Shown piece after piece: positions 1-64,000 of a stretch of 64,000 nt of DNA. The stretch's first letter is position 1; each line of letters starts with the position of its first letter. The notes beneath the pieces are model-generated. The model ran no database searches and had not been told where the DNA came from. It worked only from the letters and a program-made list of their open reading frames with translations. Origin of the DNA: Natronobacterium gregoryi SP2 (GTDB lineage Archaea; Halobacteriota; Halobacteria; Halobacteriales; Natrialbaceae); assembly GCF_000230715.2 (NCBI RefSeq), contig NC_019792.1, positions 1,364,001 to 1,428,000 of the forward strand. Direction: 5' to 3'. The position numbers were made by a program, and so were the translations under genes.

Positions 1-96
1 GCGCTGTGGCTCCTGGAACGGGAGTTCGGCGAAGACGTCGCGGACGCGGTCTCCGAGCGAATGGTCCACGAGCGTCGGGGCGAGGTGTTCGGCTGA
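1..96 (+). CDS. C-terminal end of a DJ-1/PfpI-like protein (partial)
   Basis: The window opens inside a reading frame that ends at a TGA three bases before the next gene. The visible 31 residues contain ALWLLEREFGEDVA followed by a basic RR near the end. This resembles the last helix of DJ-1/PfpI family proteins (glutamine-amidotransferase-like fold), where a helix of the form LHLVERLFG is common. The short gap suggests co-transcription with the HAD gene. The assignment rests on this one helix and is tentative. Confidence 0.4.
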   Translation, partial: ALWLLEREFGEDVADAVSERMVHERRGEVFG

Positions 97-99
97 TCG

Positions 100-750
100 A
101 TGTCTGCAGTACTGTTCGACATGGACGGCGTCCTCGTCGACAGCGAGGACTACTGGGTACAGTTCGAACGAGCGGAGATCCTCCCCGCCGCGGTCCCGGA
201 CGACGACGTCGACCTCGCCGAACTCAGCGGGATGAACTACCGCGATATCTACGACTACCTCGAAGAGGAGTACGGGACCGCAATCTCCCGCGAGGAGTTC
301 GTCGAGCGGTTCAGGGAGGCCGCCGAAGAGATCTACACCGAGCAGGTGTCGCTGCTGGACGGAACCCACGACCTGCTCGAGCGACTGGACGACCGGGACG
401 TCTCGACCGCGGTCGTCTCCTCGTCGCCCCACGACTGGATCGACATGGTGATAGCGCGATTCGGCCTCGAGGGCGCGTTCGACCACGTGATCAGCGCCGA
501 CGACGTCGAGGCGGCGAGCAAACCGGCGCCGGATGTTTTCGAACACGCGGCCGAGGAGATCGGCGTGCCGGCCGAGGAGTGTGTCGTCGTCGAGGATTCC
601 GAGAACGGCATCGAGGCGGCCGCTCGAGCGGGAACGTACGTCGTCGCCTACCGGATCGACGCCCACGGCGACATCGATCGTTCGTCGGCCGACGTCGTCG
701 TCGACTCGCCAGCGGCGTTGCGCGAGCGAGTTCTCGAGCGCGTGTCGTGA
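100..750 (+). CDS. HAD-superfamily hydrolase (beta-phosphoglucomutase-like)
   Basis: This 216-residue protein has the HAD motif I DMDGVLVDSE at residues 7-16, with the nucleophile Asp8 and acid/base Asp10. An SSSP motif II lies near residue 107, the Lys of SKPAPDVF near 141, and the acidic VVEDSENG motif near 164. The helical cap between motifs I and II gives the subfamily that includes phosphoglycolate phosphatase and beta-phosphoglucomutase. The enzyme probably dephosphorylates a small metabolite in the cytoplasm, but the substrate cannot be read from sequence. The ATG lies three bases after the upstream stop, so the pair is probably one transcript. It is convergent with the helicase gene. 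Confidence 0.85.
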   Translation: MSAVLFDMDGVLVDSEDYWVQFERAEILPAAVPDDDVDLAELSGMNYRDIYDYLEEEYGTAISREEFVERFREAAEEIYTEQVSLLDGTHDLLERLDDRDVSTAVVSSSPHDWIDMVIARFGLEGAFDHVISADDVEAASKPAPDVFEHAAEEIGVPAEECVVVEDSENGIEAAARAGTYVVAYRIDAHGDIDRSSADVVVDSPAALRERVLERVS

Positions 751-757
751 GCGACGA

Positions 758-3118
758 TCACCGGATGTCGACGGTTCGACTCCGTTCGACAGGCAACAGC
801 GACTCTTCCGGGAACGCGACGCTGACGGTGTACTCGAGTTCCTCGGCGTCGGCACCGAAGACGCCGACCGGGACGGTGTCGACGTCGCGCAGGTAGCTGT
901 TCGTGCTCGTCATCTCGCGGCCGTTCACCGTCACCGTGATCCCCGCGCGTGCGGGTTCGCCGACGTTCCGGACGGTCACCTCGTGGACGGCGTTCTCGCC
1001 GGCAGCGATCGTCTCGGGGAACTGCCCCCATTCCATCTCGATCGAGGGAAGCGACTGGGCACCCTCGTAGACGCGTTCGGCGACGCCCTCCGAGAGGCCG
1101 GCGTCGGCGAGTCCGTCGATCCCGGCCTCGAGTACGTCGCCCGGCGTCGACAGCCCCTCTTTGGCGAGTTTGCTCGCCCGCCCCGACGCGACGCCGTCGA
1201 TGGCCGTCAGTCCGACCGCGTCCTCGGCGACACCGTTCTCGGCGCGGGCCTCGGCCCTGCTCGAGAGGTTGGCGGCGTGCGGGCCGACGAACCGGTCGAG
1301 GAAGGCACCGAGCGCCGACAGCAGTCGGGTGGCGTTCCGGCGGATCACCCAGGCGTCGCTTTGCAGTTCGGCGGGCGTCGTCCCACTTGCGGCCGACCGG
1401 AGGATCGCCAGCACCTTCCGCTGGCCGGGTTCGAGGTCCTCTGCTTCCTGCCCGACGAGCACCGCGTCGACGGCATCACGTTCGTCCTGGCGGGCCGACA
1501 CTGACTCGAACTCCGTCGCTCCCGCGACCGCCGCGAGGACGTCGCCGGTCTCGAGGGCGCGTCCCGACTCCGTCCGATCGCAGAGTCCAGCGAACGAGGC
1601 TGCGGTCTCGAGACGCAGGTAGTACTTCGAGGCGAGCACGCCGCGTGGCGTGGCCTCGATCGAGAGATCGCCAGCCTCGCCCGTCTCGACGAAGCCCCGA
1701 GCAACGAGGTCCTCGAGACAGTCGCGAACGCGTCCCTTGAGGTTCGGGAAGTCGTAGGCCTCGGGTTTCGACTGGCCGCGCTCGTAGTAAAACGTGGTCT
1801 CGAGCCAGTCCATCACGTCCTCGAGGTCGGTGATGGTGCCCATCGCGATTTCGGCGTTCAGGTGGGTCTCTAAGCTCTCGGCCAGTCGGGACTCGATCTC
1901 CTTGCCCTCGTTCAACAGTCGCCGGTACTTGTCTGCCTCCGCCGTATCGCAGACGACCCAACCGTAGCCGACGTCGTCGTACCCCGGCCGGCCCGCACGC
2001 CCGAGCATCTGGAGTACGTCGAGCGGGCTCATGTCGACCTCGCCCTCGAGCGGGTCGTGGAGCTTCGTATCCCGAATGACGACGCAACGGGCGGGGAGGT
2101 TCACGCCCCAGGCCAGCGTCGACGTCGAAAAGAGTAGTTCGACGTGGCCCTCCTTGAACCACTCCTCGACCAGGTCGCGGTCGTTCTTCGAGAGGCCGGC
2201 GTGGTGGAAGGCGACGCCGTCTAACACGGAGTTTCGGAGTGTGTCGTTCTCGAGTTCTTTCGACTCGGTGTGGAAGTCGTAGTCGCCGCGAGCACCCATC
2301 GGTATATCGCGCCCGGCGATCTCGTCTCGAGCAGCCTCCGCTGCCCGGACCGTGTCCTGGCGCGAGGAGACGAACACGAGCGCCTGGCCGTCCTCCCGGA
2401 GGTGTGGTTCCGCGAGGTCGAGCGCCCGATACAGCCGACGGTACTTGTCCGCAAAGGAGTTCTCGCCGTGAGTATAGGTCTTGACGCCGGCGTTGAGGTC
2501 GACCGGCCGGTACTGTTCGCCAAACTCGAAGGTCGTCTCCTCGGGGGCGTCGAGCCACGCCGCCACGTCGTCGACGTTCGGCATCGTCGCCGATAGCGCG
2601 ACGACGCGGGGGTCACAGAGTCGTCGCAGACGGGAAATCGTGACCTCGAGTACCGAGCCCCGCCGGTCGGCGTCCAGCAAGTGGACCTCGTCGATGACGC
2701 AGACGTCGATGTCCGTGACGAAGTCGTACCGCCGGGAGTCGTGTTTGCGCGTCGCCGAGTCGAGTTTCTCCGGTGTCATCACGAGGATGTCCGCGTGGCG
2801 GGCGCGGCGTGAGTTCAGTTCTCGCTCGCCCGTGACGACGTACACCGAGTAGTCCAGTTCCTCGAAGCGATCCCAGTCGTCCTCTTTCTCGTTGGTCAGG
2901 GCCCGCAACGGTGCGATAAACAGCGCGGTGCCGCCGTCGTCGAGGGCCTTGCAGATCGCCAGTTCCGCGAGCGCGGTCTTGCCCGACGCGGTCGGCGCGC
3001 TCGCGACGACGTTCTCGTCGGACTCGAGCAAGGCAGGGAGTGTCTCGCGTTGCATCCGGTTGAACTCCTCGAACGCGAACGCGTCGGCGAACGCTGGCAG
3101 AACTTCGGCGACCTCCAT
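758..3118 (-). CDS. Ski2-type superfamily 2 ATP-dependent helicase
   Basis: The 786-residue protein has Walker A APTASGKT at residues 41-48, PLRAL motif Ia, a DEVH box at 143-146, SAT motif III and the QMLGRAGRPG motif VI, the order of Ski2/Hel308-like helicases. After the RecA pair come winged-helix and helix-hairpin-like segments (ending near GLSEGVAERVYEGAQ). A beta-rich C-terminal tail with an immunoglobulin-like VTVRNVGEPARAG stretch follows. The N-terminus does not match the usual haloarchaeal Hel308 start, so this is probably a second Ski2-like helicase rather than Hel308 itself. The likely role is ATP-driven remodelling of branched DNA or RNA. It is transcribed divergently from trpS and convergently with the HAD gene. 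Confidence 0.85.
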   Translation of the reverse strand: MEVAEVLPAFADAFAFEEFNRMQRETLPALLESDENVVASAPTASGKTALAELAICKALDDGGTALFIAPLRALTNEKEDDWDRFEELDYSVYVVTGERELNSRRARHADILVMTPEKLDSATRKHDSRRYDFVTDIDVCVIDEVHLLDADRRGSVLEVTISRLRRLCDPRVVALSATMPNVDDVAAWLDAPEETTFEFGEQYRPVDLNAGVKTYTHGENSFADKYRRLYRALDLAEPHLREDGQALVFVSSRQDTVRAAEAARDEIAGRDIPMGARGDYDFHTESKELENDTLRNSVLDGVAFHHAGLSKNDRDLVEEWFKEGHVELLFSTSTLAWGVNLPARCVVIRDTKLHDPLEGEVDMSPLDVLQMLGRAGRPGYDDVGYGWVVCDTAEADKYRRLLNEGKEIESRLAESLETHLNAEIAMGTITDLEDVMDWLETTFYYERGQSKPEAYDFPNLKGRVRDCLEDLVARGFVETGEAGDLSIEATPRGVLASKYYLRLETAASFAGLCDRTESGRALETGDVLAAVAGATEFESVSARQDERDAVDAVLVGQEAEDLEPGQRKVLAILRSAASGTTPAELQSDAWVIRRNATRLLSALGAFLDRFVGPHAANLSSRAEARAENGVAEDAVGLTAIDGVASGRASKLAKEGLSTPGDVLEAGIDGLADAGLSEGVAERVYEGAQSLPSIEMEWGQFPETIAAGENAVHEVTVRNVGEPARAGITVTVNGREMTSTNSYLRDVDTVPVGVFGADAEELEYTVSVAFPEESLLPVERSRTVDIR

Positions 3119-3174
3119 CAGGCGAATACGGGAAGCGGGCGATCAAAGGCGTTTCCTTCCCGCTCGCCGCTGTC

Positions 3175-3222
3175 GTGACCGTGTCGTCTCGCAGGTGGCT
3201 GTGGGCCTGGTCGTCAAGGTGA
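3175..3222 (+). CDS. Trp-rich leader peptide upstream of trpS (candidate)
   Basis: A mini-ORF opens with GTG at 3175 (or GTG at 3181) and encodes 15 (or 13) residues ending SSRRWLWAWSSR before TGA at 3220. Three Trp codons fall within five residues, although Trp is rare in the proteome. It lies in the only long untranslated stretch before trpS, in the same orientation, 135 bases from the trpS start. Two strong inverted repeats follow it. The arrangement is that of a bacterial amino-acid leader peptide, where ribosome stalling senses charged tRNA. Translation has not been shown, and leader-peptide attenuation is not an established archaeal mechanism. Confidence 0.55.
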   Translation: MTVSSRRWLWAWSSR

Positions 3223-3296
3223 TGACGGATCGTACACGACCAGCGCCAGTGACTCGCCTCGGTTCCGTATACGCGTCGGTATCCGTGATCCGACGC

Positions 3297-3349
3297 GGCT
3301 CGATCGCGACGATCGAAGCCGAAGCCTTTTGCGCGCTGGCGCGCCAAAA
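3297..3349 (+). promoter_or_regulatory. Paired hairpins in the trpS leader
   Basis: Two inverted repeats lie back to back just before the trpS start. One has 10-bp arms GGCTCGATCG / CGATCGAAGCC (one-base bulge, loop CGA) at 3297-3320. The other has TTTTGCGCGC / GCGCGCCAAAA (2-base loop, one-base bulge) at 3327-3349, ending eight bases before the ATG. The second could mask the start region or, with its T-run at 3327-3330, influence termination. With the Trp-rich mini-ORF they form a plausible attenuator. No alternative antiterminator pairing was computed. Confidence 0.45.
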
Positions 3350-3357
3350 CCGTGGTA

Positions 3358-4983
3358 ATGACCGGAGACGACCCGCTCGAGGAGTCCGAGTCGAGAGAAC
3401 CGTTCGCGGATGGTGGGAGGCCGGATGCAGACGACGAGGGGGCGTCGACCCCGCGAGCAGACGGTGGCACCGTCGACGAAGTCGCACTGGACCCCTGGGG
3501 TTCCTCGGCCGTCTCCGACTATCGCAAGCTGTTCGAGGAGTTCGGGATCGAGGAGTTCGACGAGGTGCTCGAAGAAGTCCCGAATCCACACTACCTGATG
3601 CGACGCGGCGTCATCTTCGGACACCGGGACTACCGCTCCGTCGCCGAGGCGATGCACGAGGACGAACCCGCAGCCGTCCTCTCGGGGTTCATGCCGACCG
3701 GCGACCCACACATCGGGCACAAACTCGTCTTCGACGAGATCGTCTGGCACCAGGAGCAGGGCGCAGACGCCTACGCCCTGATCGCCGACCTCGAGGCCAA
3801 TTCGGCCCGCGGGATGAGCTGGGCGGAGATCGACGAGCACGCCCGCAGCTACCTCCTCTCGTTGCTCGCGCTCGGGTTCGACCCCGAGGAAGGGGTGCTC
3901 TACCGTCAGTCCACGAATCGAGACGTCCAAGACCTCGCGTTCGACCTCGGTGCGGAAGCGAACTTCTCGGAGTTTCAGTCGATCTACGGCTTCGACGGCG
4001 AGACCGACGTCTCACACATGCAGTCGGTCGTTACCCAGATGGCCGACATCCTCTACCCGCAACTCGAGGAGCCAAAGCCGACCGTCATCCCCGTCGGTCC
4101 CGACCAGGACCCCCACGTCCGACTTGCACGGGACCTCGCCGAACGAATGCGCTTTTTCAAGGTCTCCAAGGCCTACGCCAGTTTCGAACTCGAACCCGAC
4201 GAACGCGAGGTGGTCGCCGACTGCTACGAGCGACTCGAGCCCGCGGCGTTCGACGACGACCAGCTCCGATGTACGCACGTCGCCAAAGCCATCGCAGAGA
4301 CGCCGCTCGAGGAGCTGGCGATCGACGCGAGCACGCTCGACGACCTCCTGACGAAACTCGAGGAAGGCGGCATGGAGCCGGTTCGACCCCGTACTCGCTT
4401 CTTCAGCCGGCGGGCGACCGACGACGCGTTCGACGCGCTGATCGACGCGATCGACGGCGAGAAACGCGTCTACGAGAGCCACGTCGACGCCTTCGAGATC
4501 GACCGCGAAAAAGCCAAAGAGCTCGCCCGCGAGGTCGAGGTCGCAAACGGTGGCTACGGTTTCCAGCCACCGTCCTCGATCTATCATCGGTTCATGACCG
4601 GGCTCACCGGCGGGAAGATGTCCTCGTCGATCCCGGCCAGCCACATCTCGCTGCTTGACGACCCCGAAGACGGCTACGACAAAGTACAGGCAGCGACGAC
4701 CGGCGGCCGTGAGACGGCCGAAGAACAGCGTGAGAAAGGTGGGAAAGCAGACGAGTGTCCCGTCTACGAACTGTACGCCTACCTGCTCGCCGGCGACGAC
4801 GACGAGTTCGCCAAGCGCGTCTACGACGAGTGCGTCGGCGGCGAACGCCTCTGTGGCGGCTGCAAGGAACAGGCCGCACAGTTGATGAAAGAGTTTCTCG
4901 AGGACCACCAGGAGAAACGCGAAGAAGTCGAGGAGTTACTCGAGGAAGCGGATATCGAACTCGAGTCGCCGCGTCGTCGGTAG
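3358..4983 (+). CDS. trpS: Tryptophan-tRNA ligase
   Basis: Class I aminoacyl-tRNA synthetase that charges tRNA-Trp. The HIGH-type motif GDPHIGHK lies near residues 116-122 and the KMSSS loop (GGKMSSSIP) near 420. The archaeal/eukaryotic TrpRS core (FMPTGDPHIGHK, PVGPDQDPHVRLARD) is complete, and a Cys-containing ECVGGERLCGGC segment sits near the C-terminus. About 45 N-terminal residues are acidic low complexity, as is common in haloarchaeal TrpRS. ATG at 3358 is preferred to the in-frame GTG six bases upstream. The gene stands alone, with a Trp-rich mini-ORF and hairpins upstream that suggest control by tryptophan charging. Confidence 0.95.
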   Translation: MTGDDPLEESESREPFADGGRPDADDEGASTPRADGGTVDEVALDPWGSSAVSDYRKLFEEFGIEEFDEVLEEVPNPHYLMRRGVIFGHRDYRSVAEAMHEDEPAAVLSGFMPTGDPHIGHKLVFDEIVWHQEQGADAYALIADLEANSARGMSWAEIDEHARSYLLSLLALGFDPEEGVLYRQSTNRDVQDLAFDLGAEANFSEFQSIYGFDGETDVSHMQSVVTQMADILYPQLEEPKPTVIPVGPDQDPHVRLARDLAERMRFFKVSKAYASFELEPDEREVVADCYERLEPAAFDDDQLRCTHVAKAIAETPLEELAIDASTLDDLLTKLEEGGMEPVRPRTRFFSRRATDDAFDALIDAIDGEKRVYESHVDAFEIDREKAKELAREVEVANGGYGFQPPSSIYHRFMTGLTGGKMSSSIPASHISLLDDPEDGYDKVQAATTGGRETAEEQREKGGKADECPVYELYAYLLAGDDDEFAKRVYDECVGGERLCGGCKEQAAQLMKEFLEDHQEKREEVEELLEEADIELESPRRR

Positions 4984-5026
4984 ATTCCGTCTAATCGTCG
5001 CCACTGACTCGCTTACAGCGGCCAAC

Positions 5027-5223
5027 CTACAGTTTCTGATACGTTTCGGGACCGACGACCTGACCGTGTAAGTCGTCGATCACCTCGACGTCGACTTCCT
5101 CACACTACTCGAGACATCGCAGGTATACCTCGAAGTCGTACTCTGCACGTTCGATCCGGAACGTCTCCGCACCCGCGAGTTTCTCGCTCGAGAGGTACAG
5201 TTGCGTCGGGCGGACCCCGGAAA
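5027..5223 (-). pseudogene. Decayed gene fragment with in-frame stop
   Basis: Reading the minus strand down from about 5223 gives SGVRPTQLYLSSEKLAG and then AETFRIERAEYDFEVYLRCLE. A TAG at 5107-5105 interrupts the frame, and 25 more sensible codons follow in the same frame (ending GPETYQKL) to a second TAG at 5029-5027. The RPTQLYLSSEKL segment recalls ParB-like or other haloarchaeal accessory proteins, but the family is not certain. The single internal stop and absent N-terminus mark it as a remnant at the edge of the accessory island. Confidence 0.45.
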
Positions 5224-5316
5224 GTGGCAGAGAGCGGATCGTAGTCTTTGGACTGGCTGCAGATACAGAGGATATACGAGATACACTTAATACGATCAGT
5301 ACCGTATGTCGGACAA

Positions 5317-5673
5317 ATGTCGATCGACATCGACCGGTTCGACGAACGCTCTCCGGAAGAACTGACCGAGTTGAGCAATCCGGAGCAGGTCGTTCGATTC
5401 CTCTACGAGAACAGGGATCGGGCGTGGAAGGCTACCGAAATCGCCCGTCGAACCGAGGTCAACGAGAATTCGATCCACCCTGTCCTGTCGCGACTCGAGG
5501 AACGAGACCTCGTTCGACACAAGGGTCCGTACTGGGCGATTACGGACGATCTGGATCGCCTGGAACGAGCCTACGACCTGCACAGGATCACGCGCAAGTT
5601 CGACGACATGTACGGTGAAGAGGACCGCGACGAGTGGATTGCAGCGAGTGAGAACGCGACAGAAGAGAGATGA
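5317..5673 (+). CDS. Winged-helix (MarR-like) antitoxin candidate
   Basis: This 118-residue protein has a clear winged helix: FLYENRDRAWKATEIARRTEVNENSIHPVLSRLEERDLVRHKGPYWAI near residues 27-75, followed by an acidic helical tail. ATG at 5317 was chosen because AT-rich promoter-like sequence (TACACTTAATACG) lies just upstream at 5282-5295 and the folded domain starts soon after. Its stop codon overlaps the ATG of the PemK-like gene (ATGA), the classic layout of an antitoxin before its toxin. It probably binds its own promoter and neutralises the toxin through the C-terminal tail. The antitoxin role is inferred from context. Confidence 0.7.
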   Translation: MSIDIDRFDERSPEELTELSNPEQVVRFLYENRDRAWKATEIARRTEVNENSIHPVLSRLEERDLVRHKGPYWAITDDLDRLERAYDLHRITRKFDDMYGEEDRDEWIAASENATEER

Positions 5674-6017
5674 CGAACGCTCGAGGCGACGTCGTGTACG
5701 CGGACGACCCGTTCAAAGACGGAGACGCGGGCCGTCCCTGGCTGGTCGTCAACACGTCCGAAATGCCGTTTCACGGCGAACAGTACATCGCATTGACGTT
5801 GTCCACGAAGACCTGGTACGACGAACGGATTCCGATCGACGACGAAGACGTGGTCGACGGTGGGCTGCCGAGAGACAGTTCGATCCTGCCGTGGGCGGTC
5901 GCTAGCCTCGATCCGGACGATATCGATCGCGAACTCGGTCGTATACGAACAGAGCTCGTCGATGAATCAGTTGCAACGCTCGTCGACTATCTCGGTTTTC
6001 GACCCGGAAACGACTGA
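5670..6017 (+). CDS. PemK/MazF-like toxin
   Basis: This 115-residue protein starts RGDVVYADDPF, followed by GRPWLVVNTSEMPFHGEQYIALTLSTKTW and ILPWAVASLDPDDID. The order matches PemK/MazF toxins: a beta-barrel start with GDV, a RPWLVV strand, and a late LPW-A strand. Family members are usually ribosome-independent mRNA interferases. The ATG overlaps the stop of the winged-helix gene by four bases (ATGA), so the two are translationally coupled. A family A palindromic repeat starts 35 bases downstream. The assignment as a toxin is good; RNase activity is inferred from the family. Confidence 0.7.
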   Translation: MTNARGDVVYADDPFKDGDAGRPWLVVNTSEMPFHGEQYIALTLSTKTWYDERIPIDDEDVVDGGLPRDSSILPWAVASLDPDDIDRELGRIRTELVDESVATLVDYLGFRPGND

Positions 6018-6052
6018 CCCACTACTGCAACTCGAGCAGTGTGACCGACACC

Positions 6053-6138
6053 TCATACGGATTGCTGTAACGATGTACCGGCGCAACCGCGACCCGTGCG
6101 GCGGTTGCGCCGGAAATGACTTACAGTAAACCGTATCA
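6053..6138. repeat. Family A palindromic element, copy A1
   Basis: 86-bp double palindrome. The outer arms TCATACGGATTGCTGTAA and TTACAGTAAACCGTATCA pair at 15 of 18 positions. The inner arms CCGGCGCAACCGC (6078-6090) and GCGGTTGCGCCGG (6101-6113) form a perfect 13-bp stem with a 10-base loop. The right terminal TCA is the reverse complement of the TGA stop of the minus-strand DUF5518 fragment. Eleven relatives are listed separately. Confidence 0.85.
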
Positions 6139-6432
6139 GATACGGCCGATCTCGTCGCCGAACTCCTCGTTCAGGTACGAGCCGAGCGCGCCACCGGCGG
6201 CTGCGAATGCGAGAGCGTAGACGATCACGAAGGCGATTCCAAAGAGGAGGATACTACCCATCATCACCGGCGCACCCACGAGTCCCATGAAGAGTCCGCC
6301 GAGCGCGAGAAACATGACGTAGCCGAGAATGCCGTAGACGAGACCGGCAACGACGCCGGCGGCGAATCCGTCGCTTACGTCCGGCCCCTCGAGATACCCT
6401 GCGAGGATGCCGCCGAGTAACGACGAGAAAGG
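6136..6432 (-). pseudogene. DUF5518-like membrane protein, C-terminal part (split by IS)
   Basis: About 98 codons encode PFSSLLGGILAGYLEGPDV and then two long hydrophobic segments, typical of haloarchaeal DUF5518 membrane proteins. The usual N-terminal half is missing here but is found in the same orientation at 9003-9098, on the far side of an insertion of about 2.6 kb. Joining LVLFFI from that piece to PFSSLLGG from this one restores a normal family sequence of about 130 residues. The TGA stop lies in the end of repeat A1. The gene is inactivated unless the fragment is translated from a start inside the IS tail. Confidence 0.75.
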
Positions 6433-6460
6433 GGTGAATCGCCTCGGAGTCAAGTGGTTC

Positions 6461-6477
6461 GAGAATCAAAGATTCTC
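6461..6477. other. Right-end hairpin of the TnpB element
   Basis: Perfect 7-bp inverted repeat GAGAATC / GATTCTC with a 3-base loop. It now lies beyond the nested IS630, so the tnpB 3' end and this right end are about 1.2 kb apart. In intact elements the two are adjacent and the TnpB guide RNA spans them. Confidence 0.7.
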
Positions 6478-6484
6478 GTCATCA

Positions 6485-7660
6485 CGAGAGAGCTTAATGA
6501 GTGACAGAAGTTTTGGGCGTGGGCTAAGACGAACGGGGTAATGGGAGGAGACCGGCGGGGCGAGCTCGTTCGTCATCTGAGCGAGGAGGAGTTGGATCGT
6601 CTGCTGGACGAAGCAGACGATCCAAAGGTCGTCAAGCGGCTCACCTTTGTCAAACGTCTCTACAAGGGTGCAACGTACGAAGAAGCAGCCGACGACGTTG
6701 GGAAATCTGCGTCGACTGGAAGTCGCTGGGCACGTCGATGGAACGATGGCGGGCTGGGTCAGTTGACACCGAACTTCGGGGGCGGAAGGCCCCCGAAGCT
6801 CGGTGACGAGGAACAAGAGTGTCTTCTAGAACTTCTCCGGGAGGGACAGCCCTGGAAAGCACAGGAAGTTCACCAGCTCTTGGACGAAGAGTTCGATGTT
6901 GAGTACCATCCGGATTATCTCGGTCGATTCCTCCGGAATCTCGGACTGTCTTACGCTAAACCACGTCCAAAACGTCCCTCACGGCCAGAAAATGCAGATG
7001 AAATCCTCGAAGAACGCGTCGCAGACGCGTTCGACGAGGAAACAGAGACAGCACATAACAAGCGTCCCGAGGATGAGGACGAAGGCTGGGTTCTCGACGA
7101 CGATATCTGTACAGATGGAGGAACTATCGTCGGTTTTTGTGACGCTTCTCATCCGCAACCATACGACAATTCGCATCGACTGTGGTACGTCGATGATCCG
7201 ACACTCGAACGACCGCTGGTGAAGCTTGACGAACCAGCGGTCGGGTGCTATACGCTCAACGGCGAAAGTGTCCTGACCTTTCCTGAAGATCAATCGAAAG
7301 AGAACATCTGTGCCCTATTGGAGGAGGTCCGCGAGCAGAATCCGGGAACGCGGATTCTGCTCGTCTTGGACAACTTCTCGTCTCACATCTGTGAGCACAC
7401 GCGCAAGCGCGCACATCAACTCGGTATCGATCTCGTCTTTCTTCCGGTCGGTTCACCGCATCTCAATCCAATCGAGCAGGTCTGGAAAGTGCTCAAACGA
7501 AATGCTTCACCAATCGTCGTGGCGAGCGAGAGCGCGTTCCGCACTCTCGCTCGCCGCCTCTTCAACACCCTCACCGATCGACTTGGATTCGCCAAGTCTT
7601 GGATCGACCAGTTCCTCAGTCCATATTTGCAAAAGTTATCTTGATCATTACGCTCTCTCG
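6485..7660 (+). mobile_element. IS630-type insertion sequence nested in the TnpB element
   Basis: Terminal inverted repeats of about 31 bp bound this roughly 1.18-kb element. The left end CGAGAGAGCTTAATGAGTG (6485 on) matches the reverse complement of the right end, which begins CGAGAGAGCGTAATGATC. The match continues imperfectly to the CTTTTG/GTTTTG region. It carries one transposase gene. It sits between the last codons of tnpB and the right-end hairpin of that element, so it inserted after the TnpB element. No clear TA duplication was seen at the assigned ends. Confidence 0.75.
6541..7644 (+). CDS. IS630-family transposase
   Basis: The 367-residue protein has an N-terminal helix-turn-helix region (YEEAADDVGKSASTGSRWARRW near 46-67) and a second HTH. 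The DDE catalytic domain places Asp201 in VGFCDAS, Asp277 in LLVLDNFSSH and Glu312 in LNPIEQVWKVLK. The HLNPIEQVW signature is diagnostic for IS630. It is complete and lies between matched terminal repeats, so it could still be active. Its last codons overlap, on the opposite strand, the artificial tail of the tnpB frame. Confidence 0.9.
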   Translation: MGGDRRGELVRHLSEEELDRLLDEADDPKVVKRLTFVKRLYKGATYEEAADDVGKSASTGSRWARRWNDGGLGQLTPNFGGGRPPKLGDEEQECLLELLREGQPWKAQEVHQLLDEEFDVEYHPDYLGRFLRNLGLSYAKPRPKRPSRPENADEILEERVADAFDEETETAHNKRPEDEDEGWVLDDDICTDGGTIVGFCDASHPQPYDNSHRLWYVDDPTLERPLVKLDEPAVGCYTLNGESVLTFPEDQSKENICALLEEVREQNPGTRILLVLDNFSSHICEHTRKRAHQLGIDLVFLPVGSPHLNPIEQVWKVLKRNASPIVVASESAFRTLARRLFNTLTDRLGFAKSWIDQFLSPYLQKLS

Positions 7661-8902
7661 AACGACCCCGAGGCTTCCCGTTTCCACGACGCGACTTGCC
7701 GACACGGACTCGAAGTGAGTCGTGTCCGTAGCGGTCACAGTCTCCACGGGCGTGTCTTCGGGCCATCCCAGCCCTAGTTTAGAAAAGCCTCTCTGCAACA
7801 CGTTCATCGCCGCATTCGCATCTCTATCTGTCTCGAACCCACACGCTGGACACGAGTGTTCCCGCACCCAGATAGGTTTCGCTGTTTCCACGCCACACGA
7901 CGCACACTCTTTCGTGGTGCCTCGGGCTTTGACCTGCACGACGTGACAACCGTACAGGTCGGATTTGTATTCGAGAAGGGTGATGAACTGTCTCCACGCC
8001 GCATCCTGCTTGTTCCGTGCGTTGTGCGACTGCTCCAACATCCCCTTCGCGTCCAAGTCCTCAACGAACACGGCGTCGTACTTGCGGACGAGCCATGTCG
8101 TGAGTTTGTGCTGGTAGTCCAGCACCTTCCACTTGATGTGACGTTTGACCTTCGCCACTTCCCGGCGTTGCTTCTCGTAGTTGTTCGACCCCTTCTCCTT
8201 CCGCGAGAGTTTGCGTTGTTCGCGGCGAAGACGCTCGTACTCGTCTTCGAGGTCGAGCCAATCCACGGTTTTGCCGTCTGACGTGTGGATGTAGTTCTGG
8301 ATGCCGAGGTCGATTCCAACGCTGTTGCTCGCGTCGAGCGAGTCCACGTCGGGTTTCTCGGGCAAGTCAGCCTCGTCTGTTTCGAGGCCGAAAGAGACGA
8401 ACCATTCGCCGGTCGTCTCTTTCTTGAACGTGACTTCTTTAATAGTGGCGTGGTCAGGAATCGGGCGGTGGTAACGGATTTTGACCCAACCGATCTTGCT
8501 GAAGCGGACGTAGGCGAACCTGTCGCGTCCCCTCTTTTCATCGAGGTCGAAACCGGACTGGTTGTACGTCACGCTTCGGTACTCGCTGGGGCCTTGCCGT
8601 TTGAGACGACCGACGTTGTATCCCTTCTCTTTCTTCTTACGAAGGTTCGAGAGGTTACGGTGGAAGCGAGCAACAGTGGCTTGTGCGGCTTTTGAGTGCA
8701 GTTCGCTGAACACCGCCCACTTGTGTTTCCACTCTGGAAGTTTGTTGTTCTGGTCGTACTCGCTCGGCTTGTCGTCCTCGGGGCTGTTCTCGTAGTCCCA
8801 GCGGACGTGGTTGTAGAGTTGGCGATGAACGTTCAGATGGTGTTCCAGTCCCTCCGCTACCTCTTGTGTTGGGTAGGCGTGGTAGCGGTGACTGTGTTCC
8901 AT
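7616..8902 (-). CDS. tnpB: TnpB, RNA-guided nuclease of IS200/IS605-type element (3' end altered)
   Basis: The 428-residue frame has all TnpB hallmarks: RuvC Asp198 in GIDLG, Glu281 in VFVEDLD, Asp361 in DRDANAAMN, and a zinc ribbon with Cys333, Cys336, Cys351 and Cys354. TnpB proteins use a transcript of the element right end (omega RNA) to cut the empty donor site, promoting retention. Residues up to about 413 (ETGSLGVV) are native; the last 15 (RESVMIKITFANMD) are read from the nested IS630 repeat. The catalytic core is intact. The guide RNA, which normally spans the tnpB 3' end and the right end, is interrupted by the IS630, so guided cutting is probably impaired. Confidence 0.9.
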   Translation of the reverse strand: MEHSHRYHAYPTQEVAEGLEHHLNVHRQLYNHVRWDYENSPEDDKPSEYDQNNKLPEWKHKWAVFSELHSKAAQATVARFHRNLSNLRKKKEKGYNVGRLKRQGPSEYRSVTYNQSGFDLDEKRGRDRFAYVRFSKIGWVKIRYHRPIPDHATIKEVTFKKETTGEWFVSFGLETDEADLPEKPDVDSLDASNSVGIDLGIQNYIHTSDGKTVDWLDLEDEYERLRREQRKLSRKEKGSNNYEKQRREVAKVKRHIKWKVLDYQHKLTTWLVRKYDAVFVEDLDAKGMLEQSHNARNKQDAAWRQFITLLEYKSDLYGCHVVQVKARGTTKECASCGVETAKPIWVREHSCPACGFETDRDANAAMNVLQRGFSKLGLGWPEDTPVETVTATDTTHFESVSASRVVETGSLGVVRESVMIKITFANMD

Positions 8903-8964
8903 CGCTGTCTCTTGATTAGGGATATATTCACTTAATGATTTGTGTCACGGGTGGTCGTCTTCAT

Positions 8965-8985
8965 CCCCGAGGTCAAGCCTCGGGG
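8965..8985. other. Left-end hairpin of the TnpB element
   Basis: Inverted repeat CCCCGAGG / CCTCGGGG with a 5-base loop. It lies upstream of tnpB and 17 bases inside the inferred junction with the DUF5518 N-terminal fragment. Such imperfect subterminal hairpins are recognised by TnpA in IS200/IS605 elements. Confidence 0.7.
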
Positions 8986-9002
8986 TATTCGCCTTGGCCG
9001 CC

Positions 9003-9098
9003 GATAAAAAAGAGGACGAGTGCAGCGACCCCACCGATGAGGCCGTTGACGATCGTGGAGCGAGACGGGGACCGATCTTCCGAGCGGGCGTGTGCCAT
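9003..9098 (-). pseudogene. DUF5518-like membrane protein, N-terminal part (split by IS)
   Basis: From ATG at 9098 the minus strand reads MAHARSEDRSPSRSTIVNGL and then a hydrophobic stretch ending LVLFFI at 9003, where the TnpB element begins. The reading frame then runs into the IS and stops at the TGA formed in the left-end hairpin (PEA*). Its natural continuation, PFSSLLGGILAGYLEG, is at 6432 and below. The two pieces show that one gene was split in place without loss of much sequence. Confidence 0.7.
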
Positions 9099-9235
9099 AC
9101 CCCGCGTTTGGAGCCGGCCTACTAATCCGTTCGGTTATCTGTCACAATTCGGTTGATGATGGTCGTCTACGTCCCACTCCCGACGACAGTCATCGGCCGC
9201 TGTCACTATATGGCAACAGTTCGTTCGGCCGGGTA

Positions 9236-9472
9236 ATGAGTGATACTGACGAAAACGACGACCTTCCGGACGAACTACCCGACGATCCGGACGAACTCTA
9301 TTCTATTGCGACGACGGATTCCGAGTTTCCCTACCGGCGCGAGGCTGCGATAAAGCAACTCGCCACGTACGAGGACACGGATGATTTGCTGACCGAACTG
9401 GCGGACGGAGAAGCGCTTACGGTCATCGAGCAGACGCTGGCGACGTCGAAACTCGACGAACAGGGGTCGTAA
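9236..9472 (+). CDS. Small acidic haloarchaeal protein of unknown function
   Basis: 78 residues from ATG at 9236. A TATA-like CACTATATGG lies at 9204-9213, 23-32 bases upstream, which fits leaderless transcription. The N-terminus is very acidic (SDTDENDDLPDELPDDPDEL), followed by helices with EFPYRREAAIKQLATYEDTDDLLTELA that look like a short HEAT-type repeat. No catalytic motif is visible and I do not recognise a named family. It stands alone, followed by a family B repeat pair. Confidence 0.65.
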   Translation: MSDTDENDDLPDELPDDPDELYSIATTDSEFPYRREAAIKQLATYEDTDDLLTELADGEALTVIEQTLATSKLDEQGS

Positions 9473-9545
9473 GAAACACAACGTCGAACAGAGAGGGTCA
9501 ACAGGGACTGGAGCGTGTGACACTGCTTCGTTTTCCGTGTTGACC

Positions 9546-9633
9546 CTAGTGGCGGGCCAAGCCTGAACTGATGGGTCGAATCTGGCGGTGTGGCTCGATT
9601 CGACCCGTCAGTCGACGGTTGGGACGGTACTAG
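9546..9633 (+). repeat. Family B palindromic element, copy B1
   Basis: 88-bp unit from CTAG to CTAG. The left end CTAGTGGCGGGCCAAGCCTG and the right end CGACGGTTGGGACGGTACTAG-type sequence are shared by other copies. The inner arms GGGTCGAATC and GATTCGACCC form a perfect 10-bp stem. It shares its right CTAG with the inverted copy B2. Confidence 0.75.
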
Positions 9634-9717
9634 TACTCCGCCAAGCGTCGACTGCTGCGTGAACCCAGACGACCGCATTCGGTTTCACTCATCCGTTCAG
9701 GCTTGCCAAAGCACTAG
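9630..9717 (-). repeat. Family B palindromic element, copy B2 (inverted)
   Basis: 88-bp copy in reverse orientation abutting B1. The outer ends match B1, but the inner arms are GTGAACCC / GGTTTCAC rather than GGGTCGAATC / GATTCGACCC, so pairing is kept while sequence differs. It is nearly identical to copy B5 at 17525-17612. Confidence 0.75.
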
Positions 9718-9856
9718 AGAGAAAGCCCTCTGTGGCGGATTATATTTTGTGGCCCGCCGGATCGGTCTCGAGCGGCTGAATTTGGCCGAGTGAGGCGAGA
9801 CTGACGAGCGTCACCGATCCACAATGTTTTTGCGATCGCCTCCCGATCGGACGTGT

Positions 9857-9940
9857 ATGGCCTCCGAATCCCGCGGCCGTGAAAGCGTCGTCAGCCAGCA
9901 ACAGCAGACGCGTTCGGGGTTCGGCTTCTTTTTTCGGTAG
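9857..9940 (+). CDS. Phe-rich leader peptide upstream of pheST (candidate)
   Basis: A 27-codon mini-ORF begins at ATG 9857 and ends RSGFGFFFR before TAG at 9938. Four of the last six residues before the final Arg are Phe, two written with TTT, which is uncommon in this genome. A possible TATA element (CAATGTTTTTGCG, about 9823-9835) is placed for a leaderless start. Strong inverted repeats separate it from pheS 137 bases downstream. The Phe codons form a T-rich run (TTCTTTTTT), which is also the kind of sequence archaeal RNA polymerase terminates on. It resembles the E. coli pheST leader in logic. Translation is not demonstrated. Confidence 0.55.
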   Translation: MASESRGRESVVSQQQQTRSGFGFFFR

Positions 9941-9946
9941 CTCGGA

Positions 9947-10018
9947 ACGGTGAACCCACGGTCTCCGTCGTCGGCGGCCGTGGCGAAACCGTCCGTCCCG
10001 CGCCGACGGGAGTCGGCG
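9947..10018 (+). promoter_or_regulatory. Hairpins in the pheST leader
   Basis: Between the Phe-rich mini-ORF and pheS there are two stems. The first is nested: ACGGT with ACCGT (9947-9951 / 9988-9992) outside CCACGG with CCGTGG (9956-9961 / 9978-9983). The second is a perfect 7-bp CGCCGAC / GTCGGCG with loop GGGA at 10001-10018. They would suit an attenuator or translational switch. Alternative pairings were not computed. Confidence 0.45.
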
Positions 10019-10077
10019 TCGGCCCGATGCGAGTCGGAACCGCTAACTGACCGCCACGCAGCCATACCAACAAGCGA

Positions 10078-11592
10078 ATGCAACTTCCAGAACCACAGGT
10101 CGCGGTCCTAGAGGCCGCGAGTGCGGACGAGGCAACGTCCGTCGACGCCCTCGCCGAGGCGACCGACCTTCCACCCGAGACCGTCACCGGGGCGGCGTTC
10201 GAACTCGAGGAGGAGGGTCTGCTCGAGGTCAGAGAGCGCGTCGACGAAACGATCGAACTCACCGCCGAGGGCCACGACTACGCCGACGGCCGGTTGCCGG
10301 AGGTGCGACTCTACGAGACTGCGCTCGAGGCCGGTGCCGACGCTGACGCAGTCTCGATGGGCCAGGTCATCGGTGGGTCGGGTCTCGAGGGCGACGCGGT
10401 CGACATCGCGCTCTCGAACTACGCCCGGAAGGGGTACGGCTCGATCGACAGCGGCGAGATCACCGCCGATCCGGACGCCGACCCCACAGCAGACGCGGAA
10501 GCCAGTACGCTCGAGACGCTGGCCGACGACGCAGATGCCGACGGGGTCGACGACGACACGCTCGAGAGCCTCGAGCGGCGCGGACTCGTCGACATCGTCG
10601 AGACGACGACCCGCGAGGTGATGGTGACCGAGCAGGGCGTCACGGAACTGATGGCCGGCCTCGAGACTGCCGAGACGGTCGGACAGGTGACGCCGGAACT
10701 GCTGACGGGCGGCGACTGGCAGGACGTCGAGTTCGCCGACTACAACGTCGAGGCCGACGCCGAGCGGTTCGAGGGTGGAAACGTCCACATCCTGCGCCAG
10801 ACGGCAGAGCGCGTGAAAGACGTTCTCGTCGGCATGGGCTTCCAGGAGATGGAAGGCCCGCACGTCGACGCGGACTTCTGGATCAACGACTGCCTGTTCA
10901 TGCCCCAGGACCACCCCGCACGGACTCACTGGGACCGGTTCGCGCTCGAGGAGCCGACGCACATCGACGAACTCCCCGAACAACTCGTCGCGGACGTCGA
11001 ACGCGCCCACCGCGAGGGCGTCGGCGCGGACGGCGAGGGGTATCACTCGCCGTGGGACGAGGACTTCGCGCGTGCACTCGCACTGCGCGGCCACACGACC
11101 TCGCTGTCGACGCGGTATCTCTCCGGCGAGGAGATCGGCGAGATCGAACCGCCAGCCCGGTACTTCAGCGTCGAGAAGGTGTACCGCAACGATACGCTCG
11201 ACCCGACCCACCTGCTCGAGTTCTTCCAGATCGAGGGCTGGGTGATGGCCGAAGACCTCTCCGTGCGTGACCTGATGGGCACCTTCGAAGAGTTCTACGC
11301 CCAGTTCGGCATCGAGGACATCCAGTTCAAGCCCCACTACAACCCCTACACGGAGCCGAGCTTCGAACTGTTCGGGACGCATCCGACGACCGGCGAACTC
11401 GTCGAGATCGGCAACTCCGGCATCTTCCGCGAGGAGATGCTCGAGCCCCTCGGTGTGGAGTGTGACGTGATGGCCTGGGGGCTCGCCCTCGAGCGTCTGC
11501 TGATGCTGATGTACGGCTTCGAGGACATCCGGGACATCCACGGGACGCTGTGTGATCTTGAACTGCTGCGGAACACGGAGGTGACCTACTGA
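10078..11592 (+). CDS. pheS: Phenylalanine-tRNA ligase alpha subunit
   Basis: 504 residues. The N-terminal part has winged-helix repeats typical of archaeal/eukaryotic PheRS alpha (EATDLPPETVTGAAFELEEEGLLEV). The class II core follows, with motif 2 around YRNDTLDPTHLLEFFQIEGW and motif 3 around GLALERLLMLMYG. The subunit carries the catalytic site for charging tRNA-Phe as an alpha2-beta2 enzyme. The stop overlaps the pheT ATG (TGATG), so the two are translationally coupled. The Phe-rich mini-ORF and hairpins upstream suggest control by Phe-tRNA charging. Confidence 0.96.
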   Translation: MQLPEPQVAVLEAASADEATSVDALAEATDLPPETVTGAAFELEEEGLLEVRERVDETIELTAEGHDYADGRLPEVRLYETALEAGADADAVSMGQVIGGSGLEGDAVDIALSNYARKGYGSIDSGEITADPDADPTADAEASTLETLADDADADGVDDDTLESLERRGLVDIVETTTREVMVTEQGVTELMAGLETAETVGQVTPELLTGGDWQDVEFADYNVEADAERFEGGNVHILRQTAERVKDVLVGMGFQEMEGPHVDADFWINDCLFMPQDHPARTHWDRFALEEPTHIDELPEQLVADVERAHREGVGADGEGYHSPWDEDFARALALRGHTTSLSTRYLSGEEIGEIEPPARYFSVEKVYRNDTLDPTHLLEFFQIEGWVMAEDLSVRDLMGTFEEFYAQFGIEDIQFKPHYNPYTEPSFELFGTHPTTGELVEIGNSGIFREEMLEPLGVECDVMAWGLALERLLMLMYGFEDIRDIHGTLCDLELLRNTEVTY

Positions 11593-13406
11593 TGCCCACG
11601 GTCGACATCGATCCCGACGAACTGCGCGAACTGACCGGCAAGGACGAGACAGGCGACGAAGAACTGAAAGAGGACCTGTTCGCCCTCGGCCTCGAGTTCG
11701 AGGGCCGCACCGAAGACGGCGAGTTCGAACTCGAGTTCGCGCCCGATCGCCTGGATCGGCTCTCGGTGGAAGGCATCGCACGATCGCTCACCTACCAGCA
11801 CGGCGACTCTCGAGGTGTACACGTCCCGTCGACGAACAAGCCCGAGTGGACGATCGAGGTCGACGAATCGGTGCCCGAGGAGCGACCGTACGTCACGGGC
11901 GCGGTGATCCGCGACGTCGACCTGGACGAAGACGCGCTCGACTCCCTCATTCAGCTACAGGAGAAACTCCACGCGACGATGGGGCGCAAGCGCGCGAAGG
12001 GCGCGATCGGGATTCACGATCTGACGATGTTGAAGGGGCGCGATGCGCTACGCGCATCGGAAAGCGCGAGTAGCGCGGAACGTAGTTCCGCGAATAGTCG
12101 AGCGGCGGAGCCGCGAGACGACGGCGACGAGCCGCGAGCGAGTCCCGAGACGGAGGGCAGTTCCACCATCGAGTACGTCGGCGTCGAACCCGACGAGGAT
12201 CGGTTCGTCCCGCTCGATTCCGACGCAGAGCTGACGCCCGCGGACGTACTCGAGGACCACCCCACCGGCGAGACCTACGCCGACCTCGTGAGCGAGTACG
12301 AGCGCTACCCCGCGATCTACGACGATCTCGGGCTGTTCTCGTTCCCGCCAGTCATCAACGGTCGGCGCACGGAGGTCACCACCGACTCACGGGACCTCTT
12401 CGTCGAGATGACCGGCACCGACCAGTGGACGATCGACAGGATGCTCAACATCGTCTGCTACGCGCTCGCTGCGCGCGGAGCGACCCTCGAGGAAGTTACC
12501 GTCGAGTATCCGGACCACGAAATCGTTCGTCCGGACCTCTCGACGACGGAAAAGACGGTCGCACACGACCGAATCGAGACGATTCTGGGCGTCGACTTCG
12601 ACCCCGAGGAAGTGATCGACCTCGCAGAACGATCCGGCCTCGAGGCCGAAAAAGAAGCAAGCGACGACGGCGACCTCGTCTACGAGGTCACGATCCCACC
12701 CTACCGTGTCGACGTGCTCCACCCGCTAGATGTCATCGACGACCTCGGGCGCGCGTACGGCTTCAACGAACTCGAGCCGAACTATCCCGAGGTCGGGACC
12801 GTCGGCGGCCGCCACGAGCGCTCGCGCCTCGAACGCTCGGTCCGCGAGCAACTCGTTGGCCTGGGCTTCGAGGATCTGCTGAACTTCCACATGATCAGCG
12901 AGGAGGAGAACTACGAGCGCGTGGACGTGGAACCCGACGCTGGCGTCTACGGGGCCGGCGAGCCCGCGACCATCAAAGGGCCCTACAGCGAGGACTTCAC
13001 GATGTTGCGGACGTGGGTCACACCCTCGCTGCTGATGGTCTTAGAGCGTAACACCCACCGCGCGTATCCACAGGACCTCGCGGAGATCGGATTCACCGCT
13101 GAGGTCGACGAGAGCGAAAATACGGGCATCGCCGAACGACGCCGCATCGGGGCCGTCCTCGCGAGCCACGAAGCCGGCTACGAGGACGCAAAGGCTCGAC
13201 TGCAGGCACTCTGTCGCCGGTTCGACGTCGACCTCGAGACGCCGCCCACCGAACACCCGACCTTCATTTCGGGTCGAACGGCGAGCGTCGTCATCGACGG
13301 CGAGGCGGTCGGCGTGATCGGCGAGTTCCATCCGACGGTGCTCGTCGAACACGACCTCGAGGTGCCCGTGGCCGGGTTCGAGTTCGACCTCGCGGCGCTG
13401 CGGTAA
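11592..13406 (+). CDS. pheT: Phenylalanine-tRNA ligase beta subunit
   Basis: 604 residues with archaeal PheRS beta architecture. A B3/B4 editing-type region lies in the first half, B5 DNA-binding-like folds near LSTTEKTVAHDRIETILGVDFDPEEV, and an inactive class II-like core near the end (FHPTVLVEHDLEVPVAGFEFDL). It overlaps pheS by one base. Residues about 148-185 are a Ser/Ala/Arg-rich low-complexity insert encoded by three perfect hairpins; flanking sequence reads normally, so the frame is preserved. It pairs with PheS in the cytoplasm. Confidence 0.96.
   Translation: MPTVDIDPDELRELTGKDETGDEELKEDLFALGLEFEGRTEDGEFELEFAPDRLDRLSVEGIARSLTYQHGDSRGVHVPSTNKPEWTIEVDESVPEERPYVTGAVIRDVDLDEDALDSLIQLQEKLHATMGRKRAKGAIGIHDLTMLKGRDALRASESASSAERSSANSRAAEPRDDGDEPRASPETEGSSTIEYVGVEPDEDRFVPLDSDAELTPADVLEDHPTGETYADLVSEYERYPAIYDDLGLFSFPPVINGRRTEVTTDSRDLFVEMTGTDQWTIDRMLNIVCYALAARGATLEEVTVEYPDHEIVRPDLSTTEKTVAHDRIETILGVDFDPEEVIDLAERSGLEAEKEASDDGDLVYEVTIPPYRVDVLHPLDVIDDLGRAYGFNELEPNYPEVGTVGGRHERSRLERSVREQLVGLGFEDLLNFHMISEEENYERVDVEPDAGVYGAGEPATIKGPYSEDFTMLRTWVTPSLLMVLERNTHRAYPQDLAEIGFTAEVDESENTGIAERRRIGAVLASHEAGYEDAKARLQALCRRFDVDLETPPTEHPTFISGRTASVVIDGEAVGVIGEFHPTVLVEHDLEVPVAGFEFDLAALR
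12041..12114. repeat. Three triloop hairpins inserted in frame within pheT
   Basis: Consecutive perfect stems lie inside the coding sequence: CGATGCGC TAC GCGCATCG (12041-12059), CGCGGAAC GTA GTTCCGCG (12074-12092) and GCGGC GGA GCCGC (12102-12114). All have 3-base loops. They encode a Ser/Ala/Arg/Glu-rich stretch that looks unstructured. This is an intragenic repeat insertion tolerated by the protein. Confidence 0.75.
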
Positions 13407-13418
13407 CAGTAGCACAGG

Positions 13419-14240
13419 TCAGACGCGGCGAGTGAGGTGGTCTCGAACCGCCCGCTGGCACGTTCGACACTGCTCGAGCAAGCGAAGCACCGTCGACAGG
13501 GCCGGATAGGACGTTGGGAGTTCGCGATAGAGGTAGGTCACGAGGGTTCGATGAGCGAGTCCAGCGGTCGCGTTGTACGTCGTCGTTCCGTGGAGAACCG
13601 ATTGCCGCTTCTCGAGTAACCGTCGACACGCCGCTCGGTGGTCTGCAAGCGTTTCGTGACGCCGGCGTAACTCCTCGAAACCCAGGTCCAGAAGCGGTGT
13701 CTCGTCGACCTCGACGAGCCAGTTTACGAGTTCGGTGACCGTCTCTTTCGTCGTCCGGAGCGATTCGACTTCGATTTTCAGTGCTCGCTTCATCGCCTCG
13801 AGTTCGGCACGGCGTTGACGGGCAGCCGAGAGAACCGCCTGTTTCAGGTCGGGGGTGAACTGGTGGTCGGTCGACGGTGCGAGAGCGACGGCGACATCTT
13901 GACCGAATTCCTCGCCGATGAGTGTCAGTACCGGTTCGGATTGTTCGATGTCGTCGACAGCGTAGGGGTGGATCGTCTCGGCGAACAGGTTTCGGACGTC
14001 TCGACGGCAGGCGGCAGTGGCGCTCTCCGACGGTCCGTACTGAACTGTCGAAACCGTCCGTGATGCCGTGATTCGCCCGCCATCGGTGACGTGTGGCGAA
14101 GCGTTCGGTGTCGCGGGCGAGAGGTCGTCGACGCCTTTCACGAATCGGTCGACTGCCGCCAGTTTCCCGGTTACTTCTCCCAGTTCTTCTGTCACGTGTT
14201 CCAGGGCTTCGTGGAGGGGCGAATCGAGTTCTACGGTCAT
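13419..14240 (-). CDS. Haloarchaeal helical protein of unknown function (resembles DUF7260)
   Basis: 273 residues with long amphipathic helices and coiled-coil character (EALEHVTEELGEVTGKLAAVDRF near the start; RRHETLADHRAACRRLLEKRQ near 200). It ends CRTCQRAVRDHLTRRV. There is no signal peptide, membrane segment or enzyme motif. The C-terminal pattern recalls haloarchaeal proteins filed under DUF7260, but I am not certain. It overlaps the upstream 318-residue gene by four bases (ATGA), so both are made from one transcript controlled at 15193-15243. An iron-linked role is possible from the operator alone. Confidence 0.6.
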   Translation of the reverse strand: MTVELDSPLHEALEHVTEELGEVTGKLAAVDRFVKGVDDLSPATPNASPHVTDGGRITASRTVSTVQYGPSESATAACRRDVRNLFAETIHPYAVDDIEQSEPVLTLIGEEFGQDVAVALAPSTDHQFTPDLKQAVLSAARQRRAELEAMKRALKIEVESLRTTKETVTELVNWLVEVDETPLLDLGFEELRRRHETLADHRAACRRLLEKRQSVLHGTTTYNATAGLAHRTLVTYLYRELPTSYPALSTVLRLLEQCRTCQRAVRDHLTRRV

Positions 14241-15193
14241 CGGCGAGTCACCTCGGTTGCCTGGACCAGACTCGGAGAACGTTCCACCGACTCGGTCGTA
14301 ATCCGTACCCGACAGGTAGCAGGATCAGATTCGGGGCGTTCGACATCGGAGATAGTCAGCTGTCGGGTCGGATACTGTCGAAACAACTCGAGGGTGAGCG
14401 GAAGCGTCACGATGGGACGATTCTCTCCCTTTGTGGCCCCATCGAACGCGTATCCGTCGATCGAGACCGTCCATGCGCGTACGCCCGTCTCCAACTCGCC
14501 CGACCGAGAGCGGATAGCATATCCCTCGAGGAGCGACACGGTCTGCAACCGGGACAGCGTCGATGCGATCGGATCGGCGGCTGACGGGGCGGGAGGGAGT
14601 CGTTGCACGGTCGTCGAGAGAAGGCGTCGCTGTTCGTCAGGTGTAAGCGTCGTCGCTAGCTCCGCGGCCATACTCTCGAGCAGGCAGAGACAGAGTTCGT
14701 TCGTCTGCTCGATTCGCTCGGCGAGATCGACGTACGTGTCCATGATGGTTTTCTCGAGGTCGTCGTGAGACGATTCGGCGATCGTCTCGAACACTGCAGC
14801 GGCGACGGTGTGGCAGAAATCGATCAGCGAATCGTCGGGAGAGTGTTCCGCCGAACGCATCCGATTCCGGCCGGCACCGACTTCGACCGGGGTGGAAAGA
14901 GTCGACGACAATCGGGGCGAGCCGGTCGATTCGCCGTCGGCTGGTCTCTCTCGAGATCGTTCACAGACGACGACGTCGTAGGACGGAAGTCGTGGATCGT
15001 ATCGCCGGAGCGTCGTCCTGTACTGTTCGGTCGCGCGTGCCGCCGCTCGAGCCGTCGAGCGGCTCTCGAAGGACAGTCCTCTGGTAGGAACCGGTCGATC
15101 GCCGGTTCGGGCACAGACGAGATAGTATCGTCCGGAATCACTCGAGAGCGACGTGATATACTTGCGAATGTCCACGAGTGTCGTTCCAACCAT
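14237..15193 (-). CDS. Haloarchaeal protein of unknown function, first gene of iron-box operon
   Basis: 318 residues, starting MVGTTLVDIRKYITSLSSDSGRYYLVCARTGDRP. An N-terminal alpha/beta domain covers about 80 residues, a helical middle follows (AAAVFETIAESSHDDLEKTIMDTYVDLAERIEQ), and a beta-rich C-terminus closes it. No recognised catalytic residues. The ATG overlaps a palindrome TTTTAGGTGAGCCTAAAA, and a TATA-like TTATTTA lies about 27 bases upstream, which makes it leaderless and probably repressed by a DtxR-family metal regulator. The partner gene overlaps its 3' end. I do not recognise the function. Confidence 0.6.
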   Translation of the reverse strand: MVGTTLVDIRKYITSLSSDSGRYYLVCARTGDRPVPTRGLSFESRSTARAAARATEQYRTTLRRYDPRLPSYDVVVCERSRERPADGESTGSPRLSSTLSTPVEVGAGRNRMRSAEHSPDDSLIDFCHTVAAAVFETIAESSHDDLEKTIMDTYVDLAERIEQTNELCLCLLESMAAELATTLTPDEQRRLLSTTVQRLPPAPSAADPIASTLSRLQTVSLLEGYAIRSRSGELETGVRAWTVSIDGYAFDGATKGENRPIVTLPLTLELFRQYPTRQLTISDVERPESDPATCRVRITTESVERSPSLVQATEVTRR

Positions 15194-15243
15194 TTTAGGT
15201 GAGCCTAAAACACGCGGGGGTAAATAATTTAGGCAGGCCTAAA
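15193..15243 (-). promoter_or_regulatory. Double DtxR/SirR-type iron-box operator with TATA box
   Basis: Two palindromes flank the promoter. TTTTAGGTGAGCCTAAAA at 15193-15210 covers the start codon, and TTTAGGCAGGCCTAAA at 15228-15243 lies upstream; their centres are 34 bases apart. Between them the minus strand has TTATTTA around 15220-15228 in TATA position. The half-site TTAGG..CCTAA matches sites bound by DtxR-family metal-dependent repressors (SirR/Idr-like proteins in haloarchaea). Repression by Fe or Mn is inferred. Confidence 0.7.
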
Positions 15244-15436
15244 GAGTGGTGCCTGGAGCACGGCGTAATACGGCCGAAACGAACAACAACGGGTTGACGA
15301 CGGAAGTCAGGAACCGCAGAGAGTATTCTATCGGGCTATCGACTCGGTGCTGGTCGTCGAAACGAGAACCGGACGGTCGAAACGAAATCGACAGTAATCG
15401 ACCGATTTGCTCTCACACCGCCAGAAATGATCGGCG

Positions 15437-15634
15437 TTAAAACTCGTGTTGTACTTCTTCCTCGTCGGCTTTCTGGATGATGATCTTACCGTCCCGTACG
15501 CGGACGAAGACCTCGTCACCGATATCCATGCCCGCGACTGCGAGTTCATCCTCGTGGAGGTTGAGGTGGACGTTGTGGTAGTTGCCGTCTTCGTCTTTCG
15601 CACCGCTCGGACTCAGCTTCTTTTTCCGGACCAT
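15437..15634 (-). CDS. Small AbrB-like or beta-barrel protein
   Basis: 65 residues: a basic start MVRKKKLSPSG, then a beta-rich part HNVHLNLHEDELAVAGMDIGDEVFVRVRDGKIIIQKADEEE. The GDEVFVRVRDGKIIIQKA pattern resembles the swapped-hairpin AbrB/SpoVT DNA-binding fold used by transition regulators and antitoxins. No partner toxin lies next to it. A TATA-like AGTATATCC is about 30 bases before the ATG on the minus strand. Likely a small transcription factor; exact family uncertain. Confidence 0.65.
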   Translation of the reverse strand: MVRKKKLSPSGAKDEDGNYHNVHLNLHEDELAVAGMDIGDEVFVRVRDGKIIIQKADEEEVQHEF

Positions 15635-15869
15635 CGCGGGATTCTATGACGAACTTCGCCGTAGGATATACTTAAGTGTTTTCGACCGGCCAGCGGTCGG
15701 TCACTATCGATAGAATCCACGGTAGCATCGAACGCGCCAGAATCGACCCAGCCGTCGGATACTGCAGAGAAGTGATGTGCGAATTTACTTAAAGATACTG
15801 GCGCAGTCGGTCGATTTCCGGGGATATCTTTATGTCACGCCGTGTACTGGATTCACACGGAGGAGAATT
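15635..15869. promoter_or_regulatory. Intergenic promoter region between AbrB-like gene and MC1
   Basis: Divergent promoters. AT-rich TATACTTAAG at 15667-15676 suits the minus-strand gene. TTTACTTAAAG at 15784-15794 and GATATCTTTATG at 15824-15835 suit the MC1 gene. A strong ribosome-binding sequence GGAGGAGA at 15859-15866 precedes the MC1 ATG by three bases. No other structure is evident. Confidence 0.5.
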
Positions 15870-16178
15870 ATGGTACGCGAAGACGGGAAACGAAACTTTG
15901 CATTGCGCGAATCGGACGGAGAAGAGGACAGCGTCTTCTCTGGGAACACGCCCCGACAGGCAGCGCTGAAGGCCGCACGGCGACTCGAGCCGGGTCCAAC
16001 CGAAGACGACGCCGACCGCGTCGAACTCCGACTTCGAGAGAAAGGCACCGACAAAGTCCACATCTACGACGGTTGGGCCTGGGAGGAGACGGCACCCGAC
16101 GACAAGCCCGACTGGATGCCCGAGGAGATCACGGAGGCAAACGTCTCCAAGAAGGGTATCGAACACCTCGACGAGTGA
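15870..16178 (+). CDS. Non-histone chromosomal protein MC1
   Basis: 102 residues matching the MC1 family: KRNFALRESDGEEDSVFSGNTPRQAALKAARRL, then VELRLREKGTDKVHIYDGWAWEE and DWMPEEITEANVSKKGIEHL. MC1 is an abundant monomeric archaeal protein that binds and sharply bends DNA and shapes the nucleoid. The ATG at 15870 is supported by GGAGGAGA just upstream; this unusually good ribosome-binding site fits high expression. It is slightly longer and more acidic than the methanogen protein, as in other haloarchaea. Monocistronic. Confidence 0.93.
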   Translation: MVREDGKRNFALRESDGEEDSVFSGNTPRQAALKAARRLEPGPTEDDADRVELRLREKGTDKVHIYDGWAWEETAPDDKPDWMPEEITEANVSKKGIEHLDE

Positions 16179-16312
16179 AACAGGAACAACCTTTTTCACG
16201 CCACCATCCCGGTGGAGGGGCGTCTATCGGCCGCCGCGATCTCGAGACCGAACGAGAACGACCGCGTGAACGCGTCTCTTGTATGCGTCTGTCGGTGTCT
16301 ACCGAGTGTGAC

Positions 16313-16398
16313 TCATACGGATTACTGTAACGATTTACCGGCGCAACCGCCGCCCGGGTCGCGGTTGTGCCGGAAATGACTTACAGTAAACCGTATCA
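16313..16398. repeat. Family A palindromic element, copy A2
   Basis: 86 bp with outer arms TCATACGGATTACTGTAA / TTACAGTAAACCGTATCA and inner arms CCGGCGCAACCGC / GCGGTTGTGCCGG (one wobble). It is almost identical to copy A3 17 kb away. The two flank unrelated genes, so they are recent copies of one mobile sequence. It lies between MC1 and pheA and does not overlap a stop codon. Confidence 0.85.
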
Positions 16399-16482
16399 CA
16401 TCGGTCGTAGCAGGTGCGTGCGTTTGTGCGAGCGATGCCGAACCCGACGTGTTTTTGACCGGCTCTCTGTAATGTGGGTGCA

Positions 16483-17301
16483 ATGAACGCAGCCACGCTC
16501 GGTCCTGCAGGGACCTACTCACACCGGGCGACGACCGCTATCGCCGACGACGACGAAATCGACTTCCGGCAGTCGGTGACTGCGATCGTCGACGCCGTCG
16601 CCGGCGGCGACTACGATCGCGGCGTCGTCCCCATCGAGAACAGCATCGAGGGCTCCGTGACAGAGAGTCTGGACGCCCTCGCCGAGTACGACATCGCCGT
16701 CGTCCGCGAGATTGTCACCCCGATCAGACACGCCCTACTCGCCCAGGGGCCGGAGTTCGACACGATCGCCAGCCACTCCCAGGCGCTCGCGCAGTGTCGC
16801 TCCCACCTCGAGCGAGAACACCCTGACGCCACCCTCGAGGCGGTCGCAAGCACCGCCCAGGGAGTCGAGTTCGCTCGTGACGATCCCTCGATGGCCGGAA
16901 TCGGCCACCCCGCAAACGCCAGCAACGGCACCGACCTCGAGGTACTCGCGGAGGACATCCAGGATCAGGACTCGAACGCGACGCGGTTCTTCGCCGTCGC
17001 GCCGGCCGACGAGCGCTCGAAGGGCGGCGGCAAAACCTCGCTGGTCGTCTATCCGAACGCCAACTACCCAGGCCTGTTGCTCGAGTTACTCGAGCCGTTT
17101 GCCGGCCGATCGATCAACCTGACCCGCGTCGAATCCCGGCCGAGCGGGCAGCGACTCGGGGACTACGTCTTCCACGTCGACATCGAAGCCGGCCTCTACG
17201 AGGCCCGGACGACAGAAGCACTCGAGGCCGTCGAGAACCTGGCAGAGAACGGCTGGGTGCGACGGCTGGGATCGTACGATACGGAACACGTCGTCGAGTG
17301 A
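16483..17301 (+). CDS. pheA: Prephenate dehydratase
   Basis: 272 residues. The catalytic domain begins ATLGPAGTYSHRATTAI, contains GVVPIENSIEGSVTESLD (the conserved NS.EG motif) and ends with the SNATRFF-type motif written here DSNATRFFAV. An ACT domain follows, with GLLLELLEPFAGRSINLTRVESRPS (ESRP motif) for Phe feedback. It converts prephenate to phenylpyruvate in Phe synthesis. ATG at 16483 is preferred to the GTG nine bases upstream. A possible two-Phe mini-ORF (16414-16458) is weak. It is the only Phe-biosynthetic gene here. Confidence 0.95.
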   Translation: MNAATLGPAGTYSHRATTAIADDDEIDFRQSVTAIVDAVAGGDYDRGVVPIENSIEGSVTESLDALAEYDIAVVREIVTPIRHALLAQGPEFDTIASHSQALAQCRSHLEREHPDATLEAVASTAQGVEFARDDPSMAGIGHPANASNGTDLEVLAEDIQDQDSNATRFFAVAPADERSKGGGKTSLVVYPNANYPGLLLELLEPFAGRSINLTRVESRPSGQRLGDYVFHVDIEAGLYEARTTEALEAVENLAENGWVRRLGSYDTEHVVE

Positions 17302-17332
17302 GACGCCCGCCGACAGGACCGGCGCGGCCGCG

Positions 17333-17612
17333 CTAGTGGCGGTTCGAGCCTCCATCGCTGGGCCGAACTCGGTCGTGTCGGCCGGGTCGGCACAGCAGTC
17401 TGCGGTTGGAACGAGACTACTAGCGTCCCAACCGTCGACTCTGACTAGTGCACTCCACTTCTGATCGAGAATCGTGATCGGTTTGGGCCAACTCTCAACT
17501 AGTCGGTCGACGCTTGGGATGGTACTAGTACCGTCCCAACCGTCGACTGCTGAGTGAACCCAGACGACTGCATTCGGTTTCACTCATCCGTTCAGGCTTG
17601 CCAAAGCACTAG
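17333..17612. repeat. Cluster of family B palindromic elements (copies B3-B5)
   Basis: Three or more family B units joined at shared CTAG sites fill the gap between pheA and the peroxiredoxin gene. B3 (17333-17423) is in forward orientation. A degraded inverted unit, its core hard to parse, runs 17420 to about 17512. A forward right end lies at 17509-17528. An intact inverted copy B5 at 17525-17612 is nearly identical to B2. Repeated insertion of one copy next to another is the simplest reading. Confidence 0.65.
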
Positions 17613-17672
17613 ACGAGTTCCCCGTCGTGGTCCACCGAAAACCGTTTCCGCGCGTTCGCAGTACGGTCACCC

Positions 17673-18143
17673 ATGCCACTCGAGGAGGGGACGGACGCAC
17701 CGACAGTCAGCGCACGGAACCAGGACGGCGAGACGGTCACGCTCGAGTTCGAGGAGCCGACAGTCCTTTATTTCTATCCGCGCGACGACACGCCGGGGTG
17801 TACGATCGAGGCGAACCAGTTCCAGCGCGAGCGCGAGACCTACCGCGACGCCGGCGTCGAAATCTACGGCGTCTCGACCGACGACGTCGACTCCCATCAG
17901 GACTTTTGTGAACAGGAGGGACTCGAGTTCGACCTGCTTGCCGACCCCGACGAAGAGATATCCGACGCGTTCGACGTGCCCCGCCGGGAAGGTAGGGGCG
18001 GCCTGCCGGCCGCCGAACGTACGACGTTCGTCCTCGACGAGGGGAAGGTAAAAGCCGTCTCCAAGAACGTCGATCCCGACGGCCACGCCCGCGACGTGTT
18101 GCTCGAAACCGTCGACGAGGGGATCGTGTCGCTGCCGGAATAA
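17673..18143 (+). CDS. bcp: Peroxiredoxin, Bcp/PrxQ type
   Basis: 156 residues with the thioredoxin fold of AhpC/TSA proteins and the peroxidatic site YPRDDTPGCTIEANQF (Cys near residue 48). Typical Bcp proteins have a second Cys five residues later (GCT-EAC); here that place is Asn, so this is probably a one-Cys type. Another Cys occurs in DFCEQEG. It reduces hydrogen peroxide and organic peroxides with electrons from thioredoxin-like partners. The gene sits directly after the family B repeat cluster and before hsp20. Confidence 0.9.
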   Translation: MPLEEGTDAPTVSARNQDGETVTLEFEEPTVLYFYPRDDTPGCTIEANQFQRERETYRDAGVEIYGVSTDDVDSHQDFCEQEGLEFDLLADPDEEISDAFDVPRREGRGGLPAAERTTFVLDEGKVKAVSKNVDPDGHARDVLLETVDEGIVSLPE

Positions 18144-18200
18144 CAGTTCTGTCCTTCTATCGCGGACAGATTTATCCCGTTCGAGACCGTACGTTCGTGT

Positions 18201-18620
18201 ATGCGACGCAATCCGTTCGACGAAATCGAGGAAATGCTCGACCGCGTCAGCCGCCAGGTCGAGGAGGGGATGACCAGCGGCGGCCTGCAGGTCCCGGGAT
18301 CGGTTCCGGCCGACGTCGCCGACACCGGCGAGGAGTACGTCGTCACCGCCGACCTGCCCGGCTACGAGACCAACGACATCGACCTGACGCTCTCGGAGGG
18401 CACCCTGCGTCTCGACGCGAGCCGCGAGGACGACCTCGAGTTCGCCGAGGGTGAGTACATTCGCCGCGAACGGACCCGCAAGACGGCGAGTCGCCGGATT
18501 CGACTCCCGGAGCCGGTCGAGGAAGAAGAGGTTTCTGCCGGCTACGAGAACGGCGTTCTCACGGTTCGACTGCCGAAGGTCGGCGGAGTCGACGAGTCGA
18601 AGGAGATCGACATCGAGTAG
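18201..18620 (+). CDS. Small heat-shock protein (Hsp20/alpha-crystallin)
   Basis: 139 residues with the alpha-crystallin domain from about residue 45 (EEYVVTADLPGYETNDIDLTLSEGTLRL) to ENGVLTVRLPKVGG near 127. The N-terminus begins MRRNPFDEIEEMLDRVSRQVEEG, the usual oligomerisation segment. It holds unfolding proteins in a refoldable state. The C-terminal I-x-I motif is reduced to EIDIE. TTTATC at 18170-18175, about 28 bases before the start, may be its TATA element. Confidence 0.92.
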   Translation: MRRNPFDEIEEMLDRVSRQVEEGMTSGGLQVPGSVPADVADTGEEYVVTADLPGYETNDIDLTLSEGTLRLDASREDDLEFAEGEYIRRERTRKTASRRIRLPEPVEEEEVSAGYENGVLTVRLPKVGGVDESKEIDIE

Positions 18621-18658
18621 CGGCGGTCCCGAAATCGAACGCCGAGCAGTCTGTTTTC

Positions 18659-18760
18659 GTGTTGGGAACGGAGACAGCGGAACTACTACTGCCGGACGAA
18701 AATACACACACCGAGCGCACTCGAGACGCGATCGAGTGTGTGCTGACTTCTGTTCAGTGA
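18659..18760 (+). CDS. Leu-containing leader peptide upstream of leuS (weak candidate)
   Basis: A 33-codon mini-ORF from GTG 18659 to TGA 18758 contains TAELLLPDE, with three consecutive Leu codons written CTA CTA CTG. CTA is rare in this GC-rich genome, and bacterial leu leaders also use rare CTA codons. It lies 94 bases before leuS in the same orientation. Unlike the trpS and pheST cases the Leu block is central rather than terminal, and no strong hairpin was seen after it. Possibly chance. Confidence 0.3.
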   Translation: MLGTETAELLLPDENTHTERTRDAIECVLTSVQ

Positions 18761-18854
18761 GCGGCATCGCCGGTCCGAGAATCGCCAGAGTGAGGGTTTC
18801 GGTCGGCCAGCGGATGGAAAGCTATAGGGCGGCGTCCCGTCCACACGTATACAA

Positions 18855-21506
18855 ATGAGCGACGCCGGTTACGATCACGCCGAAGTCGAACAGCGCTGGC
18901 AAGAGGCGTGGGACGACGCGGACGCCTACCGAACGCCCGACGACGTCGAGGACCCGACGTACGTCCTCGGGATGTACCCCTACCCGTCGGGCAAGCTCCA
19001 TATGGGCCACGTCCGCAACTACACGATTACGGACGCCTACGCCCGCTACCGGCGAATGCAGGGCGACGACGTCCTCCACCCGATGGGCTGGGACGCATTC
19101 GGCCTCCCGGCCGAGAACGCGGCCAAGGACCGCGACACCAACCCACGGGACTGGACGGTCGACTGCATCGACACGATGCGCGACCAGATGAACGCGATGG
19201 GATTCGGGTACGACTGGGACCGCGAGGTCACCACCTGCACGCCCGAATACTACCAGTGGAACCAGTGGCTCTTCTCGCGGTTCCACGACGAAGACCTCGT
19301 CGAGCGCCGCGACGCCGAGGTCAACTGGTGCCCCGAGTGCGAGACCGTCCTCGCCGACGAGCAGGTCGAGGGCGAGGCCGAACTCTGCTGGCGCTGTGAT
19401 ACCCCCGTCGAACAGCGCGAACTCGAGCAGTGGTTCCTGCAGATCACCGAGTACGCAGACGAACTGCTCGAGGCCATCGACGGCCTCGAGGGGTGGCCCA
19501 ATTCGGTGCGCCAGATGCAGCGAAACTGGATCGGCCGCCAGTACGGGAGCGAGGTCGACTTCGAAGTGGAAGGCTACGGACCGGTCACGGCCTTCACCAC
19601 GCGCCTCGACACCATCTACGGCGCGACCTTCTTCGCGCTCGCACCCGACCACCCGATCAGCGAGGAACTCGCCGAGGAAGACGAGGACGTTCGCCACTTC
19701 GTCGAACACGAGGCCGACCCCGAAGGAGACGAACCCAACGGCGTCGCAACCGATCTGACCGCGACGAACCCCGCCACCGGCGAGGAGATTCCGGTCTACG
19801 TCGCCGACTTCGTCCTCTCGGACGTCGGGACGGGCGCGCTGATGGCCGTCCCCGGCCACGACGACCGCGACCACGCCTTCGCCGAGAAGATGGGCGAGGA
19901 GATCGTTCCGGTCGTCGCCCCCGAGCCCGAAGACGGCGACGAACTCGAAGCGCCGGACGTCAGCGAGGAGGCCGTTACCGACGATGGCGTGCTCGTCAAC
20001 TCCGGTGACTACTCCGGGCTGGACAGCGAGACGGCCCGCGAACGGCTGACCGAGGACATCGAGAGCGCCGAGCACGCGACACAGTACCAGCTCCGGGACT
20101 GGGGAATCTCCCGCCAGCGTTACTGGGGGACGCCGATCCCGGTCGTCCACTGTCACGACGACTGCGGGGCCGTTCTCGTGCCCGAGGAAGACCTCCCCGT
20201 CGAGTTGCCGAAGTTCATCAACACCACCGGGAACCCGCTGGACGCAGCCGAGGAGTGGAAGCAGACGTCCTGTCCCGAGTGTGGTGGCGACGCCACGCGC
20301 GAAACGGACACGATGGACACCTTCGTCGACTCCTCGTGGTACTTCCTGCGGTACGCCTCGCCCGGACTCGAGGAGGCTCCTTTCGACGTAGAGCAAGCGA
20401 ACGACTGGATGCCGGTCGACCAGTACGTCGGAGGCATCGAACACGCCGTGATGCACCTGCTGTACTCGCGGTTCTTCACGAAGGTCCTCGCGGACCACGA
20501 AAGCCTCGAGCACCGCGAGCCGTTCGTCAACTACCTCCCCCAGGGGATGGTCCTGCTGGAGGGCTCGAAGATGTCCAAGTCGAAGGGCAACGTCGTCTCG
20601 CCCCAGCGAATCGTCGAGGAGTATGGCGCGGACACCGCCCGACTCTTCATGATGCAGGCCGCCCAGCCCGAGCGTGACTTCGACTGGAGCGAGGAGGGTG
20701 TCCGTTCGACGAACGCCTTCCTCACGCGGCTGAAGGAGATGGTCGAAGAGTTCGTCGAGAACGAACCGGACGGCGAAGACGACGCCGTCGCCAGCTACGT
20801 CGACGCGGAGGTCGACGCGACGATCGCCATCGCCGACGCGGAGTACGACGACCTCACGTTCAACAGGGCGCTGCGTGAAACCCAGGATCTGACGCGGACG
20901 CTGCGACAGTACGCCGACTACACCGAACCCCACGCCGACACCTACGAGCGCGGCCTCTCCGCGGTCGTCCGGCTGCTGGCTCCCGTCTCACCGCACCTCG
21001 CCGAAGAGCTATGGAGCGAACTGGGCAACGACGACTTCGTCCTCGACGCGCCGTGGCCGACCGCCGAGGTCGACCGCGATCACGTCCGGAAACGACGCCA
21101 ACTCGTCGAGAACACCCGCGAGGACGTCCGCGACATCGTCGAGGTCGCCGGCATCGAAGACCCCCAGCAGATCGACGTCGTCGTCTCCCCCGAGTGGAAG
21201 TACGACGCCTTAGAGATCGCGATCGAATCGGACGCCGACAACCTGATCGGCAAACTCATGCAGGAGTCACACATCCGCGAACAGGGCGACGCAGCGGCCG
21301 ACTACGGCCAGGACCTGCAGGTCGAACGCGAGGCCCTCGAGTACACGCTCGATCCCGAGGAAGAGTACGCTGCCCTCGAGTCGGCTGCGTGGCTGTTAGA
21401 GCGGGAGTTCGGGGCCGACATTCGAGTCGTCGAGGCCGGCGAGGTCGACGAAAGCGTCCTGAAAAACGCCGAACCCGGCCGGCCGGCGATCGAGATCGAG
21501 GACTGA
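18855..21506 (+). CDS. leuS: Leucine-tRNA ligase
   Basis: 883 residues. The HIGH motif is HMGH at 49-52 within MYPYPSGKLHMGHVRNYTITD, and the KMSKS loop (GSKMSKSKGN) lies near 571. A Cys4-type zinc site (CPECETVL...CWRC) near 159-180 and a large CP1 editing domain (VTAFTTRLDTIYGATF) are present. The HIGH-region wording and overall length match the bacterial-type LeuRS rather than the usual longer archaeal/eukaryotic type. It charges tRNA-Leu. Monocistronic, after hsp20. Confidence 0.95.
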   Translation: MSDAGYDHAEVEQRWQEAWDDADAYRTPDDVEDPTYVLGMYPYPSGKLHMGHVRNYTITDAYARYRRMQGDDVLHPMGWDAFGLPAENAAKDRDTNPRDWTVDCIDTMRDQMNAMGFGYDWDREVTTCTPEYYQWNQWLFSRFHDEDLVERRDAEVNWCPECETVLADEQVEGEAELCWRCDTPVEQRELEQWFLQITEYADELLEAIDGLEGWPNSVRQMQRNWIGRQYGSEVDFEVEGYGPVTAFTTRLDTIYGATFFALAPDHPISEELAEEDEDVRHFVEHEADPEGDEPNGVATDLTATNPATGEEIPVYVADFVLSDVGTGALMAVPGHDDRDHAFAEKMGEEIVPVVAPEPEDGDELEAPDVSEEAVTDDGVLVNSGDYSGLDSETARERLTEDIESAEHATQYQLRDWGISRQRYWGTPIPVVHCHDDCGAVLVPEEDLPVELPKFINTTGNPLDAAEEWKQTSCPECGGDATRETDTMDTFVDSSWYFLRYASPGLEEAPFDVEQANDWMPVDQYVGGIEHAVMHLLYSRFFTKVLADHESLEHREPFVNYLPQGMVLLEGSKMSKSKGNVVSPQRIVEEYGADTARLFMMQAAQPERDFDWSEEGVRSTNAFLTRLKEMVEEFVENEPDGEDDAVASYVDAEVDATIAIADAEYDDLTFNRALRETQDLTRTLRQYADYTEPHADTYERGLSAVVRLLAPVSPHLAEELWSELGNDDFVLDAPWPTAEVDRDHVRKRRQLVENTREDVRDIVEVAGIEDPQQIDVVVSPEWKYDALEIAIESDADNLIGKLMQESHIREQGDAAADYGQDLQVEREALEYTLDPEEEYAALESAAWLLEREFGADIRVVEAGEVDESVLKNAEPGRPAIEIED

Positions 21507-21521
21507 TCGAGACCTCCGAGG

Positions 21522-21977
21522 TTACTCGCTCGCTCCGGTTTCTGTTTCCGTCTCGTCTGTCTTCGCTCCGTCTCTCGCCACTGCACTCTCGTTGTGCCGA
21601 TTCCGTGCCCCGAGGAGCGCGAGCACGACCAGAAGCGCGCCGATTCCCCGGATCGCAGTGACGACACCGTCTCGCCACTCGAGTGCGTCCGCGTCCTCGT
21701 AGGCGAGTTCGGCACCGGTCTCGAGGTACTGCTTCGGGAACAGCGCCGCAAGTACGCCGGCGATACCAGCGACGTTCAACAGCCAGGCGTAGCTCTTCCC
21801 GCCGACAGTACTTGCCAGCGCGTAGACGATTCCTTCTGCCCGAATTCCGGATACCAGCCACGGTTTCGGCTCGCTCGCGTCGGGGTCTTCGAGAGCGGCA
21901 GTTTCGTAGGCCTCTCGGACGCCGTCCGGGAACAGTGCCATGAGCGCGCCCAGCAGTCCGAACAGGAGTCGTACCAT
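21522..21977 (-). CDS. Haloarchaeal membrane protein of unknown function
   Basis: 151 residues from ATG 21977. A hydrophobic start (MVRLLFGLLGALMALFPDG), a soluble stretch, a second membrane segment (AWLLNVAGIAGVLAALFP) and a third (AIRGIGALLVVLALLG) precede a Thr/Glu-rich tail. No enzyme motif. It is convergent with leuS. I do not recognise the family. Confidence 0.65.
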   Translation of the reverse strand: MVRLLFGLLGALMALFPDGVREAYETAALEDPDASEPKPWLVSGIRAEGIVYALASTVGGKSYAWLLNVAGIAGVLAALFPKQYLETGAELAYEDADALEWRDGVVTAIRGIGALLVVLALLGARNRHNESAVARDGAKTDETETETGASE

Positions 21978-22122
21978 AGGTGAACGTTCACGCTCAGCAA
22001 CCTTAACCGTACGGACAGTTCTCGAGTGTGACAGCGGCTCACCCCCTGTGCCCGGTGGAGTCGAACGGTTTTGACGGCGACTCGCCACCAGTGACGGGAC
22101 TTCGTAGTCCGCAGGGATGCGA

Positions 22123-23217
22123 TCAGCCAAGCCAGCTGGCGACGACAGCGAGCGTAACGAATGGGTGGGCCACGAGCATCGCAACCGGTCGCCTCGAGAG
22201 TGGTTCTCCAACCCCCCGCCACGCAGCAACGGTGCGACCGACGAGATACGCGAGCGAGCCAAGCGGCGCGGCGGCGATGGCGACGGCGGCAGGCCCCAGT
22301 GCGACCAGGATCGGGTCGATTCCGCTGCGGACGAGTTCGCCAGCAACGAGGTAGCTCCAGAGACCGACGAACGGCGCGCTCGCGGCCGCCCACCCCAGGA
22401 TCAGTCCGTCGTTCGCGTACGCGATTCCGGCCGCAGCGATCACGCCAAGCGGGATCGCCAGTTGCACGAACAGCCAGGCCGCAAGCGACAGTCTGTGTCC
22501 AGTACCGGCGGCGACGAGATCGAGTGCGAGGAAGGTCACGAGAGCACCGGCGAGAACCGAGACGGCGTACCGGCGCGTCGATTCGCTACTGCGACCGAGC
22601 AACAGCCGTGCAAGTCCAGTACGACGCCTGTCCTCGGCACGGCCGAACGCGCCGAGTCGGTCGGCCACGAGGACGACGAAGACGCCGACGAGGAAGGTCA
22701 CGACGGCGGCAGCCGTTCCCGGCGTCGACGCTATCAGTTCCGTTCGCACAGCGTCGTCGGCGAGCATCCCGATCCGTTCCGGTCCGCGGTCGACGACGCC
22801 AGCCGCCATCGCGACCAGCCCCGCGAGCACGATCGGCGCGAACAGCCGGTCGACCGCCTCGGCCAGCCGACCGACCAGCCCGGGTTCGCCCGCCGCGACC
22901 ACGACCGCGCGTTTCGACGGCTCGTAGACGGTCACTTCCCGACCGTTCTCGCCGTACCGCGTCTCGACGGGCTCGAGCAGGTCCGCGGACTCGAGTTTGT
23001 CGACGTGATAGCCGACGTTCTGGACGGTCGTCTCGAGTTCCGCGGCCAGTTCCGACCGCGTCCGGCCCTCCTCGTAGCAGGTCTGGAGAACGGCGCGAGA
23101 GGTCTCGGAGCCGAGCGCGTCGAACACCCGGTCGGCGTCTTCGCCCTCTAAGCCGACGACGGTCGGGTCGTCGGGTTTTTCGCGGAGACGCTGTACGAGT
23201 CGGCCGGCGAGATCCAT
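22123..23217 (-). CDS. Winged-helix regulator fused to a multi-pass membrane domain
   Basis: 364 residues. Residues about 28-105 are an ArsR-type winged helix (DRVFDALGSETSRAVLQTCYEEGRTRSELAAELETTVQNVGYHVDKLESADLLEPV). Seven or so hydrophobic segments follow to the C-terminus. Haloarchaea encode many such HTH-membrane fusions, thought to link envelope state to transcription. DNA-binding by the N-terminal domain is likely; the signal is unknown. The downstream membrane gene at 21522-21977 has the same orientation but is 145 bases away. Confidence 0.75.
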   Translation of the reverse strand: MDLAGRLVQRLREKPDDPTVVGLEGEDADRVFDALGSETSRAVLQTCYEEGRTRSELAAELETTVQNVGYHVDKLESADLLEPVETRYGENGREVTVYEPSKRAVVVAAGEPGLVGRLAEAVDRLFAPIVLAGLVAMAAGVVDRGPERIGMLADDAVRTELIASTPGTAAAVVTFLVGVFVVLVADRLGAFGRAEDRRRTGLARLLLGRSSESTRRYAVSVLAGALVTFLALDLVAAGTGHRLSLAAWLFVQLAIPLGVIAAAGIAYANDGLILGWAAASAPFVGLWSYLVAGELVRSGIDPILVALGPAAVAIAAAPLGSLAYLVGRTVAAWRGVGEPLSRRPVAMLVAHPFVTLAVVASWLG

Positions 23218-23368
23218 ACCGGAGCCACGTCCGCCAGCCTAAAAGAGTCTCAGGGAGGTAAAACAGTCGTTTGAGTCGATAGTCGGGGCTGAAATCGACT
23301 GACAGAAGTGAGTCCCCGGCCCTCACAGGGATTGAACGTTTTCCGGATCGAACGCAAAACGGACAGGT

Positions 23369-23689
23369 ATGTCCCCCTCTATCGAGGTCACTGATGAAAC
23401 GAAGTCCCGTCTCGAGGAGCTCCAGGCCGAGATACAGCGCGAAGCCGGTTGCGACGTAACTCAGCAGGAATTACTCGAGAAGATCGTCACGGACAGCTAC
23501 GAGTCGAAAGACGAACTGATCGACTCGTTCCGTAACGAGTTCGAGCCACTGTCGGACGAGGAGATAGAACGGTGGCTGGCCGGATCGACTGACTTTGGCG
23601 TCGAAACAAGCGAAGAAGATATCGACGACGTACTCTACAGAAAACAGGAGTACGAGGTAGAACGGTCCGACAACGAGAAAACCGAGTGA
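23369..23689 (+). CDS. VapB-like antitoxin without adjacent toxin
   Basis: 106 residues. SIEVTDETKSRLEELQAEIQREAGCDVTQQELLEKIVTDSYESKDELIDSF resembles the ribbon-helix-helix N-terminus of haloarchaeal VapB-type antitoxins (strand, then two helices). An acidic tail follows. No PIN-domain toxin is next to it: the following gene is convergent and starts one base after the stop. It may be an orphan antitoxin or a stand-alone regulator. Confidence 0.6.
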   Translation: MSPSIEVTDETKSRLEELQAEIQREAGCDVTQQELLEKIVTDSYESKDELIDSFRNEFEPLSDEEIERWLAGSTDFGVETSEEDIDDVLYRKQEYEVERSDNEKTE

Positions 23690-23690
23690 G

Positions 23691-25883
23691 TTAGTCCGCC
23701 GCGACCTCGAGGTCGGCTTCCTCTTCCTTCCCGATCGCCTCGACGATCAGTTCGGCGACGTCGACGATCTCGATTTCGTCCTCGTAGCCGCCGGTCTTGC
23801 GGCCGTCCTCGTACATCGTCATGCACATCGGACAGGCGACGACGAACTTTTCGACGTCGGCGCCGGCGTCGGTGTCCTCGAGCGCCTCCCGAATCCGTTC
23901 CTCGCTCGGTTTGGGCTCTTCTTCGAGGTCCATCCAGAGGCCGCCACCGCCGCCACCGCAACAGAAGGAGTTGTCGCGGTTGCGGGGCATCTCGTCGAGT
24001 TCACAGCCCGTGGCGCGGATGAGTTCGCGCGGGGCCTCGTACTCGTCGTTGTACCGTCCGAGGTGACACGGGTCGTGGTAGGTGACGGTGTAGTCGAGTT
24101 CGTCGCCGTTCAGGTCGAGTTTGCCTTCGGTGACGAGTTCTTCGACGGCCTGGGTCCAGTGGAGCACGTCGATCTCGCCCTCTTCGTTCCACTGCTCGTC
24201 GTACTCGAACGGCATCATCGGGTCGTCCGCGAACTCGTCAAAGTTGAGCTCGGGATACTCGTTCTCGAACGTGTTGTAGGAGTGTGGGTCCGTACAGACG
24301 ATCTTGTCGAACTCGCAGTCCTCCCAGGTCTCGACGTGGTGGCCGGCGAGTTCGACGTACAGCAGTTCTTCGCCGACCCGCCGGATGTCGTTGCCGTCGT
24401 ACTTCTCGTCGTCGAAGAGGATGCCGAAGCTGACATCGGCCTCTTTCAGGATAGTCGCAAGCGAGCGGGCGACCTGCTTGTTGCGCTCGTCGTAGCTCGG
24501 GAAGTCGCCGACGTACCAGAGGTAGTCGACTTCCTCCTCGCGGGCGTCGGGGACGTCGAACTCGAGGTCGTCGGCCCAGTCGCCGCGATCGCGTGGGGAG
24601 TCGCCGAAGGTGTTGCCGTTTTGCATGACGTTCTGGAAGACGTCTTGCATGCTCGACGGGACGTCGCCCTGGTCGGTCATCTGGCGGTTGAGTCGGGTGA
24701 AAGATTGGAGATGTTCGATCTCGACGGGACAGGCGTCCATGCAGGCCATACAGGCCATGCAGGACTCCATCGTCTCGGCGTCGATCACCGAGGTGCCGCC
24801 GTCAGCGACGATCGGCTGTTCCTCGCCGCCGGCGTCGAGTTCCTCGCGGTATTTTTTCAGGTCGAGGATGACGTTGCGCGGATCGAGCGGACGGTCCGAG
24901 GCTTTTGCCGGACAGACCGACGAGCAGCGACCGCACTTGGTACAGGCGTCCTGGTCTAAGATTTCTTTCCAGGTGAAGTCGTCGATGGACTCGGCGTTAG
25001 TCGCGTCCAGATCAGAGGGGACGTTCGGCAGTCGCTTGCCGGCCTTCTCGTCGCGAACGACGACGTTCGCAAACGAAGAGAGCATGTGAAACGGCTTGGC
25101 GTAGGGGATCCACGCGATGAAGAAAAACGCGATCAGCGAGTGAGACCACCACGCCAGCCAGTGGAGATTCTCTGCGTTGAGGCCGCCGCCGTTGAGCCCG
25201 GCCTGTTCTGCTCCCAGGACGGTCAGTCCGACCGCGTCGAAGCCCATCGCGAGCCCGTAGCCGACGAAGCTGACGATCTCGTGGTCGGGCATGCCGGCGC
25301 TGTAGATTCGCAGCCCCTCGAGCAGGAAGCCGCCGACGCCGAGTAGGAACAGCGTCCAGATGAAGATGTCGTCCTCGCTGGACGTGTGTCGATCCCAGAG
25401 ACGCTCGTTGCGAACCCAGTAGCGCCGGTACATCGCCATGCCGATCCCGACGACGAACAGCAGCCCCATCGCATCCACCATGAACTGGTAGGAAAGGTAG
25501 AACTCCCCCTCCCAGAACTGTAGTCCGAGTAACAGTTCGGTGCCGTACTGCTCGAAGCCGATGATAAGCGTCGCGATAAATAGCGTCAGGAATCCCCAAA
25601 GAATGAAGGCGTGCATTAAGCCGCCGTAAAGATCCCTGTCGAACTGCTTCTCGTTCGAGAGGACGATTTTGGCTGCGCTGCCGATGCGGCTGGGAAGGTC
25701 GTTCAGCCGGGCGAACGGGTCGTCGTCCCCTTCTGTGTACCGGCTAAAGCGCAGGTAGACCCCGTAGGCGAACACGGCGAGTGTGATCACCGTCAGGAGA
25801 TAGAACACCGCGTATCCGGTGTCGCTGATCCCCCAGTAGGTCTCCCGCGTAACGTCCGTCTGGGCTACGACGTTCATGTTCAA
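23691..25883 (-). CDS. Membrane-anchored Fe-S oxidoreductase (HdrD/GlpC-like)
   Basis: 730 residues. The N-terminal 270 hold about six membrane segments similar to the cytochrome b-type nitrate reductase gamma domain. Two [4Fe-4S] motifs follow (CTKCGRCSSVCP near 310 and CMACMACMDACP near 375). Next come two CCG-type cysteine domains, the second with CHLGRYND... and NSFCCGGGGGGLW. The layout matches haloarchaeal heterodisulfide-reductase-related proteins that pass electrons between membrane quinones and a soluble dehydrogenase. The substrate is not known. The gene is monocistronic, with AT-rich promoter sequence between 25884 and 26054. Confidence 0.85.
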   Translation of the reverse strand: MNMNVVAQTDVTRETYWGISDTGYAVFYLLTVITLAVFAYGVYLRFSRYTEGDDDPFARLNDLPSRIGSAAKIVLSNEKQFDRDLYGGLMHAFILWGFLTLFIATLIIGFEQYGTELLLGLQFWEGEFYLSYQFMVDAMGLLFVVGIGMAMYRRYWVRNERLWDRHTSSEDDIFIWTLFLLGVGGFLLEGLRIYSAGMPDHEIVSFVGYGLAMGFDAVGLTVLGAEQAGLNGGGLNAENLHWLAWWSHSLIAFFFIAWIPYAKPFHMLSSFANVVVRDEKAGKRLPNVPSDLDATNAESIDDFTWKEILDQDACTKCGRCSSVCPAKASDRPLDPRNVILDLKKYREELDAGGEEQPIVADGGTSVIDAETMESCMACMACMDACPVEIEHLQSFTRLNRQMTDQGDVPSSMQDVFQNVMQNGNTFGDSPRDRGDWADDLEFDVPDAREEEVDYLWYVGDFPSYDERNKQVARSLATILKEADVSFGILFDDEKYDGNDIRRVGEELLYVELAGHHVETWEDCEFDKIVCTDPHSYNTFENEYPELNFDEFADDPMMPFEYDEQWNEEGEIDVLHWTQAVEELVTEGKLDLNGDELDYTVTYHDPCHLGRYNDEYEAPRELIRATGCELDEMPRNRDNSFCCGGGGGGLWMDLEEEPKPSEERIREALEDTDAGADVEKFVVACPMCMTMYEDGRKTGGYEDEIEIVDVAELIVEAIGKEEEADLEVAAD

Positions 25884-26054
25884 TCACGAGCGGGGATGTG
25901 ACTTAATTCTTGCCCCACTGCTCAGACGAATACCCCGACGCTGTCTTGCGAAAACGTGTAAACTATTCTTTTGTTTATGTCGATTGTTTATCGTCTGGCC
26001 GCCCACGCTATCTGGCAACAGACTTATATAGCCACCCGTCGGGAGTGTCCACCC

Positions 26055-26645
26055 ATGAACGAAAAAACCGAGGAACTCCGAGATATCTTCACGACCGTCA
26101 CCGACGGAGAGGAGACAGTCACCCAGTCCCAGGAAGACACGCGAGGCTCCCTCGAGCGCGACGAGCAGACGGACGACGAGCGACTCGAGAGCGTCGTCAC
26201 ACAGATGCGCGAGCGATACGGGTTCGAGACGGACCTCTCGGACGAACGACTGATCGAGGTCGCAAAAGCGTTCTACGACGACTGCGGTGACGAGGAGATT
26301 GCAACTGACCTGGGCGTCGGCACCGACGAGGTTTTCGAAGCACGCATGTCGTTGCACCTGATCGGTGACGACGACGCCGAAGACGTCGATCTCGCGGCGA
26401 TACGTGGCCGCGAGGAAGACGACGAGACGCTGGCCGAAGAGTACAGCGTCGATCCCGCCGATATCCGTCGGTACAGACGCGTCGCCAGGGCAGAAGACCA
26501 GTCCCGGACGGCGAACGACCGGTACCGCGACGAGTTCGATAGTCTCCTCGCCGACGCGGAACTCTCCTCGCAGATAACCTCGGATGTCCGCGAAGATGGT
26601 CTCGAGGACGCCACCGAAGGGATGGAGACCGACGTCGACTTCTGA
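26055..26645 (+). CDS. Conserved haloarchaeal protein (conditioned medium-induced protein 4-like)
   Basis: 196 residues, highly acidic, starting MNEKTEELRDIFTTVTDGEETVTQSQE. A central helix-turn-helix-like part (SDERLIEVAKAFYDDCGDEEIATDLGVGTDEVFEARMSLHLI) suggests DNA binding; a second one follows (DDETLAEEYSVDPADIRRYRRVA). I recall proteins with this start annotated as conditioned medium-induced protein 4, but this is from memory. A TATA-like CTTATATAG lies about 26 bases before the ATG. Possibly a regulator of growth phase. Confidence 0.6.
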   Translation: MNEKTEELRDIFTTVTDGEETVTQSQEDTRGSLERDEQTDDERLESVVTQMRERYGFETDLSDERLIEVAKAFYDDCGDEEIATDLGVGTDEVFEARMSLHLIGDDDAEDVDLAAIRGREEDDETLAEEYSVDPADIRRYRRVARAEDQSRTANDRYRDEFDSLLADAELSSQITSDVREDGLEDATEGMETDVDF

Positions 26646-26702
26646 CGGATCAGGATCTTTGGCGGACCAGGGTTTTTGTCTCAGCACGCGGCCAGGAGGA
26701 GC

Positions 26703-27386
26703 GTGACCCAACAGCACGTTCCGTTCAGCGACCTTCGGACTGCGACCTACTGTACACGGAAGTATTATTACAGGCGAACTCGGGACGGCGATCCCGATCC
26801 GCCACCGGCAGTCGACAGGATCAGGGCGCTTGCGACGAGATACGAGGAACTGCTCGAGTCGCCGCCTGGTGATCTACAGGCGGAACCGATCGCCGTCTCG
26901 CCAGGCGCGTATCACGATCGACTCGAGGAGACTCGCGATCGGCTTTCGGCGGCGGGGGAGTGGGGGCGACTGCAGGAGCCGCTTCACCGGAACGTCGTCA
27001 CGACCGGTCGAGACTGCCGCGGTGTCGTTCACAAGGTGCTTGCAGAGCCCGTCGAACCGGTTCTGCTCTCGGCAGGTGCACCTCCAGAACAGGGCGTCTG
27101 GGAGCCACAGTCAGTCCAGGCTGTGGCAGCGGCGAAAGCACTCGCCTGGGAGCGAGAGATGTCGATCGAACGGGCCTGGCTCGAGTATCCGGCCTACGGC
27201 GAGATTCGGTCGATCGAGTTGACGACCCGCCGGAAGGCCCGCTACCGCCGAGCTCTCAGGACCGTGTGGGAACTGGATGGCCCGCCGCCACGGACTGACA
27301 ACCGCTCGAAGTGTGAGTCCTGTGAATTCGCCGGCGAGTGTGGGGTACGGACGCGAACGCTGCGGTCATTGCTCGGTGTTGACTGA
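26703..27386 (+). CDS. Cas4-like PD-(D/E)XK nuclease-family protein, not in a cas cluster
   Basis: 227 residues from GTG 26703, chosen because AGGAGGAG lies directly before it. The N-terminal TATYCTRKYYYRRTRDGD and C-terminal KCESCEFAGECGVRT give the four cysteines expected of a Cas4-type Fe-S cluster. SIERAWLEYPAYGEIRSIELTTRRKARYRRAL is in the position of the nuclease motif, although the classical DXK reads poorly. No other cas gene or CRISPR array is in the window. It may act in general DNA repair, or be an orphan. Confidence 0.65.
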   Translation: MTQQHVPFSDLRTATYCTRKYYYRRTRDGDPDPPPAVDRIRALATRYEELLESPPGDLQAEPIAVSPGAYHDRLEETRDRLSAAGEWGRLQEPLHRNVVTTGRDCRGVVHKVLAEPVEPVLLSAGAPPEQGVWEPQSVQAVAAAKALAWEREMSIERAWLEYPAYGEIRSIELTTRRKARYRRALRTVWELDGPPPRTDNRSKCESCEFAGECGVRTRTLRSLLGVD

Positions 27387-27511
27387 GTTCCTGGTCTGAA
27401 AACGTGGAACTTGCTCCGCAGTGCCTGAAAGTCTCTCTTTCGGACGCTTCGAGCCGAAGCCGATCCGATACCGAGAGACTTTTACTCACTATCGAGTAAT
27501 CGATTCCATCG

Positions 27512-27874
27512 ATGATGTGGCAAGACTTCGTCTTCCTCGCTGGAAGCGTCCTCTCGATCGTGTTTCTCGCCCCGACGGTTCGAGACGCAAACGCCAGAGT
27601 GCCGCTGGGTTCGAGCATCCCGTCGATGACGATCGGCAGCATCTACTCGTTCACCTACGCGACGATGGGGATGACGTTCTCCGCGCTGGGATCGATCGGC
27701 GTCGCGACGATGTGGTCACTGATCGCGTTCTACCGGGCACCGGGAGAACAGACGGGGCCGAAGAACGTCCTGCGATTTCTCGAGTCACTGGCGGGTCAGG
27801 GGTACGCCCTCGTGACGAGTACTGGCGACCGAACAGAAACGACGACCGCGGATCACGATCCAGCGGCGGACTGA
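27512..27874 (+). CDS. Small membrane protein, paralogue of the gene at 50395-50778
   Basis: 120 residues: MMWQDFVFLAGSVLSIVFLAPTVRDANARVPLGSSIPSM, then two more hydrophobic segments and a hydrophilic tail. The first 85 residues match the 50395-50778 product closely, while the tails differ. Function unknown. The TGA stop is the first triplet of family A element A11, and the paralogue likewise ends in a family A element. Confidence 0.7.
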   Translation: MMWQDFVFLAGSVLSIVFLAPTVRDANARVPLGSSIPSMTIGSIYSFTYATMGMTFSALGSIGVATMWSLIAFYRAPGEQTGPKNVLRFLESLAGQGYALVTSTGDRTETTTADHDPAAD

Positions 27875-27956
27875 CACGGGTTGTCGTACCGACGTTCCGA
27901 TGCAAATCGTTTGTTGTGTGGGTGCGCCGTCCATGACAGACAGGAAACCGTACGAA
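27872..27956. repeat. Family A palindromic element, degenerate copy A11
   Basis: Outer ends TGACACGGGTTGTCGT and ACAGGAAACCGTACGA resemble the family A termini with several changes; the inner stem is poorly kept. Its first three bases are the stop codon of the upstream gene. Confidence 0.5.
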
Positions 27957-28013
27957 GACCGTTCGAAGTCCCGTGCTCGTCGATTCGTGGACAGAGCACG
28001 CTCGCGCCGGTAA

Positions 28014-28598
28014 TCAGTGGTCCGCGAGCCACGCTTCGATTTCGTCAGCCATCGCGCCCCGGCGATGAATCGTCGCCGTCGAGACGTCGACAACACTGCT
28101 CTCGGTGCCAGCAGTCCGACCGCCGTCCAGTTCGACCGCGGCCTCCTCGCGGATTTCGGAGTCGACTGCCTCGAGCGTCCGGGCACTCTCCCGGCCGCTG
28201 ACGTTCGCACTGGTCGACGTGATCGGCGTATCGGCGCGCTCACAGAGTGCCAGCGCGAGGTCGTGGTCGGGGACGCGGACGCCGACGCGATCGTTTCTGG
28301 CAGTGAGAACGTCCGGAACGGCGTCTCGTCGCCGACAGAGCACCGTCACGGGGCCGGGAAGAAACGTCGCCATAAACCGCCGCTCTCGTTCGGTCGCGCG
28401 GACGTGCTGAAGTGCCGAGGGCACCGACGGCACCGCAAAGGAGATCGGGTTCGATCGCTCCCGTTCTTTCGCTGCGAACACCCGTTCGACCGCGTCGGCC
28501 TCGAGCGCGTCGGCTGCGAGCCCGTAGACGGTCTCGGTGGGGTAGACGACCAGCTCTCCCGATTCGATCGCCGCCGCCGCACGGTCTATCTCGCTCAT
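28014..28598 (-). CDS. tsaC: Threonylcarbamoyl-AMP synthase (Sua5/YrdC family)
   Basis: 194 residues with the YrdC signature: GELVVYPTETVYGLAADA near 14-31, FAAKERERSNPISFAV near 41-56, GPVTVLCRRR and ITSTSANVSG. It makes threonylcarbamoyl-AMP from Thr, bicarbonate and ATP for the t6A37 tRNA modification. The length fits a YrdC-only enzyme without the Sua5 C-terminal domain. The gene is monocistronic and upstream of the redoxin pair in the same orientation. Confidence 0.92.
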   Translation of the reverse strand: MSEIDRAAAAIESGELVVYPTETVYGLAADALEADAVERVFAAKERERSNPISFAVPSVPSALQHVRATERERRFMATFLPGPVTVLCRRRDAVPDVLTARNDRVGVRVPDHDLALALCERADTPITSTSANVSGRESARTLEAVDSEIREEAAVELDGGRTAGTESSVVDVSTATIHRRGAMADEIEAWLADH

Positions 28599-28646
28599 TC
28601 GGATCGAACTCGGCCCAACTCGAGGAAAAAACTATCGTCCCGTCAG

Positions 28647-29159
28647 CTACGCGAGACCGAGATCGTTCTCCAGTTCGTCGTAGTCGGGGAACTCCGGCCA
28701 CTCCTCGGCGACCCACGTCGTCTCGACGGCCAGGTCCTCGTCGACCGCGACGAAAGCGAGTCGGGGTTCACTGACGCCGGCCATCCCGTCCAGGTCGTGG
28801 GCGAATCCGTACTTCTCGGCGACCTCGTTGGCTGGATCGGCGAAGAACTCGAAGGGGACGGCCTCGGCATCGATGAAGCGTTTGACGCTGTAGGGGTTGG
28901 CGGCAGTGATACCGACGACGCGAGCGTCGGCCTCGTTCCAGCCGCGTTCGGTGAGTTCATCCCAGACGTACTTCGCGAGGAACGAACCCGCCATGGGGGT
29001 GAAAACGAGGATCGTGCGCTCACTTCCCTCGACGAGATCGGGCAGGGAGACGTCCTCCCAGTACTCGTCGGTGACGAGTGGGCGAGTGAACGCGGGGACC
29101 TCGTCGCCGGCGTCGAGGTGATCCGTAGCGTCGAGCGGGACGACCTCGAAGTCGATCAT
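28647..29159 (-). CDS. Redoxin-domain protein lacking all cysteines
   Basis: 170 residues with the AhpC/TSA fold pattern (DEVPAFTRPLVTDEYWEDVSLPDLVEGSERTILVFTPMAGSFLAKYVWDEL). The peroxidatic PxxxTxxC position reads TPMAGSF, and no Cys occurs anywhere. Family folds without Cys may bind or chaperone rather than reduce peroxide. The ATG shares one base with the stop of the glutaredoxin-like gene (TGATG), so the two are coupled and probably work together. Confidence 0.75.
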   Translation of the reverse strand: MIDFEVVPLDATDHLDAGDEVPAFTRPLVTDEYWEDVSLPDLVEGSERTILVFTPMAGSFLAKYVWDELTERGWNEADARVVGITAANPYSVKRFIDAEAVPFEFFADPANEVAEKYGFAHDLDGMAGVSEPRLAFVAVDEDLAVETTWVAEEWPEFPDYDELENDLGLA

Positions 29160-29461
29160 CAGGCGTCACCTCCGACGGTTTCGGCGGCTTCGGTCGCGGG
29201 AGCGTCCGAGCCATACGTCGACTCGAGGTAGTCGACGATATTGGCACTCTCGGCCATCGTCACCCCGGTGTTGTCGTCGACGATCACCGGCACCGTCCGG
29301 ACGCCGGCGACGCGCTTGACGACGTCTCGCTTCGAGTGCATCGGTTCGACAAACCGCAACTGGTACTCGAGATCGTACTTCTGGAGAAGGCGGGTGACGC
29401 GTTCACAGAACGGACACCCCTGCAATCGATAGAACGTGATCGGTTCGTCGTGATCGCTCAT
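29159..29461 (-). CDS. Glutaredoxin-like protein with CPFC motif
   Basis: 100 residues (or 102 from ATG 29467). Thioredoxin fold with RLQGCPFCERVTRLLQKYDLEY near the start, then the cis-Pro motif VRTVPVIVDDNTGVTMAESANIVDYL, as in the N-terminal domain of glutathione S-transferases and glutaredoxins. The CPFC active site suits disulfide exchange. Haloarchaea generally use gamma-glutamylcysteine rather than glutathione, so the partner thiol is probably that compound. It is the first gene of the two-gene operon with the Cys-less redoxin. Confidence 0.85.
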   Translation of the reverse strand: MSDHDEPITFYRLQGCPFCERVTRLLQKYDLEYQLRFVEPMHSKRDVVKRVAGVRTVPVIVDDNTGVTMAESANIVDYLESTYGSDAPATEAAETVGGDA

Positions 29462-29570
29462 ACGCATCGATAGTGCAGACAGCCGGGTAAGCGTATGGGT
29501 CCCCGTTACACAGCCACGTAACGGAAAAATGGTAAACTGTTAACCGGTCGAGCGCCAAGGTCAGACACTG

Positions 29571-31022
29571 ATGTCTCTCTCCCTCGAGTTCGTCCTTGCC
29601 GCATACGAGGTGTCGGCCGTCCTCGCGGCCGACCCCTACCAGGTGCCGGTTGTCGACTACGTGATCGACCAGTCGACGGTGACGATCCTCGGAACCCTCG
29701 CGGTAGTCGTACTCATCGCGCTCTCCGGTTTCTTCTCCTCTTCGGAGATCGCGATGTTCAACCTGCCGAAACACCGCCTCGAGGGGATGGTCGAGGACGA
29801 CCTCGAAGGAGCGGATCTCGCAAAGGAGTTGAAAGACGACCCCCACAGATTGCTGGTGACGATCCTGGTCGGGAACAACATCGTCAACATCGCGATGTCC
29901 TCGATCGCGACCGCCTTGCTCGGGCTCTACTTCGGCGGGCTGACCGCTGTCTTGCTCGCGACCATCGGGATCACGGCGATCGTTCTCCTGTTCGGTGAGA
30001 GCGTTCCCAAATCCTACGCGGTCGAGAACACCGAATCCTGGGCACGCCGCATCGCAAAGCCGCTGAAAGCCACGGAGTACCTGCTGTTTCCACTGATCGT
30101 CCTTTTCGACTATCTGACCAGGCAGGTCAACAGGCTCACGGGCTCGACCGGAGCGATCGAGTCGCCCTACGTCACCCGCGACGAACTCCAGGAGATGATC
30201 GAGTCCGGCGAGCGCGAGGGCGTCCTCAAGGAGGAGGAACACGAGATGCTAAAGCGAATCCTCCGGTTCAACAACACGATCGTCAAGGAGGTGATGACCC
30301 CGCGACTCGACATGACGGCAGTGTCGAAAGACGACGGTATCGACGAGGCGATCGAAACCTGCATCCAGAGCGGCCACGCCCGTTTGCCCGTCTACGAAGG
30401 AAGTCTCGACAACGTCCTGGGCACCGTCCACATCCGCGACCTCGTCCGGGATCTCAACTACGGCGAAACCGAAGACGACGAACTCGAGCTCGCGGACCTC
30501 ATCCAGCCGACCCTGCACGTTCCCGAGTCGAAAAACGTCGACGAACTCCTGACCGAAATGCGGGAAAACCGGATGCACATGGCGATCGTCATCGACGAGT
30601 TTGGCACCACCGAGGGGCTGGTGACCGTCGAGGACATGATCGAAGAGATCGTCGGTGAGATCCTCAAATCCGGCGAAGAGGAGCCGATCGAGGAACTCGA
30701 TGACCGGACCGTGATCGTCCGTGGTGAAGTCAACATCGAAGAAGTCAACGAGGCCCTCGACATCGAACTTCCCGAGGGAGAGGAGTTCGAAACCATCGCT
30801 GGCTTCATCTTCAACCGCGCTGGCCGTCTCGTCGAGGAAGGCGAAGAGATTACCTACGACGGTGTCCGGATCACCGTCGAGAGCGTCGAAAACACGCGCA
30901 TCATGAAAGCGCGACTGCGCAAGCTCGAGGTCGTAGAACCCGACGAAGACGGCGACGACACTGGCGAAGACGTCGGAAGCGAATCCAGTACCGGGGACGT
31001 AACCGATAGCCCGGTGGAGTGA
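29571..31022 (+). CDS. CNNM/CorC-type membrane protein (DUF21, CBS pair, CorC_HlyC)
   Basis: 483 residues. A DUF21 membrane domain covers about 35-190 (VVVLIALSGFFSSSEIAMFNLPKHRL; VGNNIVNIAMSS). A CBS pair follows about 205-335 (MTPRLDMTAVSKDD; LPVYEGSLDNVLGTVHIRDL). A CorC_HlyC domain lies at about 350-435 (VEDMIEEIVGEI; LPEGEEFETIAGFIFNRAGRL). Family members transport or regulate divalent cations such as Mg. A very acidic tail follows. The stop TGA is the first triplet of family A element A9. Confidence 0.9.
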   Translation: MSLSLEFVLAAYEVSAVLAADPYQVPVVDYVIDQSTVTILGTLAVVVLIALSGFFSSSEIAMFNLPKHRLEGMVEDDLEGADLAKELKDDPHRLLVTILVGNNIVNIAMSSIATALLGLYFGGLTAVLLATIGITAIVLLFGESVPKSYAVENTESWARRIAKPLKATEYLLFPLIVLFDYLTRQVNRLTGSTGAIESPYVTRDELQEMIESGEREGVLKEEEHEMLKRILRFNNTIVKEVMTPRLDMTAVSKDDGIDEAIETCIQSGHARLPVYEGSLDNVLGTVHIRDLVRDLNYGETEDDELELADLIQPTLHVPESKNVDELLTEMRENRMHMAIVIDEFGTTEGLVTVEDMIEEIVGEILKSGEEEPIEELDDRTVIVRGEVNIEEVNEALDIELPEGEEFETIAGFIFNRAGRLVEEGEEITYDGVRITVESVENTRIMKARLRKLEVVEPDEDGDDTGEDVGSESSTGDVTDSPVE

Positions 31023-31102
31023 TACGGGCTGCTGTTCCGATTGACCGGCGCGACCCAGGAGCTCGCGGTCACGCCGGAACTGACCGACAGCAAACCGTAT
31101 GA
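31020..31102. repeat. Family A palindromic element, copy A9
   Basis: 83 bp. Outer ends TGATACGGGCTGCTGTTC and GACAGCAAACCGTATGA; inner arms CCGGCGCGACC and GGTCACGCCGG (one change). The leading TGA is the stop of the CNNM gene. Confidence 0.8.
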
Positions 31103-31145
31103 GCCACGCTTTCTCGAACGAACCGAGCCGGTCGTGAACGAGCCA

Positions 31146-31961
31146 TTACCGCCGGACGACGCCGCGTAGCCGTCGCCCGACACGTCTCAGTTGCCGTGTC
31201 ACTCGTTCGGAGAGTCGACGTCGCCGTGTGCCGACTATCGATCGAATCTCGGCGGCGACTGCCGGCGGCACTGCAATGCGGCGGGGACCTGCGACGTACT
31301 GATCGTCCGGCTGCTCGTACTCGAGTGTCACGACAGTCGCATCACCCACGTCGCGACTCGAGACCGCGCTGATCAGAGAGAGATCGATCCGATGGTCGGG
31401 ATCGAAGAGATGGATCTGCTCTTCGTCTCGGTCGAGCGCGCCGACCGAGCGGAGAAAAGCGGAGAGCACGAGCGCGACGATCGCGAGTGGGAGACTCAAC
31501 GCCGCTAACCCCGTAAAGAGACCAGCACCGATCCCTTCGAGTTGGCCGGACTGGGCGATAAGCCGGCCGAGGCCCATGAGAACGGCGATGACGACGCCCA
31601 TCACGAGCGTCCCTACGGCGGCGTCGAGCGCCCGTGCCAGTCCTCGGTCTGACGGTGAGTCGATCGGGAGCGGGAGCGAACTAAGGAGTTGCTCGAGTCG
31701 TTTCCCGGCGTTGCTCGAGACGGCGAGTGCGAGGATGGTCACGACGACGGCCGCGAGTGCAGCGAGGAGAATCGATTGTCCGCCGACCTGGCCTGCGAGG
31801 TCGTACAGTCGCCAGAAGACGATGATACCGATCGCAGCGAAGAGGGTCCCGACGCCGAGTGACCAGAGGAGACGGACGGTCCGGGACGTCGAGGCGTCTC
31901 GTCGCCACTGGATCGTGTCAGGATCGTCGGGATCGACGGGTGGAGCCGCGTCCTCGTCCAT
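31146..31961 (-). CDS. Multi-pass membrane protein of unknown function
   Basis: 271 residues from ATG 31961 (MDEDAAPPVDPDDPD). Four hydrophobic segments lie at about 30-165, followed by a soluble beta-rich domain (IHLFDPDHRIDLSLISAVSSRDVGDATVVTLEYEQPDDQYVAGPRRIAVPP) that looks PH-like, and an Arg-rich tail. No catalytic motif. It is convergent with the CNNM gene across repeat A9. Confidence 0.7.
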   Translation of the reverse strand: MDEDAAPPVDPDDPDTIQWRRDASTSRTVRLLWSLGVGTLFAAIGIIVFWRLYDLAGQVGGQSILLAALAAVVVTILALAVSSNAGKRLEQLLSSLPLPIDSPSDRGLARALDAAVGTLVMGVVIAVLMGLGRLIAQSGQLEGIGAGLFTGLAALSLPLAIVALVLSAFLRSVGALDRDEEQIHLFDPDHRIDLSLISAVSSRDVGDATVVTLEYEQPDDQYVAGPRRIAVPPAVAAEIRSIVGTRRRRLSERVTRQLRRVGRRLRGVVRR

Positions 31962-32334
31962 ACAAAAACTCCCCACCCGTCGAATAAAGGCAGTTCGGTC
32001 TCGTACGGTCTATGCAACGGTTCGTCGTGTAGTCTCGAGCAGTGCTGGGATCGCACCGAAAACGGTTACAGCGGTCGGTTCTGCCGAAATGCTCTACAAC
32101 TGGCAGGAGACAGCTGCTGGATACAGGGGACAGGGTTAGCACGACCCATCGTTTGTGTCACGGTCAATTTGTCATAGTGTCGAGCGGTATCTGATCCTCG
32201 CACATTTGGAGTTCTCCCCGCTTTGCTGTTAGTCGGAGCATGCGTAAATATGCGCGTTGGTCCGTCACGTAGTATGACAAACACTGCCGTATTCACGCCT
32301 GACCGGTCAGATTCAACAGAGCCAGTAGTTCAAC
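31962..32334. other. Intergenic region, no gene seen
   Basis: 373 bases between two minus-strand genes. No frame with haloarchaeal codon character, no tRNA-like fold and no family A or B element was recognised. AT-rich patches (about 32245-32285) may hold remnants or regulatory sequence. Confidence 0.4.
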
Positions 32335-33525
32335 TCAAAACACGAACGAGAACGCGGTAAAGCCGACGTAGGAGATGATGACCGATCCGGCCAGCGAGCC
32401 GATCCACGCGAGCACGGTAAACAGCATCTTTCGGCCGCTGACGCCGCCGGAGCCGGAAGCCGCAGCGTAGCCACTCCCGATGATCGCACTGACGATAATT
32501 TCGTTGAACGAGACTGGAATCCCGTAGAGGACAGCTGCCTGTGCGATGATAAACGAGGGAATGAGCGCCGCGATCGATCGCCGTGGACCAAGCGAGGAGT
32601 AGTCCTGTGAAATCGCCTTTATCATCCGTGGTGCGCCGGTCCACGATCCCAGCAAGAGCCCGAAGCCACCGCCGACGAGCAAGGCAAGCAGCGGCAACCC
32701 GACATCACCCGACAGCGGAATCAGCGGACCGATCGCCAGCCCGACCTGGCTCCCGCCCGCCGAGAAGGCGACGAGTCCGCCGAGGACGAGCAAGAAGTGC
32801 CGTTCGCCGTTCTCGAGGCCGTTTCGCAGGTCGTATCCGATCACGAGTGCCCAGAGGGCCGCCATCACCAGCGTCGCGACGACGACACCGACGAGCTCGG
32901 GACCCGGAATCGGACCGCTCACGGCTTGGGCGATCGACGCACCGTCACCCCCTCCGCCACCGAGGACGGCGAACTCGATGTTGGCGACGAGGACGCCGAC
33001 GAACGCGGCAAGCACGACGATCAGGGCCTCCTCGGCGATCGGTTCGGCACGCAGCAAGCGAGCGATCGCGTAGGCGAGGCCGCCGCCGACAAACGGCGTC
33101 AAGATCCACAGCGTCGCGATCTCGGCGTACTTCGCCCAGGCAGGATCGCCACCCATGGCGATGCCAACCCCGATGACTGCGCCCGTCACGGTAAACGCCG
33201 TCGCGATCGGGTAGCCCGCGAAGACACCGATCGCGACCAGCGCAGCAGCGATGATCAGCGCGATCGTCGCCGCCCCAGGCGACAACACGACACCGTCGAT
33301 CAGTTCTGTGCCGACCGCCTCGGAGACGTTCGCTCCCTGCAGGACCGCCCCGGCGAACCCGAGAATACCGACGAGAAATCCGGCCCGCATCACCGAAATA
33401 GCGTTCGCACCGACCGCAGGAGCAAACGGCGTCGACCCGCTCGAGCCAGCCCCGATCGCCCAGGCCATAAAGAGACTCGCAAGGGCGGCGATCAGGAACG
33501 TGGCGATCGTCGCGATTTCGACCAT
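32335..33525 (-). CDS. pit: Low-affinity inorganic phosphate transporter (PiT family)
   Basis: 396 residues, about ten membrane segments. The duplicated PiT signature is visible: AVGANAISVMRAGFLVG near 38-54, and SGVSGRKMLFTVLAWIGSLAGSVIISYV near the C-terminus. PAPISTT-type turns (YPIATAFTVTGAVIG) are present. It takes up phosphate with protons or sodium. The gene has no PhoU partner next to it. The start is an ATG preceded by GC-rich sequence. Confidence 0.88.
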   Translation of the reverse strand: MVEIATIATFLIAALASLFMAWAIGAGSSGSTPFAPAVGANAISVMRAGFLVGILGFAGAVLQGANVSEAVGTELIDGVVLSPGAATIALIIAAALVAIGVFAGYPIATAFTVTGAVIGVGIAMGGDPAWAKYAEIATLWILTPFVGGGLAYAIARLLRAEPIAEEALIVVLAAFVGVLVANIEFAVLGGGGGDGASIAQAVSGPIPGPELVGVVVATLVMAALWALVIGYDLRNGLENGERHFLLVLGGLVAFSAGGSQVGLAIGPLIPLSGDVGLPLLALLVGGGFGLLLGSWTGAPRMIKAISQDYSSLGPRRSIAALIPSFIIAQAAVLYGIPVSFNEIIVSAIIGSGYAAASGSGGVSGRKMLFTVLAWIGSLAGSVIISYVGFTAFSFVF

Positions 33526-33725
33526 CTGTTCGGGCTTTCCAGTGGGGACTACAAGTGTGTGCCGGCCTGCGGTTGCTGGAGAACGTTGGGCCCGGTAGGT
33601 TGAGTAGTGAACTCACCTGGGGTCGAGTAGCGGGCTCGGTTCGACACGGACCGAACGAGAACGGAGGGAGACTAGCAAGATGCGAACGGAGACAATTGCG
33701 CCCTCGTCGCGCGGGCGCGGCCCCC

Positions 33726-33811
33726 TCATACGGATTACTGTAACGATTTACCGGCGCAACCGCCGCCCGGGTCGCGGTTGTGCCGGAAATGACCTACAGT
33801 AAACCGTACCA
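33726..33811. repeat. Family A palindromic element, copy A3
   Basis: 86 bp, almost identical to A2. Its right terminal triplet reads CCA instead of TCA. On the minus strand the usual TGA is therefore TGG (Trp), and the ABC permease frame runs five codons into the element before a TAG in the arm (tail WYGLL). Confidence 0.85.
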
Positions 33812-34660
33812 GTCGAGATCCGCGCGCTGGAACTGCCAGTAGCCGACGAGAACCGGAACGGTCGCCCACGCGAGCAGGACGCCGAGACCGAACATATTCG
33901 GCGCGTGCAGAGCCGTTGTCGTCCCGCCGACGAAGGCGATATCGAGCAGATCGGGAACATAGTATCGCGCCCCGTCGAACGCGTGCAGCGGATTTAACCG
34001 GTTCGCGTACAGGAACCACGTCGGTTCCTCGAGTGTGGCGAACCGACCTGCGAGGGGATCTACGCCCGTCTCGGTCTGTCCAGTCACGACGAGCGAAACG
34101 AGCGAGATGACGAGGGTGTCCCAGAGGACTACACACAGCGCATAGAGCCCGATCAAAATCCCGATCACTCGCGTCTCGCTGGCGAAGGTACTCGAGACGC
34201 CGACTGTCACGCCGAGCCACGCGAACGTGTAGAGGACGAGCACGACGAGGCCGCCGACGATTTCTGTCGGACCGTCCGTCCCGAACTGCGCGACGACGAA
34301 CGCCGAGAGCAGGAGTGCAACGGCGAGGACGACGGCGAGGAGCGTCGCGGCGCGGCCGACGTATTTTCCAGTCACGATATCCCGGCGACGCCCCGGTTGG
34401 CCGAGGAGAAGACGGATTCGACCAGAATCTCGCTCACCGACGATCGCTCGATAGCCGAGGATGATTACGAGCAGCGGGACGAACTCCGCGAACGTGTCGA
34501 ACGTCGACAGAAAGGGGTACGTCGTTCCCGCGAGCAGGTCGCCGTAGAGCCACAGCCGCGTGATGACGAAGAGGCCGAGAACGGCGGTTACGATCCAAAG
34601 TGCCCGCGACCGGACCGCGCCGGTAACCTCCGCGCGGGCGATTTGCAGCGTCGCACTCAC
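33794..34660 (-). CDS. ABC-2 type transporter permease
   Basis: 288 residues, six membrane segments. The arrangement (IARAEVTGAVRSRALWIVTAVLGLF; LVIILGYRAIVGERDSGRIRLLLGQPGRRRDIVTGKYVGRAA) is typical of ABC-2/NosY-like permeases. The GTG start overlaps the ATPase stop (GTGA). The last five residues WYGLL come from repeat A3 because that element has TGG where others have TGA. The related fragment at 36706-36966 ends QRVDLE at the equivalent point with a normal TGA. With the ATPase it forms an exporter or immunity-type pump. Confidence 0.85.
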   Translation of the reverse strand: MSATLQIARAEVTGAVRSRALWIVTAVLGLFVITRLWLYGDLLAGTTYPFLSTFDTFAEFVPLLVIILGYRAIVGERDSGRIRLLLGQPGRRRDIVTGKYVGRAATLLAVVLAVALLLSAFVVAQFGTDGPTEIVGGLVVLVLYTFAWLGVTVGVSSTFASETRVIGILIGLYALCVVLWDTLVISLVSLVVTGQTETGVDPLAGRFATLEEPTWFLYANRLNPLHAFDGARYYVPDLLDIAFVGGTTTALHAPNMFGLGVLLAWATVPVLVGYWQFQRADLDWYGLL

Positions 34661-35634
34661 GCACTCTCACCGCCCGGTGTCTCGATTGGCTCGGCATCCT
34701 CAGTCGAGTCAGCCGAGGCAGTCGTGAGTTCGGCGAACAGGTCCTCGAGAGAGGCCTGTTCGACGTCGATGTCGACGACGGATGTGCCGGTGTCCTCGAC
34801 GCGACTGATGGCCGCCGACTTCACGCCGGGATCGGCGCACTCGATCCGAAGCGTGGCGCCGGTTCGCTCGACGTCCGTCACGTCGGGGAGTTTCAACAGT
34901 CCGTGATCGTCGTGGGGGTTGGGTCCGGGGCCGGGGTCGGCGCCGAGCGTGAGCACGAGCACCGATCGCGAGTCCAGAGAGTCCCGCAGGTTCTCGACCG
35001 TACTGACCGCGAGCAACTCGCCGTCGTCGAGGACGCATACGCGATCGCAGATCGCCTCTACCTGCTCGAGTGCGTGACTCGAAAAGAAAATCGTCGCGCC
35101 GCGGTCGGCTTCCTCGCGAAGCAGAGTTCGAATCTCTTGCATCCCGTTCGGGTCGATTCCGGGCGACGGTTCGTCGAGGATCAGCACGTCGGGCTCGCCG
35201 ACGAGTGTCATCCCGAGTGCGAGCCGTTGGGCCATTCCCTTCGAGTAGTCGCCAGCGCGCTGATCCGCGGTGTCGGCGAGTCCGACCCGCTCGAGGATCT
35301 CGTCCGGGTCGTCCGCGGCATCGTTCATCTCGATGGCAAACGCGACGTGTTCGCGTCCGGTCAGTCGATCGTAGAGGCTGTACTCGTCGGGAAGAATCCC
35401 GATTCGCTCGCGAACTGCACGCGGGTTCTTCTGGGGGTCGTCGTCGAGAATCGATGCACGCCCCGCTGTCGGCCGGATGAAGTCGAGCAGCACGTCGATC
35501 GTCGTCGACTTACCGGCCCCGTTCGGCCCGAGAAAGCCGACTATTTCGCCGCGTTCGACGGTCAGGTTCACGTCAGAGATCGCCTCGAGGCCACCGTATC
35601 GTTTCGTGAGACCCCTCGTCTCTATCGCATCCAT
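34657..35634 (-). CDS. ABC transporter ATP-binding protein
   Basis: 325 residues. Walker A GPNGAGKST near 37-45, signature YSKGMAQRLALGM near 130, Walker B VLILDEPSPGID near 153-163 and the H-loop in SSHALEQ near 195. A C-terminal domain of about 100 residues, common in CcmA-like exporters, follows. It supplies energy to the adjacent permease, whose gene overlaps its end. Upstream, an IS1595-type element starts about 25 bases before the ATG and may have displaced the original promoter. Confidence 0.9.
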   Translation of the reverse strand: MDAIETRGLTKRYGGLEAISDVNLTVERGEIVGFLGPNGAGKSTTIDVLLDFIRPTAGRASILDDDPQKNPRAVRERIGILPDEYSLYDRLTGREHVAFAIEMNDAADDPDEILERVGLADTADQRAGDYSKGMAQRLALGMTLVGEPDVLILDEPSPGIDPNGMQEIRTLLREEADRGATIFFSSHALEQVEAICDRVCVLDDGELLAVSTVENLRDSLDSRSVLVLTLGADPGPGPNPHDDHGLLKLPDVTDVERTGATLRIECADPGVKSAAISRVEDTGTSVVDIDVEQASLEDLFAELTTASADSTEDAEPIETPGGESA

Positions 35635-35730
35635 TCGTTCTCAACTATCACCAACACATGTTGAATCAACGCTCTTCTGTAGGAGATTGTTGATACTGCT
35701 CAGCTGTCGCTGTAGAATCGAAGAGAGCAA

Positions 35731-35752
35731 GGACACCGCGTTAGCGGTGTCC
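35731..35752 (+). promoter_or_regulatory. Hairpin just before the transposase start
   Basis: Perfect 9-bp stem GGACACCGC / GCGGTGTCC with loop GTTA, ending eight bases before the transposase ATG. It could block the ribosome on read-through transcripts, a common way ISs avoid activation by outside promoters. This function is inferred. Confidence 0.5.
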
Positions 35753-35759
35753 GTTAGGC

Positions 35760-36644
35760 ATGATCCCGCTAGATGTGTTTGGGTCGGAATCGGTCGCAGC
35801 GGACCTGTTAGAGCAGGTTCGCTGGCGTAACGGTGTTACTTGCCCTCGCTGCCGTTCTGACCTGACGGTCAAGAACGGCAGCTATGGGCACTTTCAGCGC
35901 TATCTCTGTAAGAATTGCGACCGCACGTTCAACGACAAGACCGGCACAATCTTCGCCCATTCGAAAGTCGCACTCAGAAAGTGGCTGTTCTCGATTTACG
36001 CGTTTCTCCGGTTTAACACGAGTCTTCGTCAACTTCAGATAGAGATCGATGTCCAGTACAAAACGATCTATCAGCGCGTCGAGCGCTTCACGAAGGCGCT
36101 TGATGCACCTTCGCTTGACCTTGTCGGACCGGTCGAAATCGATGAAGTCTACGTTTCTGCAGGGCTGAAAGGCCGCGAGCGCGACCAAGAGTCGCGCTCG
36201 CGTGGCCTGTCCACGCGTGGGCGAGGAACGTACGAGCAGGACAAACCGCCGGTGTTTACGATCGTCGATCGTGGCACCGGCGACCGATACGTGATCCCAG
36301 CGAAATCAGCCGACGAATCGACGATTCGGCTCCTTCTCGAAAACCGTCAGAAGGAGCCACTGACCGTCTATACTGACGGATTTCGTGCCTACGATCCACT
36401 GGCCGAGGACGACGCATTCGACCGCGAATACGTCGTCCACGGCGACGGCGAATACGCCAACGAAAACGTACACGTCAACACCTGCGAGAGCCACGGATCG
36501 CTGCTGCGACCGTGGCTCTCGCCTCATCGAGGCATCTCAAAAGACAAGCTCACACAGTATCTCCGAGCGTTCCAACTTCGACGAAAGCTACTGCGGAAAC
36601 CAGGGAGAGAAGCGCTCAAACACGCTATCAAAGCGACGCTATGA
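35760..36644 (+). CDS. IS1595-family transposase
   Basis: 294 residues. An N-terminal zinc ribbon (CPRCRSDLTVKNGSYGHFQRYLCKNCDRTFND) is followed by an HTH-like part and the ISXO2-like DDE domain: VGPVEIDEVYVSAG, VYTDGFRAYDP, and then the HVNTCESHGSLLRPWLSPHRGISKDKLTQYL region, with the N-terminal part of motif CESHGS typical of the family. A long hairpin (36171-36206) lies within the coding sequence for GRERDQESRSRGL. The gene is complete. Confidence 0.88.
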   Translation: MIPLDVFGSESVAADLLEQVRWRNGVTCPRCRSDLTVKNGSYGHFQRYLCKNCDRTFNDKTGTIFAHSKVALRKWLFSIYAFLRFNTSLRQLQIEIDVQYKTIYQRVERFTKALDAPSLDLVGPVEIDEVYVSAGLKGRERDQESRSRGLSTRGRGTYEQDKPPVFTIVDRGTGDRYVIPAKSADESTIRLLLENRQKEPLTVYTDGFRAYDPLAEDDAFDREYVVHGDGEYANENVHVNTCESHGSLLRPWLSPHRGISKDKLTQYLRAFQLRRKLLRKPGREALKHAIKATL

Positions 36645-36705
36645 GATCAACAAAGTGCTACACAAGAGCGTGAATCAAAATCATTTGGGTCACGAACGGT
36701 TGGAC

Positions 36706-36966
36706 TCATTCGAGATCCACACGCTGGAACCACCAGGAACCGACGAGCAGCGGCAGCGCCAGCCACGCGAGCAACACGCCGACACCGAACAGATTCGGGC
36801 CGTGTGGCACAGCGACTGAGCTGCCGGAGACAGCCGCCTGAAGCACCTCGTAGCTGTAAAACACGGTTCCCGTAAACGCCTCCGCAGGTCCAAGTCGAAA
36901 CGCGTACAGGAACCACGTCGCTCCCTCGGCGTACGTCACGACGGCCGGATCGGCAAACTCGAGAGC
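36706..36966 (-). pseudogene. ABC-2 permease C-terminal remnant
   Basis: The minus strand reads ALEFADPAVVTYAEGATWFLYAFRLGPAEAF and ends PNLFGVGVLLAWLALPLLVGSWWFQRVDLE. It aligns with the C-terminus of the intact permease at 33794-34660 (APNMFGLGVLLAWATVPVLVGYWQFQRADLD). About 85 residues survive; the rest is missing, and the upstream sequence belongs to another ORF on the other strand. A second exporter was probably lost here, perhaps through IS-driven rearrangement. Confidence 0.75.
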
Positions 36967-36972
36967 GACGCC

Positions 36973-37401
36973 TTGCTCGCAGAAGCCACCCTCGACGTCC
37001 TTCCGGATTTCGATGCGACGGACGACGCCGACGGACAAATTTACGACCTCGCCGAGGGAGGGTCACGAGAAGTGTCGTTCACCACGGCGACGCCTCGTGG
37101 CCGACTGCAAGTCACCTACAGCGAGAGTTCTGCACCGTTCGCCGCGCTGTTCCCCGAAGACGGCAGCAACGTACTCATGTACGTGCACTCGGACGGCGAC
37201 AGCTACGAGCAGGTGGAGATGTCGATTGGGGCAACAGACCACGACGAACAACCGCCAACGGCGGACGACTGTGATAACTGCGGTGGCTGTGACTGCGTCG
37301 GAGACTGGTGTCTCGACGGAGCAGTACCACGGACGCACAAAAACACCTGTGCAACCTGTGACAACGCAGAGTGTATCATCACGACGACCTGCGCCTGCTA
37401 A
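36973..37401 (+). CDS. Truncated ORF with cysteine-rich C-terminus
   Basis: 142 residues from a TTG at 36973; no good start is seen, so the N-terminus is probably lost. After a beta-rich part (GSREVSFTTATPRGRLQVTYSE...SNVLMYVHSDGDSYEQVEM) comes a tail with ten Cys in 43 residues: DDCDNCGGCDCVGDWC, then NTCATCDNAECIITTTCAC. Such a tail could bind metal, or be a disulfide-rich secreted peptide such as a halocin-like precursor. The flanking ABC-2 exporter genes fit the latter, but there is no direct match. Unknown family. Confidence 0.5.
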   Translation: MLAEATLDVLPDFDATDDADGQIYDLAEGGSREVSFTTATPRGRLQVTYSESSAPFAALFPEDGSNVLMYVHSDGDSYEQVEMSIGATDHDEQPPTADDCDNCGGCDCVGDWCLDGAVPRTHKNTCATCDNAECIITTTCAC

Positions 37402-37481
37402 CGAGCGGACACGGTCATTTCACCACAAGACACTAACTAATATTTCTGCTCTCAAAATCCGCAGCGACGGAACTCGAGACG

Positions 37482-38210
37482 CTAGTTCGTCGTCGACTTC
37501 GGCTCGTCGTCTTCCGGCTCCGGCGGCGGCTCGACCCCCTCGATCGCTTCCGCCGCATCGGTGTCTTTCTCGACTTCGACGTGCCAGCGATCGATCTCGT
37601 CTTCGAGTTCCGACAGTCGGTCCGAGACCTCGTCTTTCAGGTCGTCGTCGTTGACGTTGACCTCGAAGACGAACCGCTCGGCGTCGTCGTTCCCCCGGGC
37701 CGACTGCTGGACGTTCGCGCTGATGAGCGCGTTGTCGAAGTAGTACGGCGCGAGCTGGGTCATCACGTTCTGATAGACCGTGTCCTCGACTCGACGGAGT
37801 GCCTTGCGACTGGCCGAGTCGGCTGCGCGTGCGACGTAATCGATCGATTCTCGCCAGTTGTCGACTGCAGCCTCGGCGTCGTCGTCCTCGAGTTGTTCGT
37901 ACGACTCCGAGAGCTTCTCACCGGCAGTTTTGATGTCTTCGTCGGGCTCTTTCCCGACTTGCTCGCCTTTCCCTTCCTCGACGCTTGCCTGGTCGGCCGT
38001 CTTCTCGCTGACGTCGGCATCCAAGGTCTCGTGAGCCTTGGGCCGCCACTCCTCCCACTCTTCGAAAGCGTCGGTGAGGCCGTCGTCGGCGTCGGAGTCG
38101 TCGCTCGAGCCGACGCCAGCGTCCCGCAGCGCACGTGAGATGCGTTCGCCGTGTTCGACGACATCGCCCCAGTCACCGCGAATTTTGAACCCCGAGATAC
38201 TCTCTTCCAT
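37482..38210 (-). CDS. DUF5828-like haloarchaeal protein
   Basis: 242 residues, acidic, starting MEESISGFKIRGDWGDVVEHGERI. The middle is low-complexity and helical, and a conserved part ends with RWHVEVEKDTDAAEAIEG. From memory this matches the haloarchaeal family DUF5828. No membrane segment or catalytic motif. Function unknown; cytoplasmic. It is divergent from upp. Confidence 0.7.
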   Translation of the reverse strand: MEESISGFKIRGDWGDVVEHGERISRALRDAGVGSSDDSDADDGLTDAFEEWEEWRPKAHETLDADVSEKTADQASVEEGKGEQVGKEPDEDIKTAGEKLSESYEQLEDDDAEAAVDNWRESIDYVARAADSASRKALRRVEDTVYQNVMTQLAPYYFDNALISANVQQSARGNDDAERFVFEVNVNDDDLKDEVSDRLSELEDEIDRWHVEVEKDTDAAEAIEGVEPPPEPEDDEPKSTTN

Positions 38211-38360
38211 TCGACTGGCCCGGTAGTATGGCGTGGACCGTCATAAACTTCTCCGCCGCGGCACGGTCGGCGTCGGACCACCATCGAAACTCGTGACCAC
38301 ACCACGCACGCTCGCGCCAGATCCGATACCGTCAACTATCCGGCGCGAGCCAGTACACGT

Positions 38361-39038
38361 ATGACGATCGAAGATCGGGACGACGCGTATCTCGTCACGC
38401 ACGCACTGGCGAAACACACACTTTCACAGCTCAGAGACGTCGAAACCGAGCAGGTCAGCTTCCGCAAAGGCCTGGTGAAACTCGGCCGCATCTGTGGCTA
38501 CGAGATCATCGACGGCCGCATGGAAACCGAGTACGTCGAACTCGAGACGCCCCTCGAGACGACGATGGGCGAGCAGGTTCGTGGGCTCGACGATGTCGTC
38601 ATCATCAACGTCTTGCGCGCGGCGACGCCGTTCGTCGAGGGACTGCTGAAGGCGTTCCCTCGCGCGCGACAGGGAGTTATCAGCGCGAGCCGCGACGAGG
38701 AAGCTGGCCGCGAGGACGACGGCTCGTTCCCGATCAGCGTCGACTACGTCAAACTGCCCGAGATCACCGAGGACGACACCGTCATCGTCGCCGATCCGAT
38801 GCTCGCAACCGGTTCCACGATGTGTGCAGTTCTGGATCACATCACCGAGAACTCGGTCGAACCGGAGAACCTGATCGTCCTCTCGGCTGTTTCGGCACCG
38901 GACGGCCTGCTTCGCGTCGACGACGAGTTCCCCGAGGCCGACCTGCTGACGGTCTCGATCGACGACAAACTCGACGACGACGGCTTCATCGTGCCCGGCC
39001 TCGGCGACGCCGGCGACCGGGCGTTCCGGACGACATAA
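38361..39038 (+). CDS. upp: Uracil phosphoribosyltransferase
   Basis: 225 residues with the PRPP-binding motif [14 protein letters not shown] near 144-158, the [26 protein letters not shown] segment and the uracil loop near the end ([16 protein letters not shown]). It salvages uracil to UMP with PRPP. The length is normal. The ATG lies about 20 bases after a GC-poor CAACTATCC patch that may be promoter. Monocistronic. Confidence 0.94.
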
Positions 39039-39107
39039 CGTTCGGTCGCCGCCGAGTGTTTGCTGACATCCCACCTCGAGACGGTCGTCGAGATCGCAGT
39101 CTGGCAA

Positions 39108-39308
39108 CTACTCGGCCCCGCAGGTATCGATTCCCAACAGAGCGTTGGCCGGACACCGCTGGATGACGGCCGTCGCGAAGAGGTCGCTCCCGACGACGAA
39201 CGCGAGAGTTCCGAGGGGACGATCCCGGTTGCGGTAGCCGAACGACAACAGGGACAGTCCACTGATGATCCGGAGCAGGCGGTCGGTTCCGCCGACGTTT
39301 CGGTCCAT
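39108..39308 (-). CDS. Small DUF2892-type membrane protein
   Basis: 66 residues from ATG 39308: MDRNVGGTDRLLRIISGLSLLSFGYRN and then TLAFVVGSDLFATAVIQRCPANALLGIDTCGAE. The NVGGTDR start and CP.NALLGI.TC end are characteristic of DUF2892 (YgaP transmembrane-like) proteins. Two short hydrophobic segments. Often linked to rhodanese or sulfur metabolism in other organisms; no such neighbour here. Confidence 0.8.
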   Translation of the reverse strand: MDRNVGGTDRLLRIISGLSLLSFGYRNRDRPLGTLAFVVGSDLFATAVIQRCPANALLGIDTCGAE

Positions 39309-39435
39309 GCTCGTGCTAGGGGTATGGAGCCCGTAGCTCTGTCCCTTGCAACCCCCTTGTTTCCGGTCGAGAACGGACTGTGACCACTGTGTCCCGACGG
39401 CCAGACGAAATACGGCGGGATGGAACGGACGCCTC

Positions 39436-39520
39436 TCATACGGATTGCTGTAACTATTTATCGCCGATCGCCAGAACAGGATCGACGATCGCCGGTAATT
39501 GAATACAGCAAACCGTATGA
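39436..39520. repeat. Family A palindromic element, copy A4 (variant core)
   Basis: 85 bp. Outer ends TCATACGGATTGCTGTAA and ATACAGCAAACCGTATGA are typical, but the core uses GATCG-rich arms (CGCCGATCGCC / CGACGATCGCCGG) instead of the CCGGCGC arms. This shows core divergence within conserved ends. Confidence 0.8.
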
Positions 39521-39622
39521 AGGCACGACGGTGATCCGTCGGAAATCTCCCACTGGATATCTGACCGGTCTGGGTGTACCAAATCAGAAAAGACTTATTG
39601 GTTTGTTTACTCGACTGAATCG

Positions 39623-40039
39623 ATGTCGAGCACACGCCGCTTGTTCCTCGGAACCGCGACAACCTCCGGAGCGATCCTCACAGCCGGCTGTCTGGCCCTC
39701 CTGGACGTCGAAGGTGAAGAGCCAAAGTACATCAGTCTCAGCAATCGGCACGAAGATCCCGTCACGATCGACCTCACGATCACCGACGCCGTTACCGGAG
39801 ACGTCGTCTACGACGAGACGTTGGACTTCGATGGCTTTGCTGGCGCAGACGAGGACGGATCACCGCCGAGAAAACAACCTGATCTCGGCATCGGGGAGGG
39901 GTTCGAGGCAACCGTAACCGCTGCCACCGATCAGGACAGCGACGAACTCACCGACGACATTGGCCCAAGTGCTGGCTCCTGGATCAACGTCTTACACGGG
40001 TCCGACGCCGAACTCAGCATCTCGAGGGACATCGTCTAG
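39623..40039 (+). CDS. Tat-dependent lipoprotein of unknown function
   Basis: 138 residues with SSTRRLFLGTATTSGAILTAGC: twin-Arg, hydrophobic stretch and lipobox TAGC with Cys at residue 23. It should be exported folded by Tat and lipid-anchored outside the membrane. The mature part is a small beta-sandwich (ISLSNRHEDPVTIDLTITDAVTGDVVYDETL) like halocyanin-size proteins, without copper ligands. A TATA-like GACTTATTGG lies about 31 bases before the ATG. Confidence 0.75.
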   Translation: MSSTRRLFLGTATTSGAILTAGCLALLDVEGEEPKYISLSNRHEDPVTIDLTITDAVTGDVVYDETLDFDGFAGADEDGSPPRKQPDLGIGEGFEATVTAATDQDSDELTDDIGPSAGSWINVLHGSDAELSISRDIV

Positions 40040-40151
40040 TTACCTGGCTGTACACTCTTCGCTATTTCGGGAACCACGAGCTTTCAGCTAGCTATCCGGG
40101 GTTGCATCGGGAAAAGAGCAGGAGGGAATGGACTCGAGGGCCCGACCTCAC

Positions 40152-42299
40152 TTACTCTTCGTCCGAGTCCTCTGAACCGGCCGAGAGACCCTCGTTCCGG
40201 TCGCGCTCGAGTGCCGGCGGTGCCTCGGTGTAGTCGGAGTAGCCGTCGAACCAGCGGACGATGCGCTCTATGCGGTCGACGACGTGCCCGGGTTCGCCCG
40301 AGCGGGAGAGCTCGTGGCCCTCACGGGGGTAGCGGACGAGCCGGGTGTCGACGCCGTGTTTCTGTAGGCCGAGGTAGAACAGTTCGGCCGTGTTGGCCGG
40401 CGTCCGGTAGTCGCGATCGGAGTGGAGCACGAGCGTCGGGGTGTCGACCGCGTCGACGTGGGCGACGGGTGACTGCTCCCAGAGGAACTCGGGTTCCTCC
40501 CAGGGCGTGGTGTCGAAGTCGCCCTCGACGAGTTTGAACGCGTCCGTCGAGCCGTAGAAACTCGTGAGGTCGTAGACGCCGCGCTGGGAGACCGCGGCCT
40601 CGAATCGGTCGGTGTTGGCGACCGTCCAGGCGGTCATGAACCCGCCGAAGCTCCCGCCGGTGACGTACTGTTCGTCCTCGTCGACGTAGTCGCGTTCGCA
40701 GACGTCTTCGACGCCTGCGAGCACGTCCGAAAGCGTCACGTCGCCCCAGTCTCGCTCGATGGCCATCGCGTGCTCCTCACCGTAACCGGTCGAGCCACGC
40801 GGGTTACACCAGAAGACGACGTAGCCTTCCGCGGCGAGGGTCTGGAACTCGTGCCACATCGTTCCCGCAGTCGTCCACTGGGAGTGTGGGCCGCCGTGGA
40901 TCTCGACGACCAGCGGATACGCCTCGTCGGTCGCGTCGGCGTCGAACTCCGGCGGCGTCAGCACCCACCCCTGGATCTCGGTGCCGTCGTTCTCGAACCA
41001 GATCTCTTCTGGCTGGCGGACGGGTCGATCCGCGAGCAGATCGGCGTTGACCCGCGTCAGCCGGTGAACCTCGTTGCCGCCACGAGTCGAGACGAAGATA
41101 TCGCCGGGGTGGTCCCACTCGCTCTGGGCGAACGCGAGAGAGTCCTCGCCGACCGAGAACGCCTCGACGGTGGCACCGTCGCCGTGGACTTTCGTCGGTT
41201 CGTCACTCGCGTCGGCCGGCACCGACCAGAGGACGTTCGATCCCTCGTCCGGCGTTGCGAAGTAAAGCGACTCGCCTGCGGGATCGAACTGAAACCCGCT
41301 TCCGTATCCGACGGTTCGATCGAGCGTCTCCGTCGGCGTGACCTCCGTTCCATCCGTGCGGTCGTGGACCCGAATCTCGGTCTGGCGCATCGACGCCTTC
41401 TCCTCGGGCGTATACGTGAACGCGACGAGGCCGTCCGCCGTCGCCTCGAGCGCGGCCACCCAGCCCGTCGTCTCCGTGAACGCCGTCACGTGGTCGCGTT
41501 CGCGCGTCTCCTCGTCGGCCGGCGCGTCCGAGTCGTCGGCTGCGAGGTCGTGCTCGTACAGTTCGTAGGTCAGCGAGTCGTCGGGGTGTTCGTCCTCGTC
41601 GGCGACCTTGGCGCCGTAGTAGATCGTCTCCGCGTCGCCCCAGGTCGGTCCGACGTAGTCGATGTCACCGCTGGTCAGCCGCGTGATCGGGTGTGAGTCT
41701 GGCTCGAGTTCGTCCTCGTCGTCCCCGAAGAGCGTGCTCTCGTCGGCCTCGAGTGCTGTCTCGACGTCGACGACGTAGACGTGGCTCCGGCGGCCGTCGA
41801 AGTACTCCGTCGCGGCACGGTAGACCATCCGGTCGACGACCCGCGGGTCGGGTTTCTCGGGTTCGTAGTCGGGATCGACGACGTAATCGCGGTCGTGCTC
41901 GCGGTCTGGGGCGCTGACCTGCTGGGTAAAGAGGAGTTTCGAGCCGTCCGGACTCCACTCGAGGTCGCCGACGCCGCCGACGACGCCCGTGAGTCGGCGG
42001 GCTTCGCCGCCGTCCGTCGGGACGACCCACAACTGCTGGCGGTCGCTCTCGCCGCGGGTGCTGGCGAACGCGAGGTACTCGCCGTCGGGACGCCACCGTG
42101 GCTGGCTGTCGACGCCCTCGCTGACGGTGAACTGGGTCGGTTCGTCGCCACCGACGGGGACGGTGTGAACCGTCGCGGTGGAAGACTTCTCGTCGTCGGG
42201 TTCGCGTCGGACAAACGCGACGCGGTCGTCGGCCGGCGAGAGACGTGGCTCCTCTGCGTGGGTGAGATCGTGGTAATCGGTCGCGTCAATTCCGTTCAC
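40152..42299 (-). CDS. S9 family peptidase (acylaminoacyl-peptidase type)
   Basis: 715 residues from GTG 42299. The N-terminal 440 residues form WD40/TolB-like beta-propeller repeats (PRWRPDGEYLAFASTRG; DLEWSPDGSKLLFTQQ). The C-terminal alpha/beta-hydrolase has the nucleophile GGSFGGFMTAW (Ser near 560), with the Asp in HSDRDYRTPAN and the His in YPREGHELSRSG. It hydrolyses short peptides in the cytoplasm. The frame is open further upstream, but the propeller begins at this start. Monocistronic. Confidence 0.9.
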   Translation of the reverse strand: MNGIDATDYHDLTHAEEPRLSPADDRVAFVRREPDDEKSSTATVHTVPVGGDEPTQFTVSEGVDSQPRWRPDGEYLAFASTRGESDRQQLWVVPTDGGEARRLTGVVGGVGDLEWSPDGSKLLFTQQVSAPDREHDRDYVVDPDYEPEKPDPRVVDRMVYRAATEYFDGRRSHVYVVDVETALEADESTLFGDDEDELEPDSHPITRLTSGDIDYVGPTWGDAETIYYGAKVADEDEHPDDSLTYELYEHDLAADDSDAPADEETRERDHVTAFTETTGWVAALEATADGLVAFTYTPEEKASMRQTEIRVHDRTDGTEVTPTETLDRTVGYGSGFQFDPAGESLYFATPDEGSNVLWSVPADASDEPTKVHGDGATVEAFSVGEDSLAFAQSEWDHPGDIFVSTRGGNEVHRLTRVNADLLADRPVRQPEEIWFENDGTEIQGWVLTPPEFDADATDEAYPLVVEIHGGPHSQWTTAGTMWHEFQTLAAEGYVVFWCNPRGSTGYGEEHAMAIERDWGDVTLSDVLAGVEDVCERDYVDEDEQYVTGGSFGGFMTAWTVANTDRFEAAVSQRGVYDLTSFYGSTDAFKLVEGDFDTTPWEEPEFLWEQSPVAHVDAVDTPTLVLHSDRDYRTPANTAELFYLGLQKHGVDTRLVRYPREGHELSRSGEPGHVVDRIERIVRWFDGYSDYTEAPPALERDRNEGLSAGSEDSDEE

Positions 42300-42433
42300 G
42301 TCCCTCGAGAGGGAGGGCCACTGCAAAGATTTTTTCGTCCGAATCGACGGTCGAACGGTCGGCACCCGGACGATTGCGACGCCATTGCCGGCGGACAGAA
42401 CAGGTGACACCATCACTATACTTTTGACGAGCG

Positions 42434-43315
42434 ATGACGTCTTCCGACGCGATGAGCGAGTTGACGACACCCTCGAGCGATTCGAAAACCGTCGAGTCGG
42501 CGTTCCGATACGTCCTCGTCGTCTACGTCGGGTTTCTCTTCGCCGCCGTCACCGCGATCGGCGCGGTAGTGGCAGACGTAACGACAACGGAGAGTCTCGT
42601 CACGACGACCGCCGCGTTCGCGGTCGGAGCAGTCGTCGGCGTCGCCCTCTCGAGAAAGGGGACGAGCCTCGCGAACTGGCTCGGTGAGAAACGACGACGC
42701 TGGCTCGTGTCGATTCTGTCCGTCGCTCCGTTCGTCGTCGTTGCGGTCGCTGCGATACCCGGGTTCGTGACCGAGTACGTCGGTCTCCTCGCTCTCCTCA
42801 CGACAATCGGGCTCTTCCTTGCGGGGTATGTACTCTCGTGGCTGTCACACACCCAGTACACGGCCTCGAGGGTTGCAGACCGACCGATACTGACGTGTCG
42901 CTGGGAGCCGCCGAAACCCTCCTTACTGGATCGGGTCGTACTCGCCGGCTGGTTGGTTCTCGCGACAGCCAATGCTGCCGTCGGCGACTGGCTTTCGGCA
43001 GTCGTCTGGCTGGGAATCGGGCTCGGCTGGCTCGCCAGCGGCCTCACCGAGGGACGGTTTCGACTCGGAGAGACGAGAGATACCCCTGAGATACGAGTTT
43101 ACGAGAACGGACTCGTCAAGCAACGACCCTACGTCAGGTCCTTCGTTCCCTGGAGCGACGTCGACCACGTTCGCCTGCGTGAGGGCGAACTCGTCCTCGA
43201 TCGCGGCCTGTTCGACGTCCGCCTCGAGCGAGACGCCCTCGAGACCCCCGAACAACTCCTGACGGCGATCGAGCGCCAGCACTCGGGCGACGGGCCGCGT
43301 TCGACGCCGGCGTGA
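42434..43315 (+). CDS. Membrane protein with PH-like C-terminal domain
   Basis: 293 residues; six to eight hydrophobic segments (AFRYVLVVYVGFLFAAVTAIGAVV; APFVVVAVAAIPGFV) are followed by a soluble beta-rich part (EIRVYENGLVKQRPYVRSFVPWSDVDHVRLREGELVLDRGLFDVRLER) resembling bacterial PH-like domains. No enzyme motif. Divergent from the S9 peptidase. Its stop lies in a hairpin shared with the stop of the convergent yigZ-like gene. Confidence 0.65.
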   Translation: MTSSDAMSELTTPSSDSKTVESAFRYVLVVYVGFLFAAVTAIGAVVADVTTTESLVTTTAAFAVGAVVGVALSRKGTSLANWLGEKRRRWLVSILSVAPFVVVAVAAIPGFVTEYVGLLALLTTIGLFLAGYVLSWLSHTQYTASRVADRPILTCRWEPPKPSLLDRVVLAGWLVLATANAAVGDWLSAVVWLGIGLGWLASGLTEGRFRLGETRDTPEIRVYENGLVKQRPYVRSFVPWSDVDHVRLREGELVLDRGLFDVRLERDALETPEQLLTAIERQHSGDGPRSTPA

Positions 43316-43329
43316 CCGACTGTGGTCAC
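43312..43329. terminator. Hairpin spanning both stop codons of convergent genes
   Basis: GTGACC / GGTCAC stem with loop GACTGT. The left arm contains the plus-strand TGA (43313-43315) and the right arm the minus-strand TGA (43328-43326). There is no T-run, so terminator function is uncertain. Confidence 0.4.
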
Positions 43330-43934
43330 TCGAGGTCGGCCCGTCCACTCGTCGCGCTCCGCAACCGATCGCGGAACGACTGTCTCTCCGATAGCGGCAC
43401 CCGAACGACAAACGAGACATCGGCACCGTAGTCGGCTTCGAACTCGTAGCCTTCGCTCTCTACGATGCCACGGACGGTACCGGAGTCGTCGTACTCGACG
43501 GTGATCGAGACGGATTCGTGTGGCCGTTCCTCGACGACACCTGCCGCGTCGACCGCGTCCTTCACGGCCTTCGAGTAGGCCCGGACGAGCCCCCCGACGC
43601 CGAGGTTCGTCCCGCCGTAGTAGCGGGTGACGACGACCGCGACGTTCTCGAGGTCGCGCTTCTCGAGGACGTTCAATGCCGGTTTCCCTGCGGAACTGGA
43701 AGGTTCGCCGTCGTCGTTCGAGTACTCGCGCAGGAGTTCGCCTTCGGGATCGGCCCGCACCCGGTAGGCGGGGACGTTGTGGGTTGCGTCGGCGTACTCG
43801 GCCTCGGCGGTCTCGACGAACGATTCGGCGGCCTCGATAGAGTCGACCGGCCGAACGTGTCCGAGAAACTCCGAGCCCTGGACGACGAAGTCGGCGGTCG
43901 CAGGTTCGGCGACGGTCCGATAAGACTCGCTCAC
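43326..43934 (-). CDS. IMPACT/YigZ family protein
   Basis: 202 residues with the UPF0029 signature: DDGEPSSSAGKPALNVLEKRDLENVAVVVTRYYGGTNLGVGGLVRAY near 75-120. The N-terminus SEFLGHVRPV and a C-terminal DUF1949-type ferredoxin fold (VSITVEYDDSGTVRGIVESEGYEFE) complete it. Bacterial and eukaryotic relatives affect translation control (IMPACT binds GCN1); the archaeal role is unknown. Complete. Confidence 0.88.
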   Translation of the reverse strand: MSESYRTVAEPATADFVVQGSEFLGHVRPVDSIEAAESFVETAEAEYADATHNVPAYRVRADPEGELLREYSNDDGEPSSSAGKPALNVLEKRDLENVAVVVTRYYGGTNLGVGGLVRAYSKAVKDAVDAAGVVEERPHESVSITVEYDDSGTVRGIVESEGYEFEADYGADVSFVVRVPLSERQSFRDRLRSATSGRADLE

Positions 43935-44070
43935 GAACGCTCACCCGCGGCGGCCAACGATTCGACCATGCGAGGAGTACATCGGCCGGCGAAAAGAGAC
44001 CGTCGGTCCCGCCAGTCAGGTGTCGCCTCGTCCCTTTAGGTTATTACTCCGGAACGTGATACAGAGGAAC

Positions 44071-44448
44071 ATGGAAGACGTCGACATCGATCCCGAACTC
44101 GCCGACGAACTGATCTCGGTCTGTCGGACCACGATCGGAGACGAGTTGCGGAGTGTGACGTACTTTACCGAAGACACCGTCTCACAGCTTTACTTGCGAT
44201 CGGACCTAGAGCGGACTGCGGACCTCGTCGGGTTCGCCGAGCACGAACGGATGGGTTTTCACTCGCAGTCGGCGTACCGGCACACGCAACTGGGTGAGTA
44301 CGAGGCGACGATACGGACGTTCGAAAACGGTTATCTCACACGAATCATTCGGGGGAAACACGGCGTCTGGGTGACGGCAGACGGGATGTCGATAGAGCGG
44401 TTCGAAGAGCTGACGACTGCAGTAAAATCGGTCCTCGACGGCGACTGA
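44071..44448 (+). CDS. Haloarchaeal protein of unknown function
   Basis: 125 residues from ATG 44071: DPELADELISVCRTTIGDELRSVTYFTEDTVSQLYLRSDLERTADLVGFAEHERMGF. An alpha/beta domain follows, with ENGYLTRIIRGKHGVWVTADGM. This type is common in haloarchaea and was placed, if memory serves, among the DUF75xx families. A TTTAGGTTATTA patch is 25-36 bases upstream. The TGA stop begins family A element A5. Confidence 0.65.
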   Translation: MEDVDIDPELADELISVCRTTIGDELRSVTYFTEDTVSQLYLRSDLERTADLVGFAEHERMGFHSQSAYRHTQLGEYEATIRTFENGYLTRIIRGKHGVWVTADGMSIERFEELTTAVKSVLDGD

Positions 44449-44530
44449 GACGGATCGCTGTAACTAGCTACCGACGGTCACCGTCCTCGTCTCTGCCGAT
44501 CGGCGGTGATTGAATACAGCGGTCCGGACG
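44446..44530. repeat. Family A palindromic element, degenerate copy A5
   Basis: Outer ends TGAGACGGATCGCTGTAAC and TACAGCGGTCCG are recognisable; the core CCGACGGTCACCG / CGGCGGTGATTG is partly paired. The first triplet is the TGA stop of the preceding gene. Confidence 0.65.
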
Positions 44531-44613
44531 ACACGGTCTGACGTACGTTATCGACAGTGAATCCGTGAGCCTCGTCGATTGCACCGGTAACTCGTTCGGA
44601 AGAGCGTACGAAA

Positions 44614-45117
44614 CTACTGAATCTCGATTTTCCTGACGAACGCCAACTCTCGGAGTTCGGTGATCACCTCGCCGGGCAAGTCCTCGTCGGTGACCAGGTA
44701 CAGGCGTGGTTCGTCGGTGAACTCGGGGTCTTCACTGATCGTCTGGCGGATCGAGACGCCGTTGTCAGCAAGTGTGCCGGTGATACCAGCGACGATCCCC
44801 TCCTGTTCGGGTTCGTCGACGGCGATCGACAGCACCGTCAGGTCGAGAACGGGTGCGAGATCCATCAGGCTCGGCACCTGGGAGATGTTCTGGAAGATGC
44901 GACGCAGCTCCGGGTCCTCGAGAATGACGTCGGTCGTCGAATCGACGACCCGTCGGTCGACGTCGATCTCGCGGGCGATCCCCGTGTTCGGAATCTCGAT
45001 CCCGCCCGAGACGACCCGTCCGTCGTCGTTGACCGAGAAGCCACGCTCGAGCAGGAGGCGAATGACCGCTTGCTGGCTCGGGGACCCCTCGAACTTCTCC
45101 ATGATCTCGTCGAACAT
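44614..45117 (-). CDS. ACT-domain regulator of amino-acid metabolism
   Basis: 167 residues from ATG 45117. An N-terminal helix-turn-helix-like part (SPSQQAVIRLLLERGFSVNDDGRVVSGGIEIPNTGIAREIDVDRRVVDSTTDVIL) precedes an ACT domain (LTVLSIAVDEPEQEGIVAGITGTLADNGVSIRQTISEDPEF). This pairing is widespread in archaea and is thought to respond to amino acids. ATG 45117 (MFDEIMEKF) is preferred to 45141 because the conserved region begins there. It may control synthetase or biosynthetic genes such as those in this window; that is speculation. Confidence 0.85.
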   Translation of the reverse strand: MFDEIMEKFEGSPSQQAVIRLLLERGFSVNDDGRVVSGGIEIPNTGIAREIDVDRRVVDSTTDVILEDPELRRIFQNISQVPSLMDLAPVLDLTVLSIAVDEPEQEGIVAGITGTLADNGVSIRQTISEDPEFTDEPRLYLVTDEDLPGEVITELRELAFVRKIEIQ

Positions 45118-45275
45118 TCGTTGACGGGTGTACGTCCGCAATCGTATAATTGTCGGTGGTTGCCCTCGAGTGCGTTCGTTCCTCGGGTTCGACCCGTTCG
45201 ACGGTGGGACAGTCTAGTCGAGACGAGTATTCATCTGCCAGACGATTTTACCGACTCGACCGAGTACTCACTCGC

Positions 45276-45962
45276 ATGCGTCAACTTCGGAACTGTGATT
45301 TCTGTGGGGACGACGCCGTCGGCACCTTCGAGGTGATTCCGCCCGAACTCGAGCCGACCGACGACGAACAGCGTCGGGTCGCACTCTGTGGGAACTGTCG
45401 GAAGCAACTCCAGTTGCTTCTCGAGCCACTGGTTGCGCGTCTCCGCGCCGAATCCGAAGACGGGAGCAACAGGCGGCGAGACGACTCCGGTACGAGTACG
45501 ACAGCCGAACGAAACGCCGGCCGCGACGAGAAACGGAAACGGCAGACGGCGACCCGGCGACACGACCGGTCACAGTCGGGCACGGCGACCGACGGGACGG
45601 GAGCGAATGCCGATCGAACAGCCGCCTCCGACGACGAGGTATCCGTTGCACCGTCCGCGACGACGAAGGCGGCCAGCGACGAGACCAGGGCCGAATCCGG
45701 CCGGAAAAGTGCCGACGGTTGCGGATCGGACACGGGAACGAACGGCGAGGCTGCGGACTCGAGTCGGGAGCGCGCATCGCGGGCGTACGTGAAAGTCGTA
45801 CAGTTCCTGAACAGCCGCGAGTTTCCGATGAAACGTCGTGAGGCTGAATCGTTCGTCGCCGAGGCATACGGCGTCGATCGGGACGCCGTCGCGACGATCG
45901 TCGATCACGCGATCGAGACGGGAGAGTTCGAGCAGAAGCGAGGAAAGCTCCGAAAGCCGTAG
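45276..45962 (+). CDS. Zinc-finger and winged-helix haloarchaeal protein
   Basis: 228 residues from ATG 45276. A treble-clef-type zinc motif CDFC...CGNC occupies residues 7-45, a long low-complexity linker rich in Ser, Arg, Asp and Ala runs from about 70 to 165, and a C-terminal winged-helix-like domain ends it (YVKVVQFLNSREFPMKRREAESFVAEAYGVDRDAVATIVDHAIETGEF). It is probably a nucleic-acid-binding regulator. Its TAG stop directly abuts the TAG stop of hisB on the other strand. Confidence 0.7.
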   Translation: MRQLRNCDFCGDDAVGTFEVIPPELEPTDDEQRRVALCGNCRKQLQLLLEPLVARLRAESEDGSNRRRDDSGTSTTAERNAGRDEKRKRQTATRRHDRSQSGTATDGTGANADRTAASDDEVSVAPSATTKAASDETRAESGRKSADGCGSDTGTNGEAADSSRERASRAYVKVVQFLNSREFPMKRREAESFVAEAYGVDRDAVATIVDHAIETGEFEQKRGKLRKP

Positions 45963-46550
45963 CTACAGCGTTCCTTTCGTACTCGGTGTCCCGTCACGCC
46001 GCTCGTCGATCCGCGTCGCATCGTCCAGCGTCCGGGCAAGTGTCTTGAACAGGGCCTCGACCTCGTGGTGGGCGTTCTCGCCGGTGACCTCGAGATGCAG
46101 CGTGAGGCCGGCGTTCATGGCGAGTGACTCGCCGAAGTGACGTGCCATGTCGCTGGTGAATCCGCCGATCGCGTCCTGAGAGAACTCCCCGTCGAAATAA
46201 AAGCGGGGCCGGCCGCTGACGTCGACGACGGCACTCGCGACGGCTTCGTCCAGTGGAACCTGCCGGTCAGCATATCGGACGATGCCCGACCGATCGCCGA
46301 GCGCGTCGTCGATCGCGTTCCCGAGGACGATCGCAACGTCCTCTGTGGTGTGGTGGTCGTCGATCTCGAGGTCGCCGTCGCAGTCGATCTCGAGGTCGAA
46401 CAGGCCGTGTTTGGCGAACGACTCGAGCATGTGGTCGAAAAAGCCGACTCCAGTATCGACGTGGGCGTTGCCAGTGCCGTCGATCGTCACGGTACACTCG
46501 ATCGACGTCTCGGCGGTGTCCCGTGTGATCGTCGCGGTTCGGTCGCTCAT
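45963..46550 (-). CDS. hisB: Imidazoleglycerol-phosphate dehydratase
   Basis: 195 residues with the two HisB signatures: [41 protein letters not shown] near 37-77 and the matching [18 protein letters not shown] near 158-175, which bind two Mn ions. It catalyses the sixth step of histidine biosynthesis. The gene is of single-function (archaeal) type and is not next to other his genes. ATG at 46550. Confidence 0.95.
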
Positions 46551-46816
46551 ACCTCACCGATCGAACCGCCGATACAAGGTGGTTGCGCTCGGTCCGGCAA
46601 GCGGGGAGTGGCCACCTCACCTCGATCTGTCCGACGGAAGGCGACAGATGGGTGTTGTGGCCTTAGATAGTTTCATAAAACGTTAAACCGTCTCTCGACC
46701 ATCGATAAAAAGTCAGTATACGGGCGATAATGCGGTGAAACGAGTGGAAACGAAGTCAATATTCACCCCGTTATATGATGTCGAGGGTGAAAGTCGGAGT
46801 CGAGACAAGGTAAGCG

Positions 46817-47086
46817 ATGTCGAATCATTCCCCGCTCTCGAACGAATCGATTGGCCCGTCCGGCACCGAAACGGAGCAAGAGCACGACCGGTCTAGCCAG
46901 TATCTTCACTCGGTCAAAGGTCCGGCCCAGTTCCTCTCGTTTTGGGTCGCGATTGCCCTCCCGTTCCTCCACGTCCCGCTGCTCGCACAAGGACTCGGCG
47001 ACTCGAGCGTGATACTGACGTTCCTCGTATTGCTTGCGATCAACGTCGTCGCGCTGTATCTCGGTCACGGATACAATCAAGACTGA
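46817..47086 (+). CDS. Small two-segment membrane protein
   Basis: 89 residues: a hydrophilic N-terminus of about 30 residues, then FLSFWVAIALPFLHVPLLAQ and VILTFLVLLAINVVALYLGH, ending YNQD. No family recognised. AT-rich GTTATATGATG at 46769-46779 may be its promoter. The TGA stop is the first triplet of family A element A6. Confidence 0.65.
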   Translation: MSNHSPLSNESIGPSGTETEQEHDRSSQYLHSVKGPAQFLSFWVAIALPFLHVPLLAQGLGDSSVILTFLVLLAINVVALYLGHGYNQD

Positions 47087-47169
47087 TACGGTTTGCTGTC
47101 CGTCAGTTCCGGCACGTCCGCGAGTCCTCCTGCGGTCGCGCCGGGACATCGGTACAGCAAACCGTATGA
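47084..47169. repeat. Family A palindromic element, copy A6
   Basis: 86 bp. Outer ends TGATACGGTTTGCTGTCC and TACAGCAAACCGTATGA pair nearly perfectly, and core arms are around TTCCGGC... and TCGCGCCGGGA. The leading TGA is the stop of the preceding gene. Confidence 0.85.
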
Positions 47170-47356
47170 GCGTCGCCACGACTGACGGTCCGTCGTGGCG
47201 ACTCGGCACTACTCCTCGAGTGGCACGTCGACGGCCGCCCGTTTATCACGCAGTGGGCGTGCCGGACCCGAAAGAGGAGTCGATCGCGCGGCCGAGTCAT
47301 GCAATGGTTTGCTGTAGCGACGTGCCGACGGCGACAAGAGAAGTTGCGGTCGTGCT

Positions 47357-47455
47357 TAGGGATTATCGTAGGAGTTCATAGTTTTCCCGTGACGAACCAC
47401 GACACAGCGTCGAAGGACGGACTTCGAAACCTCCGGTTGGCTACGATAATCCCTA
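47357..47455. repeat. 99-bp MITE-like element upstream of metYX
   Basis: Perfect 15-bp terminal inverted repeats TAGGGATTATCGTAG (47357-47371) and CTACGATAATCCCTA (47441-47455), flanked by the 3-bp direct repeat GCT (47354-47356 and 47456-47458). No coding capacity. The structure is that of a miniature inverted-repeat transposable element. It lies upstream of the metY TATA element. Confidence 0.6.
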
Positions 47456-47539
47456 GCTGTCGACGACCGACAGTGATCCACCTCGGTGTCGCTTCCGTCA
47501 CGACTGCCATGTGGCCCCTTCCCACGAGCAGTAGTTTTT

Positions 47540-47586
47540 GCCGTTACTATGGCGCATATAGTCATAGGGGAGTATGCATATCAGAC
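47540..47586 (+). promoter_or_regulatory. metYX promoter region
   Basis: GCGCATATAGTCATAGGGG lies at 47551-47569, about 26 bases before the ATG at 47587, in the position of an archaeal TATA element for a short-leader transcript. Confidence 0.45.
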
Positions 47587-48945
47587 ATGAGTGGCGATGC
47601 GAGCGACGGAGTCGATAACGAGCCGAACCCGTCCGGATTCGGAACGCAAAGCGTACACGGCGGCCAATCACCAGATCCGGCGACCGGTGCGGTAGCACCG
47701 GCGATCCACCAGACGACCTCCTACGCCTTCGAGGATACGGAGACCGCAGCCAAGCGGTACGCTCTCGAGGACGACGGATACATTTACTCGCGGATCGGCA
47801 ACCCGACGGTGAGAACGCTCGAGAAGCGACTCGCTGGGCTCGAAGGCGGGACGGGCGCTGTCGCGACGGGCAGCGGGATGGCCGCGCTCGACTCCGCGGT
47901 CTTGCTTCTCGCCGAGGCGGGCGACAACGTCGTCGTCTCGACCGACACCTACGGTGGGACGACGACGTACTTCTCGAAGACTGCAACCCGCCGGAACATC
48001 GAACCGCGGTTCGTTCCGACATGCGAGTACGACGCCTACGAGGACGCGATCGACGACGAGACGGCGTTCGTTCACGTCGAGACGATCGGCAACCCGTCGC
48101 TGGTGACGCCCGACTTCGAGCGCGTCGCGGGGCTCGCCCACGAGCACGGCGTCCCGCTCGTCGTCGACAACACGTTCGCGACGCCCGCGCTCTGTCGGCC
48201 ACTCGAGCACGGTGCAGACCTCGTCTGGGAGTCGACGACCAAGTGGCTCCACGGCTCCGGGACGACGGTCGGCGGCGTGCTCGTCGACGGCGGTTCGTTC
48301 CCGTGGGGAGAGTACGGATACGACGAGATCGGCGGCGAGAACCACGCCTACTACGACGTCGATTTCTCGCGTGACTTCCCCGAGGCACCGTTCGCAGCCG
48401 CTGTGCGCTATCGGTCACTGCGGACGCTTGGCAACCAGCAGTCGCCGTTCGACGCCTGGCAGACGCTGCAGGGACTCGAGTCGCTGCCGTTGCGGGTGGA
48501 GAAACACTGCGAGAACGCCCAGGTCGTCGCGGAGTACCTCGCGGACCACGAGGACGTGGCCTGGGTGACACATCCCGGACTCGCAGACCACCCGACCCAC
48601 GACAACGCCCGGCGCTATCTCGAGGACTTCGGTGGGATGGTCGCGTTCGGGCTCGAGAACGGGTTCGACGGTGGGAAAGCGGTCTGTGAGAACGTCGAAC
48701 TCGCCTCGTTCCTCGCGAACGTCGGTGACGCGAAGACGCTTGTCATCCATCCCGCGAGTACGACCCACGGGCAACTCTCGCCCGACGAACAGGAAGAAGC
48801 GGGCGTCACGCCCGACCTCGTCCGGCTGTCCGTCGGGATCGAAGAGCCCGAGGATATCCTGGCCGACCTCGAACAAGCGATTTCGGCGGCGACGACCGGT
48901 TCCGAAAAGACGACACGTCGGGCCGACGAAGGTGACAGCCAGTGA
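47587..48945 (+). CDS. metY: O-acetylhomoserine sulfhydrylase / cystathionine gamma-synthase family
   Basis: 452 residues, PLP-dependent. [31 protein letters not shown] at the start and [20 protein letters not shown] mark the Cys/Met-metabolism family. The PLP lysine is in [17 protein letters not shown] near 219. The ATKW-type region and length favour MetY (sulfide plus O-acetylhomoserine to homocysteine) over MetB. It overlaps metX by four bases (GTGA), which makes O-acetylhomoserine, consistent with MetY. ATG 47587 follows a TATA element at the right distance. Confidence 0.9.
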
Positions 48946-50150
48946 CGACCAGAGACACGATCGACCTCGGCGAGTTCGCGTTTCTCTCGGGCGAGGCGAT
49001 TCCGTCGCTCGAGGTCGCCTACGAGACGTACGGCGACTTCACCGGCGATAACGCGGTCCTCGTCTGTCACGCCCTGACCGGCAGCGCTCACGTCGCGCGC
49101 CGCCCCGACGCAGACGACGACACGGCCGGGCAGGCCCGCGCGTGGTGGGGCGACATCGTCGGCCCCGGAAAAGCGATCGACACCACGGAGTACTACGTCG
49201 TCTGTGCGAACGTCCCGGGATCGTGTTACGGGACGACCGGCCCCTCGAGTACGAACCCCGAGGCCGACGAGCCCTACGGAACCGACTTTCCGCCGGTGAC
49301 GGTCGGCGACTGGACGCGCGCCCAGCGACGACTGCTCGACGAACTCGGCGTCGGCCGACTCCACGCCGTCGTCGGCGGTAGCGTCGGAGGAATGAACGTT
49401 CTGGACTGGTTGCGCCGGTATCCCGACGATGTCGGCCGTGCCGGGGCGGTTGCGACTGCCGCACGCCTCGACGCACAGTGTCTCGCGCTCGATGCCGTCG
49501 CTCGGCGGGCGATCACGTCGGACCCGAACTGGAACGGCGGCCACTACTACGCGGGTCCCGAGCCCGACGACGGACTCGCCCGCGCACGTCAGATCGGCCA
49601 CGTCATGTACCTCTCGAAGTCGTCGATGGCTCGGAAGTTCGGCCGCCGCTCCGCGGGGCGAGAGACCGTCCGTGAAGAGCCGCTGGACCCCGCAGCGTCG
49701 TTTTTTCCCTACCGAGAGGTCGAATCGTACCTGGACTACCAGGCCGACAAGTTCGTCAGTCGGTTCGACGCCAACAGCTACCTCTACCTGACCCGTGCGA
49801 TGGACGACTTCGACCTCTCGGCGGGCTACGAGAGCGACGCCAATGCGCTCGCGGCGTTCGACGGCGAGTTACTCCTGCAGTCGTTTACCGGCGACTGGCA
49901 CTTCACGGTCGACCAATCGGAAGCGGTGGCAAAAGCGGCCCGCGAGGTCGACGTCGACGTCGCTCACCACGTCGTCGAGTCCGATCACGGCCACGACGCT
50001 TTCCTCGTCGAACCGGAAAAAGTCGGTCCGCCACTGTCGGGGTTGCTCGAGGACGGACTGTCGGCACGAACGATCAGCGATACCGGCGGCACGGAAACGT
50101 CGGAGTCGGACGACTTCGCACCTGTCCACTCGAGTCTCTTCTCGACGTAG
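48942..50150 (+). CDS. metX: Homoserine O-acetyltransferase
   Basis: 402 residues, alpha/beta-hydrolase. The nucleophile motif is [18 protein letters not shown] (Ser near 147), with [27 protein letters not shown] at the start and the catalytic His in [18 protein letters not shown] near 350. It acetylates homoserine for methionine synthesis. The GTG start overlaps the metY stop. Its TAG stop (50148-50150) is inside the terminal GTAG of family B element B7. Confidence 0.93.
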
Positions 50151-50227
50151 TACCGTTCCAGCCGTCGACTACTTGGTCGGACCGGCTGACTGGGATCGAC
50201 AGCAGTGCAGGCGTGGCCCGCCACTGG
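50147..50227 (-). repeat. Family B palindromic element, copy B7
   Basis: 81-bp inverted copy with ends GTAGTACCGTTCCAGCCGTC and GCAGGCGTGGCCCGCCACTGG, matching B1 and B6. The TAG at 50148-50150 is the stop of metX. Its core differs from B1 while the ends are conserved. Confidence 0.7.
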
Positions 50228-50230
50228 CAC

Positions 50231-50317
50231 GCATGCGGATTGTTGTCCGTCATCGACGACGCAACCACGAGCTGGTTCGCGGCTGCGCCGGGAAATCGAG
50301 AGAACAGGTCGTATCAT
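50231..50317. repeat. Family A palindromic element, degenerate copy A8
   Basis: Ends GCATGCGGATTGTTGTC and GAACAGGTCGTATCA resemble family A; the core is eroded. It follows B7 directly and shares its last bases (TCAT) with A7, so the two lie in tandem. Confidence 0.55.
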
Positions 50318-50397
50318 ACGGTTTGCTGTCAGTCAGTGCCGGCGCGATCGCAGGAGGGCGCGGTCGCGCCGGCCAATCGGGACAGCAGTCCGTATCA
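50314..50397. repeat. Family A palindromic element, copy A7
   Basis: 84 bp. Outer ends TCATACGGTTTGCTGTCAG and GGGACAGCAGTCCGTATCA, inner arms CCGGCGCGA / TCGCGCCGG. The right terminal TCA is the reverse complement of the TGA stop of the minus-strand gene 50395-50778. Confidence 0.85.
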
Positions 50398-50778
50398 GTC
50401 GTCCGCGTGCTCGTAAACGGGTCGGTCGATCTCGTACTGCGCGAGACGGGGGGAACCGCTCCTGCGTCGATCGAACCACCGAACGGCGTCCTCGGCGAAC
50501 AGCGAGTACTCCCTCCGTCGCACGGTGAGCCAGTCGTTTCCGGTCGGTGAGCGGACCAAAGCGATCAACGACCACATGGTGCCCGCGGCGATCGAACCGG
50601 CTGCCGAGAACGTCATGCCGAGGCTCACGAACGTCAGGCCGTACACGAAGCCGATGGCCATCGACGGAAGGCTCGTTCCAAGGGGAACTCGTGCAGTCGC
50701 ATCGCGAAGCGTCGGTGCGAGGAAGACGACCGAGAGACCACTACCAATCAGGAATACGAAGTCTTGCCACATCATCAA
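50395..50778 (-). CDS. Small membrane protein, paralogue of the gene at 27512-27874
   Basis: 127 residues: MMMWQDFVFLIGSGLSVVFLAPTLRDATARVPLGTSLPSM and then two further membrane segments. The first 85 residues match the 27512 gene almost position by position, including the PLG(S/T)S(I/L)PSM loop. The C-terminal tail is Arg-rich and different. The AT-rich upstream sequence TTATTAACTC is shared in style. It ends in family A element A7. Function unknown. Confidence 0.7.
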   Translation of the reverse strand: MMMWQDFVFLIGSGLSVVFLAPTLRDATARVPLGTSLPSMAIGFVYGLTFVSLGMTFSAAGSIAAGTMWSLIALVRSPTGNDWLTVRRREYSLFAEDAVRWFDRRRSGSPRLAQYEIDRPVYEHADD

Positions 50779-50813
50779 AACTACTTACTCGCTGTTGAGT
50801 TAATAACTCCATT

Positions 50814-50838
50814 GGTCGTGAAGTGCCCCCTCACGACC
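50814..50838. other. Intergenic hairpin
   Basis: Perfect 8-bp stem GGTCGTGA / TCACGACC with a 9-base C-rich loop, in the gap between serB and the paralogue gene. The rest of the 50779-51016 gap shows no gene. Confidence 0.45.
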
Positions 50839-51016
50839 CATACTCGTCGAAAACGGACGTTCCCTCGAGTTTGAAAGTTACTCTGCGATCGGGAACGCCT
50901 CGTCCAGACCGAACGAGTCGGTGCCGGCAGCGCCCGGCGATCGCGTGGCGATACACTCACCCGACACGACGCCAGCAGCGCACACGCTCCGAAAAGAATC
51001 AACGAGAGCCGACCGG

Positions 51017-51661
51017 TTAGACCGTCTCGAGAATCGCCCGTTTGGCGAACACCTCGCGGGCCGCTGCCATCGAGGTGACGACGACGTCACACGCCGGTTC
51101 GACGGCCGGTTTCGGGTCGAACCCAATCGAGAGACCGGCGACCTCGAGCATCGGCAGATCGTTCGCACCGTCGCCGACCGCGACGGTATCGGACGTGGGA
51201 ACGCCGACTTCGTCCGCGAGGTCGTCGAGCGCGTCGTCTTTGGTGCCTTCGACGAGTGGACCAGCCACGTCGCCCATCAACTGGCCACCCGCCACCGGGA
51301 GTCGATTCGAGACGACGTGGTCGACTGAGACGTCCTCGCCCTCGAGTGCCGCCACGACGCCGCGTTCGAATCCGCCGGTAAGAATAGCCGTCGTGACGCC
51401 GGCGTCGTTCAGGTCAGCGATCAGGTCCGCAGCGCCTGGCCGAAGCTCCACTTCCGCGAACGCAGTGTGAGCTTCGTCCTCGGGGAGCCCCTCGAGCAGG
51501 GCCGCCCGTTCCCGTAGACTCTCAGCATAGCCGATTTCGTCGTTCATCGCGCGTTCGGTGATCTCGGCCATGTCGTCGGCGACGCCACAGCGGTCACCGA
51601 GCAACACGGTCATCTCGGAGTCGGAGAGCGTCCCGTCGAAGTCGAAAGCGACGACTGTCAT
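51017..51661 (-). CDS. serB: Phosphoserine phosphatase (SerB-like HAD)
   Basis: 214 residues from ATG 51661. HAD motif I FDFDGTLSDSE near 6-16, a small helical cap, TGGFERGV near 103 (motif II with Thr/Gly-Gly of SerB), Lys in EGTKDDALDDL and motif IV VAVGDGANDLPML near 170. It dephosphorylates O-phosphoserine in serine synthesis. Residues upstream of ATG 51661 in the open frame look non-coding. Confidence 0.88.
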   Translation of the reverse strand: MTVVAFDFDGTLSDSEMTVLLGDRCGVADDMAEITERAMNDEIGYAESLRERAALLEGLPEDEAHTAFAEVELRPGAADLIADLNDAGVTTAILTGGFERGVVAALEGEDVSVDHVVSNRLPVAGGQLMGDVAGPLVEGTKDDALDDLADEVGVPTSDTVAVGDGANDLPMLEVAGLSIGFDPKPAVEPACDVVVTSMAAAREVFAKRAILETV

Positions 51662-51727
51662 CGGTCGCCGATTGGACACGACCGGATAAACCAGTTCAGG
51701 TTTTGCGGACGCGGCCGAACGACCAGT

Positions 51728-52375
51728 ATGCGCGACCTGTCCCAGCCGATCGAGTCCGGGATGCAGACGTACCCTGGCGACCCTGCAGTCGAGATTTCGG
51801 CAGTGACGACGGTTCCGGACGACGGCGCGGCCGTCAGCGAACTGCGCTGTTCCAGTCACGCGGGCACCCATATCGACGCGCCGAGCCACACCGAACCGGA
51901 CGGCGACAGCCTCACGGACCGCGATGTCGGCGAGTACGTTTTCGACGCACGGTTCGTCGACCTCACACCCTGTGATCCACGGGAAGCGATCGAACCCACG
52001 GAGCTGCCAGACACGATCGAACTCGAGTCGACGGACTTACTGGTCGTCCGGACCGGCTACGACGACCACTGGAATACGGACGCCTACCTCGACCATCCGT
52101 ATCTCACGCCGGCCGCTGCACGAACGCTTCGGGACGCAGACTGTGGCGTCGCGACCGACACCCTCAGCCCGGACCCGACCCCGACGGAGCGGGCGAGCGC
52201 GGACGAACCGGACGGGATTCCCGCCCACCGCGAACTGCTTGGCACCGGGCTGCCGATTCTCGAAAATCTGACCAACCTCGAGCGGCTTCCCGAGCGGTTC
52301 ACGCTCTATGCGTTCCCGCTCCCGGTGAACGACGGCGACGCCTCACCGGTTCGGGCCGTCGCCGACCTCGAGTAG
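51728..52375 (+). CDS. Cyclase-family metal-dependent hydrolase (kynurenine formamidase-like)
   Basis: 215 residues. MRDLSQPIESGMQTYPGDPAVEI and CSSHAGTHIDAPSHTEPDG near 42-60 contain the metal-binding HxGTHxDxPxH motif of the cyclase/KynB family. DCGVATDTLSPDPTP and AHRELLGTGLPILENLTNL are the later conserved parts. Family members hydrolyse formylkynurenine, isatin and related amides. The substrate here is unknown. Confidence 0.88.
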   Translation: MRDLSQPIESGMQTYPGDPAVEISAVTTVPDDGAAVSELRCSSHAGTHIDAPSHTEPDGDSLTDRDVGEYVFDARFVDLTPCDPREAIEPTELPDTIELESTDLLVVRTGYDDHWNTDAYLDHPYLTPAAARTLRDADCGVATDTLSPDPTPTERASADEPDGIPAHRELLGTGLPILENLTNLERLPERFTLYAFPLPVNDGDASPVRAVADLE

Positions 52376-52388
52376 CTACCGACCGTCG

Positions 52389-52856
52389 CTACGAGACGGT
52401 TGCCGACTCCTCCTCGACCGGCGTCTTGACGATCGTCACCGGACGCGACGCCAACCGAGCGACGCGGTCGGTGACGCTGCCGATCAGTCGACGGTACTCA
52501 CCCGACCGCTCTTTCGACCCCATGACCAGCAGATCGACATCTGCCTCCTCGGCGTAGTCGATGATCTCCTCGTGTGGCGTCCCGTGACGAACGACCGGTT
52601 CAGGCTCGATGCCCGCCTCGCGGGCCGACTCGGCAACCGCCTCGAGTGCGTGTTCGCCCGTCTGTTCGAGTGCCGCCTCGAGTCCCTCGAACTCGTGGAC
52701 GTACTCGTCGCCGGTGTACGAACTGTAGACGTCGCTGTCGACGACGGACAGCAGATGCAGTTCGGCGTCGGTGTGAGCGGCGACGGCGATCGCGTGTTCG
52801 GTCGCCAGTTCAGTTCCCTTCTCCGCGTCGGTCGGTAGCAGGATTCGATCGTACAT
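52389..52856 (-). CDS. Universal stress protein (UspA family)
   Basis: 155 residues. MYDRILLPTDAEKGTELATEHAIAVAAHTDAEL at the start and GSKERSGEYRRLIGSVTDRVARLASRPVTIVKTP near the end, carrying the ATP-binding G-2x-G-9x-G(S/T) type motif. Haloarchaea encode many single-domain Usp proteins used in stress responses. Its TAG stop and the TAG of the convergent cyclase gene both lie in a GTAGC/GCTAC hairpin (52372-52392). Confidence 0.9.
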   Translation of the reverse strand: MYDRILLPTDAEKGTELATEHAIAVAAHTDAELHLLSVVDSDVYSSYTGDEYVHEFEGLEAALEQTGEHALEAVAESAREAGIEPEPVVRHGTPHEEIIDYAEEADVDLLVMGSKERSGEYRRLIGSVTDRVARLASRPVTIVKTPVEEESATVS

Positions 52857-53042
52857 ACGCGACGATACGCGTCGAACCGAAATAATGGTCGGTGCCGCGT
52901 TCCATGGGTCGAAGAGCGACTATCCCGGATTCCGGACAGTCTCGAGGCGGCAAAAGCCGACAGCATCTCGATCCGCAACGTTGACACGTTAGCCACCCCC
53001 AGTTCGGGCGATGACAGTCCGACCCGGACCGGAGGAACGACG

Positions 53043-53939
53043 ATGACGAGCGCGACGCTTCAGGTCCTGGTGCTCGCCCTGATCCCGGCGGTCTTCTGGG
53101 GGTTCGCTCCGATCTTCGACAAGCGCGGGATGGCCGCGGGCGGCGGCTCGGTACAGGCGTCACTGGTCGTCGTGCTCGTCGACTCGACGATCTACTGGCT
53201 CGTCATCGCCGGACTCTACGGCCGATCGGCGTTCTCCGGACTCACACTCGAGGTACTCACCGTCTTCGCTTTCGCAGGCGTGGTCGGCACCGCACTCGGG
53301 CGAATCACGATCTTTGTCGGCGTCGACAAGGTCGGCGCGAGCCTCAACAGCGCGATACTCAGCACGCGACCGCTGTTCGCAACGCTGATCGCCTTGGTCT
53401 TCCTGGGCGAACCGCTCGGACCAGTGACGGGGCTCGGCATCGGCGTCCTCGTCGGCGGACTTTCGGTGTTGACCGCCTCCCAGGGCGGCGACCTCGAAGG
53501 CTGGCAACCCCGCGAGTTGCTGTGGCCGATCGCCGCCGCCCTCACCTTCGCCGTCGCAAACGTCGCCCGTCGGTACGGCATGCTCGAGACGCCAATTTCG
53601 GCGCTCGAGGCAGTCGCGATCAACGAGACGGCAGGGCTGGTCGCACTCGCAGCATACGTCCTCGCCGTCGGCGGACGGGACGTCCTCAAGAAACCACGAG
53701 CCTCATACCGGTATTTCGTCGGCAGCGGCCTGGTGACGACCGTCGCGATGCTGTCACTGATGGCCGCACTCGGCTTAGAGGAGGGCCGGATCGCCATCGT
53801 CGATCCACTCGTCGCGACCGCGCCGCTTTTTACGCTCGCGTTCGCAGCGCTGTTGCTACGTGATCTCGAGCGAGTGACTCGCGGCGTCGTCGCTGGGGCG
53901 GCGCTGGTGGTCCTGGGTGCGGTGTTGATCACGATCTGA
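53043..53939 (+). CDS. EamA/DMT superfamily transporter
   Basis: 298 residues with ten membrane segments in two EamA repeats (LALIPAVFWGFAPIFDKRGMAAGGGS; LLWPIAAALTFAVANVARRYGMLETPISALEA). Conserved late parts include LMAALGLEEGRIAIVDPLVATAPLFTLAFAALLLRDLERVTRGVVAGAALVVLGAVLI. Such proteins export or import small metabolites; the substrate is not predictable. Confidence 0.85.
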   Translation: MTSATLQVLVLALIPAVFWGFAPIFDKRGMAAGGGSVQASLVVVLVDSTIYWLVIAGLYGRSAFSGLTLEVLTVFAFAGVVGTALGRITIFVGVDKVGASLNSAILSTRPLFATLIALVFLGEPLGPVTGLGIGVLVGGLSVLTASQGGDLEGWQPRELLWPIAAALTFAVANVARRYGMLETPISALEAVAINETAGLVALAAYVLAVGGRDVLKKPRASYRYFVGSGLVTTVAMLSLMAALGLEEGRIAIVDPLVATAPLFTLAFAALLLRDLERVTRGVVAGAALVVLGAVLITI

Positions 53940-53987
53940 GCCGTCTTCTCAAGACCGACTTACGCAGATCGATAGAACAGTTCCTGG

Positions 53988-54385
53988 ATGCGTTCGCTCG
54001 TCTCCCGTGCGGTGTTTCCGGACCGTCCACCGACGAAAGGCGACGTGCTGATCGATTTGGCCGCCGTCTTTCTTCTCTTTGTCACCTTCTCTCTGTTGGG
54101 CAGCCTGGGAGTGGGAGTCGTCGAATTCGTCCTCGGCGTGATCGGGATGAGACCGATCGCACAGTCACCGATCGGAAAAGAGATTGAGGCGACGTGTCGA
54201 GCGATCGGTGTCGCCGGACGAGTCGTCGTCATGTCGACTCTCATCGTCCCGACGATCGCGCTCCGCTCGCTTTCCCGTCCCGAAAGTTCGTCGGCCCCAC
54301 CATCGGCAGCCTCGCACTCAGCCCAATCTACGTCGTCGACCATCTCGTCGTTGACGGAGAAATCGGCGGGCTGCAGGCGGATTGA
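53988..54385 (+). pseudogene. Membrane protein gene with probable frameshift
   Basis: From ATG 53988 the frame encodes DVLIDLAAVFLLFVTFSLLGSLGVGVVEFVLGVIGMRP and VGVAGRVVVMSTLIV-like segments, clearly membrane type, up to about 54285 (SLSRP). The sensible continuation (KFVGPTIGSLALSPIYVVDHLVVDGEIGGLQAD then TGA at 54383-54385) lies in another forward frame. A one-base change near 54280-54290 (in CTTTCCCGTCCCG) explains it. The minus-strand reading is an artefact. A sequencing error would give the same picture. Confidence 0.5.
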
Positions 54386-54389
54386 GTCC

Positions 54390-54477
54390 CTGGTACCGTC
54401 CCAACCGTCGACTGACGGGTCGAATCGAGCCACACCGCCAGATTCGACCGATCAGTTCAGGCGTGGCCCGCCACTAG
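54390..54477 (-). repeat. Family B palindromic element, copy B6
   Basis: 88-bp inverted copy with ends CTGGTACCGTCCCAACCGTC and CAGGCGTGGCCCGCCACTAG. Inner arms GGGTCGAATC / GATTCGACC. The TAG stop of glyS (54476-54474, minus) is part of the terminal CTAG. Confidence 0.8.
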
Positions 54478-56270
54478 AGGTCTGCGAACTCGAGGTCGCC
54501 GTCCCGAATTTCGGCGAGTGTCTCGGCGAGGTCTTCGACAGGGAGTCGCTTCTGGTCGGTCGTGTCGCGTTCGCGGACGGTAACTGTCGTCTCCTCGTTT
54601 TCGATCGTTTCGTAGTCGACGGTGACACAGAACGGCGTTCCGACCTCGTCCTGACGACGGTAGCGGCGGCCGATGTTGCCCGAGTCGTCGTAGGTGGCCG
54701 AAAGGCCGAGCTTTCGCAGATCGCTCACGATTTCGTCGGCGACCGACTCGAGATCGTCGTCGCTTTGCAGCGGGAAGACGCCGACGAACGTCGGCGCGAC
54801 TTCGGGCTCGAGTGCCAGGTACGTCCGCTCCTCACCGTCGACCTCGTCCTCGCGGTAGGCGTGGTGGAGGACAGTGTAGATCACTCGATCGACGCCGAAA
54901 GAAGGTTCGATGACGTGGGGCGTGATGTGCTCGCCGGCGATCGTCTCCTCGTCGACCGAGAAGCCGGCCTTCTCGACAGGAATCTCGTGAGTCTCCGCCT
55001 CGTTCTCGCCCCCACCTTCACCCTCAAGTTCGATCTCGACGACGTCGCTCTCGAAGGCCGACCGATCCCGTTCGGCGAGCGTCTCGAGTGCGTCGACGAC
55101 GTCCTGGGCCGCACCGCCGAACTCCGGACCCAGATAGCTCATGTCCGGATCGACCGTCGCGCGTTCGACGGTCTTGGGTTCGTCGTACTGTTTGAAGATC
55201 GTAAAGCGGTCGTCGGAGTACTCGTCGTGTTTCGAGAGGTCGTAGTCGGTTCGGTTGGCAAAGCCGGCGAGTTCGATCCAGTTCCCATCTATTTCGCTCT
55301 CGGCGTCCCAGCAGTCCGCGGCGTAGTGGGACCGCTCGCCCGAGAGGTGCTGGCGGAACCGGAACCGATCCATGTCGACGCCGATCGACTCGTACCACGG
55401 TTTGGCGATACCGAGGAAGTACGCGACCCACTCGTCGCCGACGATACCGTCTTCGACGGCCTCGCCGATCGTCGTCTCGAGTTCGTCGCCGCCTTCGCTG
55501 TGCTGTTCGCTGGCGGGATACAACGTCACCTCGACGTCTTCGACAGACTCGAGGTCCGGTTCGTCTTCCTCGGGGTCGACGAAGTATTCGAGTTCGGCCT
55601 GCGTAAATTCGCGGGTCCGAATGATCGAGCGCCGCGGGCTGATCTCGTTGCGGTAGGCCCGCCCGATCTGGGTGACGCCGAACGGCAACTGGTTGCGCGC
55701 GTACTCCTTCAGGCGTGGGAACTCGACGAAGATGCCCTGGGCCGTTTCGGGACGCAGGTAGCCCGGATCGGAGTCGCCGGGGCCGATGTTCGTCGCGAAC
55801 ATGAGGTTGAACGTCTCGACGGCCTGACCCGCAAGTCCTGTGCCACAGGAGGGACAGACGAGTTCGTACTCGGCGATGACCTCCTCGACTTCCGGAATGG
55901 GGAGGCTCTCGGCGTCCTCGTACTCGGTGTTGTCCTCGACGACGTGGTCCGCGCGATGGCTCTCGCCACACTCCGGACACTCCACGAGCATGTCGTCGAA
56001 CGTCTCGAGGTGGCCCGACGCCTCGAAGACGGGTTCGGGCATGATCGTCGGCGCGTCGATCTCCATGTTGCCTTCGGCGACGGCGAACCGGTCGCGCCAG
56101 GCGTCCTCGACGTTGCCTTTCAGGGACGCACCCTGCGGGCCGAACGTGTAGAAACCGCCGACACCGCCGTACGCTCCGGAAGACTGGAAGAAGTAGCCTC
56201 GGCGCTTGGCGAGTTCGACCAGTTTTTCGCTCGTTTGTTCGTCGGGATCGGCTTTTTCTTGTTTACTCAT
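54474..56270 (-). CDS. glyS: Glycine-tRNA ligase
   Basis: 598 residues, class II, alpha2-type GlyRS found in archaea and eukaryotes. Motifs include YGGVGGFYTFGPQGASLKGNVEDAWRD, YLRPETAQGIFVEFPRL, QIGRAYRNEISPRRSIIRTREFTQAELEYF and C-terminal anticodon-binding VAPTFVGVFPLQSDDDLESVADEIVSDLRKLGLSA. Cys pairs CPECGES and CPSCGTG suggest a zinc site. Start ATG overlaps the end of the upstream CBS gene (by eight bases), so it has no leader of its own. The stop is inside repeat B6. Confidence 0.96.
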   Translation of the reverse strand: MSKQEKADPDEQTSEKLVELAKRRGYFFQSSGAYGGVGGFYTFGPQGASLKGNVEDAWRDRFAVAEGNMEIDAPTIMPEPVFEASGHLETFDDMLVECPECGESHRADHVVEDNTEYEDAESLPIPEVEEVIAEYELVCPSCGTGLAGQAVETFNLMFATNIGPGDSDPGYLRPETAQGIFVEFPRLKEYARNQLPFGVTQIGRAYRNEISPRRSIIRTREFTQAELEYFVDPEEDEPDLESVEDVEVTLYPASEQHSEGGDELETTIGEAVEDGIVGDEWVAYFLGIAKPWYESIGVDMDRFRFRQHLSGERSHYAADCWDAESEIDGNWIELAGFANRTDYDLSKHDEYSDDRFTIFKQYDEPKTVERATVDPDMSYLGPEFGGAAQDVVDALETLAERDRSAFESDVVEIELEGEGGGENEAETHEIPVEKAGFSVDEETIAGEHITPHVIEPSFGVDRVIYTVLHHAYREDEVDGEERTYLALEPEVAPTFVGVFPLQSDDDLESVADEIVSDLRKLGLSATYDDSGNIGRRYRRQDEVGTPFCVTVDYETIENEETTVTVRERDTTDQKRLPVEDLAETLAEIRDGDLEFADL

Positions 56271-57114
56271 AGAGTGCTTCGAGGAGATCGACGTCGCGAA
56301 CGATACCTGCGAGCTGTTCTGCCGTCACCAGCGGAATCTGTTCGACATCGTTGCTGATCATCTGCTGTGCCGTCTCCTGAATCGACGTGTTGCCAGAGAC
56401 AGTCACCACGTCCTCGGTCATAAACTCGCTGACCGAGCCGGCCGGAAGCTCGATGTCTCGAGTAGGGAGGTATCGGCTTCCGACGGCCTTGATCCCCTCC
56501 CAGGACCACTCTGAGTCTTGATCCGGGAAGTTGTCACCGGTCGCTTCCTCGCCCTCGACGATCCGGGCGACGTCGATGATGTCGACTTCCGTGAGGACGC
56601 CACTCATCTTCCCGTCGTCGTCCAGCGCGACGGTGTAGGGAACGTTCGCGTAGTACAGTTCTCGTTCGGCGACGGGCAGCGGTGCTCCCTCGTAGGTCGT
56701 GTTGACGTTCCCGGTCGCGTGCGCCTCGACGGAACCGTCGGTCGCCTGATCGCCCGTCGCGATCGCGTGGATCACGTCGGTGATCGTGACGATCCCCTCG
56801 AACTCGCCGTCGACAACGGGGACACGACGTGCACCCTCCGCGACCATCGTCTCCGCGAGTTTCTCGAGCGACGTCTCGGCCGTCGTCGTGGGAACGTCTT
56901 CCATCAGCATGACGAGCTGGTCTTCGTCGGGCTGTTCGATCAGCGCGTCTCGTGAGATCAGTCCCCGGTATTCCGGACCGCCGTCGGACGGTTTGACGAC
57001 CGGAACGGACGAAAACGACTGTTCTTGCAGGTACTCGAGGACATCCGAACGGGTGCCAGGCAGTTCCGCGGTCACCACGTCCTCGCGGGGCGTCATCGCG
57101 TCAGCTACGTTCAT
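56263..57114 (-). CDS. CBS-domain protein, first gene of operon with glyS
   Basis: 283 residues from ATG 57114 (MNVADAMTPREDVV; GGTGGGG lies just upstream). Four CBS motifs in two Bateman modules: VADAMTPREDVVTAELPGTRSDVLEYLQEQSFSSVPVV, MLMEDVPTTTAETSLEKLAETMVAEGARRVPVVDGEF, VPYTVALDDDGKMSGVLTEVDI and FMTEDVVTVSGNTSIQETAQQMISNDVEQIPLV. CBS pairs bind adenosine nucleotides and often sense energy state. Overlap with glyS suggests coupling of glycyl-tRNA supply to this signal. Confidence 0.85.
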   Translation of the reverse strand: MNVADAMTPREDVVTAELPGTRSDVLEYLQEQSFSSVPVVKPSDGGPEYRGLISRDALIEQPDEDQLVMLMEDVPTTTAETSLEKLAETMVAEGARRVPVVDGEFEGIVTITDVIHAIATGDQATDGSVEAHATGNVNTTYEGAPLPVAERELYYANVPYTVALDDDGKMSGVLTEVDIIDVARIVEGEEATGDNFPDQDSEWSWEGIKAVGSRYLPTRDIELPAGSVSEFMTEDVVTVSGNTSIQETAQQMISNDVEQIPLVTAEQLAGIVRDVDLLEALYE

Positions 57115-57208
57115 GTCCCCACCGTAGGGCAAAAATGAGTATAAACCCAGTGCTTCCCAGTTCGGAAGGCACCGAATTTGTTCGGCTCCACGGTGACGGC
57201 TCGATTCG

Positions 57209-57243
57209 ACGATTTTATACGTACCTGATTGTCACTCACAGAC
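57209..57243 (+). promoter_or_regulatory. Promoter of the small gene at 57244
   Basis: ATTTTATACGTAC at 57211-57223 lies 20-33 bases before the ATG at 57244, in TATA position for a leaderless transcript. Confidence 0.5.
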
Positions 57244-57405
57244 ATGGAGTCGAACCCCCACTCCACGACGTCCGGCGAGACGGTCGTCGGCTCGATCGAT
57301 ACGGTCGACTCGAGCGACGAATACGTTATCGCGGATATCTCGGCCGACGACGCCTGGATTTCGATGCAGGCCGACGACGCATCGACGCTTCGAGCCTGGC
57401 GATAA
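57244..57405 (+). CDS. Small acidic haloarchaeal protein (DUF7556-like)
   Basis: 53 residues: MESNPHSTTSGETVVGSIDT, then SSDEYVIADISADDAWISM and DASTLRAWR before TAA. The DEYVIADIS.DDAW core recalls a short haloarchaeal family that I remember as DUF7556. It has strong codon bias of the genome and a TATA element upstream, which support expression. No function is known. Divergent from the CBS-glyS operon. Confidence 0.65.
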   Translation: MESNPHSTTSGETVVGSIDTVDSSDEYVIADISADDAWISMQADDASTLRAWR

Positions 57406-57446
57406 CGTCGCGGGAAGTGTGTCTCTTTTCGACCGTGGGCCTTCCG

Positions 57447-57524
57447 TCATGCAGAATGCTGTACCGGCGCGACCGCGAGCCCTCCTGTGGTCGCGCCGGA
57501 ACTGACTGACAGCAATCCGTATCA
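57447..57524. repeat. Family A palindromic element, copy A10
   Basis: 78 bp. Outer ends TCATGCAGAATGCTGT and ACAGCAATCCGTATCA, inner arms CCGGCGCGACCGC and GTGGTCGCGCCGG. It lies between the small gene and the following gene without overlapping a stop. Confidence 0.75.
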
Positions 57525-57565
57525 GGGACCGTATCGTTTAGTGCCGGGCGATCTTTCGCCATCGT

Positions 57566-58105
57566 ATGACTGATCCGCGATCCCGCGACGGATCGCCGTC
57601 GGAGTCGACCTCGTCTCCGTCGTCTCCCGTCGCCGACGCGTTCGGCATCGACACCGGTGACTCGGAGTCCGCGACAGGCTCTTTTCTCTCGGCACTGGTC
57701 CCGACCGTACTGGCCCGACGTGCGATCGCCGTCTCCGTCACGACTGACCGGGACACCTACGAACCGGACGAGCCGGTCGAGATAACGGTCGAGTTCGAGA
57801 ACCGACTCCCCGTTCCGGTCGAGGTGCCGACCCCCCGACAACGGCCCTGGGGCTGGACGATCGACGACGAACTCGAGGCCAGCGACGAACGCCGCTACAC
57901 GCGTGCCCGTCCGTCGTCGTTCGACTTCGCGGGCGGCGAGCGAAAACGCGCGTCGTTCACCTGGAACGGCCGATTCGAACGCGCCCGGGAGGATCGCCGC
58001 GAGTCCGTCCTGCCCGACCCCGATGAGTACGAGGTCCGTGCGTTCGTCGCGACGCACGAAGACGCGTTCGAACCCAGTGATTCGACAACGATTACGATTC
58101 GCTGA
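57566..58105 (+). CDS. Haloarchaeal protein with immunoglobulin-like domain
   Basis: 179 residues. A low-complexity N-terminus of about 35 residues leads to a beta-sandwich, VSVTTDRDTYEPDEPVEITVEFENRLPVPVEVPTPRQRPWGWTIDDELEASDE. This resembles the BsuPI-type or Ig-like domains of secreted or surface proteins, though there is no clear signal peptide. No enzyme motif. Function unknown. Confidence 0.6.
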   Translation: MTDPRSRDGSPSESTSSPSSPVADAFGIDTGDSESATGSFLSALVPTVLARRAIAVSVTTDRDTYEPDEPVEITVEFENRLPVPVEVPTPRQRPWGWTIDDELEASDERRYTRARPSSFDFAGGERKRASFTWNGRFERAREDRRESVLPDPDEYEVRAFVATHEDAFEPSDSTTITIR

Positions 58106-58391
58106 AAAGGAACCCTTGCCCAGTCAGGAACCCACCTGGAGAGACCTGCCGGTCGGGTCGCCCGTTATCGCCCGTCTGGACGCCCGAGAACTGTGGGGAG
58201 TGGCCGATCCGTCGCTTTACTCTCGCACCGGTTCGACTGTCGGACGCCAGGACGGATAGAACCTTACTCATATACGAGTCAATAGTGTGGCACCATTTCA
58301 ACTATCTTTCTGCGAGGAGAGCATTCCACCGGTTACGGCGAGGCGGATGTCACCGTGAACACGTTACTGGTCGCGACTACAGAACCGTGAC
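58106..58391. other. Intergenic region, no gene seen
   Basis: 286 bases between the Ig-like gene and the terminal repeat of the transporter operon. An AT-rich patch CTTACTCATATACGAG (58263-58278) could be a promoter, but no acceptable reading frame follows. No RNA gene was recognised. Confidence 0.4.
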
Positions 58392-58504
58392 TCATACTGC
58401 CGGGCAGAACGACGTGACGATCGATCCTCTGTTGCGGCCGTCATCGGTGGAGACGGCCGCAAATCCGCGACCGACTTCGTATTGACTTCTGTCCGACAGT
58501 ATCA
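58392..58504. repeat. Family A-related palindromic element, copy A12 (longer subtype)
   Basis: 113 bp. Outer ends TCATACTGCCGGGCAGAA and TTCTGTCCGACAGTATCA pair at 15 of 18 positions. The inner arms TTGCGGCCGTC and GACGGCCGCAA form a perfect 11-bp stem near 58431-58461. The terminal TCA is the reverse complement of the TGA stop of the oppF-like gene, the same placement as in family A. Confidence 0.7.
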
Positions 58505-59851
58505 CCGGTGGAGGTGACACGCGGTGTAGTGCGTCCCGGAACCGTACGCCGGTTCGACCTCGTAGGCCGGCCGCTCGCGTGCACAGATGCTCTGTCGAGC
58601 GAACGACTCGAGCAACAGGTCCGTCGCCGACTCCCAGTCGGTGGGACTCCTCTCGTCGTCGCCCCTCTCGTCGTGATCCGTCGCCACGTGCTCGATCGCT
58701 TCGTCGACGATCTCGCCGGCTGCACCCGTCGGCAATCGTTCGCCGAAAAACTCGCGTCGAAGCTCGGCTGCCGTCGCCGGTTCGAACGTTCGTCGCTTGA
58801 CCGCCCGCATGAACGCCCGCGTCCGCTCCCACTCCTCGTCGGTCAACTCGTACCCCTCGGGAGCGATCAGTCGCGGACACCGCGTCCGAAACCGACAGCC
58901 AGAGGGGGGATCGACCGGGCTCGGAACCTCTCCCTCGAGGACGCCACGGGCGTCGCTGTCGCGAGGGTCCGGCACCGGGATCGACTCGAGGAGCGCCTCG
59001 GTGTAGGGGTGCTGTGGATTCTCGAACAGTTCCTCTTTTTCGGCGAGTTCGACGACGTTCCCGAGATACATCACCGCCACACGATCGGAGATGTGCCGGA
59101 TGACCGAGAGGTCGTGGGCGATAAAGAGATACGTGAGCCCGAACTCCGCCTGGAGCTGTTCCATCGTGTTCAGCACCTGTGCCTGGATCGAGACGTCGAG
59201 TGCCGACACTGGCTCGTCACAGACGATGAAGTCCGGGTTGACCGACAGTGCACGCGCGAGGTTGACACGCTGGCGCTGCCCGCCCGAGAACGCGTGTGGG
59301 TGACGGTTGTAGTGGTGGGGATCGAGCCCGACTTTCTCGAGGAGTTCTTTGGCACGGGCCTCCCGTCTCTCCTCGTCTACCATGTCGTGGGCCCGCATCG
59401 GCTCCTCGATGATCTGGCCGACCGTCATCCGTGGGTCCAGCGACGACTGTGGGTCCTGGAAGATTATCTGTATCTCCGACCGTTTCTGCCGGAGTTGCTC
59501 GCCGCTCAGTTCCGCGAGGTCGTCACCCTTGAAGTAGATATTTCCGTCGGTCGGCTCGAGCAAGCGGAGGATCGTCCGGCCAAGCGTACTCTTCCCACAG
59601 CCGGACTCGCCGACCAGTCCCAGCGTCTCGCCGCGCTTGATCTCGAAGCTGACGTCGTCGACGGCTTTCACACGAGTCCGGCTAACACTGATCGGCGGAA
59701 ACTGGTCCGACTCGAGGGAGACGCCGCCGAGCAGGCCCGACTCCTGGCTGAAGTATTTCTTCAGCCCGTCGACTTCGATCAGCGTCTCGCCGTAGCCGAC
59801 ATCCTCGCCGGTCATCTCGGAGCCGAGCAGGCGTTCCTGTGTGTCACTCAC
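58502..59851 (-). CDS. Oligopeptide ABC transporter ATP-binding protein (OppF/DppF type)
   Basis: 449 residues from GTG 59851. Walker [10 protein letters not shown] near 88, signature [15 protein letters not shown] near 195, Walker [19 protein letters not shown] near 215, and the oligopeptide-type C-terminus with cysteines ([11 protein letters not shown]). A C-terminal extension of about 100 residues goes beyond the usual DppF. The start overlaps the end of the oppD-like gene by eight bases. Last gene of the operon; its TGA is in element A12. Confidence 0.9.
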
Positions 59852-60998
59852 TCTCTCCACCTCCGTTCGTCTCGGCCGGCTCCGGTGAAACCGCCGCATC
59901 CGTCTCGCTCTCGGAGGATGTCTGTGGCTCTTTCTCGAGGGGGACGCTCTCGTCGTAGCCAACGTCGAACGCGTCGTGTTTGACGCAGGCAGCCCGATGT
60001 GGCTCGCCGTCGGCAACAGCGACCGGTTTCGTCTCCGGGTGGACGCGCTGACAGACTTCCCTCGCGTCGGGACATCGCGGATGGAACCGACAACCAGACG
60101 GCGGGCTGATCGCTTCGGGCATTACGCCCTCGATCGGGTCGAGTTCGCCGACGGTTCGGTCGGGGCGAGGGATCGAGTCGAGCAACGCCTCGGTGTAGGG
60201 GTGTTTCGTGTCGTAGAACAATTCGTCCACCGGTGCCTGTTCGACGATCTCACCCAGGTACATCACGTTCACGCGGTCACAAATCTCGGCGACGACACCC
60301 ATGTCGTGAGTCACCCAGACGAAACTCGTCCCATACTTCTCTTGAAGATCGTCGACGAGGTCGATGATCTGTCCCTCGACGGTGACATCGAGCGCCGTCG
60401 TTGGCTCGTCAGCGATAATAAGGTTCGGCTCGCAAGCGAGTGCCATCGCGATCAACACGCGCTGGCGCATCCCACCGGAGAACTGGTGTGGATACTCGTC
60501 GTACCGCTCTTCGGGATCGGGAATACCGACCTCCCGGAGCATGTCGACGGCCTCCTCGCGTGCCTCCCCACTCGAGAGGTCGCGGTTGAGTTCGATGAAC
60601 TCCCGTAACTGGCCGCCGACAGTGAAGACGGGATTGAGCGATTCCATCGGGTCCTGGAAGATGACCGCGATCTCGTTGCCCCGAATCCGGGTCCTGACTT
60701 CCTCGTTCGAAAGCATGTCCTCCCGTTCCCGAAGTTCGCCGTCCGGCCCCTCCTCGAGGCCGAATATCGTCTCGCCCCGATAGGTGATCTCGCCGCCGAC
60801 GATCTCGCCGGGATTCTCGACGAGTCGCAGGAGGCTCATCGAGGCGACGCTTTTGCCAGCCCCTGACTCGCCGACCAGCCCCACGATCTCGCCCTCGTGG
60901 ACCTCGAAGGAGATGCCGTCGACTGCGCGTACTGTACCGGCGTCCGTGAAGAACTGCGTCTTGAGATTCTCGACGCGAAGGAGTGGTTCGGAACTCAT
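59844..60998 (-). CDS. Oligopeptide ABC transporter ATP-binding protein (OppD/DppD type)
   Basis: 384 residues. Walker [12 protein letters not shown] near 41, signature [15 protein letters not shown] near 167, Walker [19 protein letters not shown], and the Cys-containing [17 protein letters not shown] near 300 typical of the oligopeptide subfamily. A Ser/Glu-rich tail follows. It pairs with the OppF-like subunit to drive uptake. Two bases separate it from the upstream permease. Confidence 0.93.
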
Positions 60999-61000
60999 AG

Positions 61001-61996
61001 TCAGTCGTTGATCCGTGGATCGAGCGCGTCCTGTAGCCCGTCACCGAAGAGGTTGAACCCCATGATGGTGATCATGATCGCGACCCCAGGCCAGATCGAC
61101 AGCCAGACGTTCGAGTGCATGTAGCCGTGAGAGGTCTGGAGCATCTCGCCCCAGTCGGGCGTCGGCGGCTGTGCGCCAAAGCCCAGGAACGAGAGTCCGG
61201 CGACGATCAGGATCGTCACGCCGATCTGCAGCGTCGCGTAGACCAACACGGGTGCGAAACTGTTCGGAATGACGTGGTACAGGATGATATTGCGGTCTTT
61301 GACCCCTGCCGCTCGAGCGGCCTCGATGTAGTCCATCTCGCGGACCGATAGCACTTCGCTGCGTATGATCCGGGCGAACACCGGGATGAACGCGATACCG
61401 ACGCCGACGATCGCGAACTGGACATCGGGGCTGCCTCCGCTGACAAACACCGTAAAGACGATGATGAGGATCAGCGGCGGGATGGCGTAAACGGTCTCGA
61501 TCGCTCGCATCAGGACGTCGTCTACCCAGCCGCCGTAGTAGCCGGCGACGGAGCCGATGATCGTCCCACCGACCAGTCCAAGGAAGGTTGCTGCAAGCCC
61601 GACGCTTACGGACACCTGGGCACCGTAGACGATCCGCGTGAAGTAGTCTCGCCCGTTCGGATCGGTGCCGAGCGGATGCTCGAGGGTCCCGTCGGGATGG
61701 AACGCTGGCGGTACGTTCGTTTCCGCCTCGCCCGGCGGCGGGAGCCGTTCGGGGTGTTCGAATATCGGCAGGGTTTCGGCCATGGCGAAGTCCGAGACGT
61801 TCCCGAACGTGAGCCGCGAGAGGTTCCCGTCTACGAGGGTGTACGCCGTGATCGCCAGCACGAACGTGATGACGTACAGCCCCCACCGTGCGGTCGTGTC
61901 CTGCATGACTTTCCGCAAGGTGTTTCGCCAGCCGGCCTGGAGTTCCTTGGTTTCCGGTTCGGAGCCGCTTCCGACCTGAGATTCTCCGACTGCCAT
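61001..61996 (-). CDS. Oligopeptide ABC transporter permease (DppC type)
   Basis: 331 residues. N-terminal cytoplasmic segment, then about six membrane spans. The DppC-type HPLGTDPNGRDYFTRIVYGAQVSVSVGLAATFLGL and EAA loop YIEAARAAGVKDRNIILYHVIPNSFAPVLVYATLQIG are present. The C-terminal GFNLFGDGLQDALDPR is standard for DppC. It forms the channel together with the DppB-type subunit. A short hydrophilic start is normal for haloarchaea. Confidence 0.93.
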   Translation of the reverse strand: MAVGESQVGSGSEPETKELQAGWRNTLRKVMQDTTARWGLYVITFVLAITAYTLVDGNLSRLTFGNVSDFAMAETLPIFEHPERLPPPGEAETNVPPAFHPDGTLEHPLGTDPNGRDYFTRIVYGAQVSVSVGLAATFLGLVGGTIIGSVAGYYGGWVDDVLMRAIETVYAIPPLILIIVFTVFVSGGSPDVQFAIVGVGIAFIPVFARIIRSEVLSVREMDYIEAARAAGVKDRNIILYHVIPNSFAPVLVYATLQIGVTILIVAGLSFLGFGAQPPTPDWGEMLQTSHGYMHSNVWLSIWPGVAIMITIMGFNLFGDGLQDALDPRIND

Positions 61997-61998
61997 GG

Positions 61999-62997
61999 TT
62001 ACTCGGCCTCCCCGTAGGTGACGCGCGGATCGATGTACGCGTACGCGATGTCGGTGATGATGACGCCGATCACGAACATCGTCGCGATGATCATCGTGAT
62101 ACCCATAATCAGCTGGTAGTCGAGCTGGACGATCGCATCGTAGAACAGCCGTCCGAGCCCGTTGATGTTGAACACGAACTCGATGAGGACGGCACCACCG
62201 AGCGCCGTCGATAAGTTGAGGCCGACGATCGTGATAATCGGTAGCTGTGCGACCTGAAACGCGTGCTTTCGCATGATCGTCCGCTCGGGCACGCCGTAGG
62301 CTCGAGCGAGTTTGACGTACTCACCTTGCAGGGACTCGATCATCTGGGTTCGCTCGACGCGCATCAGCGTCGCCATCTGCAAGGTGCCGAGTGCGATCAT
62401 CGGCAACAGCAGGTGACGGATCGTCTCGACGAGGTGTTCGACGTAGCCGTCGTGTCCGTAGGCTTCGGGCGACCACCAAGGGTAGACCAGGTCGGCGGAC
62501 GGGAGCCATCCAAGCTGGACCGCGAAAATCAGGATCAACATGATCCCGATCCAGAACGAGGGCGTGCTCACGCCGAGCAAGGCGACGATCCGCGAGACGT
62601 GATCGAACGGCTCGTTTCGACGTTTGGCCGCGAGAATGCCCAGCGGAATCGACGTCACGAGTGCAAACGCGTACGCCGAGAGGACGAGCAACAGCGTCGG
62701 ACCGATCCGACTGGCGATCAGCTCCGAGACGGGACGGTTCCGGTGGAAGCTATGTCCCATGTCTCCCTGAACCAGTCCGGCCATGTAATCGAGGTACCGC
62801 TCGTGCATTGGCCGGTCGAGGCCGTACCGGGCCTCGACCTGTTCGATCATCTCCTGGTCGGCCTCTACCCCCTGGAGCATGAGTCTGACCGGGTCCCCCG
62901 GCGTCAGGTTCGCGAGGACGAACGTCAGAATGGAGATCCCGATCAGGACGGGGATCGCCTGGATGAACCGGTAGACCGTATAGCGGAGAAGTCCCAT
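61999..62997 (-). CDS. Oligopeptide ABC transporter permease (DppB type)
   Basis: 332 residues. The DppB start LLRYTVYRFIQAIPVLIGISILTFVLANLTPGDPVRLML is present. The EAA loop KLARAYGVPERTIMRKHAFQVAQLPIITIVGLNLSTALGGAVLIEFVF and the closing YAYIDPRVTYGE are also present. It pairs with the DppC-type permease. Two bases separate the two genes. Confidence 0.93.
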   Translation of the reverse strand: MGLLRYTVYRFIQAIPVLIGISILTFVLANLTPGDPVRLMLQGVEADQEMIEQVEARYGLDRPMHERYLDYMAGLVQGDMGHSFHRNRPVSELIASRIGPTLLLVLSAYAFALVTSIPLGILAAKRRNEPFDHVSRIVALLGVSTPSFWIGIMLILIFAVQLGWLPSADLVYPWWSPEAYGHDGYVEHLVETIRHLLLPMIALGTLQMATLMRVERTQMIESLQGEYVKLARAYGVPERTIMRKHAFQVAQLPIITIVGLNLSTALGGAVLIEFVFNINGLGRLFYDAIVQLDYQLIMGITMIIATMFVIGVIITDIAYAYIDPRVTYGEAE

Positions 62998-63067
62998 GAC
63001 GGAAAGCTACGTGCGGTGGTCGCGATCGTCGGTCGATTCGCCGAGAGGGAACGAACCCGTCACCGGC

Positions 63068-64000
63068 TCACTCCTCGATCCAGGTATTCTGGTAGTCGGA
63101 GACGATACGCGGATTGTAGCTGACAGCCGGATGCGCGTGAAGGTCCCTGACGTTTTCACGGGCAGCCATCGTATTGTGTTCCGAGTACGCCGGCAACGCC
63201 GGGAGATACTCGAGAACCTCCTCGGTAAGCTCGATGTACAGGTCGCGTCGCTCGTCGTGGTCTGCACTCTCCCTGGCGGCGACGATGTTGTCGTGGAACT
63301 CACCCTGGCCCTCGTAGAAGTGACCCTGTCCGACCTCTTCCTGGCTCTCGTGGAAGAGGTTGTAGAAGTACGCGTCGGGATCGGGTCCGCCGGTCCAGCC
63401 GAGCAGGTACATCTCGTAGTCATCGGCATTCCCAGTCGTGTAGGTGTCGACCAGCGTCGCAAACGACATTCCCTGAACGTCGGCACCGTACCCGATCTCC
63501 GTCAGCCGCGAGCCGATCCGTTCGGCCAGCGCCTCGCGGGGGCCTCCTTCGGGAGCGATGATGCGTGGCTCCCAGCCGTCGGGAACCCCCGCGTCCTCGA
63601 GGAGTTGTTCTGCCTGGTCGGGATCGTACTCCGGCATCTGTTCTTCCCACTCGTCGACGGGAAAGTCCCAGTCCCCTTCGTCGTTGGTGATCTCGGGGAT
63701 GGGACTCGACAGTGGGGCTGCTGCGGGGCCGAGGTGTTCGTCGACGAACGCCTGCATAGAAAACGAGTGAGAGACGGCACGTCGCACGTCGGGATCGGTC
63801 GTCTCCCCCTCGTTGCAATTGAATCCAAGGTACATGTAGGACGGGCTGCGGCTCCCGTGGATGCGGACGTCGTCTGCACCTTCAACCTCGTCCCACTCCG
63901 TCGCCGGGACAGTATCGATAACGTCCGCGTCACCGGCGAGAACCTGTGCGACACGGTTGGCGTCGTCCGGCGCGTCCTCGAAACGAATCTCCTCAACGTA
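63068..64000 (-). CDS. Oligopeptide-binding protein, SBP family 5 (partial, N-terminus beyond the window)
   Basis: 311 residues visible; the start lies beyond the right edge. The lines RIHGSRSPSYMYLGFNCNEGETTDPDVRRAVSHSFSMQAFVDEHL, PYSAA-like GPAAAPLSSPIPEI and AEQLLEDAGVPDGWEPRIIAPEG are typical of the C-terminal half of extracellular solute-binding family 5. It presents peptides to the permease. It is the first gene of the operon in this direction, 70 bases from the DppB gene. The lipoprotein signal cannot be seen. Confidence 0.88.
   Translation of the reverse strand, partial: YVEEIRFEDAPDDANRVAQVLAGDADVIDTVPATEWDEVEGADDVRIHGSRSPSYMYLGFNCNEGETTDPDVRRAVSHSFSMQAFVDEHLGPAAAPLSSPIPEITNDEGDWDFPVDEWEEQMPEYDPDQAEQLLEDAGVPDGWEPRIIAPEGGPREALAERIGSRLTEIGYGADVQGMSFATLVDTYTTGNADDYEMYLLGWTGGPDPDAYFYNLFHESQEEVGQGHFYEGQGEFHDNIVAARESADHDERRDLYIELTEEVLEYLPALPAYSEHNTMAARENVRDLHAHPAVSYNPRIVSDYQNTWIEE

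Follow-up and report, generated by a model that had tools for sequence, protein, structure and literature searches.

A conserved phenylalanine-codon leader with covarying RNA stems upstream of pheST in Halobacteria, and its putative attenuator-like role

What is a short open reading frame ending in a run of phenylalanine codons doing directly upstream of the genes for phenylalanine--tRNA ligase in a haloarchaeon? Leader-peptide control that senses charged tRNA is textbook knowledge in bacteria. A search of the open-access literature found no charged-tRNA-sensing leader peptide described in archaea, and older haloarchaeal literature may hold more. The window analysed here is a 64,000-nt stretch of the Natronobacterium gregoryi SP2 genome (NC_019792.1, positions 1,364,001 to 1,428,000). 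A sequence-only reading of it had pointed to a Phe-rich mini-ORF and leader hairpins before pheST, and had proposed that a ribosome on the Phe codons decides termination at a T-run within those same codons. As described below, comparative sequence evidence supports a Phe-rich, probably translated and regulatory leader with leader stems before pheST, while the role assigned to the T-run is not borne out.

The Phe-rich leader ORF before pheST

The features of the locus outside the RNA helices are the following.

9820–9832, forward strand: leader promoter CACAATGTTTTTG, with a TATA-like T tract at 9827–9831 centred 28 nt upstream of the leader ATG
9857–9940, forward strand: leader peptide ORF, encoding MASESRGRESVVSQQQQTRSGFGFFFR and then a stop codon
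9926–9934, forward strand: proposed sensing Phe codons TTC TTT TTT, a U-rich tract
10033–10050, forward strand: element GTCGGAACCGCTAACTGA, a candidate second promoter about 27–45 nt upstream of pheS
10078–11592, forward strand: pheS, phenylalanine--tRNA ligase alpha (NF003210, TIGR00468), the proposed controlled gene
11592–13406, forward strand: pheT, phenylalanine--tRNA ligase beta (TIGR00471), its start overlapping the pheS stop

The leader ORF comprises 27 codons and a TAG stop and lies 221 nt upstream of pheS. The Phe-rich end anticipated by the sequence-only reading is present, as is the T-run TTCTTTTTT, which is formed by Phe codons 24–26. NCBIfam and Pfam identify pheS and pheT, and neither collection has a match for the leader peptides. 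The ATG at 9824, the start given in a program-made ORF list, was rejected in favour of 9857 because of conservation and promoter spacing. In a survey of 1.26 Mb of the genome, covering 1129 gene-like ORFs, no other upstream mini-ORF equalled this leader in joining a TATA-like tract to a same-residue run and a start-proximal helix.

The position of the promoter is itself conserved. Among 172 relatives, the TATA-like tract is centred at −28 from the leader ATG in 126 and 26–29 nt upstream in 164. Leaderless haloarchaeal transcripts are characterized by a TATA-like element some 27 nt ahead of the start codon, and the spacing found here suggests that the leader transcript is leaderless, starting at or near the leader ATG. 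Transcript data on the same gene from Haloferax volcanii agree with this: pheS (HVO_2948) has a mapped transcription start, a 5′ UTR in the 150–250 nt class and a 26-aa uORF of pI 5.9 (PMC4983044, Table 2 row 13), in agreement with the 26 aa and pI 5.94 of the Haloferacaceae orthologue in our set (L206). The same table lists a 23-aa uORF and the same 5′ UTR class for tryptophan--tRNA ligase (row 12). The uORF section of that study (Babski et al. 2016) is confined to lengths, pI, mass and extra starts; it proposes no function for the uORFs and reports an extra start for neither gene (PMC4983044). A search of the open-access literature for HVO_2948 found nothing. The GTCGGAACCGCTAACTGA element is a candidate promoter of a leaderless pheS mRNA, though the same uORF section reports no extra start at Hfx. 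volcanii pheS. It is kept in several genomes that have no leader as well.

The nearest pheS relatives of the window belong to Natrialbaceae, and 174 leaders were collected from loci upstream of pheS in relatives. The mini-ORF is conserved beside pheS; had it not been, the sequence-only reading would by its own standard have been refuted. Of 145 Halobacteriales genomes, 123, representing 43 of 49 genera, contain a match to a covariance model built on the leader, usually once and at pheS, and the model has zero matches outside Halobacteriales among 197 genomes sampled across the phylum. Loci from Natronomonas, Halohasta, Halonotius and Halarchaeum have no leader upstream of pheS. Another 20 regions matched away from pheS were set aside, nearly all of them as chance matches, mostly within coding sequence.

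In most loci read, the peptide follows the pattern M-[AP]-x-E-[SP]- ... -GFGFFFA[R] before the stop, with conserved ends and a middle that varies in sequence and length, such that 17 to 40 codons separate the ATG from the Phe codons. In a test that ignored the ORF, 125 of 126 loci nevertheless have the Phe motif in the same frame as the start motif, the sole exception (L050) coming from a metagenome assembly; this conservation of frame argues for translation of the leader. The 137 leaders counted carry 3–5 Phe in the final 14 codons, a number that is kept even where the run is interrupted (GFGFVF, GFGFEFGF, GFGFAFF). These comparisons indicate that the Phe-rich ORF before pheS is not there by chance.

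Several copies look decayed. One leader has no recognisable start (L066), another keeps ATGGCATCCGAATCCC and reads past the usual stop (L231), and in a third only the GACGAAACCG part is left (L230). A degenerate-looking second leader copy, GEPGTVGGFGRFLDA together with CGGTGGA, stands before an unrelated gene away from pheS (L262, G110:C1:2162549-2162668).

Conserved stems and the U-rich Phe tract

Two RNA helices flank the proposed sensing codons.

9862–9872, forward strand: 5′ arm of helix 1 (arm A), CCGAATCCC at 9864–9872 together with 9862, pairing with arm B
9916–9926, forward strand: 3′ arm of helix 1 (arm B), GGGGTTCGG at 9916–9924 together with 9926, in the first GFG codons
9943–9999, forward strand: hairpin 2, past the stop codon, its outer stem pairing CGGT at 9948–9951 (arm C) with ACCG at 9988–9991 (arm D)

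Helix 1 joins codons 3–6 (CCGAAUCC) with the first GFG codons (GGAUUCGG) and shows many compensatory changes; across 58 sequences, 97.2% of its cells are paired and 7 of its 10 pairs have two-sided changes. At ORF position 12 and its partner b2, for example, the 137 leaders have T-A in 67 cases, C-G in 49 and T-G in 18, and C-A in 0. In three leaders (L221, L233, L234), the pairing of Glu GAA and Phe TTC gives way to one of Asp GAC and Val GTC, and a fourth (L217) carries a double change in which CTCGAACGC pairs with GCGTTCGAG. The alignments indicate that residues of the peptide change so that pairing is kept, lineage by lineage. Since residues swap to preserve helix 1, the first Phe of GFGFFF appears to be held by pairing and the later ones not; 2–3 more Phe codons follow the helix, and then the stop.

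Hairpin 2 usually starts 3–8 nt past the leader stop. Its family form consists of an outer stem xxCGGU/ACCGxx, an almost invariant internal loop of the GGA/GAA type and a GC-rich inner stem, the stems covarying, with two-sided changes in 135 cells compared with 44 in shuffles. The N. gregoryi copy folds accordingly, with an inner GC stem at about 9956–9983 and GAA in the internal loop. RNAalifold, run unguided on 58 relatives, finds both stems, with two-sided changes at 15 of 18 pairs, which bears out the leader hairpins of the sequence-only reading, and the covariation counts of both stems exceed those of shuffled and slid controls. In the N. gregoryi sequence, the minimum free energy fold of the leader alone prefers a different 5′ pairing over helix 1, and a longer fold brings helix 1 back; neither z-score is extreme (−2.07, −1.11).

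We found no conserved terminator and no clearly exclusive third structure in the interval from hairpin 2 to pheS. The only alternative pairing found joins arm B with arm D, with 6 of 7 positions pairable and 84% of cells paired; it has a constant mismatch and, as it shows no covariation, was not adopted as an antiterminator. The Phe tract is the U-richest 9-mer from the leader ATG to pheS in 173 of 174 leaders, the remaining one being a tie, and no downstream intrinsic terminator was found in this interval.

The codons of the tract are chosen with a bias towards T. Of 74 sequence clusters, 39 contain a T-run of at least 5, against 20.9 expected from dipeptide context or 6.2 from independent codons; like the counts of leaders, these include related genomes, so that independent events are fewer. 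Leader Phe codons are more often TTT than those of neighbouring coding sequence. FF is written TTTTTT or TTTTTC in 27 of 30 leader runs, compared with 59 of 281 (21%) in background coding sequence; similarly, VF is GTTTT[TC] in all 12 leaders that have it and in 13 of 275 background cases (5%). FFF runs, on the other hand, read TTCTTCTTC in 56 of 91 cases, and T-runs do not exceed 3 in 78 of the 174 leaders. From these sequences, U-richness is favoured and a T-run is not required. Comparison with relatives thus upholds the enrichment of Phe codons and T-richness in the earlier claim, but the T-run itself is not kept. The TTCTTCTTC leaders and those with no run above 3 also led us to reject the T-run as a universal terminator.

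Proposed control of pheST and its rivals

We consider it probable that the leader exerts amino-acid-sensing, attenuator-type control of pheST through Phe-tRNA. Cognate codons are clustered in the leader ORF, and the conserved stems are placed where the position of a ribosome would affect them. From the A site to arm C, the distance is about 9 nt for a ribosome at the stop codon, 18 nt at the last Phe codon and 21 nt at the preceding one, and both the stop-to-C and the Phe-to-C spacings are narrow among relatives. A ribosome covers roughly 12–13 nt ahead of its A site. Because this footprint exceeds the first distance and falls short of the other two, arm C would be covered at the stop and free at the Phe codons. 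A ribosome awaiting Phe-tRNA on the last Phe codons would cover arm B, blocking helix 1, while leaving arm C free at about 18–21 nt; one supplied with Phe-tRNA would proceed to the stop codon and cover arm C. The conformation of the RNA would in this way be chosen by ribosome position on the Phe codons, and scarce charged Phe-tRNA would presumably raise pheST expression. As the output step, we slightly favour premature termination over translational control of pheS; such termination would most likely take place at the U-rich Phe tract with the help of FttA. We call the leader attenuator-like, and not an attenuator of the bacterial type, because no downstream intrinsic terminator was found and the only candidate for exclusive structures, the B:D pairing, lacks covariation. 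The absence of the leader from some lineages counts against the proposal, as does the other 5′ pairing preferred when the N. gregoryi leader is folded alone.

Two kinds of termination could act at the tract. The one originally proposed, intrinsic termination of the archaeal polymerase on oligo-T inside the Phe codons as decided by a ribosome there, agrees with the presence of TTCTTTTTT directly downstream of helix 1, with the excess of runs of at least 5 over codon usage and with the T-rich spelling of FF and VF; against it, the many leaders with no run above 3 and the prevalence of TTCTTCTTC show that the run is dispensable. Moreover, a ribosome on the Phe codons would trail the polymerase and lie upstream of it when the T-run is read, and for this reason could hardly decide termination there, so that we regard this mechanism as very improbable. 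A possible, if tentative, explanation is occlusion of FttA (aCPSF1), in which the Phe codons would be both sensor and U-rich loading site, and a stalled ribosome would mask the site and allow the polymerase to reach pheST. The RNA that FttA prefers is U-rich and lies 30–36 nt back from the polymerase 3′ end (PMC11616081); the Phe tract fits this preference, so that a ribosome standing on the Phe codons could hide the site. The standing of the tract as the U-richest 9-mer of nearly every leader, its U-enrichment beyond codon usage and the untranslated stretch of >100 nt up to pheS are in line with this. However, many leaders offer only UUCUUCUUC, while aCPSF1 of M. maripaludis, which is not a haloarchaeon, bound U4 and not U3 tracts (PMC8716108). 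Masking of FttA alone would also leave hairpin 2 unexplained.

The remaining explanations place control elsewhere. Haloarchaeal mRNAs mostly lack Shine-Dalgarno sites, a general background that would suit a translational scheme, in which re-initiation at the pheS start, or access to it, would depend on translation of the uORF and on the two hairpins, with transcription unaffected. Because Hfx. volcanii pheS has a long 5′ UTR and the uORF section reports no extra start there (PMC4983044), the leader probably stays in the pheS mRNA, which again would favour such a scheme. Still, no pairing that involves the region around the pheS start was found to be conserved, and hairpin 2 is upstream of pheS by at least about 100 nt, leaving translational control rather doubtful. 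The almost invariant loop of hairpin 2 and the covariation of the stems are what a protein-bound RNA element would predict, for example PheRS autoregulation through the GGA/GAA loop with the ORF secondary, yet the near-perfect frame and the in-frame Phe codons kept outside the helices would be unneeded for protein binding, and we judge this improbable. It is extremely improbable that the ORF encodes a small protein whose function is unrelated to pheS and which precedes that gene by chance: although it is conserved and has its own promoter, its middle is variable, its conserved ends track RNA pairing, it always stands at pheS in the loci read, and the protein family collections return no match.

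Relation to known leaders and a tryptophan counterpart

The putative attenuator-like leader resembles bacterial attenuators, such as the E. coli pheST leader PheM and those of pheA, trp and his, in its short length, in its cognate-codon cluster before the gene served, in the hairpins around and after the leader and in ribosome position as the proposed sensor. It differs from them in its archaeal host and apparently leaderless start, in a helix 1 that joins start-proximal codons to those immediately ahead of the proposed sensing codons, and in having neither an intrinsic terminator nor a conserved exclusive antiterminator that we could find downstream. In bacteria, stalling of the TnaC ribosome keeps Rho from reaching its site. 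A leader ribosome before pheS could likewise shield the loading site of a termination factor; unlike in the TnaC case, the factor would be archaeal FttA and the candidate loading site the sensing codons themselves. T-box riboswitches also place aminoacyl-tRNA synthetase genes under the control of tRNA charging, but they do so by tRNA binding to the leader, whereas the pheS leader would sense through the ribosome; no Rfam family, T-box model included, reaches its gathering score within the window.

Tryptophan appears to have a similar leader. In the Haloferacaceae-type genomes searched (L282–L291), an ORF with Trp codons, for example MTTAPWRWWSPLSGADSPAVVVAAA or MVSTSHANCWRWHASREVDSIAV, lies 159–261 nt upstream of an accessory trpS, and a helix near the start (CCGCUCCC/GGGAGCGG or CCACUUCCC/GGGAAGUGG), recognised by visual inspection of ten sequences, encloses its Trp codons. 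In one of these sequences (L284) the ORF is short, begins with GTG and holds a single Trp codon. These leaders match the 23-aa uORF listed for HVO_A0127, just as the pheS leader matches the 26-aa uORF of HVO_2948; the Phe and Trp codons, the helices, the order-wide conservation and a function are not described in that uORF section (PMC4983044). The Trp-codon leaders at accessory trpS make it likely that a class of such cognate-codon leaders exists. The boldest reading, namely the first ribosome-mediated attenuator in Archaea, common to Halobacteria, with Phe codons that double as the U-rich site of FttA and a Trp counterpart at trpS, seems unlikely to hold in full.

If the proposed control is true, an element found in 43 of the 49 haloarchaeal genera sampled would mean that archaea use transcription–translation coupling to regulate genes, or that a comparable solution evolved alongside leaderless mRNAs and termination machinery of another kind. 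The pheS leader would be a natural substrate for asking if archaeal ribosomes shield RNA from FttA, and the genetic tractability of genera such as Haloferax and Halobacterium makes early testing feasible.

The sequence preceding the N. gregoryi leader has features of its own. Nested inverted repeats occupy 9494–9717, in the interval that separates the upstream gene from the promoter of the leader. Short stretches of these repeats match three haloarchaeal plasmids at 77–89%, and the repeats are possibly the remnant of a small mobile element. Further upstream, an IS630-family transposase gene (6541–7644, forward strand) overlaps the end of a TnpB-family gene (7616–8902, reverse strand).
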